Below the pieces are notes generated by a model that saw only the letters and a program-made list of their open reading frames with translations, made no database searches and was not told where the DNA came from. From positions 310,001 through 374,000 of the forward strand of contig NZ_JAASQL010000002.1 in NCBI RefSeq assembly GCF_011762155.1: DNA of 64,000 nucleotides, read 5' to 3'. Positions 1 through 64,000 of the stretch are shown one piece after another. A program made the position numbers and the translations under genes. Each line of letters begins with the position of its first letter. Position 1 is the stretch's first letter. The DNA comes from Wenyingzhuangia heitensis. GTDB taxonomy: Bacteria > Bacteroidota > Bacteroidia > Flavobacteriales > Flavobacteriaceae.

Positions 1-349
1 GGTCTCTAGTGTTTTCTAACTGTATAAACTGACTAGTTGCTTTGATACGTTTTACTTGGTGGTTTAATAAAAAATCAGGACCATGAGTTTCTTTAGCAAT
101 TTCTATATAAGCAGTGTCTATTTGTTGATTTGTTCTCCAGTTTACAGCAAAGCTACGAGCAGGGTTTTGGGTTAAATTAACAATAATTCTGTCTGGGGTA
201 GCAGACGGGAAAATTAATTTATGGGCAGGTACACCTGATTGATAATTGCTGTGATTATGTGTATGTTCCTCATGATGATTGTTGTGAGAATTTTGACGAC
301 AAGAGATACATACAAAAACACAGAAAATTAAGAATGCTATTTTTTTCAT
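1..349 (-). CDS. Purple acid phosphatase-like metallophosphatase lipoprotein (N-terminal part)
   Basis: The frame is open from an ATG at 347-349 to the left window edge, so only about 116 N-terminal residues are present. They begin with a lipoprotein signal ending in CISC, then a His-rich stretch (several H in residues 24-37), then a segment PDRIIVNLTQNPARSFAVNW that resembles the fibronectin-like N-terminal domain of purple acid phosphatases. The catalytic metallophosphoesterase domain would lie outside the window, so the enzymatic call is inference. The gene is last in the fecR-susC-susD run and is separated from susD by a hairpin terminator at 384-410, which suggests lower or conditional expression. 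A phosphate-releasing lipoprotein would fit uptake of an organic phosphate ester by the SusC/SusD pair. Confidence 0.6.
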   Translation of the reverse strand, partial: MKKIAFLIFCVFVCISCRQNSHNNHHEEHTHNHSNYQSGVPAHKLIFPSATPDRIIVNLTQNPARSFAVNWRTNQQIDTAYIEIAKETHGPDFLLNHQVKRIKATSQFIQLENTRD

Positions 350-383
350 TGTAAATATATTTTGATGAAAGAGGTTGTTAAAA

Positions 384-410
384 AAAACAGGAGTTATAAA
401 CTCCTGTTTT
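384..410 (-). terminator. Hairpin terminator or attenuator between susD and the phosphatase gene
   Basis: A perfect 12-bp inverted repeat (AAAACAGGAGTT at 384-395 and its complement at 399-410) is followed on the minus strand by a T run. It lies 13 bases past the susD stop and before the phosphatase start, so it probably ends most transcripts after susD and lets a fraction through. Confidence 0.7.
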
Positions 411-423
411 TAGAATTGTTTAC

Positions 424-2160
424 TTATTGTAACAGCCAAGTTTTAGACCACTGATCGTTAACAGCAGGGACTAGTTTTTCTATAGCTTGTAACATGTTAT
501 CTTCGTTATAAGAGTCTGTGTAAATAAATCTTATAGGAGTTTGTTGACCATTGGTTCCTGAAATAATATTTTTGTTTAAATCTGGAAATCCTGTTCTTAT
601 CCAATCAAACCAAGATTCGCTTGTAAGCCACAATGCAATCCATTTTTGATGTAGGATAGGCTCTAATTTATTAGTGGCACCGTCATAGATACTTTTGATT
701 GTTGAGATGTAGGCTGTTTTATCAAAATTTACAAGTGTGTTGTTGTTTTTATCATAAACAGCATTTGTATCACCATCAGCAATTTCATATTGTTCTAAAG
801 ACAATTCAACCCCTTTTTTGTAATACTCATATGCATTGGTTGTAATGTAACTACGTACGCTTGCTTCTGCTAAAATAAACTGTACTTCGGCAGCATTCAT
901 CAATGTAGCTTTTACCAAAGGATTGCTATTATCAGCATACATATCAGTAAGATAAGATGTGTGTGGGTTAGATCCTTCATTTAAATAAATACTTCCATCT
1001 AGCTCGGTAATTTTACTTTTAAAATCGCTAACAGTTCCCCCCAAGTTAAAATCGTTAGGAGCACTTAATGCTATAGATACTCCTACAAATAAATCTGTAT
1101 TGATATCGTTTTCTTTGTCACCATCTGTATTAATGGCATTGATATCTTCGGTTATATAACGTTTTACTTTACCGTTTTCTAAAACAACTTGATTGGTAGC
1201 TCCTTGTGCCAATTGTACATCTACAGGTTTTATCCATTTTGTTAAACGTGGATCTTTTAACTCTGTCAAATCATTTACAATAGTTGCGGATGGTTTTCTA
1301 CGATAAAATTCAGAACGATTGCTGTAGTTTAAAGCACCACCTGACCAGCTATTATTGCTGTCTGTACCTATAAAACCAATTACAGCATTGTCGCTATTGT
1401 TTTGTAGAATAGGAAATTCACTAGGATTATTTACTATGTTAGAAATTTCTGAAGCTACATTAATACCAGAGTCTCCTTTTTCTGACAATCTCATGCAGAA
1501 TCTTAATTTTAAAGAGTTGGCTAATTTTCTCCATTTTTGACCATCTCCATTGTACATTACATCTGCACCTGTAGCTTCTTCACAAATTCCTGTATTTTTT
1601 AACAAGGTATTTGCTGTTTCTAAATCTTTTAGTATTCCTGCAAATACATCTTTTTGAGAATCATATACAGGTTTAAAAAATTCATCACCTCCTTTTTCTC
1701 CTTGTAAAGCTTTGCTATAAGGAATGTCTCCAAAGGCAGAAGTTAAAAAACCAAATTCATAAGATTTTACAATCAAAGCCACTGCTTGATAATAATTTTT
1801 TACTTCGTCTTGCTTTTCTGTTTCAGCACGTTCATAAATGTATTGACTATCTTTTAAGGGTTCATAATAATTGCTAAAATCATTAGCACCCCACTGGTAG
1901 TTGTTTTCTTCGTAGCTGGTAAAATCTCTTTGTAAATATTGAGTTGCAGCAGACAATTCTCCTGCTTCATAAGAAAGTCTAGTTCTTATTTGTGCAGATT
2001 TGGTAATAATACCTGTTAATACATATTTAATATCTACTTCGGTATCTGGAAGTGTATTTGGGCTTGTATTTATTTCGTCTAAAGATTCACTACATGCTGA
2101 AGTTATAAGTGCTAACAGCGATAATGATATTGTGATTATTTTATGTTTTATTTGAGTCAT
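424..2160 (-). CDS. SusD/RagB-family nutrient-binding outer-membrane lipoprotein (SusD_2 type)
   Basis: This 578-residue protein starts with a lipoprotein signal with Cys at residue 23 (TSAC) followed by the NTSPNTLPD-type segment typical of the SusD-like_2 family. SusD proteins form the lid over the SusC barrel and capture substrate at the cell surface. The gene follows susC with an 11-base gap, as expected for a co-transcribed SusCD pair. SusD_2 members are often found with systems for peptides or small nutrients rather than glycans, and no glycan enzyme adjoins this pair. The substrate cannot be read from the sequence. Confidence 0.9.
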   Translation of the reverse strand: MTQIKHKIITISLSLLALITSACSESLDEINTSPNTLPDTEVDIKYVLTGIITKSAQIRTRLSYEAGELSAATQYLQRDFTSYEENNYQWGANDFSNYYEPLKDSQYIYERAETEKQDEVKNYYQAVALIVKSYEFGFLTSAFGDIPYSKALQGEKGGDEFFKPVYDSQKDVFAGILKDLETANTLLKNTGICEEATGADVMYNGDGQKWRKLANSLKLRFCMRLSEKGDSGINVASEISNIVNNPSEFPILQNNSDNAVIGFIGTDSNNSWSGGALNYSNRSEFYRRKPSATIVNDLTELKDPRLTKWIKPVDVQLAQGATNQVVLENGKVKRYITEDINAINTDGDKENDINTDLFVGVSIALSAPNDFNLGGTVSDFKSKITELDGSIYLNEGSNPHTSYLTDMYADNSNPLVKATLMNAAEVQFILAEASVRSYITTNAYEYYKKGVELSLEQYEIADGDTNAVYDKNNNTLVNFDKTAYISTIKSIYDGATNKLEPILHQKWIALWLTSESWFDWIRTGFPDLNKNIISGTNGQQTPIRFIYTDSYNEDNMLQAIEKLVPAVNDQWSKTWLLQ

Positions 2161-2171
2161 CTTGATTTTAT

Positions 2172-5100
2172 TTAAAAAGTAACATTAAGTCTGAATCCCA
2201 TAGGTATTGACCAAGGAGCTAGGTTCCATTTTTCAAAACCTTGATTTCCGTTGTCATGAGCCAATTCTGGGTCTATTCCTATACCTGCTGCTGTCCATAA
2301 CATAACGTTTTTAGCATATACAGATAAAGACACATTTTGAGCAGAAATATAGTTTGCTATGTCTTTTGAGAATTTATAAGTAAGAGTAATATCTCTCATT
2401 TTAACAAAAGAAGCATCGTACATAAATGCGTATCCTGTTCTCCAAAAACTTCCGCTAGACTCTACCACTCTATACGCATCAAAGAATTTTGTATCAGCTC
2501 CTCCAAAATTTTCGGTATAAGTTCCGTCTCCATTGTCTATAACACCAGGAAAAAAGGCACCGTTATGGTTTCCGTTGTATTCAAAACCACCCAAAGCTTG
2601 GTTTCTACCACCAACCCAAACATCGTTATCTCTGTAGCGAGGGTTGTTTTTAATTTCTTCTGCAAGAGCATCTCTATCTCCGTTGAAAGAATTTGCATTT
2701 AAGACTCCAGAAAATGTACTTGAACTAATTCCGTTTTTCCAATTTTCAATTTTACCAGATCTCGCCATTCTTTTCATAGATTCTGAAAAGAATTCTCCAC
2801 CTTGTCTCCAGTCAAAACTAGTAGAAAGAGTAAAGTTTTTATAAGTAACTGCAGTATTAAAACCAACAGTAAAATCGTTGTTAAAGTTTCCTACCTTAAT
2901 TTGGTTTTCTTTGTTTCTATCTACTTCCCATCGTCCGTTAGAGTCTAGTATGTTCCATCCTTTGTATTCTCCTTCTTCAACTTTTTTAATGTAAGGAGAA
3001 TATAAATCACCTATAATACCTCCAACTCTAGTAAAAGCCCCCATGTCTGTACCTCCTCCAAAAGAAACTCTATCAATACCGTCTACCAATTCTACCAACT
3101 TACTTTGTTGTTTGGTAAAGTTTGCATTAATACTCCATTCAAAATCTTTAAATTTAACAGGAATGGCATTAACACCTAATTCGATACCATAATTTTCTAC
3201 ATTACCTGCATTAATGGTTGTACTTGTGTAACCCGCTAAAGGAGAAACATCCACATTTAAAATTTGGTTTTTGTTTTGAGTTTTGTAGTACGTAGCATCA
3301 AACCCTAAACGACCGTGAAATAATTTTAAATCGGTACCAATTTCATAAGAGGTAGCAATTTCTGGTTTTAAGTTAGTGTTTGGCATACTAGTAGGTAGCG
3401 AGTATGTAAAATCATCACCCCAGTACCCTTGAGATAATGTTGGACTAATCATATAAGGAGAAGTGTCTTTACCTACTTGTGCCCAACTAGATCTTAATTT
3501 TACTAAAGAAACCCACTCTGGCATGTCTATAAATTCTGAAAACAATACACTTGTAGAAACTGAAGGGTAAAAATAAGAACGGTTTTCTTTAGGTAAGGTA
3601 CTAGACCAATCGTTACGTGCAGTAATATCTACAAAAGCATAGTCTTTGTAACTAAGCGAAACCAAACCATAAACACTGTAAATAGCCTTTTTATAGCTAG
3701 CACTCTCATAACTTAATCCCCCTCTAGATACGTTAGACAATGTATATAGACCAGGCAATACCAAATTGTCTCCACCACTGTTAATAGAGTAACCGTTTTG
3801 GTTCATTAAATTGGCACCTACAGAAGGAGCAATGTGAAAATTATTGATCTTCTTTTTGTATGAAAAAAGCACATCTATGTTAGATTCTCTAGAGGTACTG
3901 TTGCTAATATTATAAGAACCTTTAGGCTTGCTACTTCCAAAACCATCATAAGACCAAGGTTTTATAATTTCTGTTTTGTTGGTGTTACTACTGTGAGAAA
4001 CTCTAGCCATTGCATTAAAATCTGGAGTAATTTTCCAATCTAATTTTATGTTTCCAAAACCTCTTGTTTTGTCAAACTTGTTCTTTCTTTCGTGTGCAGA
4101 AAACCAAGGATTGTTGTACCCTTCGGTAACTTTATTTTGTTGTGCATTTTTAACCTCCCAGTAATTCCCTTTTAAATCGTTTACATTAATATGAGGTGCA
4201 ATGTTATAAATATCAAAATACTGATCGTTACCTCCAATAGATTTTACAGGATAATTGTCTGATTTTGGATTGGAAAGATTAATGTTGGTAGATAATTTTA
4301 CTTTATCAGTTATTTTAAAGGTCGTAGCCAAATTAAATCCAATTTTATTTAATTCTGTACCAGGAGAATATCCTTCTCCTTTTAAATGTGATAAAGAAAG
4401 ACGAAAATCTCCTTTGTCATAAGCACCAGAAACACTTACGTCGTTAATTTTTGTAATTCCTGTTTTAAAATAATCTTTTAAACTATTGTCATAAAAATTT
4501 AAAGGCTTTTCTTCACCATTGGTGTTCCATTGTACAGCAGAAGTTCCTTTTTCTGCTCCGTACCAATGTTGCCAAGTAGCTTCATCAAACTGCCCTTTTT
4601 TACCGTTTGTAAATCTATTTTGTAAATCAAAAAACTTGTAAGGAGTGTTAAATGTTGTTGTTGTGTTAAACGAAACACCAATACCTCTTTTAGGGCTTTT
4701 CCCAGATTTTGTAGTAATTAAAATAACTCCGTTACCTGCTCTAGAACCGTACAAAGCAGCTGCACTAGCTCCTTTTAATACAGAAATATTTTCTATATCC
4801 ATAGCACTAATGTCTCCCATTACATTTGTGTCTCCAATAGGAGAACCGTCAATCACTACTAATGGTTGATCGTTTCCTGTTAAAGAAGTTTTACCTCTTA
4901 TGTATACAAAAGTTTCGTTGTTTAAGTCGTTTCCTCCTCTACGAATATCTACTCCAGAAATTTTGGCAGACATTCCTCCCAAAACGTTTTCTTGAGGAAC
5001 TAAATTTATTTTTTCTGTATTTATTTCCCCAACAGAATACCCCAAAGCTTTTTTCTCTCTTTTCATTCCCAAAGCAGTAATCACCACTTCGTTCATGTTT

Positions 5101-5726
5101 TCTACAGAGGCTTCTAAAGTAATATCTAAATTGGTTTGATTGCCAACAACAATTTCTTGAGGAAGCATTCCTACATGAGAAATAACTAAAACAGTTTGCT
5201 TGTTGGGTACTGTAATATTAAAAACACCATCAAAATTAGTTAACACTCCTGTGCTACTATTTTTAATGATAATATTAGCACCTGGCAATAACATTCCGTT
5301 AGTATCTTTAACAGTTCCTGTAACTTCTACAGGTTGCTGTTGTTGTTTTTGTGTAAGTGGAGCAGGAGCTGTTTTTAGAATTATATGCTTGTCTGCTATT
5401 TCGTATACTTTATTGGTGTTTTTAAAAAGTTGATTTAAAACGATTTCTACTTTTTTATTAACAACATTAATACTCACAACCTTTTGGACATCTATGTCTT
5501 TAGTATTGTATAAAAATTTATATTCTGTACGAGCTTCTATTTCGTCCAAAACCTTTTCTACGGTTACTTTGTTAAGATTTAAAGTAATTTTTATATTCTG
5601 GTTGTTGTTGCTGTTTGCCTGTATTGTAAACATGCTAGCAACTAAAAATAAAGTGGTTAACTTAGTTTTTAAGTTAAATTTTAGAGCGTGTAAAGACAAG
5701 CTCTTGATTTGTGTAAAAAATTTCAT
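2172..5726 (-). CDS. SusC/RagA-family TonB-dependent receptor with STN signalling domain
   Basis: This 1184-residue outer-membrane transporter has a signal segment, an STN domain (about residues 45-120), a carboxypeptidase-regulatory-like beta domain (about 133-205), a plug domain (about 215-345, including a SxNVxKGASAAALYGSRAGNG-like core) and a C-terminal 22-stranded barrel ending in aromatic residues (LNVTF). STN-bearing SusC proteins pass a substrate signal to an inner-membrane FecR anti-sigma factor, and a FecR gene lies immediately upstream. Together with the downstream susD it should import one nutrient using TonB energy. The barrel gives no readable specificity. Confidence 0.93.
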   Translation of the reverse strand: MKFFTQIKSLSLHALKFNLKTKLTTLFLVASMFTIQANSNNNQNIKITLNLNKVTVEKVLDEIEARTEYKFLYNTKDIDVQKVVSINVVNKKVEIVLNQLFKNTNKVYEIADKHIILKTAPAPLTQKQQQQPVEVTGTVKDTNGMLLPGANIIIKNSSTGVLTNFDGVFNITVPNKQTVLVISHVGMLPQEIVVGNQTNLDITLEASVENMNEVVITALGMKREKKALGYSVGEINTEKINLVPQENVLGGMSAKISGVDIRRGGNDLNNETFVYIRGKTSLTGNDQPLVVIDGSPIGDTNVMGDISAMDIENISVLKGASAAALYGSRAGNGVILITTKSGKSPKRGIGVSFNTTTTFNTPYKFFDLQNRFTNGKKGQFDEATWQHWYGAEKGTSAVQWNTNGEEKPLNFYDNSLKDYFKTGITKINDVSVSGAYDKGDFRLSLSHLKGEGYSPGTELNKIGFNLATTFKITDKVKLSTNINLSNPKSDNYPVKSIGGNDQYFDIYNIAPHINVNDLKGNYWEVKNAQQNKVTEGYNNPWFSAHERKNKFDKTRGFGNIKLDWKITPDFNAMARVSHSSNTNKTEIIKPWSYDGFGSSKPKGSYNISNSTSRESNIDVLFSYKKKINNFHIAPSVGANLMNQNGYSINSGGDNLVLPGLYTLSNVSRGGLSYESASYKKAIYSVYGLVSLSYKDYAFVDITARNDWSSTLPKENRSYFYPSVSTSVLFSEFIDMPEWVSLVKLRSSWAQVGKDTSPYMISPTLSQGYWGDDFTYSLPTSMPNTNLKPEIATSYEIGTDLKLFHGRLGFDATYYKTQNKNQILNVDVSPLAGYTSTTINAGNVENYGIELGVNAIPVKFKDFEWSINANFTKQQSKLVELVDGIDRVSFGGGTDMGAFTRVGGIIGDLYSPYIKKVEEGEYKGWNILDSNGRWEVDRNKENQIKVGNFNNDFTVGFNTAVTYKNFTLSTSFDWRQGGEFFSESMKRMARSGKIENWKNGISSSTFSGVLNANSFNGDRDALAEEIKNNPRYRDNDVWVGGRNQALGGFEYNGNHNGAFFPGVIDNGDGTYTENFGGADTKFFDAYRVVESSGSFWRTGYAFMYDASFVKMRDITLTYKFSKDIANYISAQNVSLSVYAKNVMLWTAAGIGIDPELAHDNGNQGFEKWNLAPWSIPMGFRLNVTF

Positions 5727-5777
5727 ATTTTTGTTTAAAGTTTTTTTAGTGGTAATTTTATATCACTTTCTTATAAT

Positions 5778-5799
5778 GGAAGATGTTAGAGCATCTTCC
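5778..5799. other. Hairpin in the fecR-susC gap
   Basis: An 8-bp stem (GGAAGATG at 5778-5785, complement at 5792-5799) sits between fecR and susC. The T run follows it only on the plus strand. For the minus-strand operon it is preceded by an A run and has no trailing U tract, so it is not a clear terminator there. It may be an mRNA processing or stabilising element. Confidence 0.45.
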
Positions 5800-5839
5800 G
5801 TTTTTTTTTGCTCTTTTTTTATGTCATACAGATTGCTTT

Positions 5840-6982
5840 TTAATGAATAGTAATTTGATTATTTTTAGTTGTATACGTAAAATTGTAACTTTTTTTAAAT
5901 GTGTTTAGTATTTTATAAATGTCATCTTCATGGGTGTCAAAACTGGCATTAAAATATTCTAGGTTTAATTCTTTATTGTTGTTTGTTATTTGAATATTGT
6001 AGGTGCGTTCTAGTCTTTTTAAAATATTTTGAAAAGGAATATTTCTAAAAATAAGTAGACCTGTTTTCCAACCAGTATAAATTCTAGTATCTACTTTTTG
6101 TTTGGATATGTTTCTGCTTTGCTCGTTATAAATTCCTTTAAAACCAGGAGTTAATAGGGTTGCTGTTTTTGGGTGATATTGTTCTTGATCATACAAACCC
6201 ACCAAACCTTCTACCAGTACAGTTGCTATATTTTGTTCTTCGGGGTATGCAGATATATTAAACTGTGTTCCCAAAACACGAACTTTTAAATTGTTGGCCG
6301 TTACTACAAAAGGATGTGCAGAATCTTTGGCTACATTAAAATAAGCTTCTCCTTTTAACTTTACTTTTCTTTTTTGATTTGTTGCTAACTGCGTAGGATA
6401 CTCTATAGTTGTTCCAGAGTTAACGGTAATACAAGTTCCATCAGACAAGACCAACTCAAATTGTTTTCCGTAGGGAACGCTTAATTGATTGTATACAGGT
6501 TTTTTTGCTGCTGTGGTGTGGTAAACAATTCGGTTTGCCTGTTGTGTTCCTATTTTATGTCCATGAATGTCTAGAATTTCCCTAGAGCTATTTTCATTAA
6601 GAACTTCAATTTCTCCGTTTGCTAGTTGAAGTGTAATTTGATCGACATTAGCCATCAATGTATTTTTGGTAATATTTGTTTGATACAGGAAATACCCAGA
6701 TGTTAAAAACAAAATTAATATAGCAGCGTATTTAAAACTTAGGTAAATAAGTGTGTTTCGTTTTTTAGTTTTTGTAATTCTAACTGTTTCTTTATTGATA
6801 AAATCTTGATAGTTGTTTTGTGTAGAAATACTATTTGCTGCATGGTGTATTTGCACATATTCTTTAAATAGTTCTTTATGGTTGTTTACTACTATCCAAT
6901 TTTCTAATAGTTTTATTTCCTGTTCGGTAGCATTGCCATTTAGGTAGTTAATAATACTGTTTTTTATTTCTGATGAAATCAT
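5840..6982 (-). CDS. FecR-family anti-sigma factor
   Basis: This 380-residue protein has a short cytoplasmic N-terminal helical region, one membrane helix (about residues 78-100), a periplasmic FecR domain (about 165-260) and a C-terminal DUF4974-like domain (about 310-378). FecR proteins hold an ECF sigma factor inactive until the STN domain of the partner transporter reports substrate. It is the first gene of the susCD run. Unusually, no fecI-type sigma gene sits next to it: the neighbour upstream is argS. The cognate sigma factor must be elsewhere, or the gene has lost it. Confidence 0.9.
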   Translation of the reverse strand: MISSEIKNSIINYLNGNATEQEIKLLENWIVVNNHKELFKEYVQIHHAANSISTQNNYQDFINKETVRITKTKKRNTLIYLSFKYAAILILFLTSGYFLYQTNITKNTLMANVDQITLQLANGEIEVLNENSSREILDIHGHKIGTQQANRIVYHTTAAKKPVYNQLSVPYGKQFELVLSDGTCITVNSGTTIEYPTQLATNQKRKVKLKGEAYFNVAKDSAHPFVVTANNLKVRVLGTQFNISAYPEEQNIATVLVEGLVGLYDQEQYHPKTATLLTPGFKGIYNEQSRNISKQKVDTRIYTGWKTGLLIFRNIPFQNILKRLERTYNIQITNNNKELNLEYFNASFDTHEDDIYKILNTFKKSYNFTYTTKNNQITIH

Positions 6983-7012
6983 ACTTTTTCTTTTATATAG
7001 TTATGACATTGC

Positions 7013-7020
7013 CAAAAATA
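7013..7020 (-). promoter_or_regulatory. Putative -7 element for fecR (TATTTTTG)
   Basis: On the minus strand TATTTTTG matches the Bacteroidota TAnnTTTG -7 consensus and lies about 31 bases before the fecR start. A good -33 TTTG was not found at the usual spacing. Confidence 0.4.
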
Positions 7021-7181
7021 AAAACCCTAGAAATAGAGTGTTATCAGTATGTTATTAGAACGTTGGTAAATTGTTTCTTAAGTGTTTTAGGCTTGTAAAC
7101 ACTGGGGTTTTGAGCAAAAATAATGTTTTTTTAAATCTTGTTTTTTTTATAAAATTTAAAAAAAGGATTGATATAATTAAA

Positions 7182-7221
7182 AATCCGCTCAAACAATTTA
7201 ACAGAATTGTTTGAGCGGATT
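7182..7221 (-). terminator. argS terminator
   Basis: A perfect 17-bp inverted repeat (7182-7198 and 7205-7221) with a 6-base loop starts 28 bases after the argS stop. On the minus strand it is followed by a short T-rich stretch. Confidence 0.85.
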
Positions 7222-7249
7222 TACATAAATCTTGTAAAAAAATAAAAAG

Positions 7250-9022
7250 TTACATTCTTTCTGGAACTTCAATTCCTAATAGATTAAAGGCAGATTTTAT
7301 AGTGGTTCCTACTTTGTAAGACAATTGAGTTCTGAATACTTTAACAGACTCGTCTTCACAACCTAAAATGTAAGAGCTTTGGTAAAATGAATTGTATTCT
7401 TTTACCAAATCATATGTATAGTTGGCAATTAAAGCTGGACTGTGGTTTTTTGCAGCCAATTGTACGGTTTCTGGATACAACTGTAAAGTTTTAACAACCG
7501 CTAACTCTTTGTCAGAAATTTCTATGTTTTGTTTTTGAGTATAGTCAAAATCAGCTTTTCTTAAAATAGACTGAATTCTAGCGTAGGTATACTGAATAAA
7601 TGGTCCTGTGTTTCCGTTAAAATCTATAGATTCTTTAGGATCAAACAAAATACGTTTTTTAGGATCTACTTTAAGAATGTAATATTTTAAAGCTCCCATA
7701 CCAATAGTTTTGTACAATTCCTCTTTTTTGTCATCAGAATAACCTTCTAGTTTTCCTAATTCTTGAGAGATTTCACGAGCTGTGTTTACCATTTCATCCA
7801 TTAAATCATCCGCATCTACAACGGTTCCTTCTCTAGATTTCATTTTACCCGATGGTAAATCTACCATTCCGTAAGACAAATGATACATATTATCTGCCCA
7901 AGAAAATCCTAGTTTTTTTAAGATTAAGAACAACACTTTAAAGTGATAATCTTGCTCGTTACCAACAGTATAAGTTAATGCATTAATATCAAACTCTTGA
8001 AAACGTTGTATGGCTGTTCCTAAATCTTGTGTTATATAAACCGAAGTACCATCACCACGTAACACTAATTTTTCATCCAAGCCTTCATCTGTCAAATCTA
8101 TCCAAACAGAACCGTCTTCTTTTTTATAAAAAACACCACTGTCTAAACCATCTTGTACACAATCTTTTCCTAAAAGATAGGTTTCACTTTCGTAATAGTT
8201 TTTATCAAAAGTAACCCCTAAGTTTTTGTAAGAAACTGCAAAACCATCATATACCCATTGGTTCATCGTTTTCCAAAGGTTTACTACTTCTGTATCTCCA
8301 GCTTCCCATTTACGAAGCATATCTTGTGCTTCTAGTAAAAGAGGGGCTTGTTTTTTAGCTTCTTCTTCTGTTTTTCCTTGCGCAATTAAAGCGTTTATTT
8401 CTTCTTTATAAGCTTTGTCAAAAGCCACATAGTAGTTACCTACCAATTTGTCTCCTTTTAATCCAGTGTTTTCTGGAGTTTCTCCATTCCCAAATTTTTG
8501 CCATGCCAACATACTTTTACAAATATGAATACCACGATCGTTAATAATTTGAGTTTTGTATACTTTTTTACCAGAAGCAGCAATAATTTCTGCCACAGAA
8601 AAACCTAATAAGTTGTTACGTACGTGTCCTAAGTGCAAAGGTTTGTTGGTATTTGGAGAAGAGTATTCTACCATAACAGCTTTGTCTGTAGGAGCAGGAG
8701 TAAGGGTTCCATAATTTTCAGTAGCATAGATTTCATAAAAACTATCTACAAAGTAACTAGGGTTTATAGAAATGTTTAAAAATCCTTTTACCACGTTAAA
8801 ATCGGTCACTAAATCGATATTGGTTTTAAGGTATTCACCAATTTGAGTTCCTATTTGAACCGGATTTCCTTTTACAAATCTTAAAAAAGCAAAAACAACA
8901 ATGGTAATGTCTCCATCAAACTCTTTACGTGTTGCTTGGAATTCTACCGTTGGAATTTCAGTTTCAAAAATTTCTACAAATGCTTTTTTAACAGCCGTTT
9001 CTAAATGGTTTTGGATACTCAT
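7250..9022 (-). CDS. argS: Arginyl-tRNA synthetase
   Basis: This 590-residue class I aminoacyl-tRNA synthetase charges tRNA-Arg. The HIGH-type motif appears as PLHLGHVRNN near residue 130, the KMSKS-type motif as GKMKSREGT near residue 392, and the C-terminal DALR anticodon-binding domain ends at PERM. Length and order of domains are typical of the family. It stands alone between its own promoter-like TACTTTTG (9046-9053) and a strong terminator. Confidence 0.97.
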   Translation of the reverse strand: MSIQNHLETAVKKAFVEIFETEIPTVEFQATRKEFDGDITIVVFAFLRFVKGNPVQIGTQIGEYLKTNIDLVTDFNVVKGFLNISINPSYFVDSFYEIYATENYGTLTPAPTDKAVMVEYSSPNTNKPLHLGHVRNNLLGFSVAEIIAASGKKVYKTQIINDRGIHICKSMLAWQKFGNGETPENTGLKGDKLVGNYYVAFDKAYKEEINALIAQGKTEEEAKKQAPLLLEAQDMLRKWEAGDTEVVNLWKTMNQWVYDGFAVSYKNLGVTFDKNYYESETYLLGKDCVQDGLDSGVFYKKEDGSVWIDLTDEGLDEKLVLRGDGTSVYITQDLGTAIQRFQEFDINALTYTVGNEQDYHFKVLFLILKKLGFSWADNMYHLSYGMVDLPSGKMKSREGTVVDADDLMDEMVNTAREISQELGKLEGYSDDKKEELYKTIGMGALKYYILKVDPKKRILFDPKESIDFNGNTGPFIQYTYARIQSILRKADFDYTQKQNIEISDKELAVVKTLQLYPETVQLAAKNHSPALIANYTYDLVKEYNSFYQSSYILGCEDESVKVFRTQLSYKVGTTIKSAFNLLGIEVPERM

Positions 9023-9045
9023 TTTTGTTTATTTCTATTGAACGG

Positions 9046-9053
9046 CAAAAGTA
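9046..9053 (-). promoter_or_regulatory. Putative -7 element for argS (TACTTTTG)
   Basis: On the minus strand TACTTTTG matches TAnnTTTG and lies 24 bases before the argS ATG, leaving a short leader. Confidence 0.5.
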
Positions 9054-9142
9054 CGGAAATAATTAATTTTTGACTACTTGTTAAATTTAAAATTATATAG
9101 GCTTTTAAAAAAAAGGAAAGTCTTATAAATTATGTCTTTTGT

Positions 9143-9274
9143 TTACCAATTTTTATTTAATTTTTTGGTACAAGTGCCTTTGTCAGAGGTAAGTTTTACC
9201 CAATACATTCCTGTTGATAAATTACCAATATTAATGCTGTTTTGAGAATTATTTATAGATTTTTGAATTAAAAG
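9143..9274 (-). pseudogene. Orphaned T9SS type A sorting-domain end of the upstream LRR gene
   Basis: Directly after the TAA stop of the LRR gene at 9275-9277 the same frame stays open for 43 codons, then stops at 9143-9145. It reads LLIQKSINNSQNSINIGNLS then TGMYWVKLTSDKGTCTKKL, which is the usual ending of Por/T9SS type A sorting domains. Restoring the stop codon to CAA (Gln) would give ENGQLLIQKS, the normal family sequence, so a single C-to-T change probably cut it off. Confidence 0.75.
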
Positions 9275-10456
9275 TTATCCGTTTTCGGTAAAAAGTTCTA
9301 ATGTAGCTTCTGTAGAATCATTTAAGTCTATAGATAAGTTATTTTGTGCTAAATTAGAATCTATAGGTGTTTTGTCAGTAGTGATGAAATTTGAGGAATT
9401 GGCTATTATAGAGCCAAACCCTTGCCATATATAAGCTTCTTTATAAGCCTCTAAACTATTTGTAGGAACGTGCAAGGTGCAAGCATCAAGATTTGTGTTT
9501 CCTGCAAACACGTTTGAGGGAAGTGTTAATGGAGATTGAATACTACAAATTATAGACGTTAGTTTTGGACACCAAGCAAAGGCAGACTCATCAATAGAAA
9601 TTACTGAATTTGGAATAACAATGGTGCTTAAATTAGAACAGCCATCAAAAACAGATTCTTTAATAAATGTAATAGAATTTGGAATGTTAATAGAGGTTAA
9701 ACTTTCACAATCATTAAAAGCAAATTCACCAATAGAGCTTATAGAATCTGGAAGGGTTACAGAAACTAAATTGGAACAATTGGTAAAAGTAGAATCTTCA
9801 ATAGTTGTAATATTATTTCCTATGTTTAGGGTTGTAATATCTCTGTTGTATTGAAAAGCGGTTTCGCTAATTTGGGTAACATTGTAACTTTTTTGTTTGT
9901 ATTCAACAATTTCAGGAATTGTAATAGAACCAAAATAGGTATTACTTCTAATAACTTTTACAGTTGATGGCGATGTTATTTCGTAAGAAATACCAGCTAG
10001 TGTAAAAGGAAAAATATCGGTTATATGGTTAAATTTCGCCCAGGTTTTAGAAGCTTTATATATTGAAATATTTTTTGTAGGAACGATTAACTTACAAGAG
10101 TTTAATGGAACGTTTTCAAAAACATTTTCAGAAATTACTATAGGAGATTTACTATTACAAACAACTTGAGCTAAATTGTAATTATTAGCAAAAGCCTTTT
10201 CTTCAATAACCACAATAGAGTCTGGAATACTCAGATTCATTAAATCGTAATAATTTATAAAAGCAAAAGCACCAATAGCAGTAACATTGTAATTAATGTT
10301 ATTATACAATACTGTTTTGGGAATTGTTATAGAAATAGCATCAAACTTGTTTTTGTGTGAAATTACTTTTACTGTTGAGGCTGAGGTTACTAAATAGGTA
10401 ATTCCTTCAGTATTAAAAACGGTAGCGTTTATTGGTGTATTTGTATTCATAAACAT
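9275..10456 (-). CDS. BspA-like leucine-rich-repeat protein, truncated before its T9SS signal
   Basis: This 393-residue protein contains LRR_5/BspA-type repeats (units such as IPNSITFIKESVFDGCSNL). It is built as two modules, each opening with a GI(T/S)Y..TS.STVKVI segment (near residues 19 and 154). Such proteins are normally secreted surface adhesins. This copy lacks a recognisable signal peptide: the region before the ATG has an in-frame stop nine codons upstream. It also ends at ELFTENG, where an in-frame stop separates it from a T9SS C-terminal signal (9143-9274). It is therefore likely non-secreted or decaying. The start could be either ATG at residue 1 or 3. Confidence 0.75.
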   Translation of the reverse strand: MFMNTNTPINATVFNTEGITYLVTSASTVKVISHKNKFDAISITIPKTVLYNNINYNVTAIGAFAFINYYDLMNLSIPDSIVVIEEKAFANNYNLAQVVCNSKSPIVISENVFENVPLNSCKLIVPTKNISIYKASKTWAKFNHITDIFPFTLAGISYEITSPSTVKVIRSNTYFGSITIPEIVEYKQKSYNVTQISETAFQYNRDITTLNIGNNITTIEDSTFTNCSNLVSVTLPDSISSIGEFAFNDCESLTSINIPNSITFIKESVFDGCSNLSTIVIPNSVISIDESAFAWCPKLTSIICSIQSPLTLPSNVFAGNTNLDACTLHVPTNSLEAYKEAYIWQGFGSIIANSSNFITTDKTPIDSNLAQNNLSIDLNDSTEATLELFTENG

Positions 10457-10724
10457 GAATTTTAATCCGTATTTACTAGTTTTTTATTCAACTCTTTTTA
10501 TTAGAGGTTTGTGTAACTAAGTAAATTGTCTTTGTTGGAATACAAATTTATTGCATAGAAAAAAAAACGACTACCCAATTAAGACAAATCAGTAGCCCAA
10601 TCGGGTAAATGTTAGTTAAAAACCACACATTTTTTTATTTTAAATGTTTTTTATAAACTAGCAAAGCTTTTAAAGGACAAGGTTTTGGTTAAAACTTAAT
10701 TATCTATATTGTTTTTATTTTATC

Positions 10725-11639
10725 CTAATTACAAATTGTATTTAATTCTTGATATTCAGATATTGATACAGTTGAAATTTCCTGATTACTTGAAATTTTA
10801 ATACAGGTTAAATTTGAGTTTCTATCTACCCTTAAATCTATTAATTTTTGATTGTTACTAACATCAAGACTAGTAAGCAAATTATTAGAGCTATAAAGGT
10901 GTGTTAAACTATTGTTATTTTCAATATTTATGTATTGAAGCTTGTTGCCAGAAATTAACAAAGTTTCTAACAGTTTATTAGAGCTAAAGTCTACAGTTGT
11001 GAGCTGATTATGTGTTAATAACACATTTTTAAGATTTAAAGCATCATTGGTGTCAATAGATTTTAATAGGTTATCACTAATAAGTAAATCTTCAATAGAT
11101 TTATTTTTAATACTAATTCCTTCAAAGTTATTGTAGGATACATTTATCTTTTTTAAATGTAATAATTTTGATAAGCCATTAATAGAACTCAGTTCATTTG
11201 ACTGAATATCCAATAAAATTAGGTTTAAGTTGTTGCCAATATTAATATTGGTAAGATGGTTTCCATAAAGTAATAAAGTATCTAATTTAGTGTTAAAACT
11301 TAAGTCAACACTTTTAATTTTCTGTCTAGCCGCAGACAATAATGTTATGTTTACAAATCCTTCAATTCCTGTCAAATCGATTATTTCACCAAAATCGGCA
11401 GAAAGGTTTAAATTTAATTTACTTACTCCTTCAGCATCTGATTTTAATATTTGTTGGTTAATGATACCGTCTGAATCTATACCTTGTTCAATTAATTTTG
11501 TTTCAAAATGAATATCAGGAATCTTTAAGTAAATATCATTTATCGGATTTTGGGTTTCATCGTCATTTGAACATGATACAATGTGAAATAGTGCTAGGAT
11601 AATAATTGTGTAAGCTTTATTACTATAGGTAATTTTCAT
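10725..11639 (-). CDS. Leucine-rich-repeat lipoprotein
   Basis: This 304-residue protein has a lipoprotein signal ending in IVSC (Cys near residue 23), an Asp/Asn linker, then about ten short leucine-rich repeats of the LxLxxNxLxxID type (such as LLISGNKLQYINIENNNSL). LRR lipoproteins usually bind proteins at the cell surface. There is no catalytic domain and no downstream sorting domain. It lies in the accessory region between the truncated LRR gene and the Fic gene. The ligand is unknown. Confidence 0.75.
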   Translation of the reverse strand: MKITYSNKAYTIIILALFHIVSCSNDDETQNPINDIYLKIPDIHFETKLIEQGIDSDGIINQQILKSDAEGVSKLNLNLSADFGEIIDLTGIEGFVNITLLSAARQKIKSVDLSFNTKLDTLLLYGNHLTNINIGNNLNLILLDIQSNELSSINGLSKLLHLKKINVSYNNFEGISIKNKSIEDLLISDNLLKSIDTNDALNLKNVLLTHNQLTTVDFSSNKLLETLLISGNKLQYINIENNNSLTHLYSSNNLLTSLDVSNNQKLIDLRVDRNSNLTCIKISSNQEISTVSISEYQELNTICN

Positions 11640-11720
11640 TTTTTGATAGGAGTCTACAAGACGATATTATAGTTAGAATGTTGCAAAAGAATATCAGGTT
11701 TAACGTTTTTTAGAATTATT

Positions 11721-11780
11721 GCCTAACGTATTTTGCTTGTTATTAAAAACCCCGCTATGTTTTATGAGCAGTTGTTGGCT
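11721..11780 (-). repeat. attC-like inverted repeat after the fic gene
   Basis: On the minus strand a 60-base imperfect palindrome begins with GCCAAC, whose first G is the last base of the fic stop codon, and ends with GTTAGGC, a perfect match to the integron core GTTRRRY. The inner part contains further complementary stretches. Size and position directly after a gene fit an integron attC site. The left core is only partly canonical. Confidence 0.45.
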
Positions 11781-12855
11781 AAAGTACTTTTTGTGTTAAA
11801 ATAGTATATAATTTTTCATTTACATAGTAATTTCCCGTACCCAATTTTTGTTTTGTTAGAATTCCATCTTCCGCAAGTTTATTTAAGTAATTCGCTGCTG
11901 TAATTCTAGATACACCTAAATCTCTTTCAATAAATTCAATTTTTGTATAAGGGTGCTGAAATAAATTATTTAATAAATCTTGACTATAAAACTTATAATT
12001 ATCTCTAATTAAATGTTTATACTCTAACATTAATTTTTGAATGTCTTTTATTAAAATTATGGTTTGTTTAGAAGTTTGCTCAACAGCTTGAATAATATAG
12101 ATTAACCAATTTTCCCAATTATCTGTAATTCTAACTTCTTGTAATAATTCATAATATTTAGCTTTGTTTTCAATGATGAATCTACTTAAATATAAAATAG
12201 GTAAGTCAAGCAAATCTTTCATTACTAAATAAAGTACATTTATAATTCTTCCAGTTCTACCATTACCATCATAAAAAGGGTGTATGCTTTCAAATTGATA
12301 ATGAATAATAGCCATTTTTACAATTGGGTCAAAATCTGATAAGGTATCGTCATTTATAAACTGCTCTAAATTTGACATTAAATCTTTGATTGTATCATAA
12401 TCTTGTGGCGGAGTATATACAGTTTCACCTGTTTTGGCATTTTTCAAAGCAGTTCCTGAAACTTTCCTAAAACCAGCATTGTTTTTTTCTAATTCAGATT
12501 GTATTTCGATAATGTCATTATTTGTTAAAATATTCCTTTTTGAAATTAATGAATATCCAATTTTTAATGCAGAAATATAATTTTGAACTTCTTTAGCATC
12601 TAATGATTTTAGTCCGTCTAAATTTAATTCGGCTTTGTAAAGGTCATCGTGAGTTGTAATGATATTTTCAATTTCAGAACTGTCCTTTGCTTCTTGTAAC
12701 CCTAAAGTATTTATTAGGATATTTTCATTAGGAATACTAGACACCAAACCTTTTAATTCGGCTAAAGCTCTATGTGCTTCATTCAGTTTTTTAAGAACAT
12801 TTTTAGTTTCAATGTCTTTTTTTAAAGGAAGTTTTTCAAGTTTGAAATCATTCAT
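11779..12855 (-). CDS. Fic-domain protein with N-terminal inhibitory motif and C-terminal winged helix
   Basis: This 358-residue protein contains the Fic catalytic motif HPFYDGNGRTGR (residues 192-203), complete with His192 and the anion-binding Gly/Asn residues. Fic enzymes usually transfer AMP from ATP onto protein hydroxyl groups. An SSEIEN segment (59-64) fits the (S/T)xxxE(G/N) inhibitory helix, placing it in the class with a built-in N-terminal brake. The last about 75 residues form a winged helix-turn-helix (IERDLGVSRITAANYLNKL). Targets are unknown. It lies between two attC-like repeats, so it may have arrived as a mobile cassette. Confidence 0.88.
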   Translation of the reverse strand: MNDFKLEKLPLKKDIETKNVLKKLNEAHRALAELKGLVSSIPNENILINTLGLQEAKDSSEIENIITTHDDLYKAELNLDGLKSLDAKEVQNYISALKIGYSLISKRNILTNNDIIEIQSELEKNNAGFRKVSGTALKNAKTGETVYTPPQDYDTIKDLMSNLEQFINDDTLSDFDPIVKMAIIHYQFESIHPFYDGNGRTGRIINVLYLVMKDLLDLPILYLSRFIIENKAKYYELLQEVRITDNWENWLIYIIQAVEQTSKQTIILIKDIQKLMLEYKHLIRDNYKFYSQDLLNNLFQHPYTKIEFIERDLGVSRITAANYLNKLAEDGILTKQKLGTGNYYVNEKLYTILTQKVL

Positions 12856-12993
12856 ATGATAAGAAATTCTATTTTTCTTTACAAAGATAGTTTGTAATGA
12901 TAAGAAAATCCATTTTTCTATACATAATAATTTAGAATAATAAGTTTATTGACTTTTTGATACATTAAAATTCTAGCGTACTGAGGTATTTTT

Positions 12994-13185
12994 GCCAACG
13001 TTTAGTATATGGAAAGTAGGGCAGTTGATAAGCACTATATTTCGGGTTTAACACTTAGCTAAATATAAATATTTTGTTTTTAATTTTCGTTTAAATACCA
13101 AATTTTATATTTAGCGGACTTTGTAAATAAACACAGAACTTTGGAGTTAGAACAAAAGCCCTATTTTTTATATACATTGTTGGGC
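12994..13185 (-). repeat. 192-bp palindromic element with attC-like ends, after the KAP NTPase gene
   Basis: The element runs from GCCAAC (12994) to GTTGGGC (13185). Its outer arms pair over about 28 bases (GTTTAGTATATGGAAAGTAGGGC against GCCCTATTTTTTATATACAT) and its centre is a second palindrome around GCTAAATATAAA / TTTATATTTAGC. On the minus strand its first core, GCCCAAC, starts 4 bases after the KAP NTPase stop and matches RYYYAAC exactly. I recognise it as similar to intergenic repeats common in Flavobacteriia. Its identity as an attC site is inference. Confidence 0.55.
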
Positions 13186-13189
13186 ACAG

Positions 13190-15001
13190 TTATTTTAATT
13201 TATCACATATAATTTTCAATGTTTCAATTAAACTGTCTACAAGGAATTTTTGAGGTTGTTTTTCGATTTTCTTTATTTTCTTTTCAAGAATGTTTTTTAA
13301 TTGACTTAGGAATATAATATCTGCAGATAGAAAATCTTTAATATTTCCTGCATTATATCTTCCATTCATAAGTTCCTCAAAATTAAAAAGCTGTTTATTA
13401 TCAGTCTTTAATAGAGCTATCGATAATTTTTTTGAATCAATATTTTTAAAAATCTCATTTGAAAAATTATTCTTTTTAAAAAATAAATTTAGTTCTTCTG
13501 TATTGTTATTATTTAATAGTAGAATTAATTCATTTGCTTCTATTATATTGAACTCACTTTTTATTTCATCGTGTATTTCTTTTATTTTACGTTTAAACTT
13601 ATTAATTCTCTCATCTTCATCTGCAAAGTGCATTAAATTTCTAATAGTATTTTCTTCTATGTTTTTTTTGTTTTTAGCAATTTCTAATCCAGTGTTAAGT
13701 AGTTCTGAAACTTTATCTACAGTTATTTCTAAAAGGTTGTTTTCAGAGAAGAAATAGAAAAATTTTGTAATTGCTACATACTGATAAATTGTATATTTTC
13801 CTTCTGTAGCAAATTTTAATACACTTGAAGATAATTCAAGAAATTCGTCATTAGATAATTCCCTAAACTTATAATTTAGTAGTTTATTGAAAGAGTTTTC
13901 TTCAATACTTATAATTTCTGGATAACGATTAGATATTTCTTCTTTTAATTGTACTTTATCTAAATATCCCGTCAATATAAAAGTGAAAATTGATGGATAA
14001 AAATAGTATTCATTAATTCTATCAATTAAATAAGTATCATATAAAATTTCAGCATATGATTTTGAATTGTCTTTATTCTCATTATTCTTTTTCTTAATTT
14101 CAAATAGATGAGGGAAATTTTTATCTATTTTTTCAAGACCTTTAGAATCACTATATTCATTAGATTTTAATTTCCCAAGTTTAAATTCAGTAGTAATTAT
14201 TGCTGAAAAAATTAATATTTCTCTAATAAATTGGTCGTTTATATCTTTGATATATGGAAATAAATATTGAATCTCTTTAATATAAAAAGATACTATTCTT
14301 AGATTAGATATATTCCACTCTTTAAAAACATCAATGATTATTTTTTTGTATTTAATTAAGAAATTATGGAAATCTGAATTTTTAGTTTTTTCAAATTCTA
14401 TGAATGTTGAAATTGATAGTTCAATATTTAACTCAAAGTTTAAAGTTCTTCCAATAACTTTTTCTTTTATATTACTATATCCTTCTTGAGATTTATTAAT
14501 GTTTTTTTCATCAGCAAATATTATGGTTTTGAGATATTTGTGTTCAGTGTAATTATTAATAAAGCCTAAAATTTCTTGAATAGGTATTTGGCATCTTTCT
14601 AAGTCATCAAAGCAAATGACATATTTACTAAAATCAAAAAAATCTAAAAAACCAATTCCTTTGAATAAATCAGTGAAATTTGACTTTGTGAAAAATTTTG
14701 CTAAAATATTGGCTGAATTTCCAAATATTTTAAGTCCATTATTAAGTTTCTTATTTTCTTTTTTTTCTATAAAAGGAATAATTTTTTGAAATAATTTTTT
14801 CTCTATTTCTTGTATTTCAGCTATACCGTTTAAAGAGATATAGATAGTTTTATATTTTTTATTTTCAGCTACTTTGGATAATTCATTTTTCCAAAAAAAT
14901 GTTTTACCACTTCCCCAATTACCGTTAATTAAAATCGCGTATTGAGTATTCTGTTCTTCAAAATAATTTTTTATAATTACCTTGATGTTTTCAGTATTCA
15001 T
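13190..15001 (-). CDS. KAP-type P-loop NTPase
   Basis: The longest frame starts at 15136, but the likely start is the ATG at 15001. The upstream extension crosses the attC-like repeat and has no recognisable domain. The 603-residue protein has Walker A GNWGSGKT (residues 27-34) and Walker B ICFDDLERC (about 133-141), followed by a long helical, Lys/Glu-rich region. This order matches KAP P-loop NTPases, several of which occur in phage-defence contexts. No transmembrane pair typical of some KAP proteins is evident. The partner and effect are unknown. AT-rich codon use and cassette-like flanks suggest horizontal acquisition. Confidence 0.7.
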   Translation of the reverse strand: MNTENIKVIIKNYFEEQNTQYAILINGNWGSGKTFFWKNELSKVAENKKYKTIYISLNGIAEIQEIEKKLFQKIIPFIEKKENKKLNNGLKIFGNSANILAKFFTKSNFTDLFKGIGFLDFFDFSKYVICFDDLERCQIPIQEILGFINNYTEHKYLKTIIFADEKNINKSQEGYSNIKEKVIGRTLNFELNIELSISTFIEFEKTKNSDFHNFLIKYKKIIIDVFKEWNISNLRIVSFYIKEIQYLFPYIKDINDQFIREILIFSAIITTEFKLGKLKSNEYSDSKGLEKIDKNFPHLFEIKKKNNENKDNSKSYAEILYDTYLIDRINEYYFYPSIFTFILTGYLDKVQLKEEISNRYPEIISIEENSFNKLLNYKFRELSNDEFLELSSSVLKFATEGKYTIYQYVAITKFFYFFSENNLLEITVDKVSELLNTGLEIAKNKKNIEENTIRNLMHFADEDERINKFKRKIKEIHDEIKSEFNIIEANELILLLNNNNTEELNLFFKKNNFSNEIFKNIDSKKLSIALLKTDNKQLFNFEELMNGRYNAGNIKDFLSADIIFLSQLKNILEKKIKKIEKQPQKFLVDSLIETLKIICDKLK

Positions 15002-15020
15002 AGATTTTTTTTGTAATTGT

Positions 15021-15080
15021 GCCCAACACCTGATAACGCTACCAAAAGTATGTATATTTTTAAATATAGCGTAGATGTTG
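15021..15080 (-). repeat. attC-like inverted repeat upstream of the KAP NTPase gene
   Basis: On the minus strand an imperfect palindrome (CAACATCTACGCTA paired with TAGCGTTATCAGGTGTTG) ends in GTTGGGC, a perfect GTTRRRY core, 19 bases before the KAP NTPase ATG. Three extra bases in one arm resemble the extrahelical bases of attC sites. The distal core is degenerate. Confidence 0.4.
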
Positions 15081-15226
15081 TTTTTAGGTAAAGCTAAGTA
15101 TAAATAGTAATTAGTTAAAAGTTTACTTTTCCACAAACCTTAAAAGTTTTTAACAAATGTTATTTTACTGTCACTTCGAGTTCATTACGGAATGTAATGG
15201 AGTAATGAGTATCGAGAAGTATTTTA

Positions 15227-15398
15227 TACAAGTAAGTCCTGTTCTCGATACTTTTTTTACTTCCGTTTTACTATAGCAAAAGAAACTCGAACTGAAAGAA
15301 TGTGTTTTGAATTAAGCATGTTATTACAAGTAAGTCCTGTTCTCGATACTTTTTTTACTTCCGTTTTACTACAGTAAAAGAAACTCGAACTGACAGAA
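15227..15398. repeat. Two copies of a 74-base intergenic repeat, period 98
   Basis: Bases 15227-15300 and 15325-15398 are nearly identical, each opening TACAAGTAAGTCCTGTTCTC and closing with AAACTCGAACTGA. Each holds an inner GTTTTACTATAG-type palindrome. A related fragment (ACTTCGAGTT...TATCGAGAAGT) precedes them at about 15174-15220. The TTCGAG / CTCGAA ends are a frequent intergenic repeat type in flavobacteria. There is no gene in 15137-15438 beyond these repeats. Confidence 0.75.
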
Positions 15399-15438
15399 AG
15401 TTTATAACTACTTGAGTTGATAATAAGTTTTAAAACAC

Positions 15439-15474
15439 AAAAAAGCGACTTAGAAAAAATCTAAATCGCTTTTT
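15439..15474 (-). terminator. Terminator of the DJ-1/PfpI gene
   Basis: AAAAAGCGACTTAGA pairs with TCTAAATCGCTTTTT (one G-T type mismatch) about 25 bases after the stop at 15499, and ends in a T run on the minus strand. Confidence 0.75.
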
Positions 15475-15498
15475 ACAAAAGGTTTTAAACAGTTGCGA

Positions 15499-16296
15499 TT
15501 ACTTTAATCTTTTTAAAAGAATTTCGGCAACCAATTCAGACGATGCAGGGTTTTGTCCTGTAATTAGCAATCCATCTTCTACTGCATAAGATGCCCAATC
15601 TTCTTTTTTAGAGTAAATACCTCCGTTATCTTTTAGCATATCTTCTACCAAAAACGGAACAATGTTGGTTAATTGCACGGCTTCTTCTTCACCATTTGTA
15701 AATCCGGTTACTTTTTTCCCGCTTACTAGCGGAGCACCTTCCTGGTTTTTGGTGTGTTTAAAAATGGCCGGTGCATGGCATACCGCTGCTACAGGTTTGT
15801 TGTTTTTATAAAAATCTTCTATCAGAGTAATAGAGTTGTTGTCCTCTGCCAAATCCCATAAAGGACCATGACCTCCTGGATAAAATACGGCATCATAATC
15901 GTTGTGATTAATGTCTACTAGTTTTAATGTTTTAGATAAAATTTCTTGTGTTTCTTTATCTTTATTAAAACGAACCGTTGCTGGGGTTTGAAAATCGGCT
16001 TCATTACTTTTAGGGTCAATAGGTGGCTGACCTCCTTTAGGTGAAGCTACAGTAATTGCAATTCCATGATCTTTTAATAAATAATAAGGAGCTGCAAATT
16101 CTTCTATCCAAAAACCTGTTTTATGTCCTGTGTTTCCTAAATCTTCGTGACTTGTTAATACAAATAATACTTTTTTCATTTGAATGTTGTTTTTAATGTT
16201 GGTACTTACTTTTTTGGCAGTTTTATGCTCTTTTGTGCTGTTGTTACAAGAAGAAAATAAAGCGATTGCCATTGCTAATAATGCTATTTTTTTCAT
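15499..16296 (-). CDS. DJ-1/PfpI-family (type 1 glutamine amidotransferase-like) lipoprotein
   Basis: This 265-residue protein has a lipoprotein signal with Cys17 (FSSC), a short linker, then from Met40 a complete DJ-1/PfpI fold. The nucleophile elbow is AAVCHAPA (Cys near residue 173) and an upstream WIEE holds the conserved acidic residue. Relatives include Hsp31-like glyoxalase III and protein chaperone/deglycase-type enzymes. Membrane anchoring of this domain is less usual. An internal start at Met40 would give a cytoplasmic form, but the signal is convincing. A Crp-like regulator gene lies 75 bases upstream on the same strand and may control it. Confidence 0.82.
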   Translation of the reverse strand: MKKIALLAMAIALFSSCNNSTKEHKTAKKVSTNIKNNIQMKKVLFVLTSHEDLGNTGHKTGFWIEEFAAPYYLLKDHGIAITVASPKGGQPPIDPKSNEADFQTPATVRFNKDKETQEILSKTLKLVDINHNDYDAVFYPGGHGPLWDLAEDNNSITLIEDFYKNNKPVAAVCHAPAIFKHTKNQEGAPLVSGKKVTGFTNGEEEAVQLTNIVPFLVEDMLKDNGGIYSKKEDWASYAVEDGLLITGQNPASSELVAEILLKRLK

Positions 16297-16371
16297 TTAA
16301 AAAATAATTTGTTTTGTAAGTACAAGATTAGGATGTATTAAAATTTAAAAAATTGACCTATGGTAATAAAA

Positions 16372-16956
16372 TTAGTCTTGTGTTAATTCTTTTCTAATTC
16401 TACTTAAACTCTCTGTAGTAATTCCTAAGTAAGATGCAATGTGATAGTTTTTTACATTTTGTTCTATATTTGGATATGTAGTTCTAAAAGAAACATATCT
16501 TTCTTTAGCAGATGCTGCTAAGTTTGACAAAATCCTTTTTTGAAAACTAGCAAAAGCCTTTTCCATTTTTTTTCTAAAAAAAGTTTCTAATTGAGTAGTT
16601 TCAGTAAATAGTATCTCCATATCTTTTTTAGATATTCTATACAGTTCTGCATCTTGAAGAACTTCAATGTGCATAATAGCTTTTTCGGTGCTAAAAAAAG
16701 CAGTATAATCACTAATCCACCAATCATTAATAGCAAATTGCAAAGTATGTTCTTTGCCATATTTGTCTATGTAATAGGTTCTTATGCACCCCTTATAAAC
16801 ATAATATTGATAGAGTACCGTTTCATCAGCCCTTAACAAAGTATCTCCTTTTTTTAGATTTATGGTTTCAAGTTTACTTTCTATTAGGTCTATTTCATTG
16901 TTAGGAAAAGAGATTCCTTTAAATATTTCTGATAATATTGAATTATTTTGATCCAT
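16372..16956 (-). CDS. Crp/Fnr-family transcriptional regulator
   Basis: This 194-residue protein has an N-terminal cyclic-nucleotide-binding-like beta barrel (about residues 20-115), a dimerisation helix, and a C-terminal recognition segment SYLGITTESLSRIRKEL. The effector pocket does not preserve a clear cAMP signature, as is common for Bacteroidota members annotated only as Crp/Fnr. It has no FNR-type cysteine cluster. It probably controls the DJ-1 gene just downstream. Confidence 0.85.
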   Translation of the reverse strand: MDQNNSILSEIFKGISFPNNEIDLIESKLETINLKKGDTLLRADETVLYQYYVYKGCIRTYYIDKYGKEHTLQFAINDWWISDYTAFFSTEKAIMHIEVLQDAELYRISKKDMEILFTETTQLETFFRKKMEKAFASFQKRILSNLAASAKERYVSFRTTYPNIEQNVKNYHIASYLGITTESLSRIRKELTQD

Positions 16957-17112
16957 TTATTTTAATGTAATAGTGTGGGTAAATACAAAGACGTGTTTGT
17001 TAAAAAATATAATTCATAACCAATTGATATTGAGTTGTAAAAAGCATAATAAAATAGTTCTTTTTGTTTTTTAAAGACTATATTAAATTAGAGGGTATAT
17101 ATCAATCCAATT

Positions 17113-17769
17113 TTATTTTTTCTTTTTGTAATACTCTTCTATAACCGTTTTTCTACCCATTGTTTTGGTGATGATATCTTTGTCTAAATCCCACCCTCTG
17201 GCAGGTGAATATTCACGTCCATAATAAATAATTTGCAAATGTAATTTGTTCCAGGTATGTTCTGGAAACAAACGTTTGGCATCTTTTTCTGTCTGTTCTA
17301 CATTTTTACCATTGGTCAACCCCCAACGATACATAAGTCTATGAATGTGTGTGTCTACCGCAAAAGCAGGAATGTTAAAAGCTTGACTCATTACCACACT
17401 TGCTGTTTTGTGTCCTACTGCTGGCAATGCCTCCAAATCTTTAAAATTAGCAGGAACTTCTCCGTTGTGTTTGTCTATTAATATATGAGATAAACCGTGA
17501 ATTCCTTTAGATTTCATAGGAGATAATCCTACAGGTTTAATAATTTCTCTAATTTCATCAACTGTTAATTTTATCATATCATATGGATTGTCTGCTTTTG
17601 CAAACAACTTAGGTGTATAAATATTAACACGTTCATCGGTGCTTTGTGCAGACATTAACACAGCAATTAAAAGGGTGTATGGATCTTTATGATTTAATGG
17701 GATTGGAGTCTCTGGATATAGCTTTTCTAAAGTATCTAATACAAATTGTACTTTTTCTTGTTTGTTCAT
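17113..17769 (-). CDS. nth: Endonuclease III-like DNA glycosylase lacking the iron-sulfur cluster
   Basis: This 218-residue base-excision enzyme removes oxidised pyrimidines and nicks the strand. The helix-hairpin-helix LPAVGHKTA (115-123) with catalytic Lys121, and Asp139 in FAVDTHIHR, are both present. The C-terminal loop that normally carries the C-x6-C-x2-C-x5-C ligands of a 4Fe-4S cluster is replaced by YSPARGWDLDKD, and the protein contains no cysteine at all. It starts directly at the end of the large haloperoxidase-fusion gene (stop at 17770), so the two are probably co-transcribed. Confidence 0.92.
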   Translation of the reverse strand: MNKQEKVQFVLDTLEKLYPETPIPLNHKDPYTLLIAVLMSAQSTDERVNIYTPKLFAKADNPYDMIKLTVDEIREIIKPVGLSPMKSKGIHGLSHILIDKHNGEVPANFKDLEALPAVGHKTASVVMSQAFNIPAFAVDTHIHRLMYRWGLTNGKNVEQTEKDAKRLFPEHTWNKLHLQIIYYGREYSPARGWDLDKDIITKTMGRKTVIEEYYKKKK

Positions 17770-20700
17770 TTATTTAAGAATAACGATAGGTTTTGTTTTT
17801 TGATTTACCTTGATATAGTAAATTCCTGATGTTAAATTATCTGGTAAAGCTAAGATAGTACTATTGTTCGTTTTGTTAAATGTAATTTTGGTGGTTTTTT
17901 GTTGCAATCCATGAATACTGATTAGATAAAACTGATCCGTTTCTTTTGTATTAGATACGGTTATTTTATTTGAGGTAACAGGGTTAGGGTATATGTTAAA
18001 TTTATGAGTAGGTTCTATTTCTGTTCCAAAATAAGAAAGCGCAAAATCATAAGCATCAATACCAATTTTTTCTCCAATTAATCGACCAGGTATATCATCA
18101 ACAGGAGGGTGTATACCACCCCAAATTCTTGATAAACTTGTTTGGTCAGAAGCATCTCTATAAGTTGCCCATTGTAAAGTTACGTCTACAGATGGACCTT
18201 TTTCAAAAACTAAAAATTCATTCTTTAATGCTTTAAACTCTCCCATTCCTCCGGGAAAATATTCGTCTCCAGTGACTAAAGTCATTACTTCTGCAGCAGC
18301 TCTAGAAAACGTGGAGTGTCCAGAAATAAACCCTGCAAAAGGAGGAGTTACAAAAGAAGGTCTTTGGTAAGGCCACCAGTTTCTTGCTAAAATCCATCCA
18401 ACACCTGCAACATCTTCTTTGGGATTTTTAATATAATCATGACCTCTCCAAGATTTTAGTTTAATTTTTCCTACATTTTGGTTGTTGGTGCCTCTAAGTT
18501 CATCTCCTTCTTTTATAGTTTCTATAAATCCTGGTTTAAGAGGAATTCCTCCAGGATGATAATTGTCTAATTCTTTATGGGTGCTTTGTCCTAATTTGGC
18601 CATGTATCTAATGGCAGAAATGGGTCTAATATAATCTGCCCACCCCTTAATACTCCATGCAGATATTGCTGCATCGTGCATAGCACCTGCAAGAATAAAA
18701 TATGTTTTTATGTCCCATTCTAAATCAGATAAGGTATCACCTTTACCATTAAATTTTTTAACCATTAATGGGTGGTCACTAACATAGTTTAAAATGGTAA
18801 ACCAGTGTCCGGGTGGGGTTTCAGAATCAGGTCCATCTGCCCAAAATTCTGCTAAAACCCTTGCATAATCTGCTTTAGGAACTATTTGTGGTTCATAAGC
18901 TTGTTTTGTTATAGGGTTTATTGTGTGTCCTTTGCTAATATCACCCCCTTTTTCAGCTTTGTAAAAATGAGTGTATTCAGCATAACTATTAGGTAATTCA
19001 TCAAGATCTATGTTTCCCATTGAGGCAGGAGAAATGTCTAGTTTTTCACCGTCATTAGGATCTAATTGAGCGCTCCATAGCGCTACCAAAGAAAAATTCC
19101 ATTTGTAAAGTTCACTACTTTCATTAATGTTGATAGTATCTAACTGAGGAGGAAACTTAGGCAGGTGATAAACAGGATAATTTTTATTATCACGTTTCAT
19201 CATATTTTTATCAGATTCTGAAAGTGAAAAAGGAAGAACATTTCCCCATTCTGGACTTAAAAAATTAGGAGTGCTCTTGGCTAGGTTCCCACTTTGATCA
19301 ATAAATTTAGTAAACGCTAACGGTTGCCATCTGTTAGGGTCTTTAACTTTAACAGTGTCTTTTTTTAAGCTTAGTGTTAGTGCTTTGTTTTTAGGCTTGT
19401 AATATAGATTTTTATAATCATTTTGTTCGTTGGAGCCATCTGTCAATCCATAATTAATTATTTCAGAGGCAATATAATTTCCTAAACTAGCAGGATCTCC
19501 ACTTTCATAATCTATAGAAGTATTATTTGTGTTGTATCCTAGTTGTTCCATAATCAAATCAAATTTTTTTAAACTGATTTTTGCTCCAGGAGAATTTTTA
19601 AACCTATGCGATAATAGTTTATAAGCAGCGTAGGAAATAGCTTTATCTCTATCTTTTGGGTTTAAGTTGGTCTGTGGAAAACTAGTAAAAGCACTGGTGT
19701 AATTGTGAACTGTATTTCCAATTAAATAAGAACTAGCCTTTTGATTGTATATAGCCCAGGTATCATAAATTGCAATAGCAAAATGAAATAGGTTTCTGGC
19801 ATGTACTGTGGGTCTTGCATAATCTTTTCTAATAGCTTCTAAAAGAGCTTCGTTCCAAATTCTAGCAATGGATGAATTTTTAGTACTTGTGTTTAAAGAG
19901 AGCTGAATGTTTATTTTTTGCTCGGTAGATTTACAATCATTGCTGTTTTCTGTTACAGAAATTTCTCCGTGTTTTTCTAGTCCCCACTTTACGGTGATAC
20001 TATTTGTATTGTTTCCTTTAGTAATTATTCCTCCGGTAACATTCCATAACAAAGAGGTGTTTTCTTTTTGATTGTAGGTGTATGTTTCTTCTTGTAAAGC
20101 AACAGCTGTAGTATTTCCTATAATTTTAGCAGGGTCAAGATAACTACAGGTACCATTGTCTTCTGTGGCTAAAGGATTGTAAGTACATGAATTTGGATCG
20201 GTACATCCTTTTATTTTGTTGCTAGGTTGTATAGAAAGGTTGGTAAAACCGTTGGCTTCTGTAAACTTTAATTCAACATTGGTTGCTAAATTGTTATAGG
20301 TATCGATGGTTCCAGATGGCCACTTTATTTGTAGTTCTAAAATTTCTTGTTCTTTATCTAATCCAAAATGTACAGGTTTGTCACTTTGAGAAATAAAACT
20401 TACTCCGTTGTAGTAACGTTTATAAGTTTGGTTTTTGGTTGTAAGTGTAATTTCGGTTCCATAAGCACTTTTGTTAGATAGTGTTCCTTCTAAATGTAGT
20501 TTTAGCCAAGTGTTATTTTGATGGGTTGCTGAATTTGTTTTGTTTTCAAAAAAGAAGGGTTTGTTGTAGCTGTTGGTAATAAATATGTCTAAATCTCCAT
20601 CATTATCATAATCAAAACTTAATACTTCAGAGCTTATAGAAGCTTCACCAAAATTTAGAGTTTCTGTTCGGTTAGAAAAAAGTGAAAATTTTTGTTTGTA

Positions 20701-21810
20701 TTCATTTCTAAAATAGGTGTTTTTTTGAGGGGTCCCAAAAGAAGAGCCGTTGGTAATAATTAAATCTTCATCTCCGTCTAAATCAAAATCATCCATAGTG
20801 CTTCCCCATGCCCAATATTCTGGCCATTTTGCACCTTCGGGAATTAAAACACGATTCTCTATAGTAACATCAGAAAATTGATGGATTCCATTGTTTTTAA
20901 AAAGGGAATTTTCATTAATACCGGTAATAAAAAAATCAAAATTACCATCTAAATTAAAATCATTTATCACAAGAGACATGTCATCAATCTTATTGTCTAA
21001 GCCATACTCACTCGCTTTTTCGGTAAAACTATTTCCGCTGTTATTTATATAAAGTCCGTTTTGTTTTTTTAGATCGTTAGAAATATATAGGTCCATCCAT
21101 CCATCTTGATTAAAATCGAAAGGGAACATGGTATAACTTGCATTTTTGTCTGTTAATAGATGGTTTATTTTATTGGAAATGTTTTTAAAAGTACCATCTC
21201 CATTGTTTTCGTACAAAGTATTTTGTTTACAGCCGTTCCAATCATTTATAAAAAGATCTAGAAAACCATCGTTATTATAATCAAACCAAGTAGCACCAGT
21301 ATTATTACATAGGTTATTTTTTAGAATTCCGGCAGCCTCGGTTACTTCTAAAAACGTTCCGTCTTGTTGGTTTTTATAGAGCAATACATTTTTGTGGTTT
21401 GTTAAAAATAAATCAGGATAACCATCGTTATTATAATCTCCCCAAAAAGAACCGTATTTATAGCCTTCTAATCCAGCGGTTCCTAATTCTTGATCATCAA
21501 TACCATCGGTTGGTAATATATTGTTTAGTCCAGCAGAAATGGTTACATCTGTAAAACGACCATTGTTTTCATTTCTAAAAAGTTTGCTGTGTGTTTTTTC
21601 ATCCCCATTAACGTCTTTGTGTTTAGAAACAATAAAAAGGTCTAAATCATAATCTTTGTCAAAATCAACAGTAGAGACACTATTGTTGTCTTTTAAATTT
21701 TCTAAGCCTGTAATATTTTCTATTCTAACTAGTTCTTGAGAGAAAACGATAGAATTAATAAGTAGAATAAGAAATAGAAAAAATAGGTGTTTATTAGGGT
21801 TGTTAAACAT
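17770..21810 (-). CDS. Secreted FG-GAP/ASPIC - vanadium haloperoxidase fusion with T9SS signal
   Basis: This 1346-residue protein has a signal peptide, FG-GAP/VCBS repeats with calcium-type DxDxDGxxD loops (about 30-430, for example DYNNDGYPD), an ASPIC/UnbV domain (about 440-515, WPSG motif) and a linker with a PKD-like segment. Then comes a PAP2/vanadium-dependent haloperoxidase domain (about 655-1255) and a T9SS sorting domain ending in KTKPIVILK. The vanadate-site motifs are readable: RPISAIRYM (about 1063), SGHSTFSRA (about 1163) and RIWGGIHPPVDD (about 1230). It could oxidise halides with hydrogen peroxide at the cell surface or act as an acid phosphatase; the fold serves both. Confidence 0.87.
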   Translation of the reverse strand: MFNNPNKHLFFLFLILLINSIVFSQELVRIENITGLENLKDNNSVSTVDFDKDYDLDLFIVSKHKDVNGDEKTHSKLFRNENNGRFTDVTISAGLNNILPTDGIDDQELGTAGLEGYKYGSFWGDYNNDGYPDLFLTNHKNVLLYKNQQDGTFLEVTEAAGILKNNLCNNTGATWFDYNNDGFLDLFINDWNGCKQNTLYENNGDGTFKNISNKINHLLTDKNASYTMFPFDFNQDGWMDLYISNDLKKQNGLYINNSGNSFTEKASEYGLDNKIDDMSLVINDFNLDGNFDFFITGINENSLFKNNGIHQFSDVTIENRVLIPEGAKWPEYWAWGSTMDDFDLDGDEDLIITNGSSFGTPQKNTYFRNEYKQKFSLFSNRTETLNFGEASISSEVLSFDYDNDGDLDIFITNSYNKPFFFENKTNSATHQNNTWLKLHLEGTLSNKSAYGTEITLTTKNQTYKRYYNGVSFISQSDKPVHFGLDKEQEILELQIKWPSGTIDTYNNLATNVELKFTEANGFTNLSIQPSNKIKGCTDPNSCTYNPLATEDNGTCSYLDPAKIIGNTTAVALQEETYTYNQKENTSLLWNVTGGIITKGNNTNSITVKWGLEKHGEISVTENSNDCKSTEQKINIQLSLNTSTKNSSIARIWNEALLEAIRKDYARPTVHARNLFHFAIAIYDTWAIYNQKASSYLIGNTVHNYTSAFTSFPQTNLNPKDRDKAISYAAYKLLSHRFKNSPGAKISLKKFDLIMEQLGYNTNNTSIDYESGDPASLGNYIASEIINYGLTDGSNEQNDYKNLYYKPKNKALTLSLKKDTVKVKDPNRWQPLAFTKFIDQSGNLAKSTPNFLSPEWGNVLPFSLSESDKNMMKRDNKNYPVYHLPKFPPQLDTININESSELYKWNFSLVALWSAQLDPNDGEKLDISPASMGNIDLDELPNSYAEYTHFYKAEKGGDISKGHTINPITKQAYEPQIVPKADYARVLAEFWADGPDSETPPGHWFTILNYVSDHPLMVKKFNGKGDTLSDLEWDIKTYFILAGAMHDAAISAWSIKGWADYIRPISAIRYMAKLGQSTHKELDNYHPGGIPLKPGFIETIKEGDELRGTNNQNVGKIKLKSWRGHDYIKNPKEDVAGVGWILARNWWPYQRPSFVTPPFAGFISGHSTFSRAAAEVMTLVTGDEYFPGGMGEFKALKNEFLVFEKGPSVDVTLQWATYRDASDQTSLSRIWGGIHPPVDDIPGRLIGEKIGIDAYDFALSYFGTEIEPTHKFNIYPNPVTSNKITVSNTKETDQFYLISIHGLQQKTTKITFNKTNNSTILALPDNLTSGIYYIKVNQKTKPIVILK

Positions 21811-21939
21811 TATTTTAAGTAATATGATAAATTATTTGGGTAAAAATTATCAAATTACGAAAAAATACGAGTTTTTAAAGAGAATAAAAGAAAGGTTTAC
21901 TTTAAATGATTAATTAATAAGGATTAAAAATAACAGCAG

Positions 21940-22959
21940 TTAGCTTATGGAGGAGTAATTGCTTAATACATTGTGAATAAAATTTAATTTTTTATAGACC
22001 GCTTTAGGAATTACAAAGGGATAAATGTCTGACAAGCCCATAGCTCTATTTAAGCTGTTAGCCATGCAGGTTAAAGCTACGCTAGAATCAAAAATAGTTT
22101 TAAAGCTAGTAGTTTCATACGGGTTTGGACAAATTGCTTTGGTAAGATTTTTTAAAGGATATTTTTTTAGTTTAAAAGAAACACCAAAAGCGTTTGCAGT
22201 TTCTAGGGTATCCATTAAGTGTAAATAATGTGCCCAAGATTCTGCCCAGTCTTCCCAAGGATGAGAACTTGCATATTCGCTAATATAATTTTCATTCCAC
22301 TTAGTTGGAGCTCCATTTTTATAGTGGTTTTGTAAAGCTTCTCCATAGTTTATTCTCTCATCTCCAAAAATAGCTCTGCACTTGTCTATATTGTTTTCAT
22401 CAAATAAAAGATCCCAGTAATAATGACCAACTTCGTGTCTAAAATGGCCCAACAAAGTTCTGTAAGGTTCATTCATTTGTTTTCTTAGTACTTCTCTATG
22501 AACAGAGTCTGCTTCGGATAGTAAAATGGTAATGACTCCATTGGCATGACCTGTAACTGCTTTTTGTTTGTTGTTTTCTGATAAAAAATCAAAGGCAATT
22601 CCGTTTTCTTTTTCAAGTTTAGAAAAAATAGGTAGTTTTAATTTTAGCAATTGATAGATTAAACGGTGTTTGGCAGGTTCTAAGTTTTCCCATTTGTCAA
22701 ATCCATTTAGGTCTTTAGGGTTGGGAACTTCTCTATTAAGAGAGCAAGCAAGACAAAAATTCTCTTGATGACTACCTGCAACAGACCAATTACAAATGTT
22801 TAACGATTGATTTTTACACAAATCATTAGGCTGTAATTGTTCATTTGCTTCAAAACTTTCGGTCATTGGATTGTAAGAAACATGTGTAAAACATTTTTCA
22901 CATTGGGTATTTTCAAAAAAAATAGGATTTTGACAATTTGGGCAGTTAAAAGTTTTCAT
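21940..22959 (-). CDS. Zinc-ribbon putative zinc metallopeptidase
   Basis: This 339-residue soluble protein opens with two Cys pairs (C6-x2-C9, C20-x2-C23) forming a zinc ribbon, has further cysteines at 48, 56, 69 and 72, and carries an HEVGH zincin motif at 175-179 followed by E/D-rich helices. It matches the family annotated as putative zinc-binding metallopeptidase. There is no signal peptide. It is divergent from the MFS exporter gene, sharing a 143-base intergenic region. Substrate and role are unknown. Confidence 0.8.
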   Translation of the reverse strand: MKTFNCPNCQNPIFFENTQCEKCFTHVSYNPMTESFEANEQLQPNDLCKNQSLNICNWSVAGSHQENFCLACSLNREVPNPKDLNGFDKWENLEPAKHRLIYQLLKLKLPIFSKLEKENGIAFDFLSENNKQKAVTGHANGVITILLSEADSVHREVLRKQMNEPYRTLLGHFRHEVGHYYWDLLFDENNIDKCRAIFGDERINYGEALQNHYKNGAPTKWNENYISEYASSHPWEDWAESWAHYLHLMDTLETANAFGVSFKLKKYPLKNLTKAICPNPYETTSFKTIFDSSVALTCMANSLNRAMGLSDIYPFVIPKAVYKKLNFIHNVLSNYSSIS

Positions 22960-23090
22960 GTTTTTTATATAAATAGCCTAAGGTTAAAACGATAAAGGGT
23001 TGATTAACAAGGCTAACTTACTAAATAAATTAGTGGTAAATCCCTTTGCTTTTAAATTAATTTTATACTTAAATTTTAAGGTAGATAAAC

Positions 23091-23098
23091 TACTTTTG
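23091..23098 (+). promoter_or_regulatory. -7 element immediately before the MFS gene (TACTTTTG)
   Basis: TACTTTTG matches TAnnTTTG and ends only 4 bases before the ATG at 23103. If used, transcription would start at or next to the start codon, giving a nearly leaderless mRNA. Confidence 0.45.
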
Positions 23099-23102
23099 AA
23101 GT

Positions 23103-24329
23103 ATGGAAAAAAAGTTTATCCCTGCTTATTTGTTAACCTTTGTAAACGTATTAGGTTTTAGTATTTTAATGCCAATTTTACCTTTTGTGGTAAATAGTTA
23201 TGGTGCCCCAAAATGGGTTTTTGGATTGTTAATTACTTTGTACAGTGCTTTTCAGTTTATAGGTGCACCATTGTTGGGAGCCATGTCTGATAATAAAGGA
23301 AGAAAACCAATTTTGTTAATTAGCCAAGCAGGAACTTTATTAAGCTGGATTATTTTTGTCATTGCTCTAACATTGCCAGAATATCCGTTGTTAGGTTTTG
23401 CTTTACCATTATGGATTGTTGCTTTATCTAGAATTTTAGATGGAATTACAGGAGGGAACGCATCTGTTACCAATGCCTATGTAAGTGATGTTACTACCCC
23501 AAAAGAGAAATCTTATATTTTTGGATATTTGGGAGGAATTGCGGGGATAGGAATGATTATTGGTCCAGGATTGGGAGGGATTACAGCTGCCACTTCTTTA
23601 GGTTATATGGGAACCTTGCTAACCTCTATAGTAATATCTACCATTACGTTAATAGCAGTGTTTAAATGGTTAAAAGAATCTCATCCTGAGGATAAAAGAA
23701 CCCCTAAAGATAAAACCAATATTTTGGAAGTCTTAATAATTCCGCTTAGAGTAAAAAGAGTCAATCCATCACCGTTTATTAAAGTGCTGTTTACCATGAA
23801 ATTTTTCTTTTCTGCTATGATGGGGTTTTACATAGGAACCATGGCTTTGTTTTTGGTAGATTTGTTTGATTTTAACGTAAAAGAATTAGGTTTTTTTATG
23901 TTTGTAATCGGGTTGTTTTTAGCGTTAAACCAAGCATTTGTTTCTAAGTTTTTTGTGAAAAAAATAGGAGCTTTTAAAACATTAATTTTAGGTTTAATCC
24001 TAAGTGCTCTAGGGTTAATAGCGATTACCTTAACAAAAGATTTAGCCTGGTATATTGCTTATTACTATATTTTAAACCTTGGTCTATCTTTGTGTTTTCC
24101 TGTTTTTAATTCGTTAATATCTGTAAATGCCAATCCAAAAAAATTAGGAGAAATTATGGGGATTAGTGAAGGAATCAACTCATTTTGTATGGCTTGTTTT
24201 CCTGTAATCGCAGCCATTATCTATTCAGCCATTGGTAGTGATTTGTATAGATACATGGTCTTATTACCCGTGTTAGGACTTGTATTTGCTTTTATTGGTA
24301 TTAAAAAGTACGGAAATAAGCTCTCATAA
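23103..24329 (+). CDS. MFS transporter, TetA/multidrug exporter-like
   Basis: This 408-residue inner-membrane protein has twelve hydrophobic segments. The MFS motif A between helices 2 and 3 is GAMSDNKGRKP (about residues 59-70) and a GxxxGPxxGG motif C-like stretch (IGPGLGG) lies near 155, which is the antiporter signature of drug exporters. It probably uses the proton gradient to export small molecules. The substrate is not readable. It is transcribed alone. Confidence 0.85.
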   Translation: MEKKFIPAYLLTFVNVLGFSILMPILPFVVNSYGAPKWVFGLLITLYSAFQFIGAPLLGAMSDNKGRKPILLISQAGTLLSWIIFVIALTLPEYPLLGFALPLWIVALSRILDGITGGNASVTNAYVSDVTTPKEKSYIFGYLGGIAGIGMIIGPGLGGITAATSLGYMGTLLTSIVISTITLIAVFKWLKESHPEDKRTPKDKTNILEVLIIPLRVKRVNPSPFIKVLFTMKFFFSAMMGFYIGTMALFLVDLFDFNVKELGFFMFVIGLFLALNQAFVSKFFVKKIGAFKTLILGLILSALGLIAITLTKDLAWYIAYYYILNLGLSLCFPVFNSLISVNANPKKLGEIMGISEGINSFCMACFPVIAAIIYSAIGSDLYRYMVLLPVLGLVFAFIGIKKYGNKLS

Positions 24330-24401
24330 CTTTTTTTTAATAAAGATAAGGTCGTCTGTTTGGTGTTTATGGTATATTTTTGAAGTTTAAAAAAATATAC
24401 T

Positions 24402-27206
24402 ATGAAACAAAACTACACATTCCCAAAAACCTTTATTCTTCTCTTTTTTCTGTTTTCAACAACCATTTTCGCACAATCACATGATGATCATAATGACGAA
24501 GATGATACGAGAGGTGCAGTAACGTTTCAGAATTTATTCAATAACAATAGAGATGAAATTACTCTTTATGAAAATGAATTCAAACAAAAAAAATCTAAAG
24601 ATAGAGCACCCAAAGTAAATGGAGTTCAAACTGTAGAGCCTCAAAAAACATCAGTTCCTATTCATGTAATCATGATTAAAAAAGCAGATGGGACAGGAAA
24701 CGATTTAACCGAAGCAGATATAGATTATTCCATAGGAACCATAAACACCTATTTTAACGAGGTTTCATTAGACTTTTTTAGGTGTGATGAGATTACTTAT
24801 ATTTTAGATGACGATTTGTTTCTTTTTGGAGACAGCGGTGATCCCGATGATGATGAAGATTACTTGGTAAATAATGGATACATAAAAAGCCAAATGGTAA
24901 ACTTAATTGTTACAGATTTAGCATCTGGTAACGGATATGCTTATTATCCTGGAGGTAGAGATATTATAGCAATGGATAGGAATGTTTTAACCAACGGAAC
25001 TACTATTTCTCATGAAATGGGACACTTTTTTGGATTGCAGCATACTCATAACAACCATGATCATGAGGATGTAAGCAAAAGAGAATTGATAGATGGATCT
25101 AACTGTAGCAGTGCAGGTGATGGATTTTGCGATACTCCAGCAGATCCTAACGTACAAGAAAATGGAAATGTAGATGCAAATTGTATGTATACAGGTACTA
25201 TTACAGATGCTAATGGAGCTACATTTAACCCAGATACAAGAAACTTAATGTCTTATTCAAGAAGAATTTGTAGGGATCATTTTAGTGCTGAACAACAAGC
25301 TAGAATGTATGCTATTTTTACCTCTAATGTAAGAGGTGATTTTGTGTGTCCTTCTTTAAGTATAGATTATACAACCGATACCACTGCATCTTGTAACACA
25401 TCGCTTACTGTTCAATTTACAGATGCTAGCACAGGAGCAACTTCATGGGCTTGGGATTTTAATAATGATGGAATTACAGATAGTACTTTGCAAAATCCAT
25501 CTTATACTTTTTCAGAAGGTGAGCATACGGTTGCTTTAAGTATTTCTGATGGAAGTGAAACTATAACAAAGGTTTTTTACAATAGAAAAATATATGTAGG
25601 AGGTAAGTCTTTACCTTACACTCAAGATTTTGATACGTTTGTTAAAAATGAAGATCCTGTAGATAATTGGACTGTAATAGCTGCAGCTTCTAATTTTAAA
25701 TGGTACGTACATAGTGGTGCAACACCAACTAATGGTACAGGTCCAAAGACAGATGCCTCGGGAACTTCTAGTGGTGTTTATATGTATACCAAATCTTATT
25801 CTTTTTCTGGTGAAACCTATGCTGCAGGTGATGTAACTCAGTTAATATCTCCTTGTTTTCAAACAGGAGTGAGTCCTGTACTTTCTTTTAAATACCATAT
25901 GTATTCATCTACAGCAGCCTCTAAATTTGGAGAGTTTTATGTAGACGTTAGTGCTGATGGAGGAGCAACCTGGGAAAAAACAGTAGCTTCCTTTTTAGAT
26001 CCTACACAAGATAGCGATACAGATGCTTATTCTACAGCTTCTATCTTTTTGCCTGAATATGCAAATCAAATTGTGAAAATTAGATTTAGAGTGGTAAGAG
26101 GAAATACATCTTATAACGATGTTGCGATAGACGATGTAAAGTTTGAAAATAAATCTACAGTAGATTTTACGGCTGATAAAACGGAAGGTATTTGTTTAAA
26201 TTCATTAGATGTAAGTTTTACGAACAACAGTATCTTGACCACGGGAGCAATAACCTCTTGGACTTGGGATTTTAATAATGATGGAACAGTAGACAGCACA
26301 GAACAAAACCCTATACATACTTTTTCGGTAGGAACTTTCAACGTGAAATTAACGGTATCTAATGGATCGGAGACTTTATCAAAAATATTTACAGATACGT
26401 CAATTCTTGTTGGAGCAGAAAAAACAGTAGGTTATACAGAAAACTTTAACGGTTTTACAGAAAATCAAGCATTAGATTCTGATGGATGGACAACTATAGC
26501 AGATGCTTCTGGTTATACCTGGGAAACAGAAATAGGAACTACAGTCTCGGGTAATACGGGGCCTACGGCTGATGGAGATGGAGATGCAACTACCAATTAT
26601 ATGTTTACTGAAGCAAGTGGGTTTAGCAATACCAATGAAGCTCAATTGATTTCACCATGTGTGTTATTGGGAGACAATACTTTGTTAAAATTTAAATATC
26701 ACCTTTATAGCACCGCTGCTAGTTTTGGAGCCTTGCATGTAGATATTAGTACAGATGGTGGAACTACGTTTTCTAATACACTAATCAGTTATGAAAATTC
26801 CGTGCAAACCGCCAATGCAGACCCTTTTATAGAGGAAGTTATCAACTTATCGGCTTATGCAAATCAAATGGTAAAGATTAGATTTAGAGCAGTTAGAGGA
26901 AATACATTTAATAATGATATTGCTATAGATAATGTTTCCTTTACCAATGATGCTGTTTTAAGTACTGATGTTGTTACGAATAAAAATATAACGATCAGTC
27001 CTAACCCAGTAAGCTCGGTATTGTCAGTTAATTATCCAGAAGGTAAAGAAGTTGCTTACCATATTCAAGATATGTTAGGACAAAGAGTTTTAGTGGGACA
27101 AGTAATTCATCAACAAATAAATGTAGCGCTGTTACAAAATGGAGTTTATTTTTTAACCATTGCTGTTGATAATAAACAAATAGTAAAAAAGTTTGTTAAA
27201 GAATAA
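24402..27206 (+). CDS. Secreted M43-family zinc metalloprotease with two PKD domains and T9SS signal
   Basis: This 934-residue protein has a signal peptide (cleavage near FAQS), a pappalysin-type catalytic domain with HEMGHFFGLQH (HExxHxxGxxH, near residue 205) and a Met-turn NLMSYSR (near 281). Two copies follow of a PKD domain (WAWDFNNDGITD, WTWDFNNDGTVD) plus a jelly-roll domain (VKIRFR.VRGNT.NND.AIDDV). It ends in a type A T9SS sorting domain (ISPNPVSS...KKFVKE). It should digest proteins outside the cell. A terminator follows at 27229-27260. Confidence 0.92.
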   Translation: MKQNYTFPKTFILLFFLFSTTIFAQSHDDHNDEDDTRGAVTFQNLFNNNRDEITLYENEFKQKKSKDRAPKVNGVQTVEPQKTSVPIHVIMIKKADGTGNDLTEADIDYSIGTINTYFNEVSLDFFRCDEITYILDDDLFLFGDSGDPDDDEDYLVNNGYIKSQMVNLIVTDLASGNGYAYYPGGRDIIAMDRNVLTNGTTISHEMGHFFGLQHTHNNHDHEDVSKRELIDGSNCSSAGDGFCDTPADPNVQENGNVDANCMYTGTITDANGATFNPDTRNLMSYSRRICRDHFSAEQQARMYAIFTSNVRGDFVCPSLSIDYTTDTTASCNTSLTVQFTDASTGATSWAWDFNNDGITDSTLQNPSYTFSEGEHTVALSISDGSETITKVFYNRKIYVGGKSLPYTQDFDTFVKNEDPVDNWTVIAAASNFKWYVHSGATPTNGTGPKTDASGTSSGVYMYTKSYSFSGETYAAGDVTQLISPCFQTGVSPVLSFKYHMYSSTAASKFGEFYVDVSADGGATWEKTVASFLDPTQDSDTDAYSTASIFLPEYANQIVKIRFRVVRGNTSYNDVAIDDVKFENKSTVDFTADKTEGICLNSLDVSFTNNSILTTGAITSWTWDFNNDGTVDSTEQNPIHTFSVGTFNVKLTVSNGSETLSKIFTDTSILVGAEKTVGYTENFNGFTENQALDSDGWTTIADASGYTWETEIGTTVSGNTGPTADGDGDATTNYMFTEASGFSNTNEAQLISPCVLLGDNTLLKFKYHLYSTAASFGALHVDISTDGGTTFSNTLISYENSVQTANADPFIEEVINLSAYANQMVKIRFRAVRGNTFNNDIAIDNVSFTNDAVLSTDVVTNKNITISPNPVSSVLSVNYPEGKEVAYHIQDMLGQRVLVGQVIHQQINVALLQNGVYFLTIAVDNKQIVKKFVKE

Positions 27207-27228
27207 GAGCTTTAAGTTTTTGAAAATT

Positions 27229-27260
27229 AAAACCTGTGAGAAGTCTCTTACAGGTTTTTT
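27229..27260 (+). terminator. Terminator of the M43 protease gene
   Basis: AAACCTGTGAGA pairs with TCTTACAGGTTT and is followed by a T run, 23 bases after the stop. Confidence 0.8.
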
Positions 27261-27332
27261 TATGCATTAGTTTTTTACAAGTCTAAATAACAAGTTTCTG
27301 TTTATCTATTTAGCTATCCTATATGCTTTCTC

Positions 27333-27340
27333 TATATTTG
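27333..27340 (+). promoter_or_regulatory. -7 element for the bcp operon (TATATTTG)
   Basis: TATATTTG fits TAnnTTTG and lies 24 bases before the bcp ATG. Confidence 0.5.
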
Positions 27341-27364
27341 TGTTTCTTTAAAAAATAATAAATT

Positions 27365-27817
27365 ATGGAGATGTTAAAAGTAGGAGATAAAGCTCCTGAT
27401 TTTGTTGCGGTAGATCAAAATGAAAAAACAGTAAAACTAAGTGATTTTGCAGGAAAAAAACTAGTTGTTTTCTTTTATCCTAAAGCAAGTACTCCTGGTT
27501 GTACCGTAGAAGCATGTAATTTAAGAGACAATTACCAAACATTTTTAGCTCAGAATTATGAAGTTGTGGGAGTAAGTGCAGATTCTGTAAAAAGACAATC
27601 TAATTTTGCCAACAAACAAGAATTACCCTTTTCTTTATTAGCCGATGAAGACAAAAAAGTGATAGAAGCTTTTGGTGTTTGGGGACCTAAAAAGTTTATG
27701 GGTAAAGAATATGACGGAATTCATAGAACTACTTTTGTGATTGATGAAAATGGTATCATCATTGAAGTAATTGCCAAAGTAAAAACTAAAGAGCATACGG
27801 CTCAAATTTTAAAATAA
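27365..27817 (+). CDS. bcp: Thiol peroxidase, peroxiredoxin BCP/PrxQ type
   Basis: This 150-residue cytoplasmic protein reduces peroxides with thioredoxin as donor. The peroxidatic Cys46 sits in PKASTPGCT and the resolving Cys51 five residues later in EACNLRD, the arrangement of atypical two-Cys PrxQ enzymes. Arg and Thr active-site partners are conserved. It starts a closely packed plus-strand run with idi, a small membrane protein and the queD-like gene. Confidence 0.95.
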   Translation: MEMLKVGDKAPDFVAVDQNEKTVKLSDFAGKKLVVFFYPKASTPGCTVEACNLRDNYQTFLAQNYEVVGVSADSVKRQSNFANKQELPFSLLADEDKKVIEAFGVWGPKKFMGKEYDGIHRTTFVIDENGIIIEVIAKVKTKEHTAQILK

Positions 27818-27821
27818 ATAT

Positions 27822-28334
27822 ATGGAGCAAGTGATTATTGTAAACGAGCAAGACGAACAAATTGGAATCATGGAAAAAATAGAAGCACACGAAAAAGCTT
27901 TGTTACACAGAGCCTTTTCTGTTTTTGTTTTTAATGATGCAGGAGAACTAATGCTACAACAACGTGCTGCAGGTAAATACCATTCCCCTTTATTGTGGAC
28001 TAATACCTGTTGTAGCCATCAAAAAGTAGGAGAGAGTAATGTAGAAGCTGGTAAACGTAGATTGCAGGAAGAAATGGGCTTTAGCACAGATTTAAAAGAT
28101 GTGTGTTCTTTTATATACAAAGCTCCTTTTGACAATGGTTTAACAGAGCACGAATTTGACCATGTATTAACAGGTACTTATAACAAAGAACCTAATTTAA
28201 ACCCAGACGAAGCCGAAGCTTACAAGTGGATTTCTTTAGAAGATGTAAAAAAAGATATGGAAGTACATCCCGAAATTTATACAGCTTGGTTTTTGATTAT
28301 TTTTGAAAAGTTTTACGATTTTATCAAACAATAA
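27822..28334 (+). CDS. idi: Isopentenyl-diphosphate delta-isomerase, type 1
   Basis: This 170-residue Nudix-fold enzyme interconverts isopentenyl and dimethylallyl diphosphate for isoprenoid synthesis. Catalytic Cys is in TNTCCSHQ, the metal-binding Nudix-like segment is RRLQEEMGF, and the second catalytic region is HEFDHVLTG. It starts four bases after bcp ends and is followed without a gap by the next gene, so it is within an operon. Confidence 0.95.
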   Translation: MEQVIIVNEQDEQIGIMEKIEAHEKALLHRAFSVFVFNDAGELMLQQRAAGKYHSPLLWTNTCCSHQKVGESNVEAGKRRLQEEMGFSTDLKDVCSFIYKAPFDNGLTEHEFDHVLTGTYNKEPNLNPDEAEAYKWISLEDVKKDMEVHPEIYTAWFLIIFEKFYDFIKQ

Positions 28335-28538
28335 ATGGAAAAAGTTAAAAACAAATTGCTCATCGGATTTTTGTTTTCTGTGATTACAACTTTGGCAAAT
28401 AGTTTGTTTAAATATCATTCAGATTTTTTTAATTTGGTGTCAGGAAATATCAAATCAATAGGATTTAATTTTATCATTTTCTTTTTGATAGGGTATGTTG
28501 TTTTAGGAAATATTTTAGTTGCAAAAAAAGAATCATAA
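28335..28538 (+). CDS. Small two-helix membrane protein of unknown function
   Basis: This 67-residue protein has two hydrophobic segments (about residues 8-24 and 42-61) separated by a short polar loop. Its ATG follows the idi stop immediately and its stop is followed immediately by the queD-like start. This tight packing supports it as a real translated gene. I do not recognise the family. Confidence 0.65.
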   Translation: MEKVKNKLLIGFLFSVITTLANSLFKYHSDFFNLVSGNIKSIGFNFIIFFLIGYVVLGNILVAKKES

Positions 28539-28949
28539 ATGGAAATAACCGTACATAGAGTAGCATATTTTAATGCTGCACATCGTTTGTTTAGACCCGA
28601 TTGGGACGATGCTAAGAACTTTGAAGTTTTTGGAAAATGTAGCAATCCTAATTACCACGGTCATAATTACGAATTGGTCGTGTCTGTTACAGGTCCTGTA
28701 GATCCTGAAACAGGTTTTGTGATGGATTTAAAAATTTTAAAAAGATTGATTAGAGCTGAAGTAGAAGATACTTTAGATCATAAAAATTTAAATTTAGAAA
28801 TTCCTGAGTTTAAAAACACCAATCCCACAGCAGAAAATATATCGATTTATATTTGGCATCAATTAAGAGCCCATATTCCAACTCATTTAAAGTTGGCAAT
28901 AACTTTATATGAAACCCCAAGAAATTACGTAACTTATTCTGGTAAATAA
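28539..28949 (+). CDS. 6-carboxytetrahydropterin synthase (QueD)/6-pyruvoyl-tetrahydropterin synthase
   Basis: This 136-residue enzyme of the T-fold family carries the zinc-binding histidines in FNAAHRLF and YHGHNYELVV and the conserved Cys in FGKCSNPNYHGH. In bacteria the usual reaction is conversion of dihydroneopterin triphosphate to 6-carboxytetrahydropterin on the queuosine path. A pterin-synthase role cannot be excluded from sequence. Confidence 0.88.
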   Translation: MEITVHRVAYFNAAHRLFRPDWDDAKNFEVFGKCSNPNYHGHNYELVVSVTGPVDPETGFVMDLKILKRLIRAEVEDTLDHKNLNLEIPEFKNTNPTAENISIYIWHQLRAHIPTHLKLAITLYETPRNYVTYSGK

Positions 28950-28958
28950 AACACTTTT

Positions 28959-29693
28959 ATGAAAGTAATAGCTATGATTCCTGCTCGCTTGCAAGCATCA
29001 AGATTCCCTAAAAAATTATTAAGTGATTTGTGTGGACAAACTGTAATTACCAGAACTTACCAAGCTACGGTAAACACAGGTTTGTTTGATGCCGTTTATG
29101 TGGTGACAGACAGTGCCGAAATAAAAGCAGAAATTGAAGCCAATAATGGTAATGTTATTATGAGTTTACAGGAGCATGAATGTGGTTCTGATAGAATTGC
29201 AGAAGCTGCTGATATGGTTCCAGGTGATATTATTATCAATGTACAAGGAGATGAGCCTTTTACTAGAAAAGAGCCTTTAGAAGATTTAATAGAAGTTTTT
29301 AAAAAAGACATTCACGGAGAAATAGCTGTAGCTTCTTTAGTGCATACCATGGATGATTGGGAAGAAATAGAAAATCCAAACAATGTAAAAGTGGTTTTAG
29401 ACAATAAAAAATGCGTAATGTATTTTTCTAGAGCACCCATTCCACATCCAAGAGACAAAAGTGTAGACACTACTTATTATAAGCACATAGGAATTTATGC
29501 ATTTAGAAGATATGCCTTGTTAAATTTTCCTAAAATGAAAATGTGTCAGAACGAAGCTACCGAAAAGTTAGAAGGAATTCGTTTTTTAGAACACGGGATG
29601 AAAATGAAAATGGTAGAAACACCGTTTAAAGTAATTGGAATTGATGTTCCTGAAGATTTAGAAAAAGCAAAACAGATGATTCAGCATGGCTAA
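28959..29693 (+). CDS. kdsB: 3-deoxy-manno-octulosonate cytidylyltransferase
   Basis: This 244-residue enzyme activates KDO with CTP for lipopolysaccharide inner-core synthesis. The nucleotide-binding opening IPARLQASRFPKKLL and the NVQGDEPF metal/substrate motif are typical, as is the length. It overlaps the following HAD gene by eight bases. The KDO-8-phosphate phosphatase gene of the same pathway is at 45470-45997. Confidence 0.96.
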   Translation: MKVIAMIPARLQASRFPKKLLSDLCGQTVITRTYQATVNTGLFDAVYVVTDSAEIKAEIEANNGNVIMSLQEHECGSDRIAEAADMVPGDIIINVQGDEPFTRKEPLEDLIEVFKKDIHGEIAVASLVHTMDDWEEIENPNNVKVVLDNKKCVMYFSRAPIPHPRDKSVDTTYYKHIGIYAFRRYALLNFPKMKMCQNEATEKLEGIRFLEHGMKMKMVETPFKVIGIDVPEDLEKAKQMIQHG

Positions 29694-30378
29694 GTATAAG
29701 ATTATAGCTTTTGATGCAGACGATACACTTTGGGTAAACGAACCTTATTTTAGAGAAGCCGAAGATCAATTTGCCAAGCTATTATCTATTTATGAAACTG
29801 AGAATAAAATTCAGCAAGAATTATACAAAGTAATTACAGGAAATATTCCTTTGTACGGTTACGGAGTAAAAAGCTGTATTTTATCTATGATACAGTGTGC
29901 TACAGAATTGTCTAATAATACACTACCTGCCAAAATTACACAGCAAATATTAGCAATAGGAAAGGAGATGTTAACCAAACCTATTGAGTTGTTACCAGGT
30001 ATTGTGGAAGTGTTAGAAGAGCTTTCTAAAACATATACGTTAATCGTATTAACCAAAGGAGATTTATTAGATCAAGAAAAAAAATTAGAACGTTCAGGTT
30101 TGTTAAAATACTTTCACCATGTAGAGGTCATGAGCGAAAAGAACCCTGAAGGTTATCAAAGAATATTAAATCATTTAGATATTGCTTCCAAAGATTTTTT
30201 AATGATAGGAAACTCTTTAAAGTCTGATGTATTACCTGTTCTAAAAATTGGAGCAAATGCCATTCATATTCCTTTTCATTCTATTTGGCAGTTCGAGACT
30301 GTAGCTCAAGATGTTATAGATACACATGAGTATCCAATACTTACATCTGCTAAAAAAATTATTGAATTTTTACAATAA
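29686..30378 (+). CDS. HAD-family hydrolase
   Basis: This 230-residue protein has HAD motif I FDADDTLW near the start, motif II VLTKGD, and motif III/IV in a Lys-containing SEKNPEGYQ segment and MIGNSLKSD. The cap is helical, as in phosphoglycolate-phosphatase-like and nucleotidase-like members. Translation is probably coupled to kdsB by an eight-base overlap. The natural phosphate ester is unknown. Confidence 0.88.
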   Translation: MAKYKIIAFDADDTLWVNEPYFREAEDQFAKLLSIYETENKIQQELYKVITGNIPLYGYGVKSCILSMIQCATELSNNTLPAKITQQILAIGKEMLTKPIELLPGIVEVLEELSKTYTLIVLTKGDLLDQEKKLERSGLLKYFHHVEVMSEKNPEGYQRILNHLDIASKDFLMIGNSLKSDVLPVLKIGANAIHIPFHSIWQFETVAQDVIDTHEYPILTSAKKIIEFLQ

Positions 30379-30451
30379 AGGTATGTTTTTTGCGATTTAA
30401 TAGAGAATAAACAAATGTTATCTATTATATTAGCAAAAAAAAAAGAAAAAG

Positions 30452-30649
30452 ATGGCGAGAGAAATGTACTCTTATACCTTGACCATACTAGAAAAAGTTA
30501 GTTTTGATTTGGACTTGTTTGTTAATGAGTTAAACAAAGCAACCAAGCGATTGTTACCACACGAAGTAGGAGAATTGCAGTTATGGTTAAACCGATTTGT
30601 ATTTATGCATCCGCATTTAGAACCTGCTAGGAAATTAATAACTTCTTAA
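30452..30649 (+). CDS. Conserved small protein of unknown function
   Basis: This 65-residue protein has the features of a compact helical cytoplasmic protein with no membrane segment. I recall similar short hypothetical proteins in Bacteroidota but no function. A strong terminator follows directly (30660-30690), which supports a real transcription unit ending here. Confidence 0.7.
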   Translation: MAREMYSYTLTILEKVSFDLDLFVNELNKATKRLLPHEVGELQLWLNRFVFMHPHLEPARKLITS

Positions 30650-30659
30650 TAGAATAAAA

Positions 30660-30690
30660 AAATCTAAGCTAAAATTAGCTTAGATTTTTT
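30660..30690 (+). terminator. Terminator before the copper-type locus
   Basis: A perfect 12-bp stem (AAATCTAAGCTA, 30660-30671, complement 30676-30687) with a 4-base loop and a T run. It separates the housekeeping run from the MbnP/MbnH locus. Confidence 0.9.
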
Positions 30691-30699
30691 TATTCTATT

Positions 30700-30707
30700 T
30701 ATCTTTG
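30700..30707 (+). promoter_or_regulatory. -7 element just before the first small Cys-rich gene (TATCTTTG)
   Basis: TATCTTTG fits TAnnTTTG and ends six bases before the ATG at 30714. It implies a nearly leaderless transcript for the first gene of the locus. No clear -33 element is seen, because the terminator occupies that spot. Confidence 0.45.
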
Positions 30708-30713
30708 CATTCA

Positions 30714-31088
30714 ATGTTTAAAAAATTCATCATTATAACTCTTTTAACAGCCCTGTCTGTTAGACCTGCATTTTATGTGGGAAATGTGTTGTATTATGAA
30801 ACGCATTTAAGCGAAATTATAGAAAAGTACTGTGTTAACAAAGACAAGCCAGAGCTACAATGTAACGGACAATGTCATTTAGCAAAGCAATTAAATCCTG
30901 TTGTAGAGCATGGTTCTTCAAAAGCTACAGTAGATATTAGTACGGCTTTTTTTCCTGTGTTTTATCAAGAAATAAAACAGGATACAGCTACTTTTATACC
31001 TACACATTTAACTACTTCTCATTTTAAAAATCAGTATTCGTATTATTTTTTAATGAGTAAAGATATGTTAAAACCTCCTATTGTATAA
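30714..31088 (+). CDS. Small exported Cys-rich protein, copy 1
   Basis: I choose the ATG at 30714 over an in-frame TTG at 30705, giving 124 residues. A hydrophobic N-terminal segment (about 4-25) is followed by Cys40, Cys50 and Cys54 in CVNKDKPELQCNGQC (C-x9-C-x3-C). The copy at 34229 has the same block with one difference. The rest is divergent. It opens the first small protein-MbnP-MbnH module. An exported Cys triad next to copper-type genes suggests metal binding, but this is inference. The family has no function known to me. Confidence 0.72.
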   Translation: MFKKFIIITLLTALSVRPAFYVGNVLYYETHLSEIIEKYCVNKDKPELQCNGQCHLAKQLNPVVEHGSSKATVDISTAFFPVFYQEIKQDTATFIPTHLTTSHFKNQYSYYFLMSKDMLKPPIV

Positions 31089-31100
31089 GTTTTAAATTCA

Positions 31101-31120
31101 GGGCATAACTATGCCTTTTT
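31101..31120 (+). terminator. Weak hairpin between small Cys-rich gene and MbnP gene, copy 1
   Basis: GGCAT pairs with ATGCC across a 4-base loop and is followed by TTTTT. It lies 13 bases past the stop of the small gene and could attenuate transcription into the MbnP gene. Confidence 0.5.
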
Positions 31121-31192
31121 GGTACTTTTTGTTTTATAAAGAAACAAAGAGTTAACCACTAGTTATTATTTAAAATTTATACAAAACATAAA

Positions 31193-32089
31193 ATGAAAAA
31201 TTTAAGAAAATGGGCTTTTTTAGCCTTAACGACTACTGCATTAATTTCTTGTAACAACGATGATGATTCTATGGGAAATGAAAACGAAGGAACACATGTT
31301 TCTGCCGTTTTAAAATTTGAGCATTCTTTGGGATTAGGAGATGAATTTACCTTAACAGATTCTGAGGATAATCAACAAAATTTAGAGTTGACCAAATTTA
31401 AGTTCATAGTGTCTGACGTTAAAGTAACAACGACCAATGATGAGGTAGTAGCCTTGTCTAACAACGATGCTGCTGAATTAATAGATTTAGCTAATGCTGA
31501 TGAAACGGATGTTGTAAGAATGTATTTAACAGGTATACCAGAAGGAAGCTATAAAAGTATTTCTTTTGGTGTAGGAGTAAGCCAAGAAGTTGCAAGCGGA
31601 AGTACTGAAAATCAAATAAAATTAATGGAATTGGCAGAGCAAGATAGTGAAGACATGGTATGGTCTTGGAATCCTAATTCTTACATTTTTTCTAAAATAG
31701 AAGCAACTAATTTAGACGTAACAACAACTGCTCCAACAAATTTACAAATACATGTTGGTAATAAAGGAGGAGTTGATGGATTTAGAACAGTTGAATTAAT
31801 TTTTCCGGAAACTTTAACAATTGCTTCTAAAATATCTCCAAGTATACATACAAATGTGTCAATAGAAAAATTATTTACACCAGATGCTCCTGGAATAGAA
31901 GTTGCTTATGATGCCATTGGTGCACATGGAGGTACAGATGATGCTTCTATCAATTTTTCAGACAATTATGCAAATATTTTTGAAATTGAACATTTACACC
32001 CAAACGAAGCAGCAATCAATTTGGAAGATGTAGAAATGGACAATCACGCTCATGATGATGAGGATTCTGAAGACTCACATTCTCACTAA
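31193..32089 (+). CDS. MbnP-family copper-type lipoprotein with His-rich tail, copy 1
   Basis: This 298-residue lipoprotein (Cys20, ALISC) has the beta-sandwich pattern of MbnP: a KFIVSDVKV segment near 70-78, GIPEGSYKSISFGVGV near 114-129, and an M-x-W-x-W motif at 155-159 followed by YIFSKIEA. In characterised MbnP a tryptophan is converted to kynurenine by MbnH to form a Cu(I) site. Which Trp would be used here is not established. The last about 20 residues (DNHAHDDEDSEDSHSH) are rich in His, Asp and Glu and look metal-binding. An MbnH-like gene follows. Confidence 0.8.
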   Translation: MKNLRKWAFLALTTTALISCNNDDDSMGNENEGTHVSAVLKFEHSLGLGDEFTLTDSEDNQQNLELTKFKFIVSDVKVTTTNDEVVALSNNDAAELIDLANADETDVVRMYLTGIPEGSYKSISFGVGVSQEVASGSTENQIKLMELAEQDSEDMVWSWNPNSYIFSKIEATNLDVTTTAPTNLQIHVGNKGGVDGFRTVELIFPETLTIASKISPSIHTNVSIEKLFTPDAPGIEVAYDAIGAHGGTDDASINFSDNYANIFEIEHLHPNEAAINLEDVEMDNHAHDDEDSEDSHSH

Positions 32090-32097
32090 CAACATCA

Positions 32098-32129
32098 CAA
32101 TTACAGCTATTTTTTAATAGCTGTAATTG
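32098..32129 (+). terminator. Hairpin between MbnP and MbnH genes, copy 1
   Basis: A 14-bp stem (CAATTACAGCTATT and complement) with a T-rich loop lies between the two genes and is followed by a U-rich but interrupted tract. It is a likely partial terminator or processing site, and the second copy has a hairpin at the same place. Confidence 0.65.
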
Positions 32130-32146
32130 TATTATTATCTAAGGAT

Positions 32147-33259
32147 ATGAAATACAATACAATTTTATTTGTGTTTTTGCTTGTTATGGTAAGTTGTGGA
32201 CAAGATGAGGAAGAGGTCTATACTGATTTTGAGATTTCGTTTGAACAACCTGCTAATTTTCCTGCAACTACTTATGACTTTGAGGACAATCCTATTACTA
32301 CAGATGGATTTATATTAGGTCGAAAGTTGTTTTATGACAATAGATTGTCTTTAAACAACGGAATTAGTTGTGCAGAATGTCACAATCAATCACATGCATT
32401 TACACACCACGGACATGATTTAAGTGAAGGTGTGCATGCAGGTGTTGTGGGAACAAGAAATTCACAACCCATACAAAATCTAGCTTTTTTAGAGGACTTT
32501 ACTTGGGATGGAGCTAAGGAAATGTTATTTGACCAACCACTCATCCCCATTACAGAAGAAGTAGAAATGGATGAAACGATGGAGAATGTAATTGCCAAAT
32601 TAAAAGAAGACTCAGTATATCAAGAATTGTTTACAGCCGTATTTCAATCAGAAGATGCCATTAACAGTGTTAATCTATTAAATGCACTATCTCAGTTTAT
32701 GGGAGCTATGGTGTCATCAAATTCTAAATATGACAAATATGTACGAGGAGAAGTAGGAGGATCCTTTACAGATTTAGAAAAAGAAGGTTTGGCTTTGTTT
32801 CAACAAAAATGTGCCAATTGCCATAGTGGAGAATTGTTTACCAATCAAGAATTTATCAACAACGGAATAGGAGAAAACTCTAGTCTACCTGATGAAACAG
32901 GAAGAGCAAGAATTAATTCACCAAATCCTTTTGCTACCGTAGAAGAATTAAAAACTAGAGACGATTATTATCAATTTAGAGTGCCTAGTTTAAGAAATGT
33001 AATAAAAACATACCCATATATGCACGATGGTCGATTTGTTATGCTTTCTAAAGTATTAGATTTTTATGATGATGATACGTATCCCTTAATTACAAAAATG
33101 GATAATTTAGATAGTAGATTGATTCAGACCAACTCGAACGGAGAGGAGATCTTAGGAATCCCAATGACAGAAGGTGAAAAAGTTGCCATTTTAGCTTTTT
33201 TAGAAACCTTAACAGATAACGAATTTATAAACGATGAACGTTTTGCAAAACCTAATTAA
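32147..33259 (+). CDS. MbnH/MauG-like di-haem cytochrome c peroxidase-family lipoprotein, copy 1
   Basis: This 370-residue lipoprotein (Cys17, MVSC) has two haem c sites: CAECH at 75-79 and CANCH at 222-226. The Trp between the haems that relays electrons in this superfamily appears in FTWDGAK (about 118-124). Family members either reduce peroxide or, as MauG and MbnH, oxidise tryptophan on a partner protein. An MbnP-like gene directly upstream favours the second role. The gene overlaps the next by 26 bases. Confidence 0.87.
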   Translation: MKYNTILFVFLLVMVSCGQDEEEVYTDFEISFEQPANFPATTYDFEDNPITTDGFILGRKLFYDNRLSLNNGISCAECHNQSHAFTHHGHDLSEGVHAGVVGTRNSQPIQNLAFLEDFTWDGAKEMLFDQPLIPITEEVEMDETMENVIAKLKEDSVYQELFTAVFQSEDAINSVNLLNALSQFMGAMVSSNSKYDKYVRGEVGGSFTDLEKEGLALFQQKCANCHSGELFTNQEFINNGIGENSSLPDETGRARINSPNPFATVEELKTRDDYYQFRVPSLRNVIKTYPYMHDGRFVMLSKVLDFYDDDTYPLITKMDNLDSRLIQTNSNGEEILGIPMTEGEKVAILAFLETLTDNEFINDERFAKPN

Positions 33260-34133
33260 AATAATATTTACCTTATTAATACTAATATCTACAAACACTT
33301 ACGCATGCGATGTTTGTGGTTGTGGATCTTCTAACAGCAGCAGTTTTGCCAACGTTTTAGGAGGGAATTATATAGGTTTTAGTTATAATTATATGTATTT
33401 TCAATACATACAAAAGACTGCGGATCCAGACTTTCCTTTGGCAGAAGATCATGTAAATACAGTAAGTGTTTCGGGTCAATATCATATTACCGATAAAATA
33501 CAAATTAATGCCACCATTCCTTACCGATTTAATAATAGGTACAAAGCCTCTGGAAATATAAGCAACAGTGGTATGGGAGATATAAGTGTTTATGGATTGA
33601 TTAATGTATTGCACTCAGAAAGTAATCATAGTTTAAAGTTAGGAGCGGGATTAAAATTACCTACAGGTAAATTTGATTTGCAAAATTCTAGCTTAAACCA
33701 AACATCAGCAGCACAGTTGGGAACAGGGAGTTTAGACATACTCTTGCCAGTTCAATATTATTATACTAACAATCAATGGTCTTTTAATGCTAGTGCTATG
33801 TATTTTATAAAAGGGACTAATGATGATGAATTTAAATATGGAGATCAAACCCAAGTAAACGTAAGTACATCTTATGTTTTTCCTGTGGCTACTAATATAA
33901 GTTTAGCACCTAGTGTAGGAGTTAGTTATGACCATTTTTTAGCATCAGAAAGGTTTGATATTGTAGATTCTAGAACCAAAGGATACATGACCAATGCGAG
34001 TATTGGAGTACAAATGGAAACAGCACATTTAATTTTGGGAGTCAATACACAATTGCCAATTGCTCAAAACTTAATAGATAATGAGGTTACTTTCAATCAG
34101 TCTGTAGGAGTATATACCTATTTTAAGTTCTAA
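33234..34133 (+). CDS. Outer-membrane beta-barrel protein with N-terminal CxxCxC motif
   Basis: This 299-residue protein has a signal peptide whose predicted mature end begins at Cys25: CDVCGCG, giving Cys25, Cys28 and Cys30, then a Ser/Asn-rich linker. The rest is alternating strands with aromatic girdles and a terminal YTYFKF, as in outer-membrane porin or transporter proteins. The start overlaps the upstream MbnH gene by 26 bases, implying coupled translation. A metal-binding tip on a barrel within a copper-type locus suggests metal passage or capture, which is inference. No second copy is present in the window. Confidence 0.75.
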   Translation: MNVLQNLIKIIFTLLILISTNTYACDVCGCGSSNSSSFANVLGGNYIGFSYNYMYFQYIQKTADPDFPLAEDHVNTVSVSGQYHITDKIQINATIPYRFNNRYKASGNISNSGMGDISVYGLINVLHSESNHSLKLGAGLKLPTGKFDLQNSSLNQTSAAQLGTGSLDILLPVQYYYTNNQWSFNASAMYFIKGTNDDEFKYGDQTQVNVSTSYVFPVATNISLAPSVGVSYDHFLASERFDIVDSRTKGYMTNASIGVQMETAHLILGVNTQLPIAQNLIDNEVTFNQSVGVYTYFKF

Positions 34134-34228
34134 ATAATTTTATAGACAAAACAAACTCCTTTTTAACATATAATGTGTGTTGCTACCTCTTTTAGAAGGT
34201 ATCAATACACGTTGTGATGTAATTTTCT

Positions 34229-34597
34229 GTGAAAAAAGCAATTTTATTATTAACCTTATTTATAATATTCAAACCAGTATTTCCTGTGTTTGAGTACATA
34301 ACTTGTTACGATTATATTGTAAACGAGTTGTGTGTGAATAAAGACAAACCAGAGTTGCAATGTAACGGAAAGTGTTACTTAATGAAAGAACTTTCTAAAA
34401 CCTCAGAAAGCGAAAAGAACAAAGGAGACACCACAAAAAAAACGGTTTATGAATTTCCAGTCTTATTTTGTCAAACCATAGAAAACACAAGACTTCCGTT
34501 TCCTATCTCAGGAGTAATTTTAAATGTAGTTTATAAAAATTTGTATAGTTATTTAATTTCAAGCTCTCTTTTTAGACCACCAAATTTAAAGTGGTAA
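34229..34597 (+). CDS. Small exported Cys-rich protein, copy 2
   Basis: This 122-residue protein starts with GTG at 34229, since no in-frame ATG precedes the hydrophobic N-terminus. It has a hydrophobic segment (about 4-22), Cys26, then Cys35, Cys45 and Cys49 in CVNKDKPELQCNGKC, the same block as copy 1. The similarity outside that block is low, so the duplication is old or the block is under strong constraint. It opens the second module. Confidence 0.72.
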   Translation: MKKAILLLTLFIIFKPVFPVFEYITCYDYIVNELCVNKDKPELQCNGKCYLMKELSKTSESEKNKGDTTKKTVYEFPVLFCQTIENTRLPFPISGVILNVVYKNLYSYLISSSLFRPPNLKW

Positions 34598-34599
34598 AG

Positions 34600-34623
34600 A
34601 GTCAATAAGCTGTTTTATTGACT
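34600..34623 (+). terminator. Hairpin between small Cys-rich gene and MbnP gene, copy 2
   Basis: AGTCAATAA pairs perfectly with TTATTGACT around a 6-base loop, right after the small gene. It occupies the same place as the hairpin in copy 1, but the trailing T run is short. Confidence 0.5.
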
Positions 34624-34718
34624 TTGTAAAAAGGATAAGATTAAAAATAAATTATATAAAAATAAAGATGTTCAGATCTCTATAACTAAAAAGAGGAACA
34701 TTTAAAAAATTACAAAAA

Positions 34719-35570
34719 ATGAAAAATTTTAACAAAGGATTGGCAATCATTTTTGCAGCAGTATTGACTTTAACTTCTTGTACAGAAGATGAAGCAGAAG
34801 CAATACCTACGGTACCAACGACTAACAATGTAACTTTAGAATTTAACAACACTTTTGGAGAGGATGCTATTGTTTTAGGAGATGCAACATCAGCAGAAGC
34901 TACAGTAAACACTTCTACAGAAGGACAGATTCACCATTTTTCTGAATTAAAATATGTGATTAGCAACATTAGATTGATTAATGAAGAAGATATTGAAATT
35001 CATTATAATATCAACGATTTAGATAACGGAGCCACAGTTGTAAATCAAGCTAAAGAAGAAACATTACAGTATGTGTTAAATAACATTCCATCTGCAACGT
35101 ATACTAAAATCCAATTTGGATTGGGTGTAAAGTCAAATTTAAACACTTTAGATCAAGAGGCTTTTCCAATTTTTTATGCAGCAGCTGGTAAAAACGATAC
35201 TGAAATGCACTGGGAATGGGGAACAGGTTACCGTTTTACTAAAATTGAAGGTTTTTATGGGGAAGATAACACAGAATTATCCATCCATACCGGAAGTACA
35301 GATGATGGAGGTCAAGGTGTAGATGCTTATAGAGACATTACATTAGAATTGCCTACAAATTTAGTGGTTGGAATTAATGCTCCAAAAATTGTAATTAAAG
35401 CAGATTTTAATACGTTGTTAAGCGGAGCTACTACAATTACTTTGGGAGAAGATAATGCAACTCCAAGTATTCACACCTCTGTAAATATGATGCAGTTTGT
35501 TGATAATTTAGGAGGAAATGGAGATGATAATATAACAGGAATGTTTTCTGTAACAAGTGTAGAAAACTAA
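34719..35570 (+). CDS. MbnP-family copper-type lipoprotein, copy 2
   Basis: This 283-residue lipoprotein (Cys21, LTSC) shows the MbnP pattern: LKYVISNIRL near 77-86, IPSATYTKIQFGLGV near 123-137, and M-H-W-E-W at 163-167 followed by GYRFTKIEG. The aromatic motif is closer to the methanotroph type than copy 1. Unlike copy 1 it has no His-rich tail. A matching MbnH-like gene follows after a strong hairpin. The kynurenine-type copper site is inferred from the family. Confidence 0.8.
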   Translation: MKNFNKGLAIIFAAVLTLTSCTEDEAEAIPTVPTTNNVTLEFNNTFGEDAIVLGDATSAEATVNTSTEGQIHHFSELKYVISNIRLINEEDIEIHYNINDLDNGATVVNQAKEETLQYVLNNIPSATYTKIQFGLGVKSNLNTLDQEAFPIFYAAAGKNDTEMHWEWGTGYRFTKIEGFYGEDNTELSIHTGSTDDGGQGVDAYRDITLELPTNLVVGINAPKIVIKADFNTLLSGATTITLGEDNATPSIHTSVNMMQFVDNLGGNGDDNITGMFSVTSVEN

Positions 35571-35581
35571 AATTAAATTTT

Positions 35582-35624
35582 AGAGCCAGTGGACTTTTAA
35601 AAAAAGTGCTGGCTCTTTTGTTTT
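35582..35624 (+). terminator. Terminator between MbnP and MbnH genes, copy 2
   Basis: AGAGCCAG pairs with CTGGCTCT, with an inner ACTTTT/AAAAGT stem, and is followed by TTTGTTTT. Expression of the downstream di-haem gene would depend on read-through or its own promoter. Confidence 0.75.
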
Positions 35625-35645
35625 GATAAAACTGAAACACTTAGT

Positions 35646-36671
35646 ATGCTAAAAACAATAAGAAATATCTCTATAATACTATTATTGGTATCTTGTAATC
35701 ATGATGATTCTGAAATTATTTCTTATAACAATCCAGAACTAGAATTACACCTTCCAGAAGGTTTTCCGGAGCTCAACAATTCGTTTTTTGACAATAAACC
35801 CACAAAATATGGTGTGGAATTAGGAGAAAAGCTATTCTTTGAAAAAAAACTAAGTGCAGATAATAGTATTTCCTGTGCTAGTTGTCACATAAAAGCTCAT
35901 GCCTTTGCAGATACACATGCACAAGCTATTGGAATTAAAGGGAGAATAGGATTTAGGAACACACCACCAATTCAGAATTTGGCTTTTGTAAAATTTTACA
36001 ATTGGGACGGAAACAAACGTAGGTTAGAAGAACAACCTTTGGTGCCTATTATTACTCACGAAGAAATGGATTCGTCTATTTTAGAAGTGATAGGCAAACT
36101 TAAAACGGAAAAAGAATACCTAGATTTATTTCACCAAGCTTTTGGTGATGAGGAAATTACGGGGAATAGAATATACAATAGTATCGCTCAATATGAATAT
36201 ACATTGATTTCTTCCAATAGTAAATATGATCAAGTAAAAAGAAATGAAGGAACTTCTTTTACAGAGAGTGAAACAGAAGGATATCAGGTTTTTCAAGAAA
36301 AATGTATCACTTGTCACAGTACAGAATTGTTTACCGATCAGAGTTTTAGAAATATTGGTTTTCCTGTAAATCCAAATACAGATGAAGCGGGTCGTGCAAG
36401 AGTTACGGGAAATTTAGAGGATGTGATGAAGTTTAGAGTACCCACTTTACGAAATATAGAGGTAACAGCTCCATATGGTAGTTTTGGACAATTTGTTACA
36501 TTAAAAGAGCTTTTAGATTATCTAGATAATGGAGTGGTAGTAGCCGATAATTTAGATCCTATTTTAAAAAATAATGAAAATAAAATTCCTCTGTCTGAAG
36601 ATGAAAAACTGAATTTGATCTCATTTTTAAAAACGCTAACAGATGCTAAATTTTTAGAAATAAGTAATTAA
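35646..36671 (+). CDS. MbnH/MauG-like di-haem cytochrome c peroxidase-family lipoprotein, copy 2
   Basis: This 341-residue lipoprotein (Cys17, LVSC) has haem sites CASCH (77-81) and CITCH (220-224), and the inter-haem Trp in YNWDGNK (about 118-124). It shares the frame of copy 1 (PPIQNLAF, SSNSKYD, FRVPTLRN) with about 30 fewer residues. It closes the second module and is followed by a terminator. Its natural partner is expected to be the MbnP-like protein just upstream. Confidence 0.87.
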   Translation: MLKTIRNISIILLLVSCNHDDSEIISYNNPELELHLPEGFPELNNSFFDNKPTKYGVELGEKLFFEKKLSADNSISCASCHIKAHAFADTHAQAIGIKGRIGFRNTPPIQNLAFVKFYNWDGNKRRLEEQPLVPIITHEEMDSSILEVIGKLKTEKEYLDLFHQAFGDEEITGNRIYNSIAQYEYTLISSNSKYDQVKRNEGTSFTESETEGYQVFQEKCITCHSTELFTDQSFRNIGFPVNPNTDEAGRARVTGNLEDVMKFRVPTLRNIEVTAPYGSFGQFVTLKELLDYLDNGVVVADNLDPILKNNENKIPLSEDEKLNLISFLKTLTDAKFLEISN

Positions 36672-36698
36672 AAAATAGTGGAAAAGGAAAGAGAATTT

Positions 36699-36736
36699 TA
36701 AAACCGTTTTTGATTTATTTCAAAAGCGGTTTTTTT
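36699..36736 (+). terminator. Terminator of the MbnP/MbnH locus
   Basis: AAAACCGTTTTTG pairs with CAAAAGCGGTTTT (one bulge) and ends in a T run. Confidence 0.8.
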
Positions 36737-36802
36737 GTGATAAAAACCTTTTGAACTCCTGTTAAAATCCTATTTCTTTGCAAGAATAAAAAATAGTAGC
36801 TT

Positions 36803-39259
36803 TTGTTGTTTCAACCTTACTTTGTAGATGTTTTATTGCCACTTCCTTTAGAAAGGATGTTCACGTACCGTATTACGGAAGAAGAATATCATTTTTTAAA
36901 AACAGGAATGCGAGTGGCTGTTCCTTTTGGAAAAAGTAAAATATATACAGGAATTGTTTACAAATTACATGAGCAAGAACCAGAAGCGTATGAAGCCAAA
37001 GATATTTATCAAATTTTAGATGATACACCTGTTTTAAATGCTAGCCAACTAAAACATTGGGAATGGATTGCTACTTATTATATGTGTTCTTTGGGAGAGG
37101 TATTAAGAGCTGCATTTCCTTCTGTATTTTTACTAGAGAGCGAAACTATTGTATTGGCAAATCCTAATTTTGAGGAACCCAATAGTTTAACTCCCGATGC
37201 GTATTTAATTTATGAAGCATTACAACATCAATCCCAATTAACCATTGCTCAGGTAGTAAATATTTTGTCTAAAAAGAAAGTATTTCCCATTCTTAAAAGC
37301 ATGATTGATGTAGAAGCTATTCGTTTAAAAGAAGAAATATACGAACAATATCAACCTAAAATGGTTGCTTATATTCGTTTGGCTGATGCATGGGAAGATA
37401 AAGAAAAGTTACAAGAATTGTTAGATGTATTATCTCGATCGGAAAAACAAAGAACTTTGGTGATGCATTATTTTATGATCAAAGCCAAAGACCCATCTCC
37501 TATAAAAAAGAAAGAACTTTTAGAAACATCAGGAATTAGTGCTGCTGTTTGTAAAGGATTAGAAAATAAAGGAATTTTTGAAGCTTATGAAATTCAAACC
37601 GATAGAATTGTTTTTGACAAGGCAAGTCAGCAAATTCCAAATTTAAGTGACGATCAACAAAATGCATTTCATCAAATTAAAGAGTGTTTTACCTCTAAAG
37701 ATGTTTGTTTGTTTTATGGTGTTACCGGAAGTGGAAAAACAGAAGTATATGCTCACTTAATCAAAGAAGTAATTGCTACGGGGAAACAAGTGTTGTTTTT
37801 AGTGCCAGAAATTGCTTTAACCACCCAGTTAATTATTCGTTTGCAAAAGTTTTTTGGAGATGATTTAAGTGTGTATCATTCTAAATATTCTCAGAATGAA
37901 AGAGCAGAAGTTTGGAATCATATTTTAACAGGATCAGACAAAGCCAAAATTATTTTAGGAACTAGATCTGCTACTTTATTGCCATTTGCCAATTTAGGAA
38001 TGGTGATTGTAGATGAAGAACACGAGGCTTCTTACAAACAATTTGATCCTGCACCAAGATACAACGCTCGTGATGCTGCTATTGTATTGGCAAAAATTCA
38101 TAAAGCCACTATTTTACTTGGTTCTGCTACCCCAAGTTTAGAATCTTTTTACAATACCAAACTTAATAAATATGGATTGGTAACTTTAAATAGACGATTT
38201 GGGAATGTACAAATGCCTAAAATTCAGTTGATAGACATTAAAGAAAAGCATCGAAAAAAGCAGATGACAGGACATTTTTCTGATGTTTTGTTAAAAGAAA
38301 TAACAGAAGCTTTGGAATTGGGAGAGCAAGTAATTTTGTTTCAGAACAGACGTGGTTTTGCTCCGTTGTTAGAGTGTGAAACTTGTGGGGTAAGTCCACA
38401 ATGCCCTAATTGCGATGTAAGTTTAACAGAGCATAAATTTAAACAAGAATTACGTTGTCATTATTGCGGATATCATAGAGCCATTCCTAGACAATGTGAT
38501 GCTTGCGGAAGTACAGATTTAAATAGCAAAGGTTTTGGAACCGAACAAATAGAACAAGAATTGTTAACACTTTTCCCAAAACATAATATTGGTAGGTTAG
38601 ATTTAGATACTACAAGAGGAAAATACGGATATCAAAAAATAATAGAAGCTTTTCAACACAAAGAAATTGATATTTTGGTAGGTACTCAAATGTTATCAAA
38701 AGGATTAGATTTTAAAAACGTGAGTTTGGTAGGGGTTTTAAATGCAGATAATATGCTAAATTTTCCTGATTATAGAGCGCATGAACGTAGTTATCAAATG
38801 CTAACACAAGTATCGGGTAGGGCAGGACGTAGCCAAAAACAAGGAAACGTTTTTATTCAGACTTTTAATCCTTATCACCAAATATTACAGCAAGTAACCA
38901 CTAGTAGTTATGAGCAAATGTATGATGAACAAATAACAGATAGACGAAACTTTTTTTATCCTCCTTACTATAGAGTCATTCAGATTACCCTAAAACACAA
39001 AGATTTTAATTTGTTAAATGATGGGGCAGAATGGTTAGGGAAATCTCTTAAAAATAGCTTTGGAAAAAACTTACTAGGACCTACGGCACCATCGGTAGCT
39101 AGAGTAAGAAATCAATATATTAAGCAAATAATTATTAAAATACCTCCCAAACAATCGGTACCTGCTACCAAAGAATACATTAAAAAAGTAAGAACCATGT
39201 TTGAGTCTATTGGGAAATTTAGAGCCATTAGAATTAATATGGATGTAGATGCGTATTAA
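36803..39259 (+). CDS. priA: Primosomal protein N' (PriA helicase)
   Basis: This 818-residue DNA helicase restarts stalled replication forks. An N-terminal DNA-binding domain begins FVDVLLPLPLERMFTY, Walker A is GVTGSGKTE (about 306) and the DEAH-type box is VDEEHEASYKQ. Two zinc-binding Cys sets follow (CETCGVSPQCPNC, CHYCGYH, CDACG). No ATG is available: an in-frame stop lies at 36797-36799, so translation must start at TTG 36803 or 36806. Confidence 0.96.
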   Translation: MLFQPYFVDVLLPLPLERMFTYRITEEEYHFLKTGMRVAVPFGKSKIYTGIVYKLHEQEPEAYEAKDIYQILDDTPVLNASQLKHWEWIATYYMCSLGEVLRAAFPSVFLLESETIVLANPNFEEPNSLTPDAYLIYEALQHQSQLTIAQVVNILSKKKVFPILKSMIDVEAIRLKEEIYEQYQPKMVAYIRLADAWEDKEKLQELLDVLSRSEKQRTLVMHYFMIKAKDPSPIKKKELLETSGISAAVCKGLENKGIFEAYEIQTDRIVFDKASQQIPNLSDDQQNAFHQIKECFTSKDVCLFYGVTGSGKTEVYAHLIKEVIATGKQVLFLVPEIALTTQLIIRLQKFFGDDLSVYHSKYSQNERAEVWNHILTGSDKAKIILGTRSATLLPFANLGMVIVDEEHEASYKQFDPAPRYNARDAAIVLAKIHKATILLGSATPSLESFYNTKLNKYGLVTLNRRFGNVQMPKIQLIDIKEKHRKKQMTGHFSDVLLKEITEALELGEQVILFQNRRGFAPLLECETCGVSPQCPNCDVSLTEHKFKQELRCHYCGYHRAIPRQCDACGSTDLNSKGFGTEQIEQELLTLFPKHNIGRLDLDTTRGKYGYQKIIEAFQHKEIDILVGTQMLSKGLDFKNVSLVGVLNADNMLNFPDYRAHERSYQMLTQVSGRAGRSQKQGNVFIQTFNPYHQILQQVTTSSYEQMYDEQITDRRNFFYPPYYRVIQITLKHKDFNLLNDGAEWLGKSLKNSFGKNLLGPTAPSVARVRNQYIKQIIIKIPPKQSVPATKEYIKKVRTMFESIGKFRAIRINMDVDAY

Positions 39260-39260
39260 A

Positions 39261-39287
39261 AAAGCTCTACGTTTCCGTAGAGCTTTT
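39261..39287. terminator. Bidirectional terminator between priA and the convergent gene
   Basis: AAAGCTCTACG pairs with CGTAGAGCTTT around a 4-base loop, two bases after the priA stop. A/T runs on both sides allow use in both directions. Confidence 0.85.
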
Positions 39288-39292
39288 AGTAT

Positions 39293-39769
39293 TTAAAGTA
39301 GGTGGTTTATTTCTTTGACCCATTTTTTTGCCAATTGATATTCTCCTCTAAGTTCTGCATCTTCTTCATGATACATTTCTAATTTTAGGATAGTTTCATT
39401 TTTTTGAATAGGTGTAAGAACAAGTTCTATTTTTTCCAAAACTACATTGTCCTTTTTAGGATTTAATAAGGGTTTGTTGGTGCTAACCATTTCACATTTT
39501 TTAAATAAGGACAAGTCTATAAACTGTTCTAAGGTTTGCTCTTTTTTAGATTTTAAAAAGAACAAGAATTGTTTGTTTGTGTCTAAACCTATGGTAATAT
39601 TGTTACAATGCTCGTGTATATTTATAGCACCTTTGTGTTCTAGGGCTTTGTTTTCTAGTAATTGTAATATTTCTTTTTCTTTTTTTGCGTTTTTTCGGGA
39701 CATGATTACAAAAGGAGTTATACAGATAAAAAGTATAATCCCCACAGTAATGAAATTTTCTAAATCCAT
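39293..39769 (-). CDS. Membrane-anchored protein of unknown function
   Basis: This 158-residue protein has one N-terminal hydrophobic helix (about residues 6-24), a Lys-rich stretch, and a soluble alpha/beta tail. I recognise no family. It converges on priA and shares its terminator. Confidence 0.6.
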   Translation of the reverse strand: MDLENFITVGIILFICITPFVIMSRKNAKKEKEILQLLENKALEHKGAINIHEHCNNITIGLDTNKQFLFFLKSKKEQTLEQFIDLSLFKKCEMVSTNKPLLNPKKDNVVLEKIELVLTPIQKNETILKLEMYHEEDAELRGEYQLAKKWVKEINHLL

Positions 39770-39864
39770 TATATAAGTTTTAAATTGATGTTCTACGATG
39801 TTGTAAAGTGTGTTTTTTAATCAAGATAAATTGATCAAAAACGATTTGAGAAAAACATGAAAAA

Positions 39865-40230
39865 TCACCAAAAATATTGGAAAGGAAACATTAGGTCTAG
39901 CTTTTTGTACCGAATGAGTACATTTCTAGTAAAATAAGTGTATTGAGCAAGTTGTATGTAAAACAACTGCTTATAGTTGTAGAGTATCGCTGCTAGTTCT
40001 GTGACATTGTCTTTAAAACTAGGAACGGGAAAAGAAGTAGGATTGCTAACTATGTTTTCTAACGAAGTGGTAGGGCAAAAAAGTTTTACAGAAAATCCTA
40101 AAACAATTTCATCTTGCGAAATAGTTTTGTATGCCCTATTATTTACAGAAACAGTGGGTTTGTGCACAGCACTTATGGCAAAGCAATAAAGTACTGTGAA
40201 TAGTATAATGTGTAAAACCTTATTTTTCAC
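39865..40230 (-). CDS. Exported hypothetical protein
   Basis: This 121-residue protein has a plausible signal or anchor (KVLHIILFTVLYCFAISAV) and a mature part without cysteine pairs or known motifs. It is separated from the AI-2E gene by 28 bases on the same strand. A plus-strand frame at 40001-40189 overlaps it but lacks features. Confidence 0.55.
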   Translation of the reverse strand: MKNKVLHIILFTVLYCFAISAVHKPTVSVNNRAYKTISQDEIVLGFSVKLFCPTTSLENIVSNPTSFPVPSFKDNVTELAAILYNYKQLFYIQLAQYTYFTRNVLIRYKKLDLMFPFQYFW

Positions 40231-40258
40231 TACGCAAATATAGACAAGTTAGGAGATA

Positions 40259-41278
40259 TTAAGACGTAGAAGTATCATTTCCGTATTCATTTTTATAAAT
40301 AAGAATAAGAACAAAAAATAAACTCACTAGTAAAGGTCCAAAAATCAATCCAATAAAACCAAAAAGAGGAATTCCAATAATAACTCCAAACAAAGTAATT
40401 AATGGATGTACATTATCTAGCTTTTGAAGTACAAATAAGCGAATTAAATTGTCTGTAGCACCTACAAAAATAATTCCATAAGCTAAAATACCCCAAGCAT
40501 TAAATACATCACCATTAGAGTAGGTAAGTAAAAATAAGGGAATGGTACCTAGCATACTTCCTATAAAAGGAATCATGGAACCAATAGTTACAATAACAGC
40601 CCAAAAGAAAGGGTTTTCTGCTTTAAAAATTAAAAATCCAACCAAAGAGACCAAGCCCTGAGCTATTGCCACCAAAGGTATTCCTAGGGCATTGGCTTTT
40701 ACCATAGCAGTTGTTTCTTGTTCTAATAGCTGATAGTTTTTCTTTTTTAGAGGAATGTATTTATAAATAGCAGTGTTTAGTTTGTTGTAATTAATCAACA
40801 TAAAATAGAGCAAAAAATACATGATAGCAATACTCATTACGGTGGTAAAAGTTCCTCCAATAAAGTTTTGCAAATAATCGGATAAGGATTTAGAAACTTC
40901 AGAAGTGTTTATAGTAGAGGCCAAATCAAATCCAACATATTTTTCTAATTGATTCAGATTTTGTTTTACACTTTCTATAATTTCTTCAGAATTTTCAGAA
41001 GCTTTTTTAATTTTATTTCCTAACATTAAAAAGACTCCCATAATGGGTAAAAGAATAACTAGAAAAGAAGTTCCCATTAGAAAAAAAGCTGAAATATTAA
41101 CTTTCCAACCTTTGTCTACTAATTTTGTCATCAACTTTTTTAAAAGAACATACAATGTTACCGCTCCTAGTATTCCTGATAAATAAGGAGTTGTCTCACT
41201 AAAAATAAGAGTTCCAATAGTTAGTATTAAAATTAAGACAAATAGTTGTCTAATTATTTGAGATGAGATTGTTTTCAT
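40259..41278 (-). CDS. AI-2E family transporter
   Basis: This 339-residue inner-membrane protein has about eight hydrophobic segments and the family core (IPFIGSMLGTIPLF, GNVHPLITLFGVIIGIPLFGFIGLIFGPLLVSL-type C-terminus). Members export autoinducer-2 or unrelated small molecules and ions such as sodium/proton; the substrate here is not known. The upstream gene, a frameshifted Rho_N-like gene, ends two bases before its start codon. Confidence 0.88.
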   Translation of the reverse strand: MKTISSQIIRQLFVLILILTIGTLIFSETTPYLSGILGAVTLYVLLKKLMTKLVDKGWKVNISAFFLMGTSFLVILLPIMGVFLMLGNKIKKASENSEEIIESVKQNLNQLEKYVGFDLASTINTSEVSKSLSDYLQNFIGGTFTTVMSIAIMYFLLYFMLINYNKLNTAIYKYIPLKKKNYQLLEQETTAMVKANALGIPLVAIAQGLVSLVGFLIFKAENPFFWAVIVTIGSMIPFIGSMLGTIPLFLLTYSNGDVFNAWGILAYGIIFVGATDNLIRLFVLQKLDNVHPLITLFGVIIGIPLFGFIGLIFGPLLVSLFFVLILIYKNEYGNDTSTS

Positions 41279-41280
41279 TT

Positions 41281-41524
41281 TTAGTTATTTCTTAATGCTT
41301 TAATTAATTCATCCTTGTTCAATTTAGATCTTCCTTCTAAATTAATTTCTTTCTTGGGCTTTGTTATACAATTCTTCTTTTGTCCATTCTTCATAAGGTT
41401 TGGCTTTTCCACCTTTTTTGCCCGAATTTGGAGTGTTGGCAATTCTGGCAGATTTTTCTTTGCTATACCCCTTGTCTTTTAAAGCTTGATATTGCTCTTC
41501 GTTTTGTATTCTTGGTTTGTCCAT
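41281..41524 (-). pseudogene. Small Rho_N-like protein gene with a frameshift
   Basis: The intact frame (starting at MDKPRIQNEE, 41524) gives KDKGYSKEKSARIANTPNSG and EWTKEELYNKAQERN, then stops at 41342-41344. Shifting by one base after KAQE continues as EINLEGRSKLNKDELIKALR plus NN and stops at 41281. This is the normal ending of this family of short basic Rho-termination-factor-N-like proteins. One extra A in the CAAGAAAGAAATT stretch accounts for the break. It could be a real loss, programmed slippage or a sequencing error. Confidence 0.7.
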
Positions 41525-41709
41525 ATTTTTTTTAGTTAAAGATATCAATAAGAATACTTAGATTATGTGATGTAATTCTAAACTTTAGTTGATTAAAATC
41601 ACCTTAATGATATTGTTTAATGTTTTGATTGGTAGTTTTTTAACGAGTACTAGCACTCTATTTAAACTGAACATACTTATAATCTTTAATTAATAAGGGG
41701 GAAAAGATT

Positions 41710-41717
41710 TACTTTTG
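41710..41717 (+). promoter_or_regulatory. -7 element for the first sulfatase (TACTTTTG)
   Basis: TACTTTTG fits TAnnTTTG and lies 37 bases before the ATG at 41755. Confidence 0.45.
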
Positions 41718-41754
41718 TGTGGGGTAAAAAGAATCAATATTTAAATAAATAATA

Positions 41755-43593
41755 ATGAGAAGTAAATTAATGACTATTTTGTTTTGTGTTTGCTGTATAA
41801 CTTTATCAAAAGCACAAAAAAAAACAAACATTTTATGGATTATTACCGATGATCATAGAGTAGATGCTTTACAGTGTTATAACAAAGCAACTACAGGAAA
41901 AAAATATAGTAAATTAGGATACGTATCTTCTCCTAATATAGATAAGCTAGCTAAAGAGGGAGTTATGTTTGTAAATGCTTACACAAACTCTCCTGTATGT
42001 GGACCTTCTAGAGGGTCTATGTTAAGTGGTCGTTATCCTTTTAGAAACGGGCATTATCAATTTGAGCAAACACATCAAGAGCCCGATTTTGTTAAACCTT
42101 CTGTGCCACAAACGTTAAGAAAAAACGGATATACAACCTCTTCTTTTGGAAAAGATGGTGCTTATATTTTTGATTGGGGACCAGGTCAAACTTTTAGAGA
42201 TCCAGGACATTATGATTACAAAGTAAGTTTTAAACATGATTTGCAAAAAAATGACATAGGTGATTATTGGGGACAGCCGGCTTACGTTCCTGGTACTTGG
42301 AAATTTATTGGGAATGAAGAAAGAATAAAAACTCCTGATGGAAAGGTAGTAAGCTATTTATTGAATAAGAAAAAAGGTTTGGGAGCTGTAAGCAAAGAAG
42401 ATTTGCAGAAAAGAAAAGAGATGGAAAAAAAGTACGAAATTTTACGTTCGTACACTAGAAGTGGAAATAAGGAGTTGATTATTGGTGGTGAAAACCCAAT
42501 GCCAGCAGGACAAACTATTGATGGAAAAATTGTAGAAGAGTTTAAGTTGTTTTTACAAAATCAAAACACAACATTTACAAACACTTATGGTAAAACTAAA
42601 AAAGGAGTAAATAGTAATAAACCGTTAATGACTCATTTAGGGTTTCACTTACCACACACACCTGTGTTGCCACCCAAAGAATTTAGAGATAAATTTAAAA
42701 ACAAAAAATACAAAGTTCCTGCATTTAGCGAAAAGGAAAAAGCAACGTTTACTCCTCAGTTAAAAAAGTTATATAACAACTTAAATATGACTAAAATGAC
42801 TGATAAAGAAAAGCAACAAGCCATACAAGATTACTATGCTTTTTGTGCTTATGGAGATGCTTTAATTGGGGATGCCGTAGATACTTTTAAAGAATATTGT
42901 AAAAAGAACAATCAAGAATATTTAATATTGTTTGTAGTGGGAGATCATGGTTGGCATTTAGGTGAGCAAGGAATAGAGGCTAAATTTGGCCCTTGGGGTA
43001 AATCTACCAAAGGAGCTGTTCTTGTAGTATCATCTGACAAAAACAAAGTACCAGAGAATGTAGTAAGTACAGATTTGGTTGAATATGTAGATGCAGCTGC
43101 CACTATTTTAGAAACGGCAGGAGTTCCTATTAACAACAAAGAATATGATTATTTAGATGGTGTTAATTTGCACAAGTTGATTGATGGAACAGCTGAAAAA
43201 CGTGATTATATTGTTGGAGAAACCAATGTGATTGTTGGGCATAGAGCTTATTTACGTTCTAATGATTTTGCCTTTTCTATGAAAACAAGACCTACGAATT
43301 ACAAAAAACTAATTCCGAACAAAAACATTAAATGGGCTTTAAATTGTCCTGTAGAACAAGCAGAACTTGTTTTGTATGATTTAAATAAAGATCCGCTAGA
43401 ACGTAACAATGTAGCTGCTGATAAAAAGTATAGAAAATTAGCAGCTTGGTTTAGAACTAAATTAGGAAATGTAGTTTTGGGAGATGGTAGAGTAGAGTGT
43501 GACTGGTCTAAAGCCAATAGTTACAGCATTACTAATTTTGCCCAAGGAGCTCATGACGGAAAACTAAACATTCCCAAAGAGTTATTACCTTAA
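41755..43593 (+). CDS. Secreted formylglycine-dependent sulfatase (S1 family)
   Basis: This 612-residue protein has a signal peptide (cleavage near SKAQ), the metal-binding ITDDHR segment at about 30-35, and the catalytic C-G-P-S-R motif at residues 82-86, whose Cys must be oxidised to formylglycine. VGDHGWHLGEQG holds further metal ligands. It should remove sulfate esters from a polysaccharide. Its neighbour is a GH16 gene on the opposite strand. The subfamily and position of the sulfate cannot be read here. Confidence 0.92.
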   Translation: MRSKLMTILFCVCCITLSKAQKKTNILWIITDDHRVDALQCYNKATTGKKYSKLGYVSSPNIDKLAKEGVMFVNAYTNSPVCGPSRGSMLSGRYPFRNGHYQFEQTHQEPDFVKPSVPQTLRKNGYTTSSFGKDGAYIFDWGPGQTFRDPGHYDYKVSFKHDLQKNDIGDYWGQPAYVPGTWKFIGNEERIKTPDGKVVSYLLNKKKGLGAVSKEDLQKRKEMEKKYEILRSYTRSGNKELIIGGENPMPAGQTIDGKIVEEFKLFLQNQNTTFTNTYGKTKKGVNSNKPLMTHLGFHLPHTPVLPPKEFRDKFKNKKYKVPAFSEKEKATFTPQLKKLYNNLNMTKMTDKEKQQAIQDYYAFCAYGDALIGDAVDTFKEYCKKNNQEYLILFVVGDHGWHLGEQGIEAKFGPWGKSTKGAVLVVSSDKNKVPENVVSTDLVEYVDAAATILETAGVPINNKEYDYLDGVNLHKLIDGTAEKRDYIVGETNVIVGHRAYLRSNDFAFSMKTRPTNYKKLIPNKNIKWALNCPVEQAELVLYDLNKDPLERNNVAADKKYRKLAAWFRTKLGNVVLGDGRVECDWSKANSYSITNFAQGAHDGKLNIPKELLP

Positions 43594-43598
43594 AAAAC

Positions 43599-43632
43599 AA
43601 AAAGCATTTACTGTAAAGTAAATGCTTTTTTT
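43599..43632. terminator. Terminator between convergent sulfatase and GH16 genes
   Basis: AAAAGCATTTA pairs with TAAATGCTTTT and ends in a T run on the plus strand. Confidence 0.8.
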
Positions 43633-43649
43633 ATACGCTAGTTTTAAAT

Positions 43650-45302
43650 TTATTTTACAATAAACTTTTGGTTGTAGGTTTGCGTTTCTGTTTCCACTTT
43701 TAAAATATAAACTCCTTTTAATTGAGAAGTATTTATTGTAGTAGTAGTAGTATTTGTTTCTATATGCTTTACAAGGTTTCCATAAACATTATAAATAGCT
43801 AGTTTAGTGTTCCCGCTATTGGTTCCTAAATAGACTGTTAATTCATTCCCTTTAGTCACTGGATTTGGGCTAATATTAAAAGAGGTATTCTCTTCTGTTT
43901 TAAAATTATTAGCTGTAATAGTTTGTATTTCTTCTGATGGAGTTTGAGTAACTAAAGTACCTGTATTTACATCTATAAATTGCCATTGTGTCCAGTTTCC
44001 TCCATAAGTATTAGGTCTTTGTTGTAATTTACTGTAATCATTATCGTTTTCAGGTCTAAAATACATTCCAGTGGCTTTATTCTCTAAATAAAAATAGTTT
44101 CCAGTCGCACTTGTCGAAACCTTTTTAAATTTGGTAAAGTCTCCTGTATAACTATCAGGTACTTGAATCATTGGAGTTCCATCAGCATCTGAAGTAATAG
44201 AGGTATTATCACTTTTGGGACGGAAATATTTTCCATTATCTGTATTTACTAAGTAAAAGTAATTATTACCAGCATCTACCATTTTCCATTTTGTTGGTGC
44301 TCCAGACCAAGAATAAGGAACTTGTTCAATGTTTGTAAAATCTGTAGCTCCATTAGTACGTATTTTTTTACCCGTTTCTTTGTTTTTAATAAAAAACTCT
44401 TTGCTTTCTAATTTCCAAGTTCTAACCCAATCCACATACATGGTGTTTATGTTGTTGTTGGTTAAATCATTTTGGTTTGCTAGTCCACCAATCCAATCAG
44501 CATCAGTTGTCCATAAATCCCAAATAATATTTAAATCTCTAGTAAATTCACGTTCATAACTGTTACCGTCTAAGTGGTCACCCACATAAATACTACCCGC
44601 AGGTTCACCATCTAAATAAAATTGAACATTTTTAGAATCAGACCAGTAAGCTCCAAAAACATGAAACTCTTCATTCCATTTGGTTCCTTTAAGAGGATTG
44701 TTTGAAGATAGGTTTCTGTTGTCAAAGTTTCCGTGTTTACGAACTGTTTGAGGAGTTTTGTTTTCATCGGCTTGAAAATATTGAGAATTCATTCTCCAAG
44801 GAAAATCAGGATCACATCCACAAGTTGGTGCTGCATTGTTTTCAATAATATCAATTTCATCACGATTGTTGATGTCTCCATTGTTTAACCAATAAGTAGT
44901 ATACGCAGAAATATTAGAAGAACGTATGCGACTTTCTGTATACATAGGATAGCTAATTTTTTCTTTAGACATGATTCTTGCGGATCTAAACCATCTTTCA
45001 GCACCTTGATCTAGTGTTGCTCTAATCCAAAGATATCCATCCCATTCTCCTGAATTCGCATTGTCTGCAGTCATTTCTACAGGAATATCGTAATTCCAAG
45101 TAGATTTTGTCCATTTGTTAGAGTCTAGCGAATTGTCGTTAAATTCATCTGTTAAATTATCAACCTTTATCCATTTTTTTCCAAAAGGTTTTGGGTCTGA
45201 ACTAAAGGTAGGATTGTTTTGTGCATTTACAACTTGTGTAACTACAAATGCAAGGATTAGTAATAGTGTAATTTTTCTTTTAAAAAACTGACGTTTTTTC
45301 AT
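43650..45302 (-). CDS. GH16 beta-agarase/porphyranase-like enzyme with T9SS signal
   Basis: This 550-residue protein has a signal peptide (cleavage near VNAQ), a GH16 domain (about 45-305) with catalytic ExDxxE as E149-I-D151-I-I-E154, and three beta-trefoil-like repeats (about 308-455, for example GKYFRPKSDN and GMYFRPENDN) that may bind galactan. A type A T9SS domain (ISPNPVTKG ... KFIVK) ends it. The loops around the cleft suggest the red-algal galactanases (agarase or porphyranase subfamilies) rather than laminarinase; the exact linkage is not readable. Nearby sulfatases and GH117 support this. Confidence 0.87.
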   Translation of the reverse strand: MKKRQFFKRKITLLLILAFVVTQVVNAQNNPTFSSDPKPFGKKWIKVDNLTDEFNDNSLDSNKWTKSTWNYDIPVEMTADNANSGEWDGYLWIRATLDQGAERWFRSARIMSKEKISYPMYTESRIRSSNISAYTTYWLNNGDINNRDEIDIIENNAAPTCGCDPDFPWRMNSQYFQADENKTPQTVRKHGNFDNRNLSSNNPLKGTKWNEEFHVFGAYWSDSKNVQFYLDGEPAGSIYVGDHLDGNSYEREFTRDLNIIWDLWTTDADWIGGLANQNDLTNNNINTMYVDWVRTWKLESKEFFIKNKETGKKIRTNGATDFTNIEQVPYSWSGAPTKWKMVDAGNNYFYLVNTDNGKYFRPKSDNTSITSDADGTPMIQVPDSYTGDFTKFKKVSTSATGNYFYLENKATGMYFRPENDNDYSKLQQRPNTYGGNWTQWQFIDVNTGTLVTQTPSEEIQTITANNFKTEENTSFNISPNPVTKGNELTVYLGTNSGNTKLAIYNVYGNLVKHIETNTTTTTINTSQLKGVYILKVETETQTYNQKFIVK

Positions 45303-45469
45303 TTTTTGTAATTTTTTATTGTTAGTAGTTTGTAATACTACTGTTTATAATAAAAAAATGACAAAACGTATTGTTTAAATATTACCTCTTATGTTTTATG
45401 AAATTTTAAAAATAGATAGAATGTTTGTCTAGTTTATGTGAGTTGAAACTTTTTAACATATATCATTTT

Positions 45470-45997
45470 TTAATCAAATTTAGCGTAAAACTTACCGTTC
45501 CATTTTCCCTGCACACGTAAAACTTGTTCTATAATATCACGTACACAGCCTTCACCACCTTTAATTGGAGATACATATTTAGAAATAGCTTTAATTTCTG
45601 GTACAGCATCTTGTGGAGCACAAGGCATCCCAACCAATTCCATTACAGGATAATCAGGAATATCATCACCCATATACACAATTTCACTCGGTGTTAAATT
45701 GTGTTTTTCTAAAATTTCTTGGTATTTGTTAATTTTATCATGTACTCCTAAATGAATTTCGGTAAGACCTAAACCTTGCAATCTAGTTCTTACACCTTCA
45801 TTACTTCCTCCAGAAATTATGCAAACAGGAAAGCCAGCATCTACAGCTGTTTTTAAAGCATACCCATCTTTAATATTCATGTTTCTTACCAATTCTCCGT
45901 TAGGAAAAATAGTAACCATTCCGTTGGTTAAAACTCCATCAACGTCAAAAATAAATGCTTTTACATCGTTTAATAACTCTTTATAACTCAGTGCCAT
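45470..45997 (-). CDS. kdsC: 3-deoxy-manno-octulosonate-8-phosphate phosphatase
   Basis: This 175-residue HAD-IIIA enzyme without a cap has motif I FDVDGVLTNG near residue 18, motif II IISGGSN and motif IV YMGDDIPDYP. It frees KDO for activation by KdsB (28959-29693). It overlaps the upstream DUF2520 gene by 17 bases, so translation is probably coupled. Confidence 0.94.
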   Translation of the reverse strand: MALSYKELLNDVKAFIFDVDGVLTNGMVTIFPNGELVRNMNIKDGYALKTAVDAGFPVCIISGGSNEGVRTRLQGLGLTEIHLGVHDKINKYQEILEKHNLTPSEIVYMGDDIPDYPVMELVGMPCAPQDAVPEIKAISKYVSPIKGGEGCVRDIIEQVLRVQGKWNGKFYAKFD

Positions 45998-46754
45998 GTT
46001 TTTCTTGTATAGATTTTGTTAATATTTTATAGACTTCTAGGTCTGTATTTTTTAATTGACCAATGTGTTTTTCAATTGTTTTTTGATCACCTCTAACAGC
46101 AGGTCCTGTTTGTGCTGTTTTAGGAGTCATAATTTGTGTTTTTAAAAACGTTTCTTGAATTAAAGGTTGTAAAATTTTAAAATCTAATTCGTTTTTTTTA
46201 CAAATATCATAAGCAATTCCCATAACTCTATTGCTAAAGTTATTCGCAAACACAGCGGCTAAATGTAATTTTTGTCTTTTTTGTTGATTTACTTGATGTA
46301 CTACATTAGATATTTTATTCGCAAAATTTTCTAAAGTAGAATAGTCCGTTTTAAATTCGGTTTCTAAGCACAAAGGAATTTGTTTAAAGCTAATTTTTTT
46401 TTCTTTGGTAAAACTTTGCGGAGGGTACAAAACACCTCTGTTTGTAGCTTGTAAATCAGAAAAAGGAACCGTTCCCGATGTATGAACCACTAAACCTTGT
46501 AACTTAGTTAAGTTTAGTGTAGGTATTACAGAGTCTGGTAAAGCAACAATATAAAGATCTGCTTTTTTTAAATCGAGAATACTTTGTGTTGTAGAAAGCA
46601 TTCCTTTATACAACTCTAATCCTTTGTTAGATCTGTTGTAGATTTGAACTAAATTGATAGTAGGGTGGTTGATACATTCATTAATTAAATGCACACCAAC
46701 TTTACCAATACCTAAAACACAAACATTCATCATAGAAATCAAAAATAAGAACAA
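45981..46754 (-). CDS. Rossmann-fold DUF2520-type protein
   Basis: This 257-residue frame most likely starts at Met8 or Met9 (46733/46730), directly before NVCVLGIGKVG, the dinucleotide-binding glycine motif. The C-terminal helical half contains NNFSNRVMGIAYD, typical of DUF2520 proteins related to ketopantoate-reductase and F420-dependent oxidoreductases. It is often paired with kdsC in this group. The reaction is unknown. Confidence 0.85.
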   Translation of the reverse strand: MFLFLISMMNVCVLGIGKVGVHLINECINHPTINLVQIYNRSNKGLELYKGMLSTTQSILDLKKADLYIVALPDSVIPTLNLTKLQGLVVHTSGTVPFSDLQATNRGVLYPPQSFTKEKKISFKQIPLCLETEFKTDYSTLENFANKISNVVHQVNQQKRQKLHLAAVFANNFSNRVMGIAYDICKKNELDFKILQPLIQETFLKTQIMTPKTAQTGPAVRGDQKTIEKHIGQLKNTDLEVYKILTKSIQEKHGTEL

Positions 46755-46807
46755 TTCTAAACACTACCTTGAAATAAATTAGATTTGATTACGACAAAGA
46801 GGTAACT

Positions 46808-46815
46808 TACCTTTG
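46808..46815 (+). promoter_or_regulatory. -7 element for the glutathione peroxidase gene (TACCTTTG)
   Basis: TACCTTTG fits TAnnTTTG and lies 23 bases before the ATG at 46839. Confidence 0.5.
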
Positions 46816-46838
46816 ATATTATAAAAACACGTTTAATT

Positions 46839-47405
46839 ATGAAGTATATTTATGTTTTAATTCCTGTAATACTAATTGGAATTTATGCTTTTAACTTTGC
46901 CAACGTAAAGTTAACAAGTAACAAAACAAATTTATATGATTTTATAGTTACGGACTTACAAGGAAATAAGTTTGATTTTTCTACATTAAAGGGAAAAAAG
47001 ATATTAATTGTAAATACAGCATCTAAATGTGGACTAACGCCACAATACAAAGAGTTGCAAGAAATATATAGCACTTATAAAGATTCTCATAATTTTGTTG
47101 TTGTTGGATTTCCTTCTAATAATTTTTTATTTCAAGAACCCGGGAATAATAAAAAAATAGAAAAATTTTGTGAGCTAAATTATGGAGTTACTTTTCCTAT
47201 GATGTCTAAAATAGACGTAAAAGGAAAAGATCAAGCAGAAATTTATCAGTTTTTAACACATAAAAAATTAAATGGATTTAAAGATTCTAAAGTAAAATGG
47301 AATTTTCAAAAGTACTTAATAGGTAGAGACGGTAAACTAGAAAAAATTATAAACCCTAAAACAAAACCCAACGATGCAAGTATTGTTTCTTGGATTACAA
47401 AATAA
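46839..47405 (+). CDS. Glutathione peroxidase-family thiol peroxidase
   Basis: This 188-residue protein has an N-terminal hydrophobic anchor (about 4-20) and the peroxidase core with Cys64 in NTASKCGLTPQY, plus WNFQKYLIGRDG with the conserved Trp and Asn. The catalytic residue is Cys, not selenocysteine. Such enzymes usually take electrons from thioredoxin. The anchor suggests a periplasmic or membrane-side position. bshB1 follows two bases after its stop codon. Confidence 0.9.
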   Translation: MKYIYVLIPVILIGIYAFNFANVKLTSNKTNLYDFIVTDLQGNKFDFSTLKGKKILIVNTASKCGLTPQYKELQEIYSTYKDSHNFVVVGFPSNNFLFQEPGNNKKIEKFCELNYGVTFPMMSKIDVKGKDQAEIYQFLTHKKLNGFKDSKVKWNFQKYLIGRDGKLEKIINPKTKPNDASIVSWITK

Positions 47406-47407
47406 TT

Positions 47408-48130
47408 ATGAGTTTTAAATTAGACATATTAGCCATTGGAGCACATCCAGATGATGTAGAATTAGGATGTGGAGGAACCATTGCCAAAGAAATAGCAGAC
47501 GGTAAATTAGTAGGAATTTTAGATTTAACCAAAGGAGAGTTGGGAACCAGAGGAACTCCTAAAATTAGAGCGATGGAAGCAGAAGCTGCTGCTGGAGTAT
47601 TAGGAGTAATGGTAAGAGAAAATTTAGGTTTGCCAGATGGTTTTTTAGAAAACACAAAAGAGTATCAGTTAAAAATAGTAGAGATTATTAGGAAATACCA
47701 ACCAGATATTGTGTTATGTAACGCTATTGAAGATAGACATCCAGATCATGCTAAAGGAAGTAAATTGGCTTCTGATGCTTGTTTTTTATCAGGACTAAGA
47801 GCCATTAAAACAGATATTGGATTTGGAAATCAAGAAGCCTGGAGACCCAAAAATGTATATCACTATATTCAGTGGAAAGGAATAGAACCTGACTTTGTTG
47901 TAGATATATCTGAATTTATGGATGTAAAAGAAAATGCAATCAAAGCATTTAAGTCTCAATTCTTTGATCCGAATAGTAAAGAACCAGAATCTCCTATAAC
48001 TAGTAAAAATTTCTTTGATAGTGTAGATTATAGAGCTAGAGATTTGGGAAGAATAATAGGAGTTGATTACGCAGAGGGCTTTACATCAGAACGTTATGTA
48101 GCGGTTAAAAAATTATCAAATATTTTTTGA
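47408..48130 (+). CDS. bshB1: Bacillithiol biosynthesis N-acetylglucosaminyl-malate deacetylase
   Basis: The ATG at 47408 is preferred over an in-frame TTG at 47390 that lies inside the upstream gene. The 240-residue PIG-L-family zinc enzyme has IGAHPDDVELGCGG and EDRHPDHAKGSK, the metal and catalytic motifs of BshB1. It deacetylates GlcNAc-malate in bacillithiol synthesis, so this cell probably uses bacillithiol as a thiol buffer, in line with the peroxidases nearby. Confidence 0.93.
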   Translation: MSFKLDILAIGAHPDDVELGCGGTIAKEIADGKLVGILDLTKGELGTRGTPKIRAMEAEAAAGVLGVMVRENLGLPDGFLENTKEYQLKIVEIIRKYQPDIVLCNAIEDRHPDHAKGSKLASDACFLSGLRAIKTDIGFGNQEAWRPKNVYHYIQWKGIEPDFVVDISEFMDVKENAIKAFKSQFFDPNSKEPESPITSKNFFDSVDYRARDLGRIIGVDYAEGFTSERYVAVKKLSNIF

Positions 48131-48138
48131 TTTTTTTC

Positions 48139-48169
48139 TTTGTAGAACTCAAGAAACCTTTTATATTTG
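48139..48169 (+). promoter_or_regulatory. tRNA-His promoter (TTTG-N19-TATATTTG)
   Basis: TTTG at 48139-48142 and TATATTTG at 48162-48169 match the -33 and -7 elements of Bacteroidota sigma-A promoters with the expected 19-base spacing, about 28 bases before the tRNA. Confidence 0.75.
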
Positions 48170-48197
48170 CAACCGCTAACGCAAACGCGCGCAAATG

Positions 48198-48273
48198 GTG
48201 ATTGTAGTTCAGTTGGTTAGAACGCCTGATTGTGGTTCAGGAGGTCGCCGGTTCGAATCCGGTCTTTCACCCA
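48198..48273 (+). tRNA. tRNA-His (GTG anticodon)
   Basis: The cloverleaf reads D arm GTTC/GAAC, anticodon arm CCTGA-TTGTGGT-TCAGG with GTG, and T arm GCCGG-TTCGAAT-CCGGT. An extra G at 48197 can be the His-specific G-1 and discriminator C73 is at 48271. The acceptor strands GTGATTG and CTTTCAC leave two adjacent T-T mismatches at positions 5-68 and 6-67, where GTGAAAG would pair fully. Confidence 0.93.
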
Positions 48274-48297
48274 AGAGTTGAAAACTCTTTAAACTAA

Positions 48298-48328
48298 AAG
48301 CTTAAGTTAATTCTTAAGCTTTTTTTTA
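48298..48328 (+). terminator. tRNA-His terminator
   Basis: AAGCTTAAG pairs with CTTAAGCTT around a 6-base loop and is followed by a long T run. Confidence 0.88.
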
Positions 48329-48391
48329 TGTTCTTTTTTAAGATAGAAAAAAAATGTAAAGGCTTTGAGTTTTAGGAGCTTTGATATAATT

Positions 48392-48422
48392 AAAAAAGGG
48401 AGCTAACAAGCTCCCTTTTTTA
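48392..48422 (-). terminator. Terminator of the prmA-clpS operon
   Basis: AAAAAGGGAGCT pairs with AGCTCCCTTTTT just beyond the last gene, with T runs on either strand. Confidence 0.85.
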
Positions 48423-48692
48423 ATTATAATCTAAATATTGTTGAATCACCTTTCTGTGGTCGTTGTTGTCTAGTTTAAAATCCTCAATCAATGTATTTAA
48501 TGCTTCTGGCTTTTTTTTAGCAATCTCAGATCTGTTAGGATAACTTGTAAAATGAATATTATAGACACCTTCTTTCTTTTCTAATAAAATATATAAATCT
48601 TCTTTTATCCAAGAATAGGCAATAGTATCAAAAAATAAAGACTCATCTTTTATAAAAGCACTAAAACTGTAATAATCTAAAAATTGTTCCAT
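48420..48692 (-). CDS. Small cytoplasmic protein of unknown function downstream of clpS
   Basis: This 90-residue acidic protein shows an alpha/beta pattern without motif that I recognise. Its ATG is two bases after the clpS stop, so it is the last gene of the prmA-clpS operon. No signal or membrane segment is present. Confidence 0.68.
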   Translation of the reverse strand: MEQFLDYYSFSAFIKDESLFFDTIAYSWIKEDLYILLEKKEGVYNIHFTSYPNRSEIAKKKPEALNTLIEDFKLDNNDHRKVIQQYLDYN

Positions 48693-48694
48693 TG

Positions 48695-48976
48695 TTATTG
48701 AATTTCTGCAGATAAACCTAATTCTAATAATTTAGAACAACGTGGTTTTAAATCATCATAACTACCTGTTTTAACAGCACATTTACCTTTGTAGTGAATT
48801 AGCATAGTGCATTGTTCTGCTTGTATAGGTTCGTGTTCACACACATCTATTAGACTGTCTATTACAAAATCAAATGTATTCACATCGTCATTGTAAACAA
48901 TAATTTCGTAGTCCTTTAATAACTTTTCTAGGACTTCAATACTCTCGGAAGTTTTTTCTATTGTACTCATAATCAA
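48695..48976 (-). CDS. clpS: ClpS adaptor of the Clp protease
   Basis: This 93-residue protein delivers N-degron substrates to ClpAP/ClpCP. Family features are a flexible N-terminus, VYNDDVNTFDFV (about 32-43) and the IHYKGKC segment that shapes the N-degron pocket. The start may be Met1 or Met3. It lies 14 bases after prmA. Confidence 0.93.
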   Translation of the reverse strand: MIMSTIEKTSESIEVLEKLLKDYEIIVYNDDVNTFDFVIDSLIDVCEHEPIQAEQCTMLIHYKGKCAVKTGSYDDLKPRCSKLLELGLSAEIQ

Positions 48977-48990
48977 CGCAAAAATAAGAA

Positions 48991-49818
48991 TTATTTATCT
49001 AATTGTAAACCTACCCAGTTATTTCTATTATAAGTTTTTTGAATTGTTAAACCTAAGTCTTTGGTTCTTTCTTCTAAAAACGGAATATCTTGTGTGTAAA
49101 AACCACTTAATAACAATTGACCACCTTTGTTTAAACATTGGTTATAAAGATCCATATCATTTAACAATATGTTTCTGTTAATATTGGCTATAATAACATC
49201 GTATTTTTGAGCTACTAACATAGATGCATCTCCTTGATAAGCTGTAATATGTGTACAATTGTTTTTTTCTATATTTTCTTCGGTATTGATAAAACACCAT
49301 TCGTCAATATCAATAGCATCAATAGGTTTAGCACCTTTCATTTCGGCAAAAATGGCTAAAATACCTGTTCCTGTTCCCATGTCTAATACACTTTTGTTGG
49401 TTAAATCTAACTCTAACAGGTGTTTAATCATTAAATGAGTAGTTTCATGGTGACCAGTTCCAAAACTCATTTTAGGTTCAATAATAATTTCATATTCCAT
49501 TCCAGTTCTTTCATGGAAAGGAGCAATCACACTTACTTTGTTATCTACATGAATAGGTTCAAAATTCTTTTCCCATTCTGCATTCCAGTTTACTTGCTCT
49601 ATTTCTTTATAAGTATAAGAAATGGTAAACTCTTCGGATTGTAAAGCAAATACATTGTCTAAAATATCTTCGTTCCAGTCTTTTGTTTGAATGTAAGCTT
49701 CTAAACCTGTTTCTGTTTCTTCAAAACTTTCAAAACCTAATTCACCTAATTCGGCAATTAAAATTTCGGTGGCGGGTTGTAATGGAGTAATGGTAAAAGT
49801 GTAACCTGTATAATTCAT
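48991..49818 (-). CDS. prmA: Ribosomal protein L11 methyltransferase
   Basis: The ATG at 49818 (MNYTGYTFT) is preferred; an upstream TTG would add 13 atypical residues. The 275-residue S-adenosylmethionine enzyme has motif I VLDMGTGTGILAIFA, preceded by FGTGHHETT, and later IIANINRNIL. It trimethylates ribosomal protein L11. Confidence 0.94.
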   Translation of the reverse strand: MNYTGYTFTITPLQPATEILIAELGELGFESFEETETGLEAYIQTKDWNEDILDNVFALQSEEFTISYTYKEIEQVNWNAEWEKNFEPIHVDNKVSVIAPFHERTGMEYEIIIEPKMSFGTGHHETTHLMIKHLLELDLTNKSVLDMGTGTGILAIFAEMKGAKPIDAIDIDEWCFINTEENIEKNNCTHITAYQGDASMLVAQKYDVIIANINRNILLNDMDLYNQCLNKGGQLLLSGFYTQDIPFLEERTKDLGLTIQKTYNRNNWVGLQLDK

Positions 49819-50050
49819 TATCGTAATATTTCTGAGTACAAAAATAGTTAAAAGCAAAAGCTTTTAGCTACTTTAAAATATATTTTGTGTTTATTATAAT
49901 CGTAGTATTTTCTTTTGTAGAAAAAATCAATTTTATGTAATGTTTGACAATCTTTTTCGTACTAATCTTAACCTTTAGATGAGTTACATATATTGGTGAA
50001 TTTTTTGAGGTGATAGCATAAATACAAACCCTTTGTAAGTTAAATAGATA

Positions 50051-50695
50051 ATGAAAGAAAAATTAAAAATAGATATTGTTTCGGATGTAGTATGTCCTTG
50101 GTGTACTATTGGTTATAAGCGACTAGAAAAAGCGATTTTGGAACTAGATATTCAAGACCAAATAGAAATTGAATGGCAACCTTTTGAATTGAATCCAAAC
50201 ATGCCTGTTGAAGGACAGAATGTGATAGAACACATTACAGAAAAATATGGATCTACAGCAGAAGAGCAAAAGCAATCAAAATTACAAATGAAAGAAGCAG
50301 GAGAGGAGCTTGGTTTTACGTTTGATTATTTTGATGAAATGCGAATGGTAAATACATTTGATGCACATGTTTTATTGGAGTATGCAAGTAGTTTTGGGAA
50401 ACAAACAGAGTTAAAAATGTGTTTAACAACTGCTTTTTTTAGCGAAAGGAAAGATGTGTCTAAAAGAGAAATTTTAAAACAAGCTCTATTGGATGTTGGT
50501 TTAAATGCGGAAGAAGGATTGGCTTTGCTAAATAATCAAGAGATTCGTGCTCAAGTGAGAGAAAAACAAGAGTATTGGAAAAACTTAGGTGTAAATTCTG
50601 TACCTACTATTGTTTTTAATAGAAAAAGCGCTGTAACAGGTGCACAACCGATAGGAACTTTTAAACAAATACTTTCTGAGTTGATAGCTGAGTAA
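50051..50695 (+). CDS. DsbA-family (FrnE-like) dithiol oxidoreductase
   Basis: This 214-residue cytoplasmic protein has the thioredoxin-fold active site C15-P-W-C18 and the cis-Pro region NSVPTIVFN. It resembles FrnE-type polyketide/stress proteins of the DsbA superfamily. No signal peptide is present. It is monocistronic, converging on tpiA. Confidence 0.9.
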   Translation: MKEKLKIDIVSDVVCPWCTIGYKRLEKAILELDIQDQIEIEWQPFELNPNMPVEGQNVIEHITEKYGSTAEEQKQSKLQMKEAGEELGFTFDYFDEMRMVNTFDAHVLLEYASSFGKQTELKMCLTTAFFSERKDVSKREILKQALLDVGLNAEEGLALLNNQEIRAQVREKQEYWKNLGVNSVPTIVFNRKSAVTGAQPIGTFKQILSELIAE

Positions 50696-50715
50696 GAAAC
50701 GAATAATATAAAACA

Positions 50716-50754
50716 AAAACCCCGCTAAAAGCAAATGCTCTTAGCGGGGTTTTT
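50716..50754. terminator. Bidirectional terminator between the DsbA-family gene and tpiA
   Basis: AAAACCCCGCTAA pairs with TTAGCGGGGTTTT, with a further AGC/GCT step inside, and A/T runs on both sides. Confidence 0.9.
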
Positions 50755-50770
50755 AATATATTTTGTTAGA

Positions 50771-51529
50771 CTAGATAGCCTTGATAATTGCAGTAAAGTC
50801 AGCAGCAGCTAAAGCAGCACCACCAATCAATCCACCATCAACATCAGCTTTAGAAAAAATTTCTTCAGCATTAGCTGGTTTACAAGAACCTCCGTATAAA
50901 ATAGATACGTTGTCGGCAACTTCAGCACCGTATTTATCAGCAACAAATCCACGGATAAATGCGTGCATTTCTTGAGCTTGATCTGCAGAAGCAGTCAATC
51001 CTGTTCCAATAGCCCATACTGGTTCGTAAGCCAATACAATGTTAGACCATGCAGCAGCATCTAAATGAAATAAAGCTCCAGAAATTTGTTCTGCAACTAC
51101 TTTTTCTTGTGTGTTAGATTCTCTTTCTTCTTTAACTTCACCAAAACAGTAAATTACTTCTAATCCATTTGCCAATGCAGCATCTGTTTTTTTAGCTAAT
51201 AAAGCTTCGTTTTCACCAAAGTACTCACGTCTTTCTGAGTGACCTAAGATTACTGTTTTAAGACCAGCTCCAGTTAACATACCAGCAGAAATTTCTCCTG
51301 TGTAAGCACCGCTAGCTTCTTGGTGCATGTTTTGAGCAGCAACTTCTACAGCAGAACCTTCAGTTACAGCTAATACAGTAGTTAAGTTTATAAATGTTGG
51401 AGCTACAATTACTCTAGTGTTTTCTAAAGAAACACCTTTTAATTCACTTACTAATTCTTCTGCTAACGCTTTAGATTCGGCAACGTTTTTGTTCATTTTC
51501 CAGTTACCTGCTACAATTTTACTTCTCAT
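50771..51529 (-). CDS. tpiA: Triosephosphate isomerase
   Basis: This 252-residue glycolytic enzyme has AGNWKMN (Lys), ILGHSERR (His), AYEPVWAIGTG (Glu) and the phosphate-binding GLIGGAAL near the C-terminus. It is the last gene of an apparent operon with a thioredoxin-like lipoprotein and a DppB-like permease. Confidence 0.97.
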   Translation of the reverse strand: MRSKIVAGNWKMNKNVAESKALAEELVSELKGVSLENTRVIVAPTFINLTTVLAVTEGSAVEVAAQNMHQEASGAYTGEISAGMLTGAGLKTVILGHSERREYFGENEALLAKKTDAALANGLEVIYCFGEVKEERESNTQEKVVAEQISGALFHLDAAAWSNIVLAYEPVWAIGTGLTASADQAQEMHAFIRGFVADKYGAEVADNVSILYGGSCKPANAEEIFSKADVDGGLIGGAALAAADFTAIIKAI

Positions 51530-51537
51530 TATGTTTA

Positions 51538-52032
51538 TTATTTTTGATTTTCTAAAATTTCTATAATATCAGAATCATCTGCTTCAATGGCTCTGTAAAC
51601 AACAACTTCACTATTTGGATGGATCACTATGTACCTAGGAATCCAATCTAGATCTATGTTTTTAGCAAATATACTTTTCCAACCACCTTCTACATAATAA
51701 TGATCTCCTTTTATACGATAACGATTGATACCGTTTTTCCAAGCTTGTTGATTGCGGTCTAAAGATATAAATACATAGCTAGTTTTAGGATATTTTTGCT
51801 GAATAGTTTTAAGTTTTGGCAGTCCTTTTATACAGTCTACACACCAACTTGCCCAAACATCTATAACAACTGTTTTTCCTTTGTATGAAGCTATTAATTC
51901 TTTAAAACTAATGGTAGTTCCACTACTTGTAATAATGGGAGCCTGTAGTGCTTTTTGCGTAAATTGAGTATTGTTAGGTGGTTTGCAACTAAAGACTAAT
52001 AGACTAAAGAAAACAAGAATACTATTTTTCAT
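51538..52032 (-). CDS. TlpA-like thioredoxin-fold lipoprotein
   Basis: This 164-residue protein has a lipoprotein signal (Cys16, VFSC) and a thioredoxin fold with the redox site WC64-V-D-C67. Such envelope proteins reduce or oxidise periplasmic thiols. It lies 8 bases before tpiA and 5 bases after the permease gene on the same strand. Confidence 0.85.
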   Translation of the reverse strand: MKNSILVFFSLLVFSCKPPNNTQFTQKALQAPIITSSGTTISFKELIASYKGKTVVIDVWASWCVDCIKGLPKLKTIQQKYPKTSYVFISLDRNQQAWKNGINRYRIKGDHYYVEGGWKSIFAKNIDLDWIPRYIVIHPNSEVVVYRAIEADDSDIIEILENQK

Positions 52033-52037
52033 GATTT

Positions 52038-53108
52038 TTATTTTAATTCAACACTTGGGTCTAAAATGCTGTAAGAAATATCTACCAAAATATTTAGGAG
52101 GATAAAAAAAGCAGCAATGGTTAAAATACTTCCTGATATAACAGGTAAGTCGGAAGAATTTAAGGCGTTTACAATTTCTTTTCCCAAACCGTTCCAATTA
52201 AAAATATATTCTACAAAAACGGCACCCGCTAATAAAGAAGCAAACCAACCAGATAAAGTCGTAATTACTGGGTTTAATGCGTTTTTTAAAGCATGTTTTT
52301 TTACAATTGTGTACACAGATAATCCTTTAGATTTTGCAGTTCTTATATAGTCTTTACTCAACACATCTAACAAAGAGTTTCGAGTTAATTGTACAATAAC
52401 AGCCAAAGGTCTAATTCCTAAAACCAAACTTGGTAAAATGGCATTTTTCCAAACAATATGTGTTCCTTCTCCAAAATCATCTACCTCAATAATGTTTCCG
52501 GTCATTCCTAAACCAGTATATTTATGTAGTACAAAACCAAACAACCAGGCAAATATAATGGCAGAAAAAAAAGAAGGAAGACTCATACCTAAGGTACTAA
52601 TAACCATAATACATTTGTCTAAAAAAGTGTTGACTTGTAGCGCAGAAATAATTCCTAATATTAAGCCAATTATCAAAGCAATACTAATAGCTGCAACGGC
52701 TAATAGTAGAGTGTTTGGTAATGTTTCTGCTAAAATACTACTGACTTCTTTGTCGTTTTTTTGAAAAGAATTTCTAAGATTAGGAAACTTAATAACAAAA
52801 TTATTGTTTTTGGTTTTTAGCCAAGTAATACTACTTTTTTTATCCGATAAATAAGAATAATCATTCTTGTTGTTACTGTGTACTGATATTGGAGACAAAT
52901 CATTTAAATAGTTAAAATACCTTTTGTACATCGGTAAATTTAATCCGTATTTAATTTTAATATTTTCTAACTGTTCCTGATCTTCTCTTTGATCTAGCAA
53001 CATTCTAGAAGGATCTCCTAATAAGTTAAATAAAAAGAATAAGAGTGTGGCAACTCCAAACAAGCTAACAAATCCTTTAAGTGTATTTTTAATTAAAAAT
53101 GATATCAA
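52038..53108 (-). CDS. DppB/OppB-type ABC transporter permease
   Basis: This 356-residue inner-membrane protein has an N-terminal helix, a periplasmic insert (about 30-130) and the binding-protein-dependent permease domain with the EAA-like loop (KNALNPVITTLSGWFASLLAG). Peptide/nickel transporters normally need a second permease, one or two ATPases and a binding protein, and none is adjacent. Its partners are presumably encoded elsewhere. Confidence 0.86.
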   Translation of the reverse strand: MISFLIKNTLKGFVSLFGVATLLFFLFNLLGDPSRMLLDQREDQEQLENIKIKYGLNLPMYKRYFNYLNDLSPISVHSNNKNDYSYLSDKKSSITWLKTKNNNFVIKFPNLRNSFQKNDKEVSSILAETLPNTLLLAVAAISIALIIGLILGIISALQVNTFLDKCIMVISTLGMSLPSFFSAIIFAWLFGFVLHKYTGLGMTGNIIEVDDFGEGTHIVWKNAILPSLVLGIRPLAVIVQLTRNSLLDVLSKDYIRTAKSKGLSVYTIVKKHALKNALNPVITTLSGWFASLLAGAVFVEYIFNWNGLGKEIVNALNSSDLPVISGSILTIAAFFILLNILVDISYSILDPSVELK

Positions 53109-53244
53109 TGTAAGTAATTATTGGTTGTTTCAAATATATTACATCTATATAAATTAATTAGTACTTATTGTTGTTAATAAATCAACTAAATCATAAAAAA
53201 AGTATTAATTTGTTGCTGTTTTTAAAATTTCTCTAAAAATAGAT

Positions 53245-53946
53245 ATGATTAGAATTACAGATATTTACAAGTCTTACCAAATAGGAAAAAACACTTTGCC
53301 TGTATTAAAAGGAATTGATTTTAATGTAGATAAAGGAGAAATGGTTTCTATTATGGGCTCGTCAGGTTCTGGAAAATCTACTTTATTAAACATTATAGGG
53401 ATTTTAGATGAAGCGGATCGTGGAACTTATAATTTAGATGGAATTGAAGTAAAAAATTTAAACGAAAAAATAGCGGCAAAATATCGCAATCAATTTTTAG
53501 GATTTATTTTTCAGTCGTTTAATTTAATCAACTACAAAACAGCCTTAGATAATGTTGCGTTGCCTTTATATTATCAAGGAGTTTCTAGAAAAAAAAGAGA
53601 AGAAAAAGCTTTGTTTTATTTAGACAAAGTAGGCTTATCCAATTGGGCAAAACATGTACCTAGTGAATTGTCTGGTGGTCAAAAACAGCGTGTAGCTATT
53701 GCTAGAGCGTTAGCATCGGATCCTAAAGTATTGTTGGCAGATGAACCTACGGGGGCATTAGATACCAAAACTTCTTATGGAGTTATGGAATTGCTACAGC
53801 AAATAAATGATGAAGGTAAAACAGTAATTATTGTAACTCATGAACCTGACATTGCAGCTATGACAAAACGAAATGTAGAGCTAAAAGACGGTTTGATTAT
53901 TAGCGATAAAATTATAGAACCTGTAAGAGCCACCTTATATGTTTAA
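53245..53946 (+). CDS. MacB-type ABC transporter ATPase
   Basis: This 233-residue ATPase has Walker A GSSGSGKST, signature LSGGQKQRVAIARAL and Walker B VLLADEPTGALD. It overlaps the next permease gene by eight bases and heads a five-gene tripartite export operon. Confidence 0.94.
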   Translation: MIRITDIYKSYQIGKNTLPVLKGIDFNVDKGEMVSIMGSSGSGKSTLLNIIGILDEADRGTYNLDGIEVKNLNEKIAAKYRNQFLGFIFQSFNLINYKTALDNVALPLYYQGVSRKKREEKALFYLDKVGLSNWAKHVPSELSGGQKQRVAIARALASDPKVLLADEPTGALDTKTSYGVMELLQQINDEGKTVIIVTHEPDIAAMTKRNVELKDGLIISDKIIEPVRATLYV

Positions 53947-55183
53947 TATAGATAGGTGGCAAGAAATTTTTGAAGCAATTTCTAAAAATAAGCTTCGTAC
54001 TTTTTTAACAGGGATTTCTGTAGGTTCTGGAATTTTTATTTTAATTATTTTATTGGGTGTTGCTAATGGTTTTAAAAACGGAACTAAAGAACAATTTGCT
54101 AGAGATGCTGCTACATTAATAGAATTTTGGTCTAATAAAACCTCTAAAGAATACAAAGGATTAAACTCTGGTAGACGTATTAAAATGACGGAAGAAGATT
54201 ATAACTTAATCAAACAAACTTATAAAGAAGATATAGAGTATGAATCTGTAGATTTTTGGAAAAATGGATTGGCAACCAGTTATCAATCTAAATCAGGAAA
54301 TTATCAAGTAATTGGAGCGATGCCTGATAAGCAGTTTTTAGAAAGTGCAGAATTGCTTTCGGGTAGATTTGTAAATCAAAAAGATGTTGATAAAACGCTA
54401 AAAGTGGCGGTTATAGGAATTGAGGTGGCAAAAGAATTATTTACAAATTATAAAACAGCAGTAGGTAAATACATAACAACAGGTAATGTTAATTATAAAG
54501 TAATAGGTGTCTTTCTAGATCCTAACGAAAGAGAAAATACAAGATTGTATGTTCCCTATAGTACATTAACTCAACTGTATGCAAGTGTAAATTGGGGAAG
54601 TGGTTTTGTGTTTACATTAGAGCCAGAAGAAAATTATGACATTGCTTTGGCTAAATCAGAAGCTTTTGCTAATCAAGTAAAAAGCAAACTACAACAAATT
54701 CACAAAGTACACCCCGATGATGTTACAGCAATTAGACATTTTAATGCAGTAGAGGGGAGTAAAGAAATCTATCAACTAATTTTAGGAATGAAATTGTTTT
54801 TTTGGGCAGTAGGAATTTTAACTCTTATAGCAGGAGTTGTTGGTGTAGGTAATATTATGTTGATTATAGTGAAAGAAAGAACCAAAGAAATTGGAATTAG
54901 AAAAGCTTTAGGAGCCCAGCCAAAAACAATTATAGCCATGATTTTACATGAGGCTATTTTTATTACTTCTATTTCTGGAGTTATTGGCCTTTTATTTGGT
55001 TTTACTGTTTTAGAGTTTATTGGTGGACAAATAAAAACTGAATTTATTTTAAATCCTAAAGTAGATTTTAGCATTGCTATTTCTACCGTAATTTTATTAG
55101 TAATAGCTGGAGTTGTAGCGGGTTATTTTCCTGCCAAATATGCTGCGAAAATTAAACCTATAATTGCACTTAGAGATGAATAG
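53939..55183 (+). CDS. MacB/FtsX-type ABC permease, first
   Basis: This 414-residue protein has one N-terminal membrane helix, a large periplasmic MacB-type domain (about 50-260) and three C-terminal helices of the FtsX family (KERTKEIGIRKALGAQPK precedes helix 3). It should pair with the next permease as a heterodimer on the shared ATPase. Confidence 0.92.
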   Translation: MFNIDRWQEIFEAISKNKLRTFLTGISVGSGIFILIILLGVANGFKNGTKEQFARDAATLIEFWSNKTSKEYKGLNSGRRIKMTEEDYNLIKQTYKEDIEYESVDFWKNGLATSYQSKSGNYQVIGAMPDKQFLESAELLSGRFVNQKDVDKTLKVAVIGIEVAKELFTNYKTAVGKYITTGNVNYKVIGVFLDPNERENTRLYVPYSTLTQLYASVNWGSGFVFTLEPEENYDIALAKSEAFANQVKSKLQQIHKVHPDDVTAIRHFNAVEGSKEIYQLILGMKLFFWAVGILTLIAGVVGVGNIMLIIVKERTKEIGIRKALGAQPKTIIAMILHEAIFITSISGVIGLLFGFTVLEFIGGQIKTEFILNPKVDFSIAISTVILLVIAGVVAGYFPAKYAAKIKPIIALRDE

Positions 55184-56435
55184 TTTATTTCATAGAGATT
55201 TATGGGTAGAAATACTATCGTCTTTAAAATCTAATGGAGCACGTACTTTTGTAACTGCTTTTGGAGTCTTTTGGGGAATTTTTATCATGGTTCTTTTATT
55301 GTCTGCAGCAAGTGGTTTTGAAACAGGAATCAAATCAAAGTTTAAGGGAATAGCCACCAATTCTATTTTTATATGGACTCAAAAAACATCTTTAGAGTAT
55401 AAAGGAATGCCCAGAAATAGATGGTATCATTTTGACATTCAGGATGCCCAAGCTATTAAAGACAATATAAAAGGCTTAAGAATAGTTTCTCCTCAAAATA
55501 ATTTTACCACAGAAATTAAACACATTACAAAAGAAGGTAGTTTTAAAGTAGAAGGAAATGCTCCTGAGTTTTTAGGGCAAAAAGCATTAAAGTTAACACA
55601 AGGTCGGTTTATAAATCAGAAAGATATTGATCAAAAAAGAAAAATAGCCATTATTGGTTGGGGATTGATTGATGAGCTATATGAAAAAGGAGAGGATGTA
55701 ATAGGTAGTTTTATCAAAATTAAAGGAGTTAATTTTAAAGTAGTAGGAGTTTTTAAAGACACCTCTATAAACGGACAAAAAAATATAAGAGCTCAACAAA
55801 ATGTTCACATTCCGTTTAACACATTTTCTCAAGTCTTTAATTTTGGGGATCGTGTAAATTACTTTTTTATTACAGCAGATGATGATCAGTCTGCTACAGA
55901 ATTAAAAAACAAAATAATAACCTTATTGCAAACAAGACATAAAATCAACCCAAAAGACAAAAGAGCCATTGGTAATTTTGATTTGAATGAACAATTTGAA
56001 AAATTTAACATGCTATTTGCTACCCTTAAAATTGTTTCTTTTTTTGTGGGAATTATGATTTTAATTTCTGGAGTTATAGGAATTAGTAATATTATGCTAA
56101 TTGTTATAAAAGAAAGAACCAAAGAAATAGGGATTAGGAGAGCTTTGGGAGCAACTCCTATGGTGATAAAAAAACAAATTATTTTAGAATCGGTATTTTT
56201 AACCATATTGTCTGGTATGGCAGGAGTTAGTTTTGCAAGTCTAATATTGTTCTTTGTGAATTTAAAAATTGACAGTATGGATCCTGTAGATTTAATGATT
56301 TTAAATCCTATAATTAATTTACCAACCTTATTTACCATTTTTATAATCCTAGTCTTTTTTGGATTGCTAGCGGGGTTAATTCCTGCAAATAAAGCCGTAA
56401 AAATGAAACCTATTAATGCGATTAGAACTGAATAA
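55176..56435 (+). CDS. MacB/FtsX-type ABC permease, second
   Basis: The ATG at 55176 (MNSLFHRDLW) is preferred over an earlier TTG and gives 419 residues. It has the same one-plus-three helix layout as its neighbour and the motif KERTKEIGIRRALGATP. It overlaps the preceding gene by eight bases. Confidence 0.92.
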   Translation: MNSLFHRDLWVEILSSLKSNGARTFVTAFGVFWGIFIMVLLLSAASGFETGIKSKFKGIATNSIFIWTQKTSLEYKGMPRNRWYHFDIQDAQAIKDNIKGLRIVSPQNNFTTEIKHITKEGSFKVEGNAPEFLGQKALKLTQGRFINQKDIDQKRKIAIIGWGLIDELYEKGEDVIGSFIKIKGVNFKVVGVFKDTSINGQKNIRAQQNVHIPFNTFSQVFNFGDRVNYFFITADDDQSATELKNKIITLLQTRHKINPKDKRAIGNFDLNEQFEKFNMLFATLKIVSFFVGIMILISGVIGISNIMLIVIKERTKEIGIRRALGATPMVIKKQIILESVFLTILSGMAGVSFASLILFFVNLKIDSMDPVDLMILNPIINLPTLFTIFIILVFFGLLAGLIPANKAVKMKPINAIRTE

Positions 56436-56444
56436 AATTACATC

Positions 56445-57560
56445 ATGAAAAAATCTAAAACTATTTTAATTTTACTATTTATTGTTATTGCTTTTGTGCT
56501 AGCATTAGGGTATTTATGGAAAAGAGATCAGCAAAAACCAGTGATTTTTAAAACTAAAAACGCTAAAATAGAAACCATAAAATCAACTACTGTAGCTTCA
56601 GGAAAAATAACTCCAAAAGAAGAAGTTATTATTAGACCCAACATACCTGGTATTATTGATGAGATTTATGTACAAGCTGGAGACACCATAAAAACAGGAG
56701 ATTTAATAGCAAAAATTAAGGTAATTCCAACCATTAATAATTTGCAATCTGCGGCTAACAATGTTACAAGTGCAAAAATAAATTTAGAAGCTCAGCAGAA
56801 AATTTATGATAGACAAGTACTTCTTTTTGAAAAAGAGGTAATATCTGCCAATACGTTCGATCAAAACAAGGCAACTTATCAACAAGCTAAACAACGTTGG
56901 ATTTCTGCTACAGAAAACTATCAAATTATACAAACAGGAACAACCAAAGGATTTAAAAATGTAGCCAATACATTAGTAAAATCAACCATTGGAGGTGTGG
57001 TTTTAGAAGTTCCGGTAGAAGAGGGAGTACAAGTAATACCTAGTAATAATTTTAATGCAGGTACAGAATTGGCTACTATTGCAGATGTAGGTAAAATGAT
57101 TTTTAAAGGAACTATTGACGAAAGTGAAGTTGGAAAAATAAAAGAGGGAATGCCTATTTCTATTAAAATTGGTGCTTTACCAAATTTAAAGTTTAACACT
57201 ATTTTAGATTATATAGCACCCAAAGGAGTTGAAAAAAATGGAGCGGTTCAGTTTGATATAGAGAGCTCTATTACAGTACCTAAAAATACAGTGGTTCGTT
57301 CAGGATTAAGTGCCAATGCATCTATTATTTTAGAAATTGCAGAAGAGGTATTATCTATTAACGAATCTTTGTTGCAATATGATAAAAAAACAAAAAAAAC
57401 GTATGTAGAGGTTTTGATAGCAGATCAGGAGTTTGAAAGAAAAAATGTGGTTTTAGGGGTAAGTGATGGTATTAAAGTGGAAATAAAAGAAGGGATTACT
57501 AAAGATCATAAAATAAAAGATTGGAATGCAATTGTTCCTAATAAGAACAAGAAAAAATAA
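56445..57560 (+). CDS. Periplasmic adaptor subunit of the tripartite exporter (HlyD/MacA-like)
   Basis: This 371-residue protein has an N-terminal membrane anchor, lipoyl/barrel-sandwich halves (GDLIAKI and GGVVLEVPVEEG), a coiled-coil hairpin (about 105-170) and a beta-barrel domain. It links the permeases to the outer-membrane channel. Confidence 0.92.
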   Translation: MKKSKTILILLFIVIAFVLALGYLWKRDQQKPVIFKTKNAKIETIKSTTVASGKITPKEEVIIRPNIPGIIDEIYVQAGDTIKTGDLIAKIKVIPTINNLQSAANNVTSAKINLEAQQKIYDRQVLLFEKEVISANTFDQNKATYQQAKQRWISATENYQIIQTGTTKGFKNVANTLVKSTIGGVVLEVPVEEGVQVIPSNNFNAGTELATIADVGKMIFKGTIDESEVGKIKEGMPISIKIGALPNLKFNTILDYIAPKGVEKNGAVQFDIESSITVPKNTVVRSGLSANASIILEIAEEVLSINESLLQYDKKTKKTYVEVLIADQEFERKNVVLGVSDGIKVEIKEGITKDHKIKDWNAIVPNKNKKK

Positions 57561-57564
57561 AACG

Positions 57565-58884
57565 ATGAAAAAAAGTATCATAGCGTTTATAGGTCTATTT
57601 TTTTGGGTATCTTCTTTTTATTCTCAAACTAAAAAATGGAGCATACAAGATTGTATACAATATGCCATAGATCATAATATTGATGTAAAGCAACAATTGT
57701 TAAACTTAGAAGAAGCTAAACTAACTACTAGCAGTGCAAAAGGTGCTTATTTGCCCAATTTAAACGCAAGTGTTAGAAATACTTGGAACAATGGATTGAG
57801 TCAGAATGTGGTGTCTGGAAATTTGGTAAAATCAGTAGAAACCATAAGGAATTCTAGTTATGGAGTAAATTCTAATATTCCCATTTTTAACGGATTGATT
57901 AATTATAACAATTTACAACAAGCCAGATTGCAAGAAATTGCAGCACAATTTAACATAGAATCTATTAAAGATGATATTAAATTAAATGTGGCAAATAGTT
58001 ACTTACAGGTTTTGTTACAAAAAGAAAATATAGCAATATTAAAAGCACAATATCAATTGTCTGTAGAACAATTAAATAGAGCTAAAGAATTGGTAAGTGC
58101 AGGGAATATTCCCAAAGGTGATTTGTTACAATTACAGGCAACTATAGCTAATGACGAACAAAATATAGCTCAGGCAGAAAACAGTTATGTAATTGCTAAA
58201 TTAGGTTTAAAAAGATTGTTAAACTTAAATTTATCGGAAGAGATAGAGGTTAAAAAAGAAAATGTAAGTTTAATTGAAATGAAGGTTTTAGAGACTCCTA
58301 TAGATTCCATTTTAAAAACAGTACTCTCCAATAGAAATGAAATAAAATTATCAAAATCAAATATAGAAGTCGCTAAAAAAGGAGTAGATATTGCCAAAGG
58401 ATCTTATTTACCCACTCTGTCTGGTTTTGTGAATTTTGACACTAGAGAAATAGACAAATCTACAGATAGCTATTTTTATCAATTAGAAAATAATTATGGA
58501 TTCACCTATGGTTTAAGCTTAAATATACCCATTTTTAATGGTTTTAAAATTAAAAACTCAGTAGCTAAAAACAAATTAAATGTATTAAGAAGAGAGCATC
58601 AGCTAGAACAAACAAAGCAAATGGTTATTCAAAATGTACATCAAGCATATTTAAATGCAAAAGCTAGTTACAAAACATATATCTCAAGCCAAAAAACAGT
58701 AGAAGCACAAGAATTGGCTTTTCAGTATCAACAAACAAAGTTTGATGTTGGAGAGAGTAATTTACTAGACTATACTCAAAATAAAATTTTATATCAAAAT
58801 AGCCAAACAGATTTATTACGTACCAAATACGACCTATTATTTAGATTGAAAATTATTGAATTGTATTATACTCTATCATACTAA
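57565..58884 (+). CDS. TolC-family outer-membrane channel
   Basis: The ATG at 57565 lies before a normal signal peptide and is preferred over an in-frame start at 57526 inside the adaptor gene. The 439-residue protein shows two OEP repeats with long helices and the strand segments NIPIFNGLI and NIPIFNGFK. It completes the ATPase-permease-permease-adaptor-channel export system. The substrate is unknown; antimicrobial peptides or macrolide-like molecules are usual for this class. Confidence 0.92.
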   Translation: MKKSIIAFIGLFFWVSSFYSQTKKWSIQDCIQYAIDHNIDVKQQLLNLEEAKLTTSSAKGAYLPNLNASVRNTWNNGLSQNVVSGNLVKSVETIRNSSYGVNSNIPIFNGLINYNNLQQARLQEIAAQFNIESIKDDIKLNVANSYLQVLLQKENIAILKAQYQLSVEQLNRAKELVSAGNIPKGDLLQLQATIANDEQNIAQAENSYVIAKLGLKRLLNLNLSEEIEVKKENVSLIEMKVLETPIDSILKTVLSNRNEIKLSKSNIEVAKKGVDIAKGSYLPTLSGFVNFDTREIDKSTDSYFYQLENNYGFTYGLSLNIPIFNGFKIKNSVAKNKLNVLRREHQLEQTKQMVIQNVHQAYLNAKASYKTYISSQKTVEAQELAFQYQQTKFDVGESNLLDYTQNKILYQNSQTDLLRTKYDLLFRLKIIELYYTLSY

Positions 58885-59047
58885 GACTTATGTCTTAAAA
58901 ATAGAAATGTAAGCTATGTATTAAACCATTTGTATTACATAAATACGCATATTGGTACTCTTAATTTCTAAGTTTTTTTTTTCTTTGAAGTATCGTAATA
59001 CACTTTTATGTATTGCCATAAATTAAGTAGACAAAATTAATATTTTT

Positions 59048-60166
59048 ATGAAAATTAAAACTTTAGGAGTTTTATTGTTAGGGATAGTACTTACTATATC
59101 CTGTAAAGAAGTTCCGCAAAAAGCGGAGTTAAAAGATTACCAAAACATTTCTTTTGAACCATTATCTACACAAGTGGTTACAAAATTTTTCAATCATCAA
59201 ACGGCATCACAAGTTGTTGCAGAAACAGGTTATTATGTTTGGGGATTGTCTGTGGTAAAATGGGAAGGTGAGTATCACGCTTATTATTCTAGATGGAAAA
59301 AAGAATACGAACACAAAGGTTGGATGACCAATTGTGAAATTGCTCATGCAGTTGCTAAAAATCCCGAAGGTCCTTTTGTTTTTAAAAATGTAGTATTAGA
59401 AAGTAAAAAAGTAGGAGGATGGGATGTAAACAATTCGCACAATCCTTATGCTGTAGTAGCAGACGGAAAAGTTTGTTTGTATTATATAGCCAATGATATT
59501 AAGGAGCTTTTAGCTAAAGATATTCCAGAAACACAAGAACCAACAACGCTATGGTACGATGCGCATAGAACCGAAATTAGAGACAGTCAGCGTATTGGAG
59601 TTGCAATTGCTACTAATCCAGCTGGTCCTTTTGTGCGTTCTAAACATATAGTAGTTGCTCCAGATGATGTAAAGTTTAAAAAAATAGCAGTGAATCCGGC
59701 AGTTATTTATAAAGACAAGGAGTATTTAATGATAATGAAAGGGGATGATTTACAACATAAAAAACCTTTTAGAATTCAGTTAGTAGGAAATGCTAAAAAC
59801 CCAGAAGGGCCTTTTAATTTTTATGAAAAACCGGTATACGCAAAAGCACAGACTGAAGATGCTTGTATGTGGTTTGATAAAATATTGAACAAACACTTTA
59901 TGGTTTGTCATGTAATGGGGAAAAGTGAATTGGCATTGTTTAGTTCTACCAATGGTTTTGATTGGCAACCCGATGAAAGAAAGATTTTTATGAAAAAAGA
60001 ATTTTTACTTTCTAATGGAACTATCTGGAAACCCAAAAGAGTAGAACGACCTTTTGTATTGACCAATAATGATGGACAACCAATTATGATTTATGTGGCT
60101 GTTTATGATAAAAATGTAAATGGTAATATAGCAATTCCAATTAGTTGGAAATCAAATAAAAACTAA
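59048..60166 (+). CDS. GH43-like five-bladed beta-propeller lipoprotein
   Basis: This 372-residue lipoprotein (Cys20, TISC) contains repeated propeller segments (VWGLSVVKWEGEYHAYYS, NPEGPF three times, WYDAHRTEIRDSQRIGVAIA). This is the layout of GH43/GH117-like glycosidases. I cannot assign a numbered family. It is 14 bases before a sulfatase, so the two probably act on the same sulfated galactan fragment in the periplasm or at the surface. Confidence 0.72.
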   Translation: MKIKTLGVLLLGIVLTISCKEVPQKAELKDYQNISFEPLSTQVVTKFFNHQTASQVVAETGYYVWGLSVVKWEGEYHAYYSRWKKEYEHKGWMTNCEIAHAVAKNPEGPFVFKNVVLESKKVGGWDVNNSHNPYAVVADGKVCLYYIANDIKELLAKDIPETQEPTTLWYDAHRTEIRDSQRIGVAIATNPAGPFVRSKHIVVAPDDVKFKKIAVNPAVIYKDKEYLMIMKGDDLQHKKPFRIQLVGNAKNPEGPFNFYEKPVYAKAQTEDACMWFDKILNKHFMVCHVMGKSELALFSSTNGFDWQPDERKIFMKKEFLLSNGTIWKPKRVERPFVLTNNDGQPIMIYVAVYDKNVNGNIAIPISWKSNKN

Positions 60167-60180
60167 AATAAAAAGGAAAT

Positions 60181-61782
60181 ATGTTTAGATCAAATCGTGT
60201 TGTAATAGCTGTTTGTTTAGTATTCGCAATGTTGTTTTCGTGTAAATCAAAATCAACAAGTTCTAAAGAATTAGAGCCAGAAAAGAAAAATATCTTATTC
60301 ATTTTAGCCGATGATTATGGTTATAATGATTTGAGTTTTAGAAACAATAAGTATTATGAAACTCCAAACATTGATAGAATAGCCAAAGAAGGTACTGCCT
60401 TTAATGAGGGATATGCTGCTTGTAGAGTTTGTAGCCCTTCTAGAGCTAGTATTATGACAGGTACTTTTCCGGCAAGACATGGTATTACCGATTGGATTGG
60501 TGCTAGATCTGGAGAAAAATGGAGAGAAAAAAAACGATTTAATAAATTAATGCCTGCAGAATATAATCACGAATTAAACAAAGAAGCAACCACGTTACCT
60601 GAAGCTTTAAAAGAGCAAGGATACACTACTTTTTTTGCAGGTAAATGGCATTTGGGAGAAAAAGGTTCTTGGCCAGAAGATCATGGTTTTGATATTAACA
60701 AAGGAGGTTGGGATGCAGGCGGTCCTAGAGGTGGTTATTTTGCACCTTTTAAAAACCCAAATTTAGAAGATCATCAGGATGGAGAAAATCTATCTATGCG
60801 ATTGGCTAAAGAAACCGTAAACTTTATGAAAGAGCATAAAGATCAAAAGTTTTTTGCCTATTTGTCTTTTTATGCGGTACATGGAGCCATTCAAACGAGT
60901 CAAGGTAAATGGCAAAAATATAGAAACAAAGCCATTAAAAATGGTGTTGCAGATCATGGTTTTGAAATGGGACATTTTTTACCCATAAAACAAACACAAG
61001 ACAATCCTGTTTATGCTGGTTTGGTAGAAAGTATGGATGATGCAGTTGGAGAAGTGTTAAAAGGATTAGAAGAACTAGGGTTGGATAAAAATACGATTGT
61101 TGTTTTTACATCGGATAACGGAGGTGTTTCTGCCGGAGATTCTTTTTCAACTTCAAATTTACCTTTAAGGGGAGGAAAAGGATATCAATATGAAGGAGGT
61201 ATTAAAGAACCTTATTTTATTAAAGTTCCTTGGTTAAAAAATCAAGTAAAAGAAAATAATACACCTGTAACAGGAACTGATTTTTACCCTACTTTGCTAG
61301 ATTTGGTTGGAGCAGAATTAAAACCAGAATCACATAAAGACGGAATTAGTTTAGTGCCTTTGTTACAAGGAAAACAAACCAAAGAACGTCCCTTAATTTG
61401 GCATTATCCCCATTACGGAAACCAAGGAGGAGAGCCTTCATCTATTATTAGATTGGGAGATTGGAAATTGATTCACTATTACGAAGATGATCGAAACGAA
61501 TTGTACAATATTACAAATGATTTAGAAGAGCGAAATAATGTGGTAGAAAAACATCCAGAGTTGGCAACAAAACTTCATCAACAATTATTTGATTATTTAA
61601 AAGATGTTAATGCTAATTATCCTAAAAAAGATCCTTTGTATAGTGCTAAAAAGGAGCAAGAGTATTTACATAAAATAGCAACTAAAAAATTAAAGAGTTT
61701 AGAAAAACAACGTTTAAATTATTTAAAAGAGGATTTTAAACCAAATGCAGATTGGTGGGGAAGTAAGCAAACTATAGACTAA
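60181..61782 (+). CDS. Formylglycine-dependent sulfatase lipoprotein (S1 family)
   Basis: This 533-residue lipoprotein (Cys21, LFSC) has the metal-binding ADDYGYNDL, the catalytic C84-S-P-S-R motif followed by ASIMTGTFPARHG, and TSDNGG. The Cys requires conversion to formylglycine by a maturase not in this window. It differs clearly from the sulfatase at 41755, suggesting a different sulfate position. It shares an operon with the GH43-like gene. Confidence 0.92.
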   Translation: MFRSNRVVIAVCLVFAMLFSCKSKSTSSKELEPEKKNILFILADDYGYNDLSFRNNKYYETPNIDRIAKEGTAFNEGYAACRVCSPSRASIMTGTFPARHGITDWIGARSGEKWREKKRFNKLMPAEYNHELNKEATTLPEALKEQGYTTFFAGKWHLGEKGSWPEDHGFDINKGGWDAGGPRGGYFAPFKNPNLEDHQDGENLSMRLAKETVNFMKEHKDQKFFAYLSFYAVHGAIQTSQGKWQKYRNKAIKNGVADHGFEMGHFLPIKQTQDNPVYAGLVESMDDAVGEVLKGLEELGLDKNTIVVFTSDNGGVSAGDSFSTSNLPLRGGKGYQYEGGIKEPYFIKVPWLKNQVKENNTPVTGTDFYPTLLDLVGAELKPESHKDGISLVPLLQGKQTKERPLIWHYPHYGNQGGEPSSIIRLGDWKLIHYYEDDRNELYNITNDLEERNNVVEKHPELATKLHQQLFDYLKDVNANYPKKDPLYSAKKEQEYLHKIATKKLKSLEKQRLNYLKEDFKPNADWWGSKQTID

Positions 61783-61924
61783 GTATAGCTTTTGTCTAGT
61801 TATATGTTGTTTTTTTAATGCCTAAAGAATCATATGGTTTATACAAATAAAGATATGTGCCTGTTAAAAATAGTTTTTTTATGTCTCTTTGTTTGTATAT
61901 AATCAACAATTATAAAAATACAAA

Positions 61925-63187
61925 ATGATAAAATCGTATTTGACAAAATTTACCAGTGTAATCGTTTTTTGTTTCTTAACAATTAATGTTACCGCTCAGA
62001 AAAAAACAGAAGCATTTCCGTTTAGTTTACCTGATGAAAAACCAGACAGACCTTTAAGTGCTTCTATGGAAAGAAGCTATGATCAATATGCTGCAACTCC
62101 TCAACACAATGAATTGTACTCGCAGTTTAAATACACCAAAATAAAAGGATTAGACTATAGCAATCACGATGGTACTATTACTCGTAGAGATCCTTCTAAA
62201 GTTATTTTTAAGAACGGAAAATATTACGTTTGGTATACCTACAGACATACCAAAACGCCACCAATAGGAGGTAGAAATGCACATTTAGCAACAGATGAAA
62301 TTCCATCTGCAGATTGGGATTTGTGTGAAATTTGGTACGCAACTTCTAAAGATGGATTTACTTGGGAAGAGCAAGGCCCCGCTGTTACTAGACCTAAAAA
62401 ACCTCAAGCAGGTTGGCGTTCTGTAACGACTACAGATATTTTAGAATGGAAAGGTAAATATTACTTGTACTACCAAGGATTTATGGAAGCAAGCGGAAAA
62501 CGTGGGGATGATTGTCCTGTGGCGGTTTCTTATGCTGATTCACCAGACGGACCTTGGACTCATTATGATAAAGTTGTAATTCCGAACGGTAAACCAGGTG
62601 AGTGGGATCAATATTCTATTCACGACCCTTACCCATTGGTACACAATGGAAAAATTTATTTGTACTACAAATCAGATTCTAACGGACAGCCTAACTTAAT
62701 TAGAATGCATGGTTTAGCAATTGCAGACAATCCATTAGGTCCTTTTAATAAGCATCCATTGAATCCTATTTCTAGTTCTGGTCACGAAACAACAATGTTT
62801 CCTTTTAAAGGAGGAATTGCTTCTATTGTAATTAGAGATGGAAACGAACACAATACCATTCAGTATGCAGAAGATGGAGTAAACTTTAAAGTGGCTGCTA
62901 TTTCTGAATTTTTACCAAATGCGGCTGGACCTTTTATTCCAGATGCTTTTACAGATACCAAAGATGGTAGAGGAATTACTTGGGGAATTTGTCACTTTAC
63001 AGCGGTAAACGGATGGAAAACCAATCATGCTATTTTAGCTCGTTTTGATTGTGATTTAAGTCAAGATGTAAATGATCCAGACATGAAAAAGAACCACGTA
63101 TATTTAAAGCCAGAGTTCTTTTATAAGATGGGATTAAATGGAAAGCAAAGAAAACGTATTGCTGAAGAAACTGAAAATTTAAAATAA
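61925..63187 (+). CDS. GH117-family alpha-1,3-(3,6-anhydro)-L-galactosidase
   Basis: This 420-residue protein has a signal peptide (cleavage near VTAQ) and a five-bladed propeller with family segments RRDPSKVIFKNGKYYVWYTY, CEIWYATSKDGFTWEEQGPA, SIHDPYPLVHNGKIYLYYKS and GLAIADNPLGPF..HPLNPIS. GH117 enzymes split neoagaro-oligosaccharides into anhydro-L-galactose and galactose, the last step of agar or desulfated porphyran breakdown. Substrate preference is not proven by sequence. Confidence 0.87.
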   Translation: MIKSYLTKFTSVIVFCFLTINVTAQKKTEAFPFSLPDEKPDRPLSASMERSYDQYAATPQHNELYSQFKYTKIKGLDYSNHDGTITRRDPSKVIFKNGKYYVWYTYRHTKTPPIGGRNAHLATDEIPSADWDLCEIWYATSKDGFTWEEQGPAVTRPKKPQAGWRSVTTTDILEWKGKYYLYYQGFMEASGKRGDDCPVAVSYADSPDGPWTHYDKVVIPNGKPGEWDQYSIHDPYPLVHNGKIYLYYKSDSNGQPNLIRMHGLAIADNPLGPFNKHPLNPISSSGHETTMFPFKGGIASIVIRDGNEHNTIQYAEDGVNFKVAAISEFLPNAAGPFIPDAFTDTKDGRGITWGICHFTAVNGWKTNHAILARFDCDLSQDVNDPDMKKNHVYLKPEFFYKMGLNGKQRKRIAEETENLK

Positions 63188-63210
63188 TTTTTAGAAATAA
63201 AACAATAAAA

Positions 63211-63243
63211 AAAAGGCTCTGAATAATTTCAGAGCCTTTTTTT
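63211..63243. terminator. Terminator between GH117 and the transglutaminase-like gene
   Basis: AAAAGGCTCTGA pairs with TCAGAGCCTTTT around a 6-base loop, flanked by A and T runs usable by both convergent genes. Confidence 0.88.
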
Positions 63244-64000
63244 TATTGTTGTTGCTGAGATTGTTGCTGAGTAGTTGTTTTAGGATCCTGAACAGGATAA
63301 CCATCTTCGGGTCTAATGTCTACAGATACTTTTAAAGTACTTCTTCCACTACTGTATAAAACCCCTTTTAGTGGAGCTACATCATAATAGTCTCTACCCC
63401 ATGCAACTACTATGTGTTGATCTTTTGGAATTTGATCATTTGTAGGATCAAAATCTACCCACCCAAAAGTTGGAATATATACAGAAAACCATGCATGTGA
63501 TGCATCAGTACCAATTAATTTTTCTTTTCCTGGAGGTGGTAATGTTTCAATATAACCACTAATATATCTTGCAGGTAAGTTTACAGAACGCAAGCAGGCA
63601 ATAGCAATTTGTGCAAAATCTTGACAAACTCCTTTTTTTTCTTTCATTACCTCACTAATTGGAGTGGCTACGTTAGAAAAAGTGGTGTTGAATTCAAAAT
63701 CTTTAAAAATACGCTGCATCAATTCAAAACTAGCATCAAAAACAGATCTATCTGGTTTAAAAGATTCTAAAGCATAGTTTTTAATTGTATCATTAATATT
63801 ATTAATTAATATAGATTCTAGCTGATATTGTCTTGCATCTAAAATAGCATCACTTACTCCTTTTAAGAGTTCTAATGTTTTTGTTAATGTTATTTTTTTT
63901 GCCTCTTCAAATTTTTCTATGTCTTTACACTCACTTACGTTTCTGTCTACCTTACTAGTGGCAACAACTTTTAATTGTTTGTGGTGTTCTTGAATAGAAA
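63243..64000 (-). CDS. Transglutaminase-like cysteine protease-fold protein (C-terminal part)
   Basis: The frame is open to the right window edge; an internal Met at 63722 is not the start, because coding continues upstream (for example VSECKDIEKFEEAKK and LESILINNINDTI). About 252 residues are visible. The catalytic core shows GVCQDFAQIA (Cys), DASHAWFSVY (His) and VDFDPTND (Asp). The tail is Gln-rich. This matches bacterial transglutaminase-like proteins of unknown substrate that often accompany alpha-E and circularly permuted ATP-grasp genes, which would lie outside the window. Confidence 0.87.
   Translation of the reverse strand, partial: SIQEHHKQLKVVATSKVDRNVSECKDIEKFEEAKKITLTKTLELLKGVSDAILDARQYQLESILINNINDTIKNYALESFKPDRSVFDASFELMQRIFKDFEFNTTFSNVATPISEVMKEKKGVCQDFAQIAIACLRSVNLPARYISGYIETLPPPGKEKLIGTDASHAWFSVYIPTFGWVDFDPTNDQIPKDQHIVVAWGRDYYDVAPLKGVLYSSGRSTLKVSVDIRPEDGYPVQDPKTTTQQQSQQQQ

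Follow-up and report, generated by a model that had tools for sequence, protein, structure and literature searches.

To our knowledge, the passage of copper across the outer membrane of Bacteroidota is poorly understood. The copper site considered here follows that of the M. trichosporium MbnP (Manesis 2021), in which the first Trp is reportedly converted to kynurenine and Cu(I) is bound tightly. Pairs of MbnP and MbnH have already been reported outside methanotrophs (PMC3621798, excerpt), and the MbnP domain PF20243 occurs in 119 of the 249 genomes of the family; thus, the occurrence of such a pair outside methanotrophs, which an initial sequence-only reading of this DNA had offered as news, was already known. 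The axial ligand of the second haem is Tyr in MauG and Met or His in peroxidases (PMC7567364, excerpt); OprC, whose copper ligands are C, M, H and M (CxxxM-HxM), imports copper (PMC8610252, excerpt); CorA is copper-repressible (PMC3912023, excerpt); and the surface-lipoprotein (LES) consensus of Bacteroidota consists of acidic residues just after the lipid Cys (PMC5080379, excerpt). For leader ORFs, copper-linked RAPP/RGPP proteins are absent from Bacteroidota according to the excerpted text of one study (PMC12992588), whereas many Bacteroidota are counted among CutF-like proteins in another (PMC9973294, excerpt).

In the 64-kb stretch of DNA analysed (the window), seven ORFs lie on the plus strand at 30714-36671 in the order cys1-P1-H1-barrel-cys2-P2-H2, and the ORF list agrees with the sequence-only reading in both order and position. 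We favour, with a probability of roughly 0.6, a system of surface copper acquisition under leader-ORF control in which two long-diverged modules, A and B, have been joined. The features are:

30650..30697, plus strand: terminator-like stem-loop at the upstream border of the locus, a 20-pair stem followed by a T-rich tail (consensus scan only)
30714..31088, plus strand: cys1, head of module A; small Cys-motif protein with a hydrophobic N terminus and C-terminal KPPIV
31193..32089, plus strand: P1, MbnP-family lipoprotein (PF20243, 4.1e-28); lipobox C20, M155, W157, W159 and H187; His-rich C terminus
32097..32130, plus strand: stem-loop of 15 pairs with a T-rich tail in the P1-H1 gap
32147..33259, plus strand: H1, MbnH-like di-haem lipoprotein; CAECH and CANCH, Tyr307, PYMHDG intact
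33234..34133, plus strand: outer-membrane barrel of the PF13557 type (2e-10) with N-terminal CDVCGC
34166..34220, plus strand: strong RNA hairpin in the barrel-cys2 gap (-23.9 kcal/mol, z -4.5)
34229..34597, plus strand: cys2, head of module B; putative leader-like ORF with Cys motif and PP, GTG start, C-terminal end RPPNLKW
34719..35570, plus strand: P2, MbnP-family lipoprotein (PF20243, 4.2e-35); lipobox C21, M163, W165, W167 and H190
35581..35617, plus strand: stem-loop with a T-rich tail in the P2-H2 gap
35646..36671, plus strand: H2, clade-B MbnH-like di-haem lipoprotein; CASCH and CITCH, Leu293, Tyr292, PYGSFG versus PYMHDG of H1
36700..36733, plus strand: terminator-like stem-loop at the end of the locus, before priA

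An Rfam scan of 30300-36900 returned no family, and sigma-70-like promoters at the locus were no commoner than in shuffles (31 versus 31.3).

The gene order was surveyed in 158 other MbnP neighbourhoods, comprising 27 named loci from a search with P2, which lean to type B, and 131 unnamed neighbourhoods from the PF20243 matches of the family survey, from which the source genome's own two matches and two partial matches of genome G124 were left out; two of the loci (L054 and L060), which share an identical P and have contigs of equal length, very likely represent a single genome entered twice. The order cys-P-H-barrel (type A) was found in 34 of the 158, a recurrence that is more than chance, and type B in 35. 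The other 89 form a rest class, type C, which includes one locus with no H nearby (L121), one with its H 4 kb off (L101) and two that fall in the B clade of the P tree (L046 and L047). Outside the genus, module B consists of cys, a YtkA-like lipoprotein, an OprC-like copper receptor, P and H, with P and H adjacent in 35/35 B loci. One chromosomal slot, shared by six genomes of the genus, holds A alone in four and A and B side by side in two, namely the source genome and one other. The CxxCxC barrel of the sequence-only reading was confirmed by its PF13557 match and its CDVCGC, and CDxCxC is present in 35/35 barrel homologues. The barrel and the small Cys-rich protein, which had been described as two further protein types, are indeed present, but both also belong to module A elsewhere and are not peculiar to this locus, and the latter is probably a leader ORF.

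Because two cys-P-H sets stand in line, the locus had been called tandemly duplicated, which describes its layout but not its origin. P1 and P2 are only 25% identical, and each P-H pair groups with those of other genomes rather than with the neighbouring pair. In the P tree, P2 falls in a 38-row clade (SH-aLRT 100) and P1 with the A-order rows of three genomes (100), and P1 joins the main A-order MbnP group weakly (81); in the FastTree P tree, one set (97) holds P2 and most A rows without P1. In the H tree, H2 falls in a 39-row B clade (100) and H1 in a 47-row set with A rows (96). The idea that a single cys-P-H set was recently duplicated in tandem is therefore rejected as highly improbable. 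Since P1 groups weakly with the A-order MbnP proteins, it contributes less to the definition of module A than do gene order and H1.

Both P1 and P2 belong to the MbnP domain family, as an HMM search of the two lipoproteins established: they score 99 and 122 bits against PF20243, over its gathering score of 27, and are the only matches in the whole genome, and they reach 37 and 58 bits with the NCBIfam MbnP equivalog TIGR04052, far under its cut-off of 140. Each carries a lipobox Cys (simple pattern) and the M-x-W-x-W motif (MVWSW at 155-159 in P1, MHWEW at 163-167 in P2), in line with what had been noticed at first. The Met of this motif is kept in 34/34 type A and 34/35 type B proteins, both Trp residues in 34/34 and 35/35, and the conserved His in 160/160. 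Single-sequence searches with P1 and P2 found no MbnP chain, and their copper-site residues were mapped on 7l6g through a weak alignment only (E 0.35). H1 and H2 also have a lipobox Cys by the simple pattern, a point absent from the sequence-only reading, and all four proteins have LES-like acidic residues after the lipid Cys (CNNDDDS in P1, CTEDEAE in P2, CGQDEEE in H1 and CNHDDSE in H2). An acidic tail follows the lipobox of P in 27/33 A and 31/32 B loci versus 51/135 controls, and it is not peculiar to these types, being present in 67/74 type C rows.

Each MbnP has its own di-haem MbnH-like partner, as had been claimed: H1 and H2 match CCP_MauG, contain two CxxCH motifs each and have MbnH (TIGR04039) as best NCBIfam family, with 230 and 202 bits under a cut-off of 362.85. 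H1 finds MbnH (6e1c) as its best PDB match, and its Tyr307 aligns with the axial Tyr at position 294 of the MauG chain, where H2 has Leu293. In all clade-B MbnH proteins examined, the position of axial Tyr294 is occupied by F or L, with a Tyr one residue earlier: F or L stands there in 35/35 B loci, as also in L046, L047, G252 and L211-L213, and the preceding Tyr (Tyr292 in H2) is invariant in clade B. In addition, the His of HDG is replaced by S in 35/35 B loci, and the haem motifs, the inter-haem Trp (34/35) and the Gln and Glu (35/35 each) are kept. It is conceivable, though on balance unlikely, that only module A makes a kynurenine site and that the H2 clade gave up the MauG/MbnH mechanism together with the axial Tyr, its members being peroxidases or acting on another target, while P2 either binds copper in unmodified form or does not bind it. 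The F/L and S replacements, and a bacterial di-haem peroxidase (1iqc) as best PDB match of H2, would fit; however, the axial position of H2 is not Met or His, unlike that of peroxidases, the P2 clade keeps its Met (34/35), both Trp residues and His beside an adjacent H in every B locus, the haem motifs and the Trp, Gln and Glu named above are retained, and NCBIfam still places H2 nearest MbnH. Of the two parallel modules proposed earlier, two modules with an enzyme each are thus upheld, but the parallel is incomplete in that H2 has no axial Tyr and module B here has no usual receptor. Lacking the axial Tyr, H2 must arrive at the same chemistry by another way, or it has a different task. Clade-B MbnH offers a natural test of whether MauG-type chemistry needs that residue.

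The receptor of module B elsewhere makes a copper role, as first suggested, likely. OprC entries were the only matches of a PDB search with it; an OprC-like receptor is present in 35/35 B loci (L058 and L068 included), and the C, M, H and M ligands are kept in 36/36 receptors, one of them from L047, although the two tested score 80 and 75 bits against OprC/NosA (TIGR01778), under the cut-off of 472. No match to this receptor was obtained in the source genome, and none was found in the six genomes of the genus; P2 would therefore have to rely on the barrel or on some other receptor. Surface copper defence or storage, rather than uptake, would agree with this lack of an OprC-like match in the source genome, with the tight Cu(I) binding reported for M. 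trichosporium MbnP and with the His-rich tail of P1, but we consider it distinctly unlikely, given that the partner in all B loci is a receptor with the copper site of an importer and that CorA is repressed by copper. With regard to methanobactin, the window contains no methanobactin enzyme, consistent with the earlier statement that no such gene is visible, and the genome's only PF05114 (MbnB-type) match lies on another contig; nevertheless, the term methanobactin-independent is unproven, because the genome carries an HvfABC-type metallophore operon.

Both modules are headed by a small Cys-rich protein, cys1 of 124 aa, 104 nt before P1, and cys2 of 122 aa, 121 nt before P2, from a family with a hydrophobic N terminus. 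PP lies within the last 15 residues in 90/93 members versus 20/527 other small, mechanically called ORFs; it lies two to four residues before the C-terminal end in 80/93, mostly as [KRH]PP, and follows the third Cys at 63-73 residues in the 89/93 that are measurable. A third copy in the source genome heads an operon of a TonB receptor and PepSY_TM, and in 17 of 20 leader-ORF regions hand-chosen from 50 positive genomes, a family member precedes copper-related genes of different kinds. Judged from its sequence, this protein shares the build of the CutF/CruR copper-sensing leader ORFs, with a Cys motif and a near-C-terminal PP, and by this analogy cys1 and cys2 are probably such leaders. A homology to DUF2946 was dropped, as no profile match to PF11162 with an E value of up to 1 was obtained in the genome. 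The family may reconcile the two published accounts of such leaders in Bacteroidota (PMC12992588 and PMC9973294, excerpts).

RNA structure behind the leader ORF counts against the favoured reading. The hairpins downstream of cys1 and cys2 in the window have z -4.8 and -3.3, but across the A and B loci surveyed the gap shows little more structure than controls do (median z -1.72 for A cys-P, -1.38 for B cys-other and -0.52 for B cys-P versus -1.09). Terminator-like hairpins follow 17/91 leader ORFs, with approximately 6 expected from shuffles, yet this is no excess over other genes (125/667), and the idea that these leader ORFs are generally followed by an attenuator hairpin was rejected. Such a want of conserved structure downstream, together with the conservation of the Cys motif and the hydrophobic N terminus, would suit a protein that is not a leader ORF but a copper chaperone or assembly factor of the periplasm. 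We regard this as rather doubtful, since it leaves unexplained why PP stands so close to the C terminus (two to four residues away), why its spacing from the Cys motif is nearly constant and why the gene precedes varied copper-related genes. The P-H gaps are a different matter, with z below -3 in 16/19 A and 23/26 B loci versus 64/300 controls.

Our data suggest a model of surface copper acquisition in which two anciently separated modules, A (cys1-P1-H1-barrel) and B (cys2-P2-H2), came together in one lineage of the genus, most likely serving copper acquisition under limitation. In each module, copper would be sensed during synthesis of the leader ORF, which would control the downstream genes. 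The MbnP lipoprotein, to judge from its acidic residues, is probably displayed at the surface; by the example of the M. trichosporium protein, MbnH would oxidise the first Trp to kynurenine, and M-x-W-x-W and the His would then form a Cu(I) site. The P-H stem-loop probably holds the amount of enzyme below that of its substrate, and copper may then pass to a partner in the outer membrane, which would be the CDxCxC barrel in A and, elsewhere, the OprC-like receptor in B. We speculate further, and with considerable reserve, that clade-B MbnH makes kynurenine copper sites without an axial Tyr, perhaps through the invariant neighbouring Tyr, and that Bacteroidota surface copper-capture modules are run by a copper-sensing, ribosome-stalling leader family of their own, mostly with [KRH]PP instead of RAPP. 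The locus provides a testable set of predicted kynurenine copper sites on lipoproteins, enzymes, outer-membrane partners and a likely copper-sensing switch.

Among known systems, the MbnP/MbnH pair (TIGR04052/TIGR04039; 7l6g, 6e1c) resembles the locus in the adjacent genes, the MbnP domain, M-x-W-x-W with His and the di-haem partner. The locus differs in that P and H are lipoprotein-like and fall under both NCBIfam cut-offs, in its extra leader ORF and barrel, in an H2 without the axial Tyr, and in that P1 and P2, with one Cys each, lack the four-Cys motif named in the title of 7l6g. In methanotrophs, CorA/CorB and MopE/SACCP are alike in that a copper protein of the cell surface, with kynurenine, is encoded beside a di-haem peroxidase (PMC3621798, excerpt). 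With MauG and the peroxidases, H1 and H2 share two CxxCH haems, the inter-haem Trp and the CCP_MauG domain; H1 has the MauG-type Tyr, whereas H2 lacks this Tyr and also the Met or His that peroxidases have. The receptor of module B outside the genus has the CxxxM-HxM residues of the OprC/NosA copper TonB receptor. CruR of Bordetella and CutF of Rhodobacter (DUF2946) are short exported proteins, and the hydrophobic N terminus of the cys family would fit export as well; a Cys motif and a PP near the C terminus are shared, as is the place at the head of copper operons in which TonB receptors, MbnPH-like or PepSY_TM genes follow (PMC9426467 and PMC9973294, excerpts). The cys family differs in its three-Cys motif, in having mostly [KRH]PP versus RAPP, and in the 63-73 residues from third Cys to PP versus 45 between the motifs of CruR, while the third copy of the source genome matches the layout of Bordetella cruR, with leader, TonB receptor and PepSY_TM (PMC9426467, excerpt).

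The seven genes that the sequence-only reading had listed are confirmed in that order, and a stem-loop bounds the locus on each side:

30650-30697, stem-loop bounding the locus at its start
30714 to 36671, seven-gene locus, all genes on one strand
36700-36733, stem-loop bounding the locus at its end

The first module consists of a small Cys-rich protein (cys1), an MbnP-like lipoprotein (P1), an MbnH-like di-haem protein (H1) and a barrel, and the second of cys2, P2 and H2. The proposed MbnP/MbnH assignment was upheld by HMM search: P1 and P2 are MbnP-family lipoproteins (profile search; lipobox pattern), and the di-haem proteins H1 and H2 belong to CCP_MauG, with MbnH as the top NCBIfam match for each. 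The NCBIfam cut-offs for MbnP and MbnH were reached by neither P/H pair of the window, and the window genome has no PF20243 match beyond P1 and P2. A strong RNA hairpin (z -4.5) without an Rfam match lies between the barrel and cys2 (window 34166-34220), and window 24402-27206 encodes a protein of 934 aa whose domains are M43 peptidase, MAM, PKD and a secretion tail.

The two modules had been regarded as a tandem duplication, an origin that our survey and trees do not bear out. PF20243 matched in 119 of 249 genomes of the family, and 131 neighbourhoods taken from this survey, together with 27 further named loci found by a search with P2, gave 158 loci in three gene-order classes: type A (cys-P-H-barrel, 34 loci), type B (cys, two larger genes, sometimes a second cys, P and H, 35 loci) and the rest class, type C (89 loci, nearly all P-H without cys or barrel). 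None of the 158 surveyed loci contains two MbnP genes. P1 and P2 share 25% identity; in a 160-row MbnP tree, P2 lies inside a 38-row clade (SH-aLRT 100) and P1 groups with rows of three other genomes, one of the same genus (support 100), and H1 and H2 are placed in different clades of the H tree. A recent duplication is therefore rejected. The tie of P1 to other A-order MbnPs is weak (support 81 in the 160-row tree), and in the FastTree tree a starred set (97) unites P2 with most A rows and excludes P1; H1 groups with the A rows (47-row set, support 96). Gene order and H1 thus assign the first module to type A; its P, judging from these trees, forms a separate, long-branched line. Elsewhere in the survey, five highly divergent MbnP rows share one long branch (L096-L099, L102), and all five loci also have a ~450-aa protein of unknown kind two genes further on; in type C loci such as L114 and L135, a third MbnP lineage adjoins a choice-of-anchor B protein, with neighbours that by eye resemble suf iron-sulphur genes.

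MbnP was found in six of the seven genomes of the genus (window genome counted), and the flanking genes of the locus are identical in kind in all six; four have A alone, and the window genome and G252 have A then B. Because the H2 proteins of these two genomes are sisters (support 98) and their P2 proteins are nearest by path, though no supported fork unites them, sequence comparison suggests that module B was acquired once, by the window genome/G252 lineage. The same chromosomal slot in genome G250 (L208:8595-11912) holds a divergent A module, with identities to the window of 30% for P, 51% for H, 48% for the barrel and 60% for cys; most flanking genes are 81-97% identical (one small ORF, 69%). 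Given such divergence between similar flanks, the A module of G250 was apparently exchanged whole.

In MbnP of M. trichosporium, the first Trp is reported to become kynurenine and to form the site together with His and Met. The copper-site His is present in 160/160 MbnP rows. Met, both Trp residues and His each occur in 34/34 type A rows; in type B rows, both Trp residues and His occur in 35/35 and Met in 34/35. Alignment to 7l6g backs the mapping of the site weakly (E 0.35). Type C rows (n=89) have a gap at Met in 74 and Val in place of the second Trp in 60, so the function of type C MbnPs may differ.

The enzymes of the modules diverge at an axial haem ligand. Tyr307 of H1 aligns with MauG chain position 294 (counted from the printed alignment), and Tyr294 is the axial ligand conserved in MauGs, with Met or His instead in peroxidases (PMC7567364). 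Tyr occupies this position in 34 of 35 type A rows, the remaining row having a gap, and in 86 of 89 type C rows; the type C rows without it are L046 and L047, both of the B clade, and L095, a distant peroxidase not adjoining its P. Every type B H (35/35) has F (21) or L (14) here, always with a Tyr one residue before, and reads PYGSFG where nearly all other H have PYMHDG; the haem motifs, Gln and Glu are kept in 35/35 and the inter-haem Trp in 34/35. The H of G252 and three further loci chosen by the PYGSFGQF pattern carry the same change. Of 395 genomes surveyed across the phylum, 10 matched this pattern as DNA, window genome included.

Among P-H gaps of 50-350 nt, 16/19 of type A and 23/26 of type B fold much better than shuffles (z < -3), versus 64/300 controls and 2/4 of type C. 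In a separate scan, a P-H hairpin of seven or more pairs was present in 22/34 A, 30/35 B and 3/84 C loci, the type C gap having a median length of 6 nt. The stem-loop fits a partial terminator or mRNA end-protector, which would make substrate exceed enzyme. The Bacteroidota export signal is acidic behind the lipid Cys (PMC5080379); a simple pattern rule for surface display, which asks for a lipobox and two or more acidic residues among the five that follow, matched P in 27/33 A, 31/32 B and 67/74 C, H in 17/25, 28/35 and 34/57, respectively, and 51/135 lipoprotein-like control ORFs.

The proposed methanobactin independence is uncertain: no MbnB-type enzyme was found in the genome, but a related metallophore-type operon is present, so the locus may depend on peptides of this kind. 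The single PF05114 protein, on another contig than the window, scores over the HvfB cut-off and far below that of MbnB (52 vs 325 bits), and has two neighbours, one HvfC-like but scoring below the HvfC cut-off, the other a precursor with a match to the HvfA repeat model. This HvfABC-type operon with its HvfB-family MNIO enzyme (L266, contig C1, about 792 kb) is adjoined by a cupredoxin-like gene. MbnP/MbnH pairs beyond methanotrophs, also put forward as new, were reported outside methanobactin producers in 2013 (PMC3621798).

The outer-membrane partner in module A is a PF13557 barrel with an invariant N-terminal CDxCxC (35/35). The larger genes of module B encode, in B loci elsewhere, a TonB receptor (35/35) and a lipoprotein with a YtkA-like match (34/35). 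Neither was matched in six genomes of the genus, the window's and five others, with four control genomes positive for each, so P2/H2 of the window seem to work without the usual receptor. OprC entries are the only PDB matches of the module-B receptor at E 0.01. Copper in OprC is bound by Cys143, Met147, His323 and Met325 (PMC8610252), and the CxxxM and HxM columns hold C, M, H and M in 34/34 aligned module-B receptors, two further ones also having both motifs. Two module-B receptors compared with TIGR01778 matched it at 1e-22 and 7e-21, below cut-off.

The small Cys-rich protein is a leader-ORF candidate. Its C-x-N ... C-x-G-x-C motif is near-invariant (C 92, N 89, C 93, G 93, C 93; n=93), and PP lies near the C terminus, within the last 15 residues, in 90/93 cys proteins versus 20/527 other ORFs of 80-149 aa called mechanically in the same loci; the third Cys and PP are 63-73 residues apart (89 measurable proteins). 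Across the phylum, 50 of 148 genomes have a match to the family. At 20 cys loci of our own, non-random choice, a TonB receptor, MbnP or barrel stands within the next two same-strand genes in 17 and is missing in three; receptors of two chosen loci matched TIGR01778 at 1e-75 and 5e-74, below cut-off. The locus survey found no conserved RNA structure 3' of the cys ORF, which counts against a leader role. In the literature searched, which takes in few subscription papers so that its silence is weak evidence, no paper describes the A and B modules, a missing axial Tyr in MbnH or, in Bacteroidota, cys leaders of this family preceding MbnPH.

Two known systems invite comparison. CruR of Bordetella, an exported protein of the DUF2946 family, has CXXC and RAPP motifs; its gene comes first in a TonB receptor/PepSY_TM operon that copper represses, and its action on this operon is post-transcriptional (PMC9426467). 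Among DUF2946 operons there are also some with OprC-type receptors and with MbnPH-like genes (PMC9426467). Behind a third cys copy of the window genome (L246:5154-9380, contig C5) come genes for a TonB receptor of 772 aa and a PepSY_TM protein of 469 aa, arranged as at Bordetella cruR. TIGR01778 is absent among the matches of this receptor, and the best are siderophore- and haem-type models, so it is the layout that suggests a copper role. CutF has a mode of action related to that of CruR (PMC9973294). The window cys proteins differ from CruR in having no DUF2946 match by profile search and pass the filters on size, PP and spacing that were used in the CutF survey, whose Bacteroidota members may well include the cys family.
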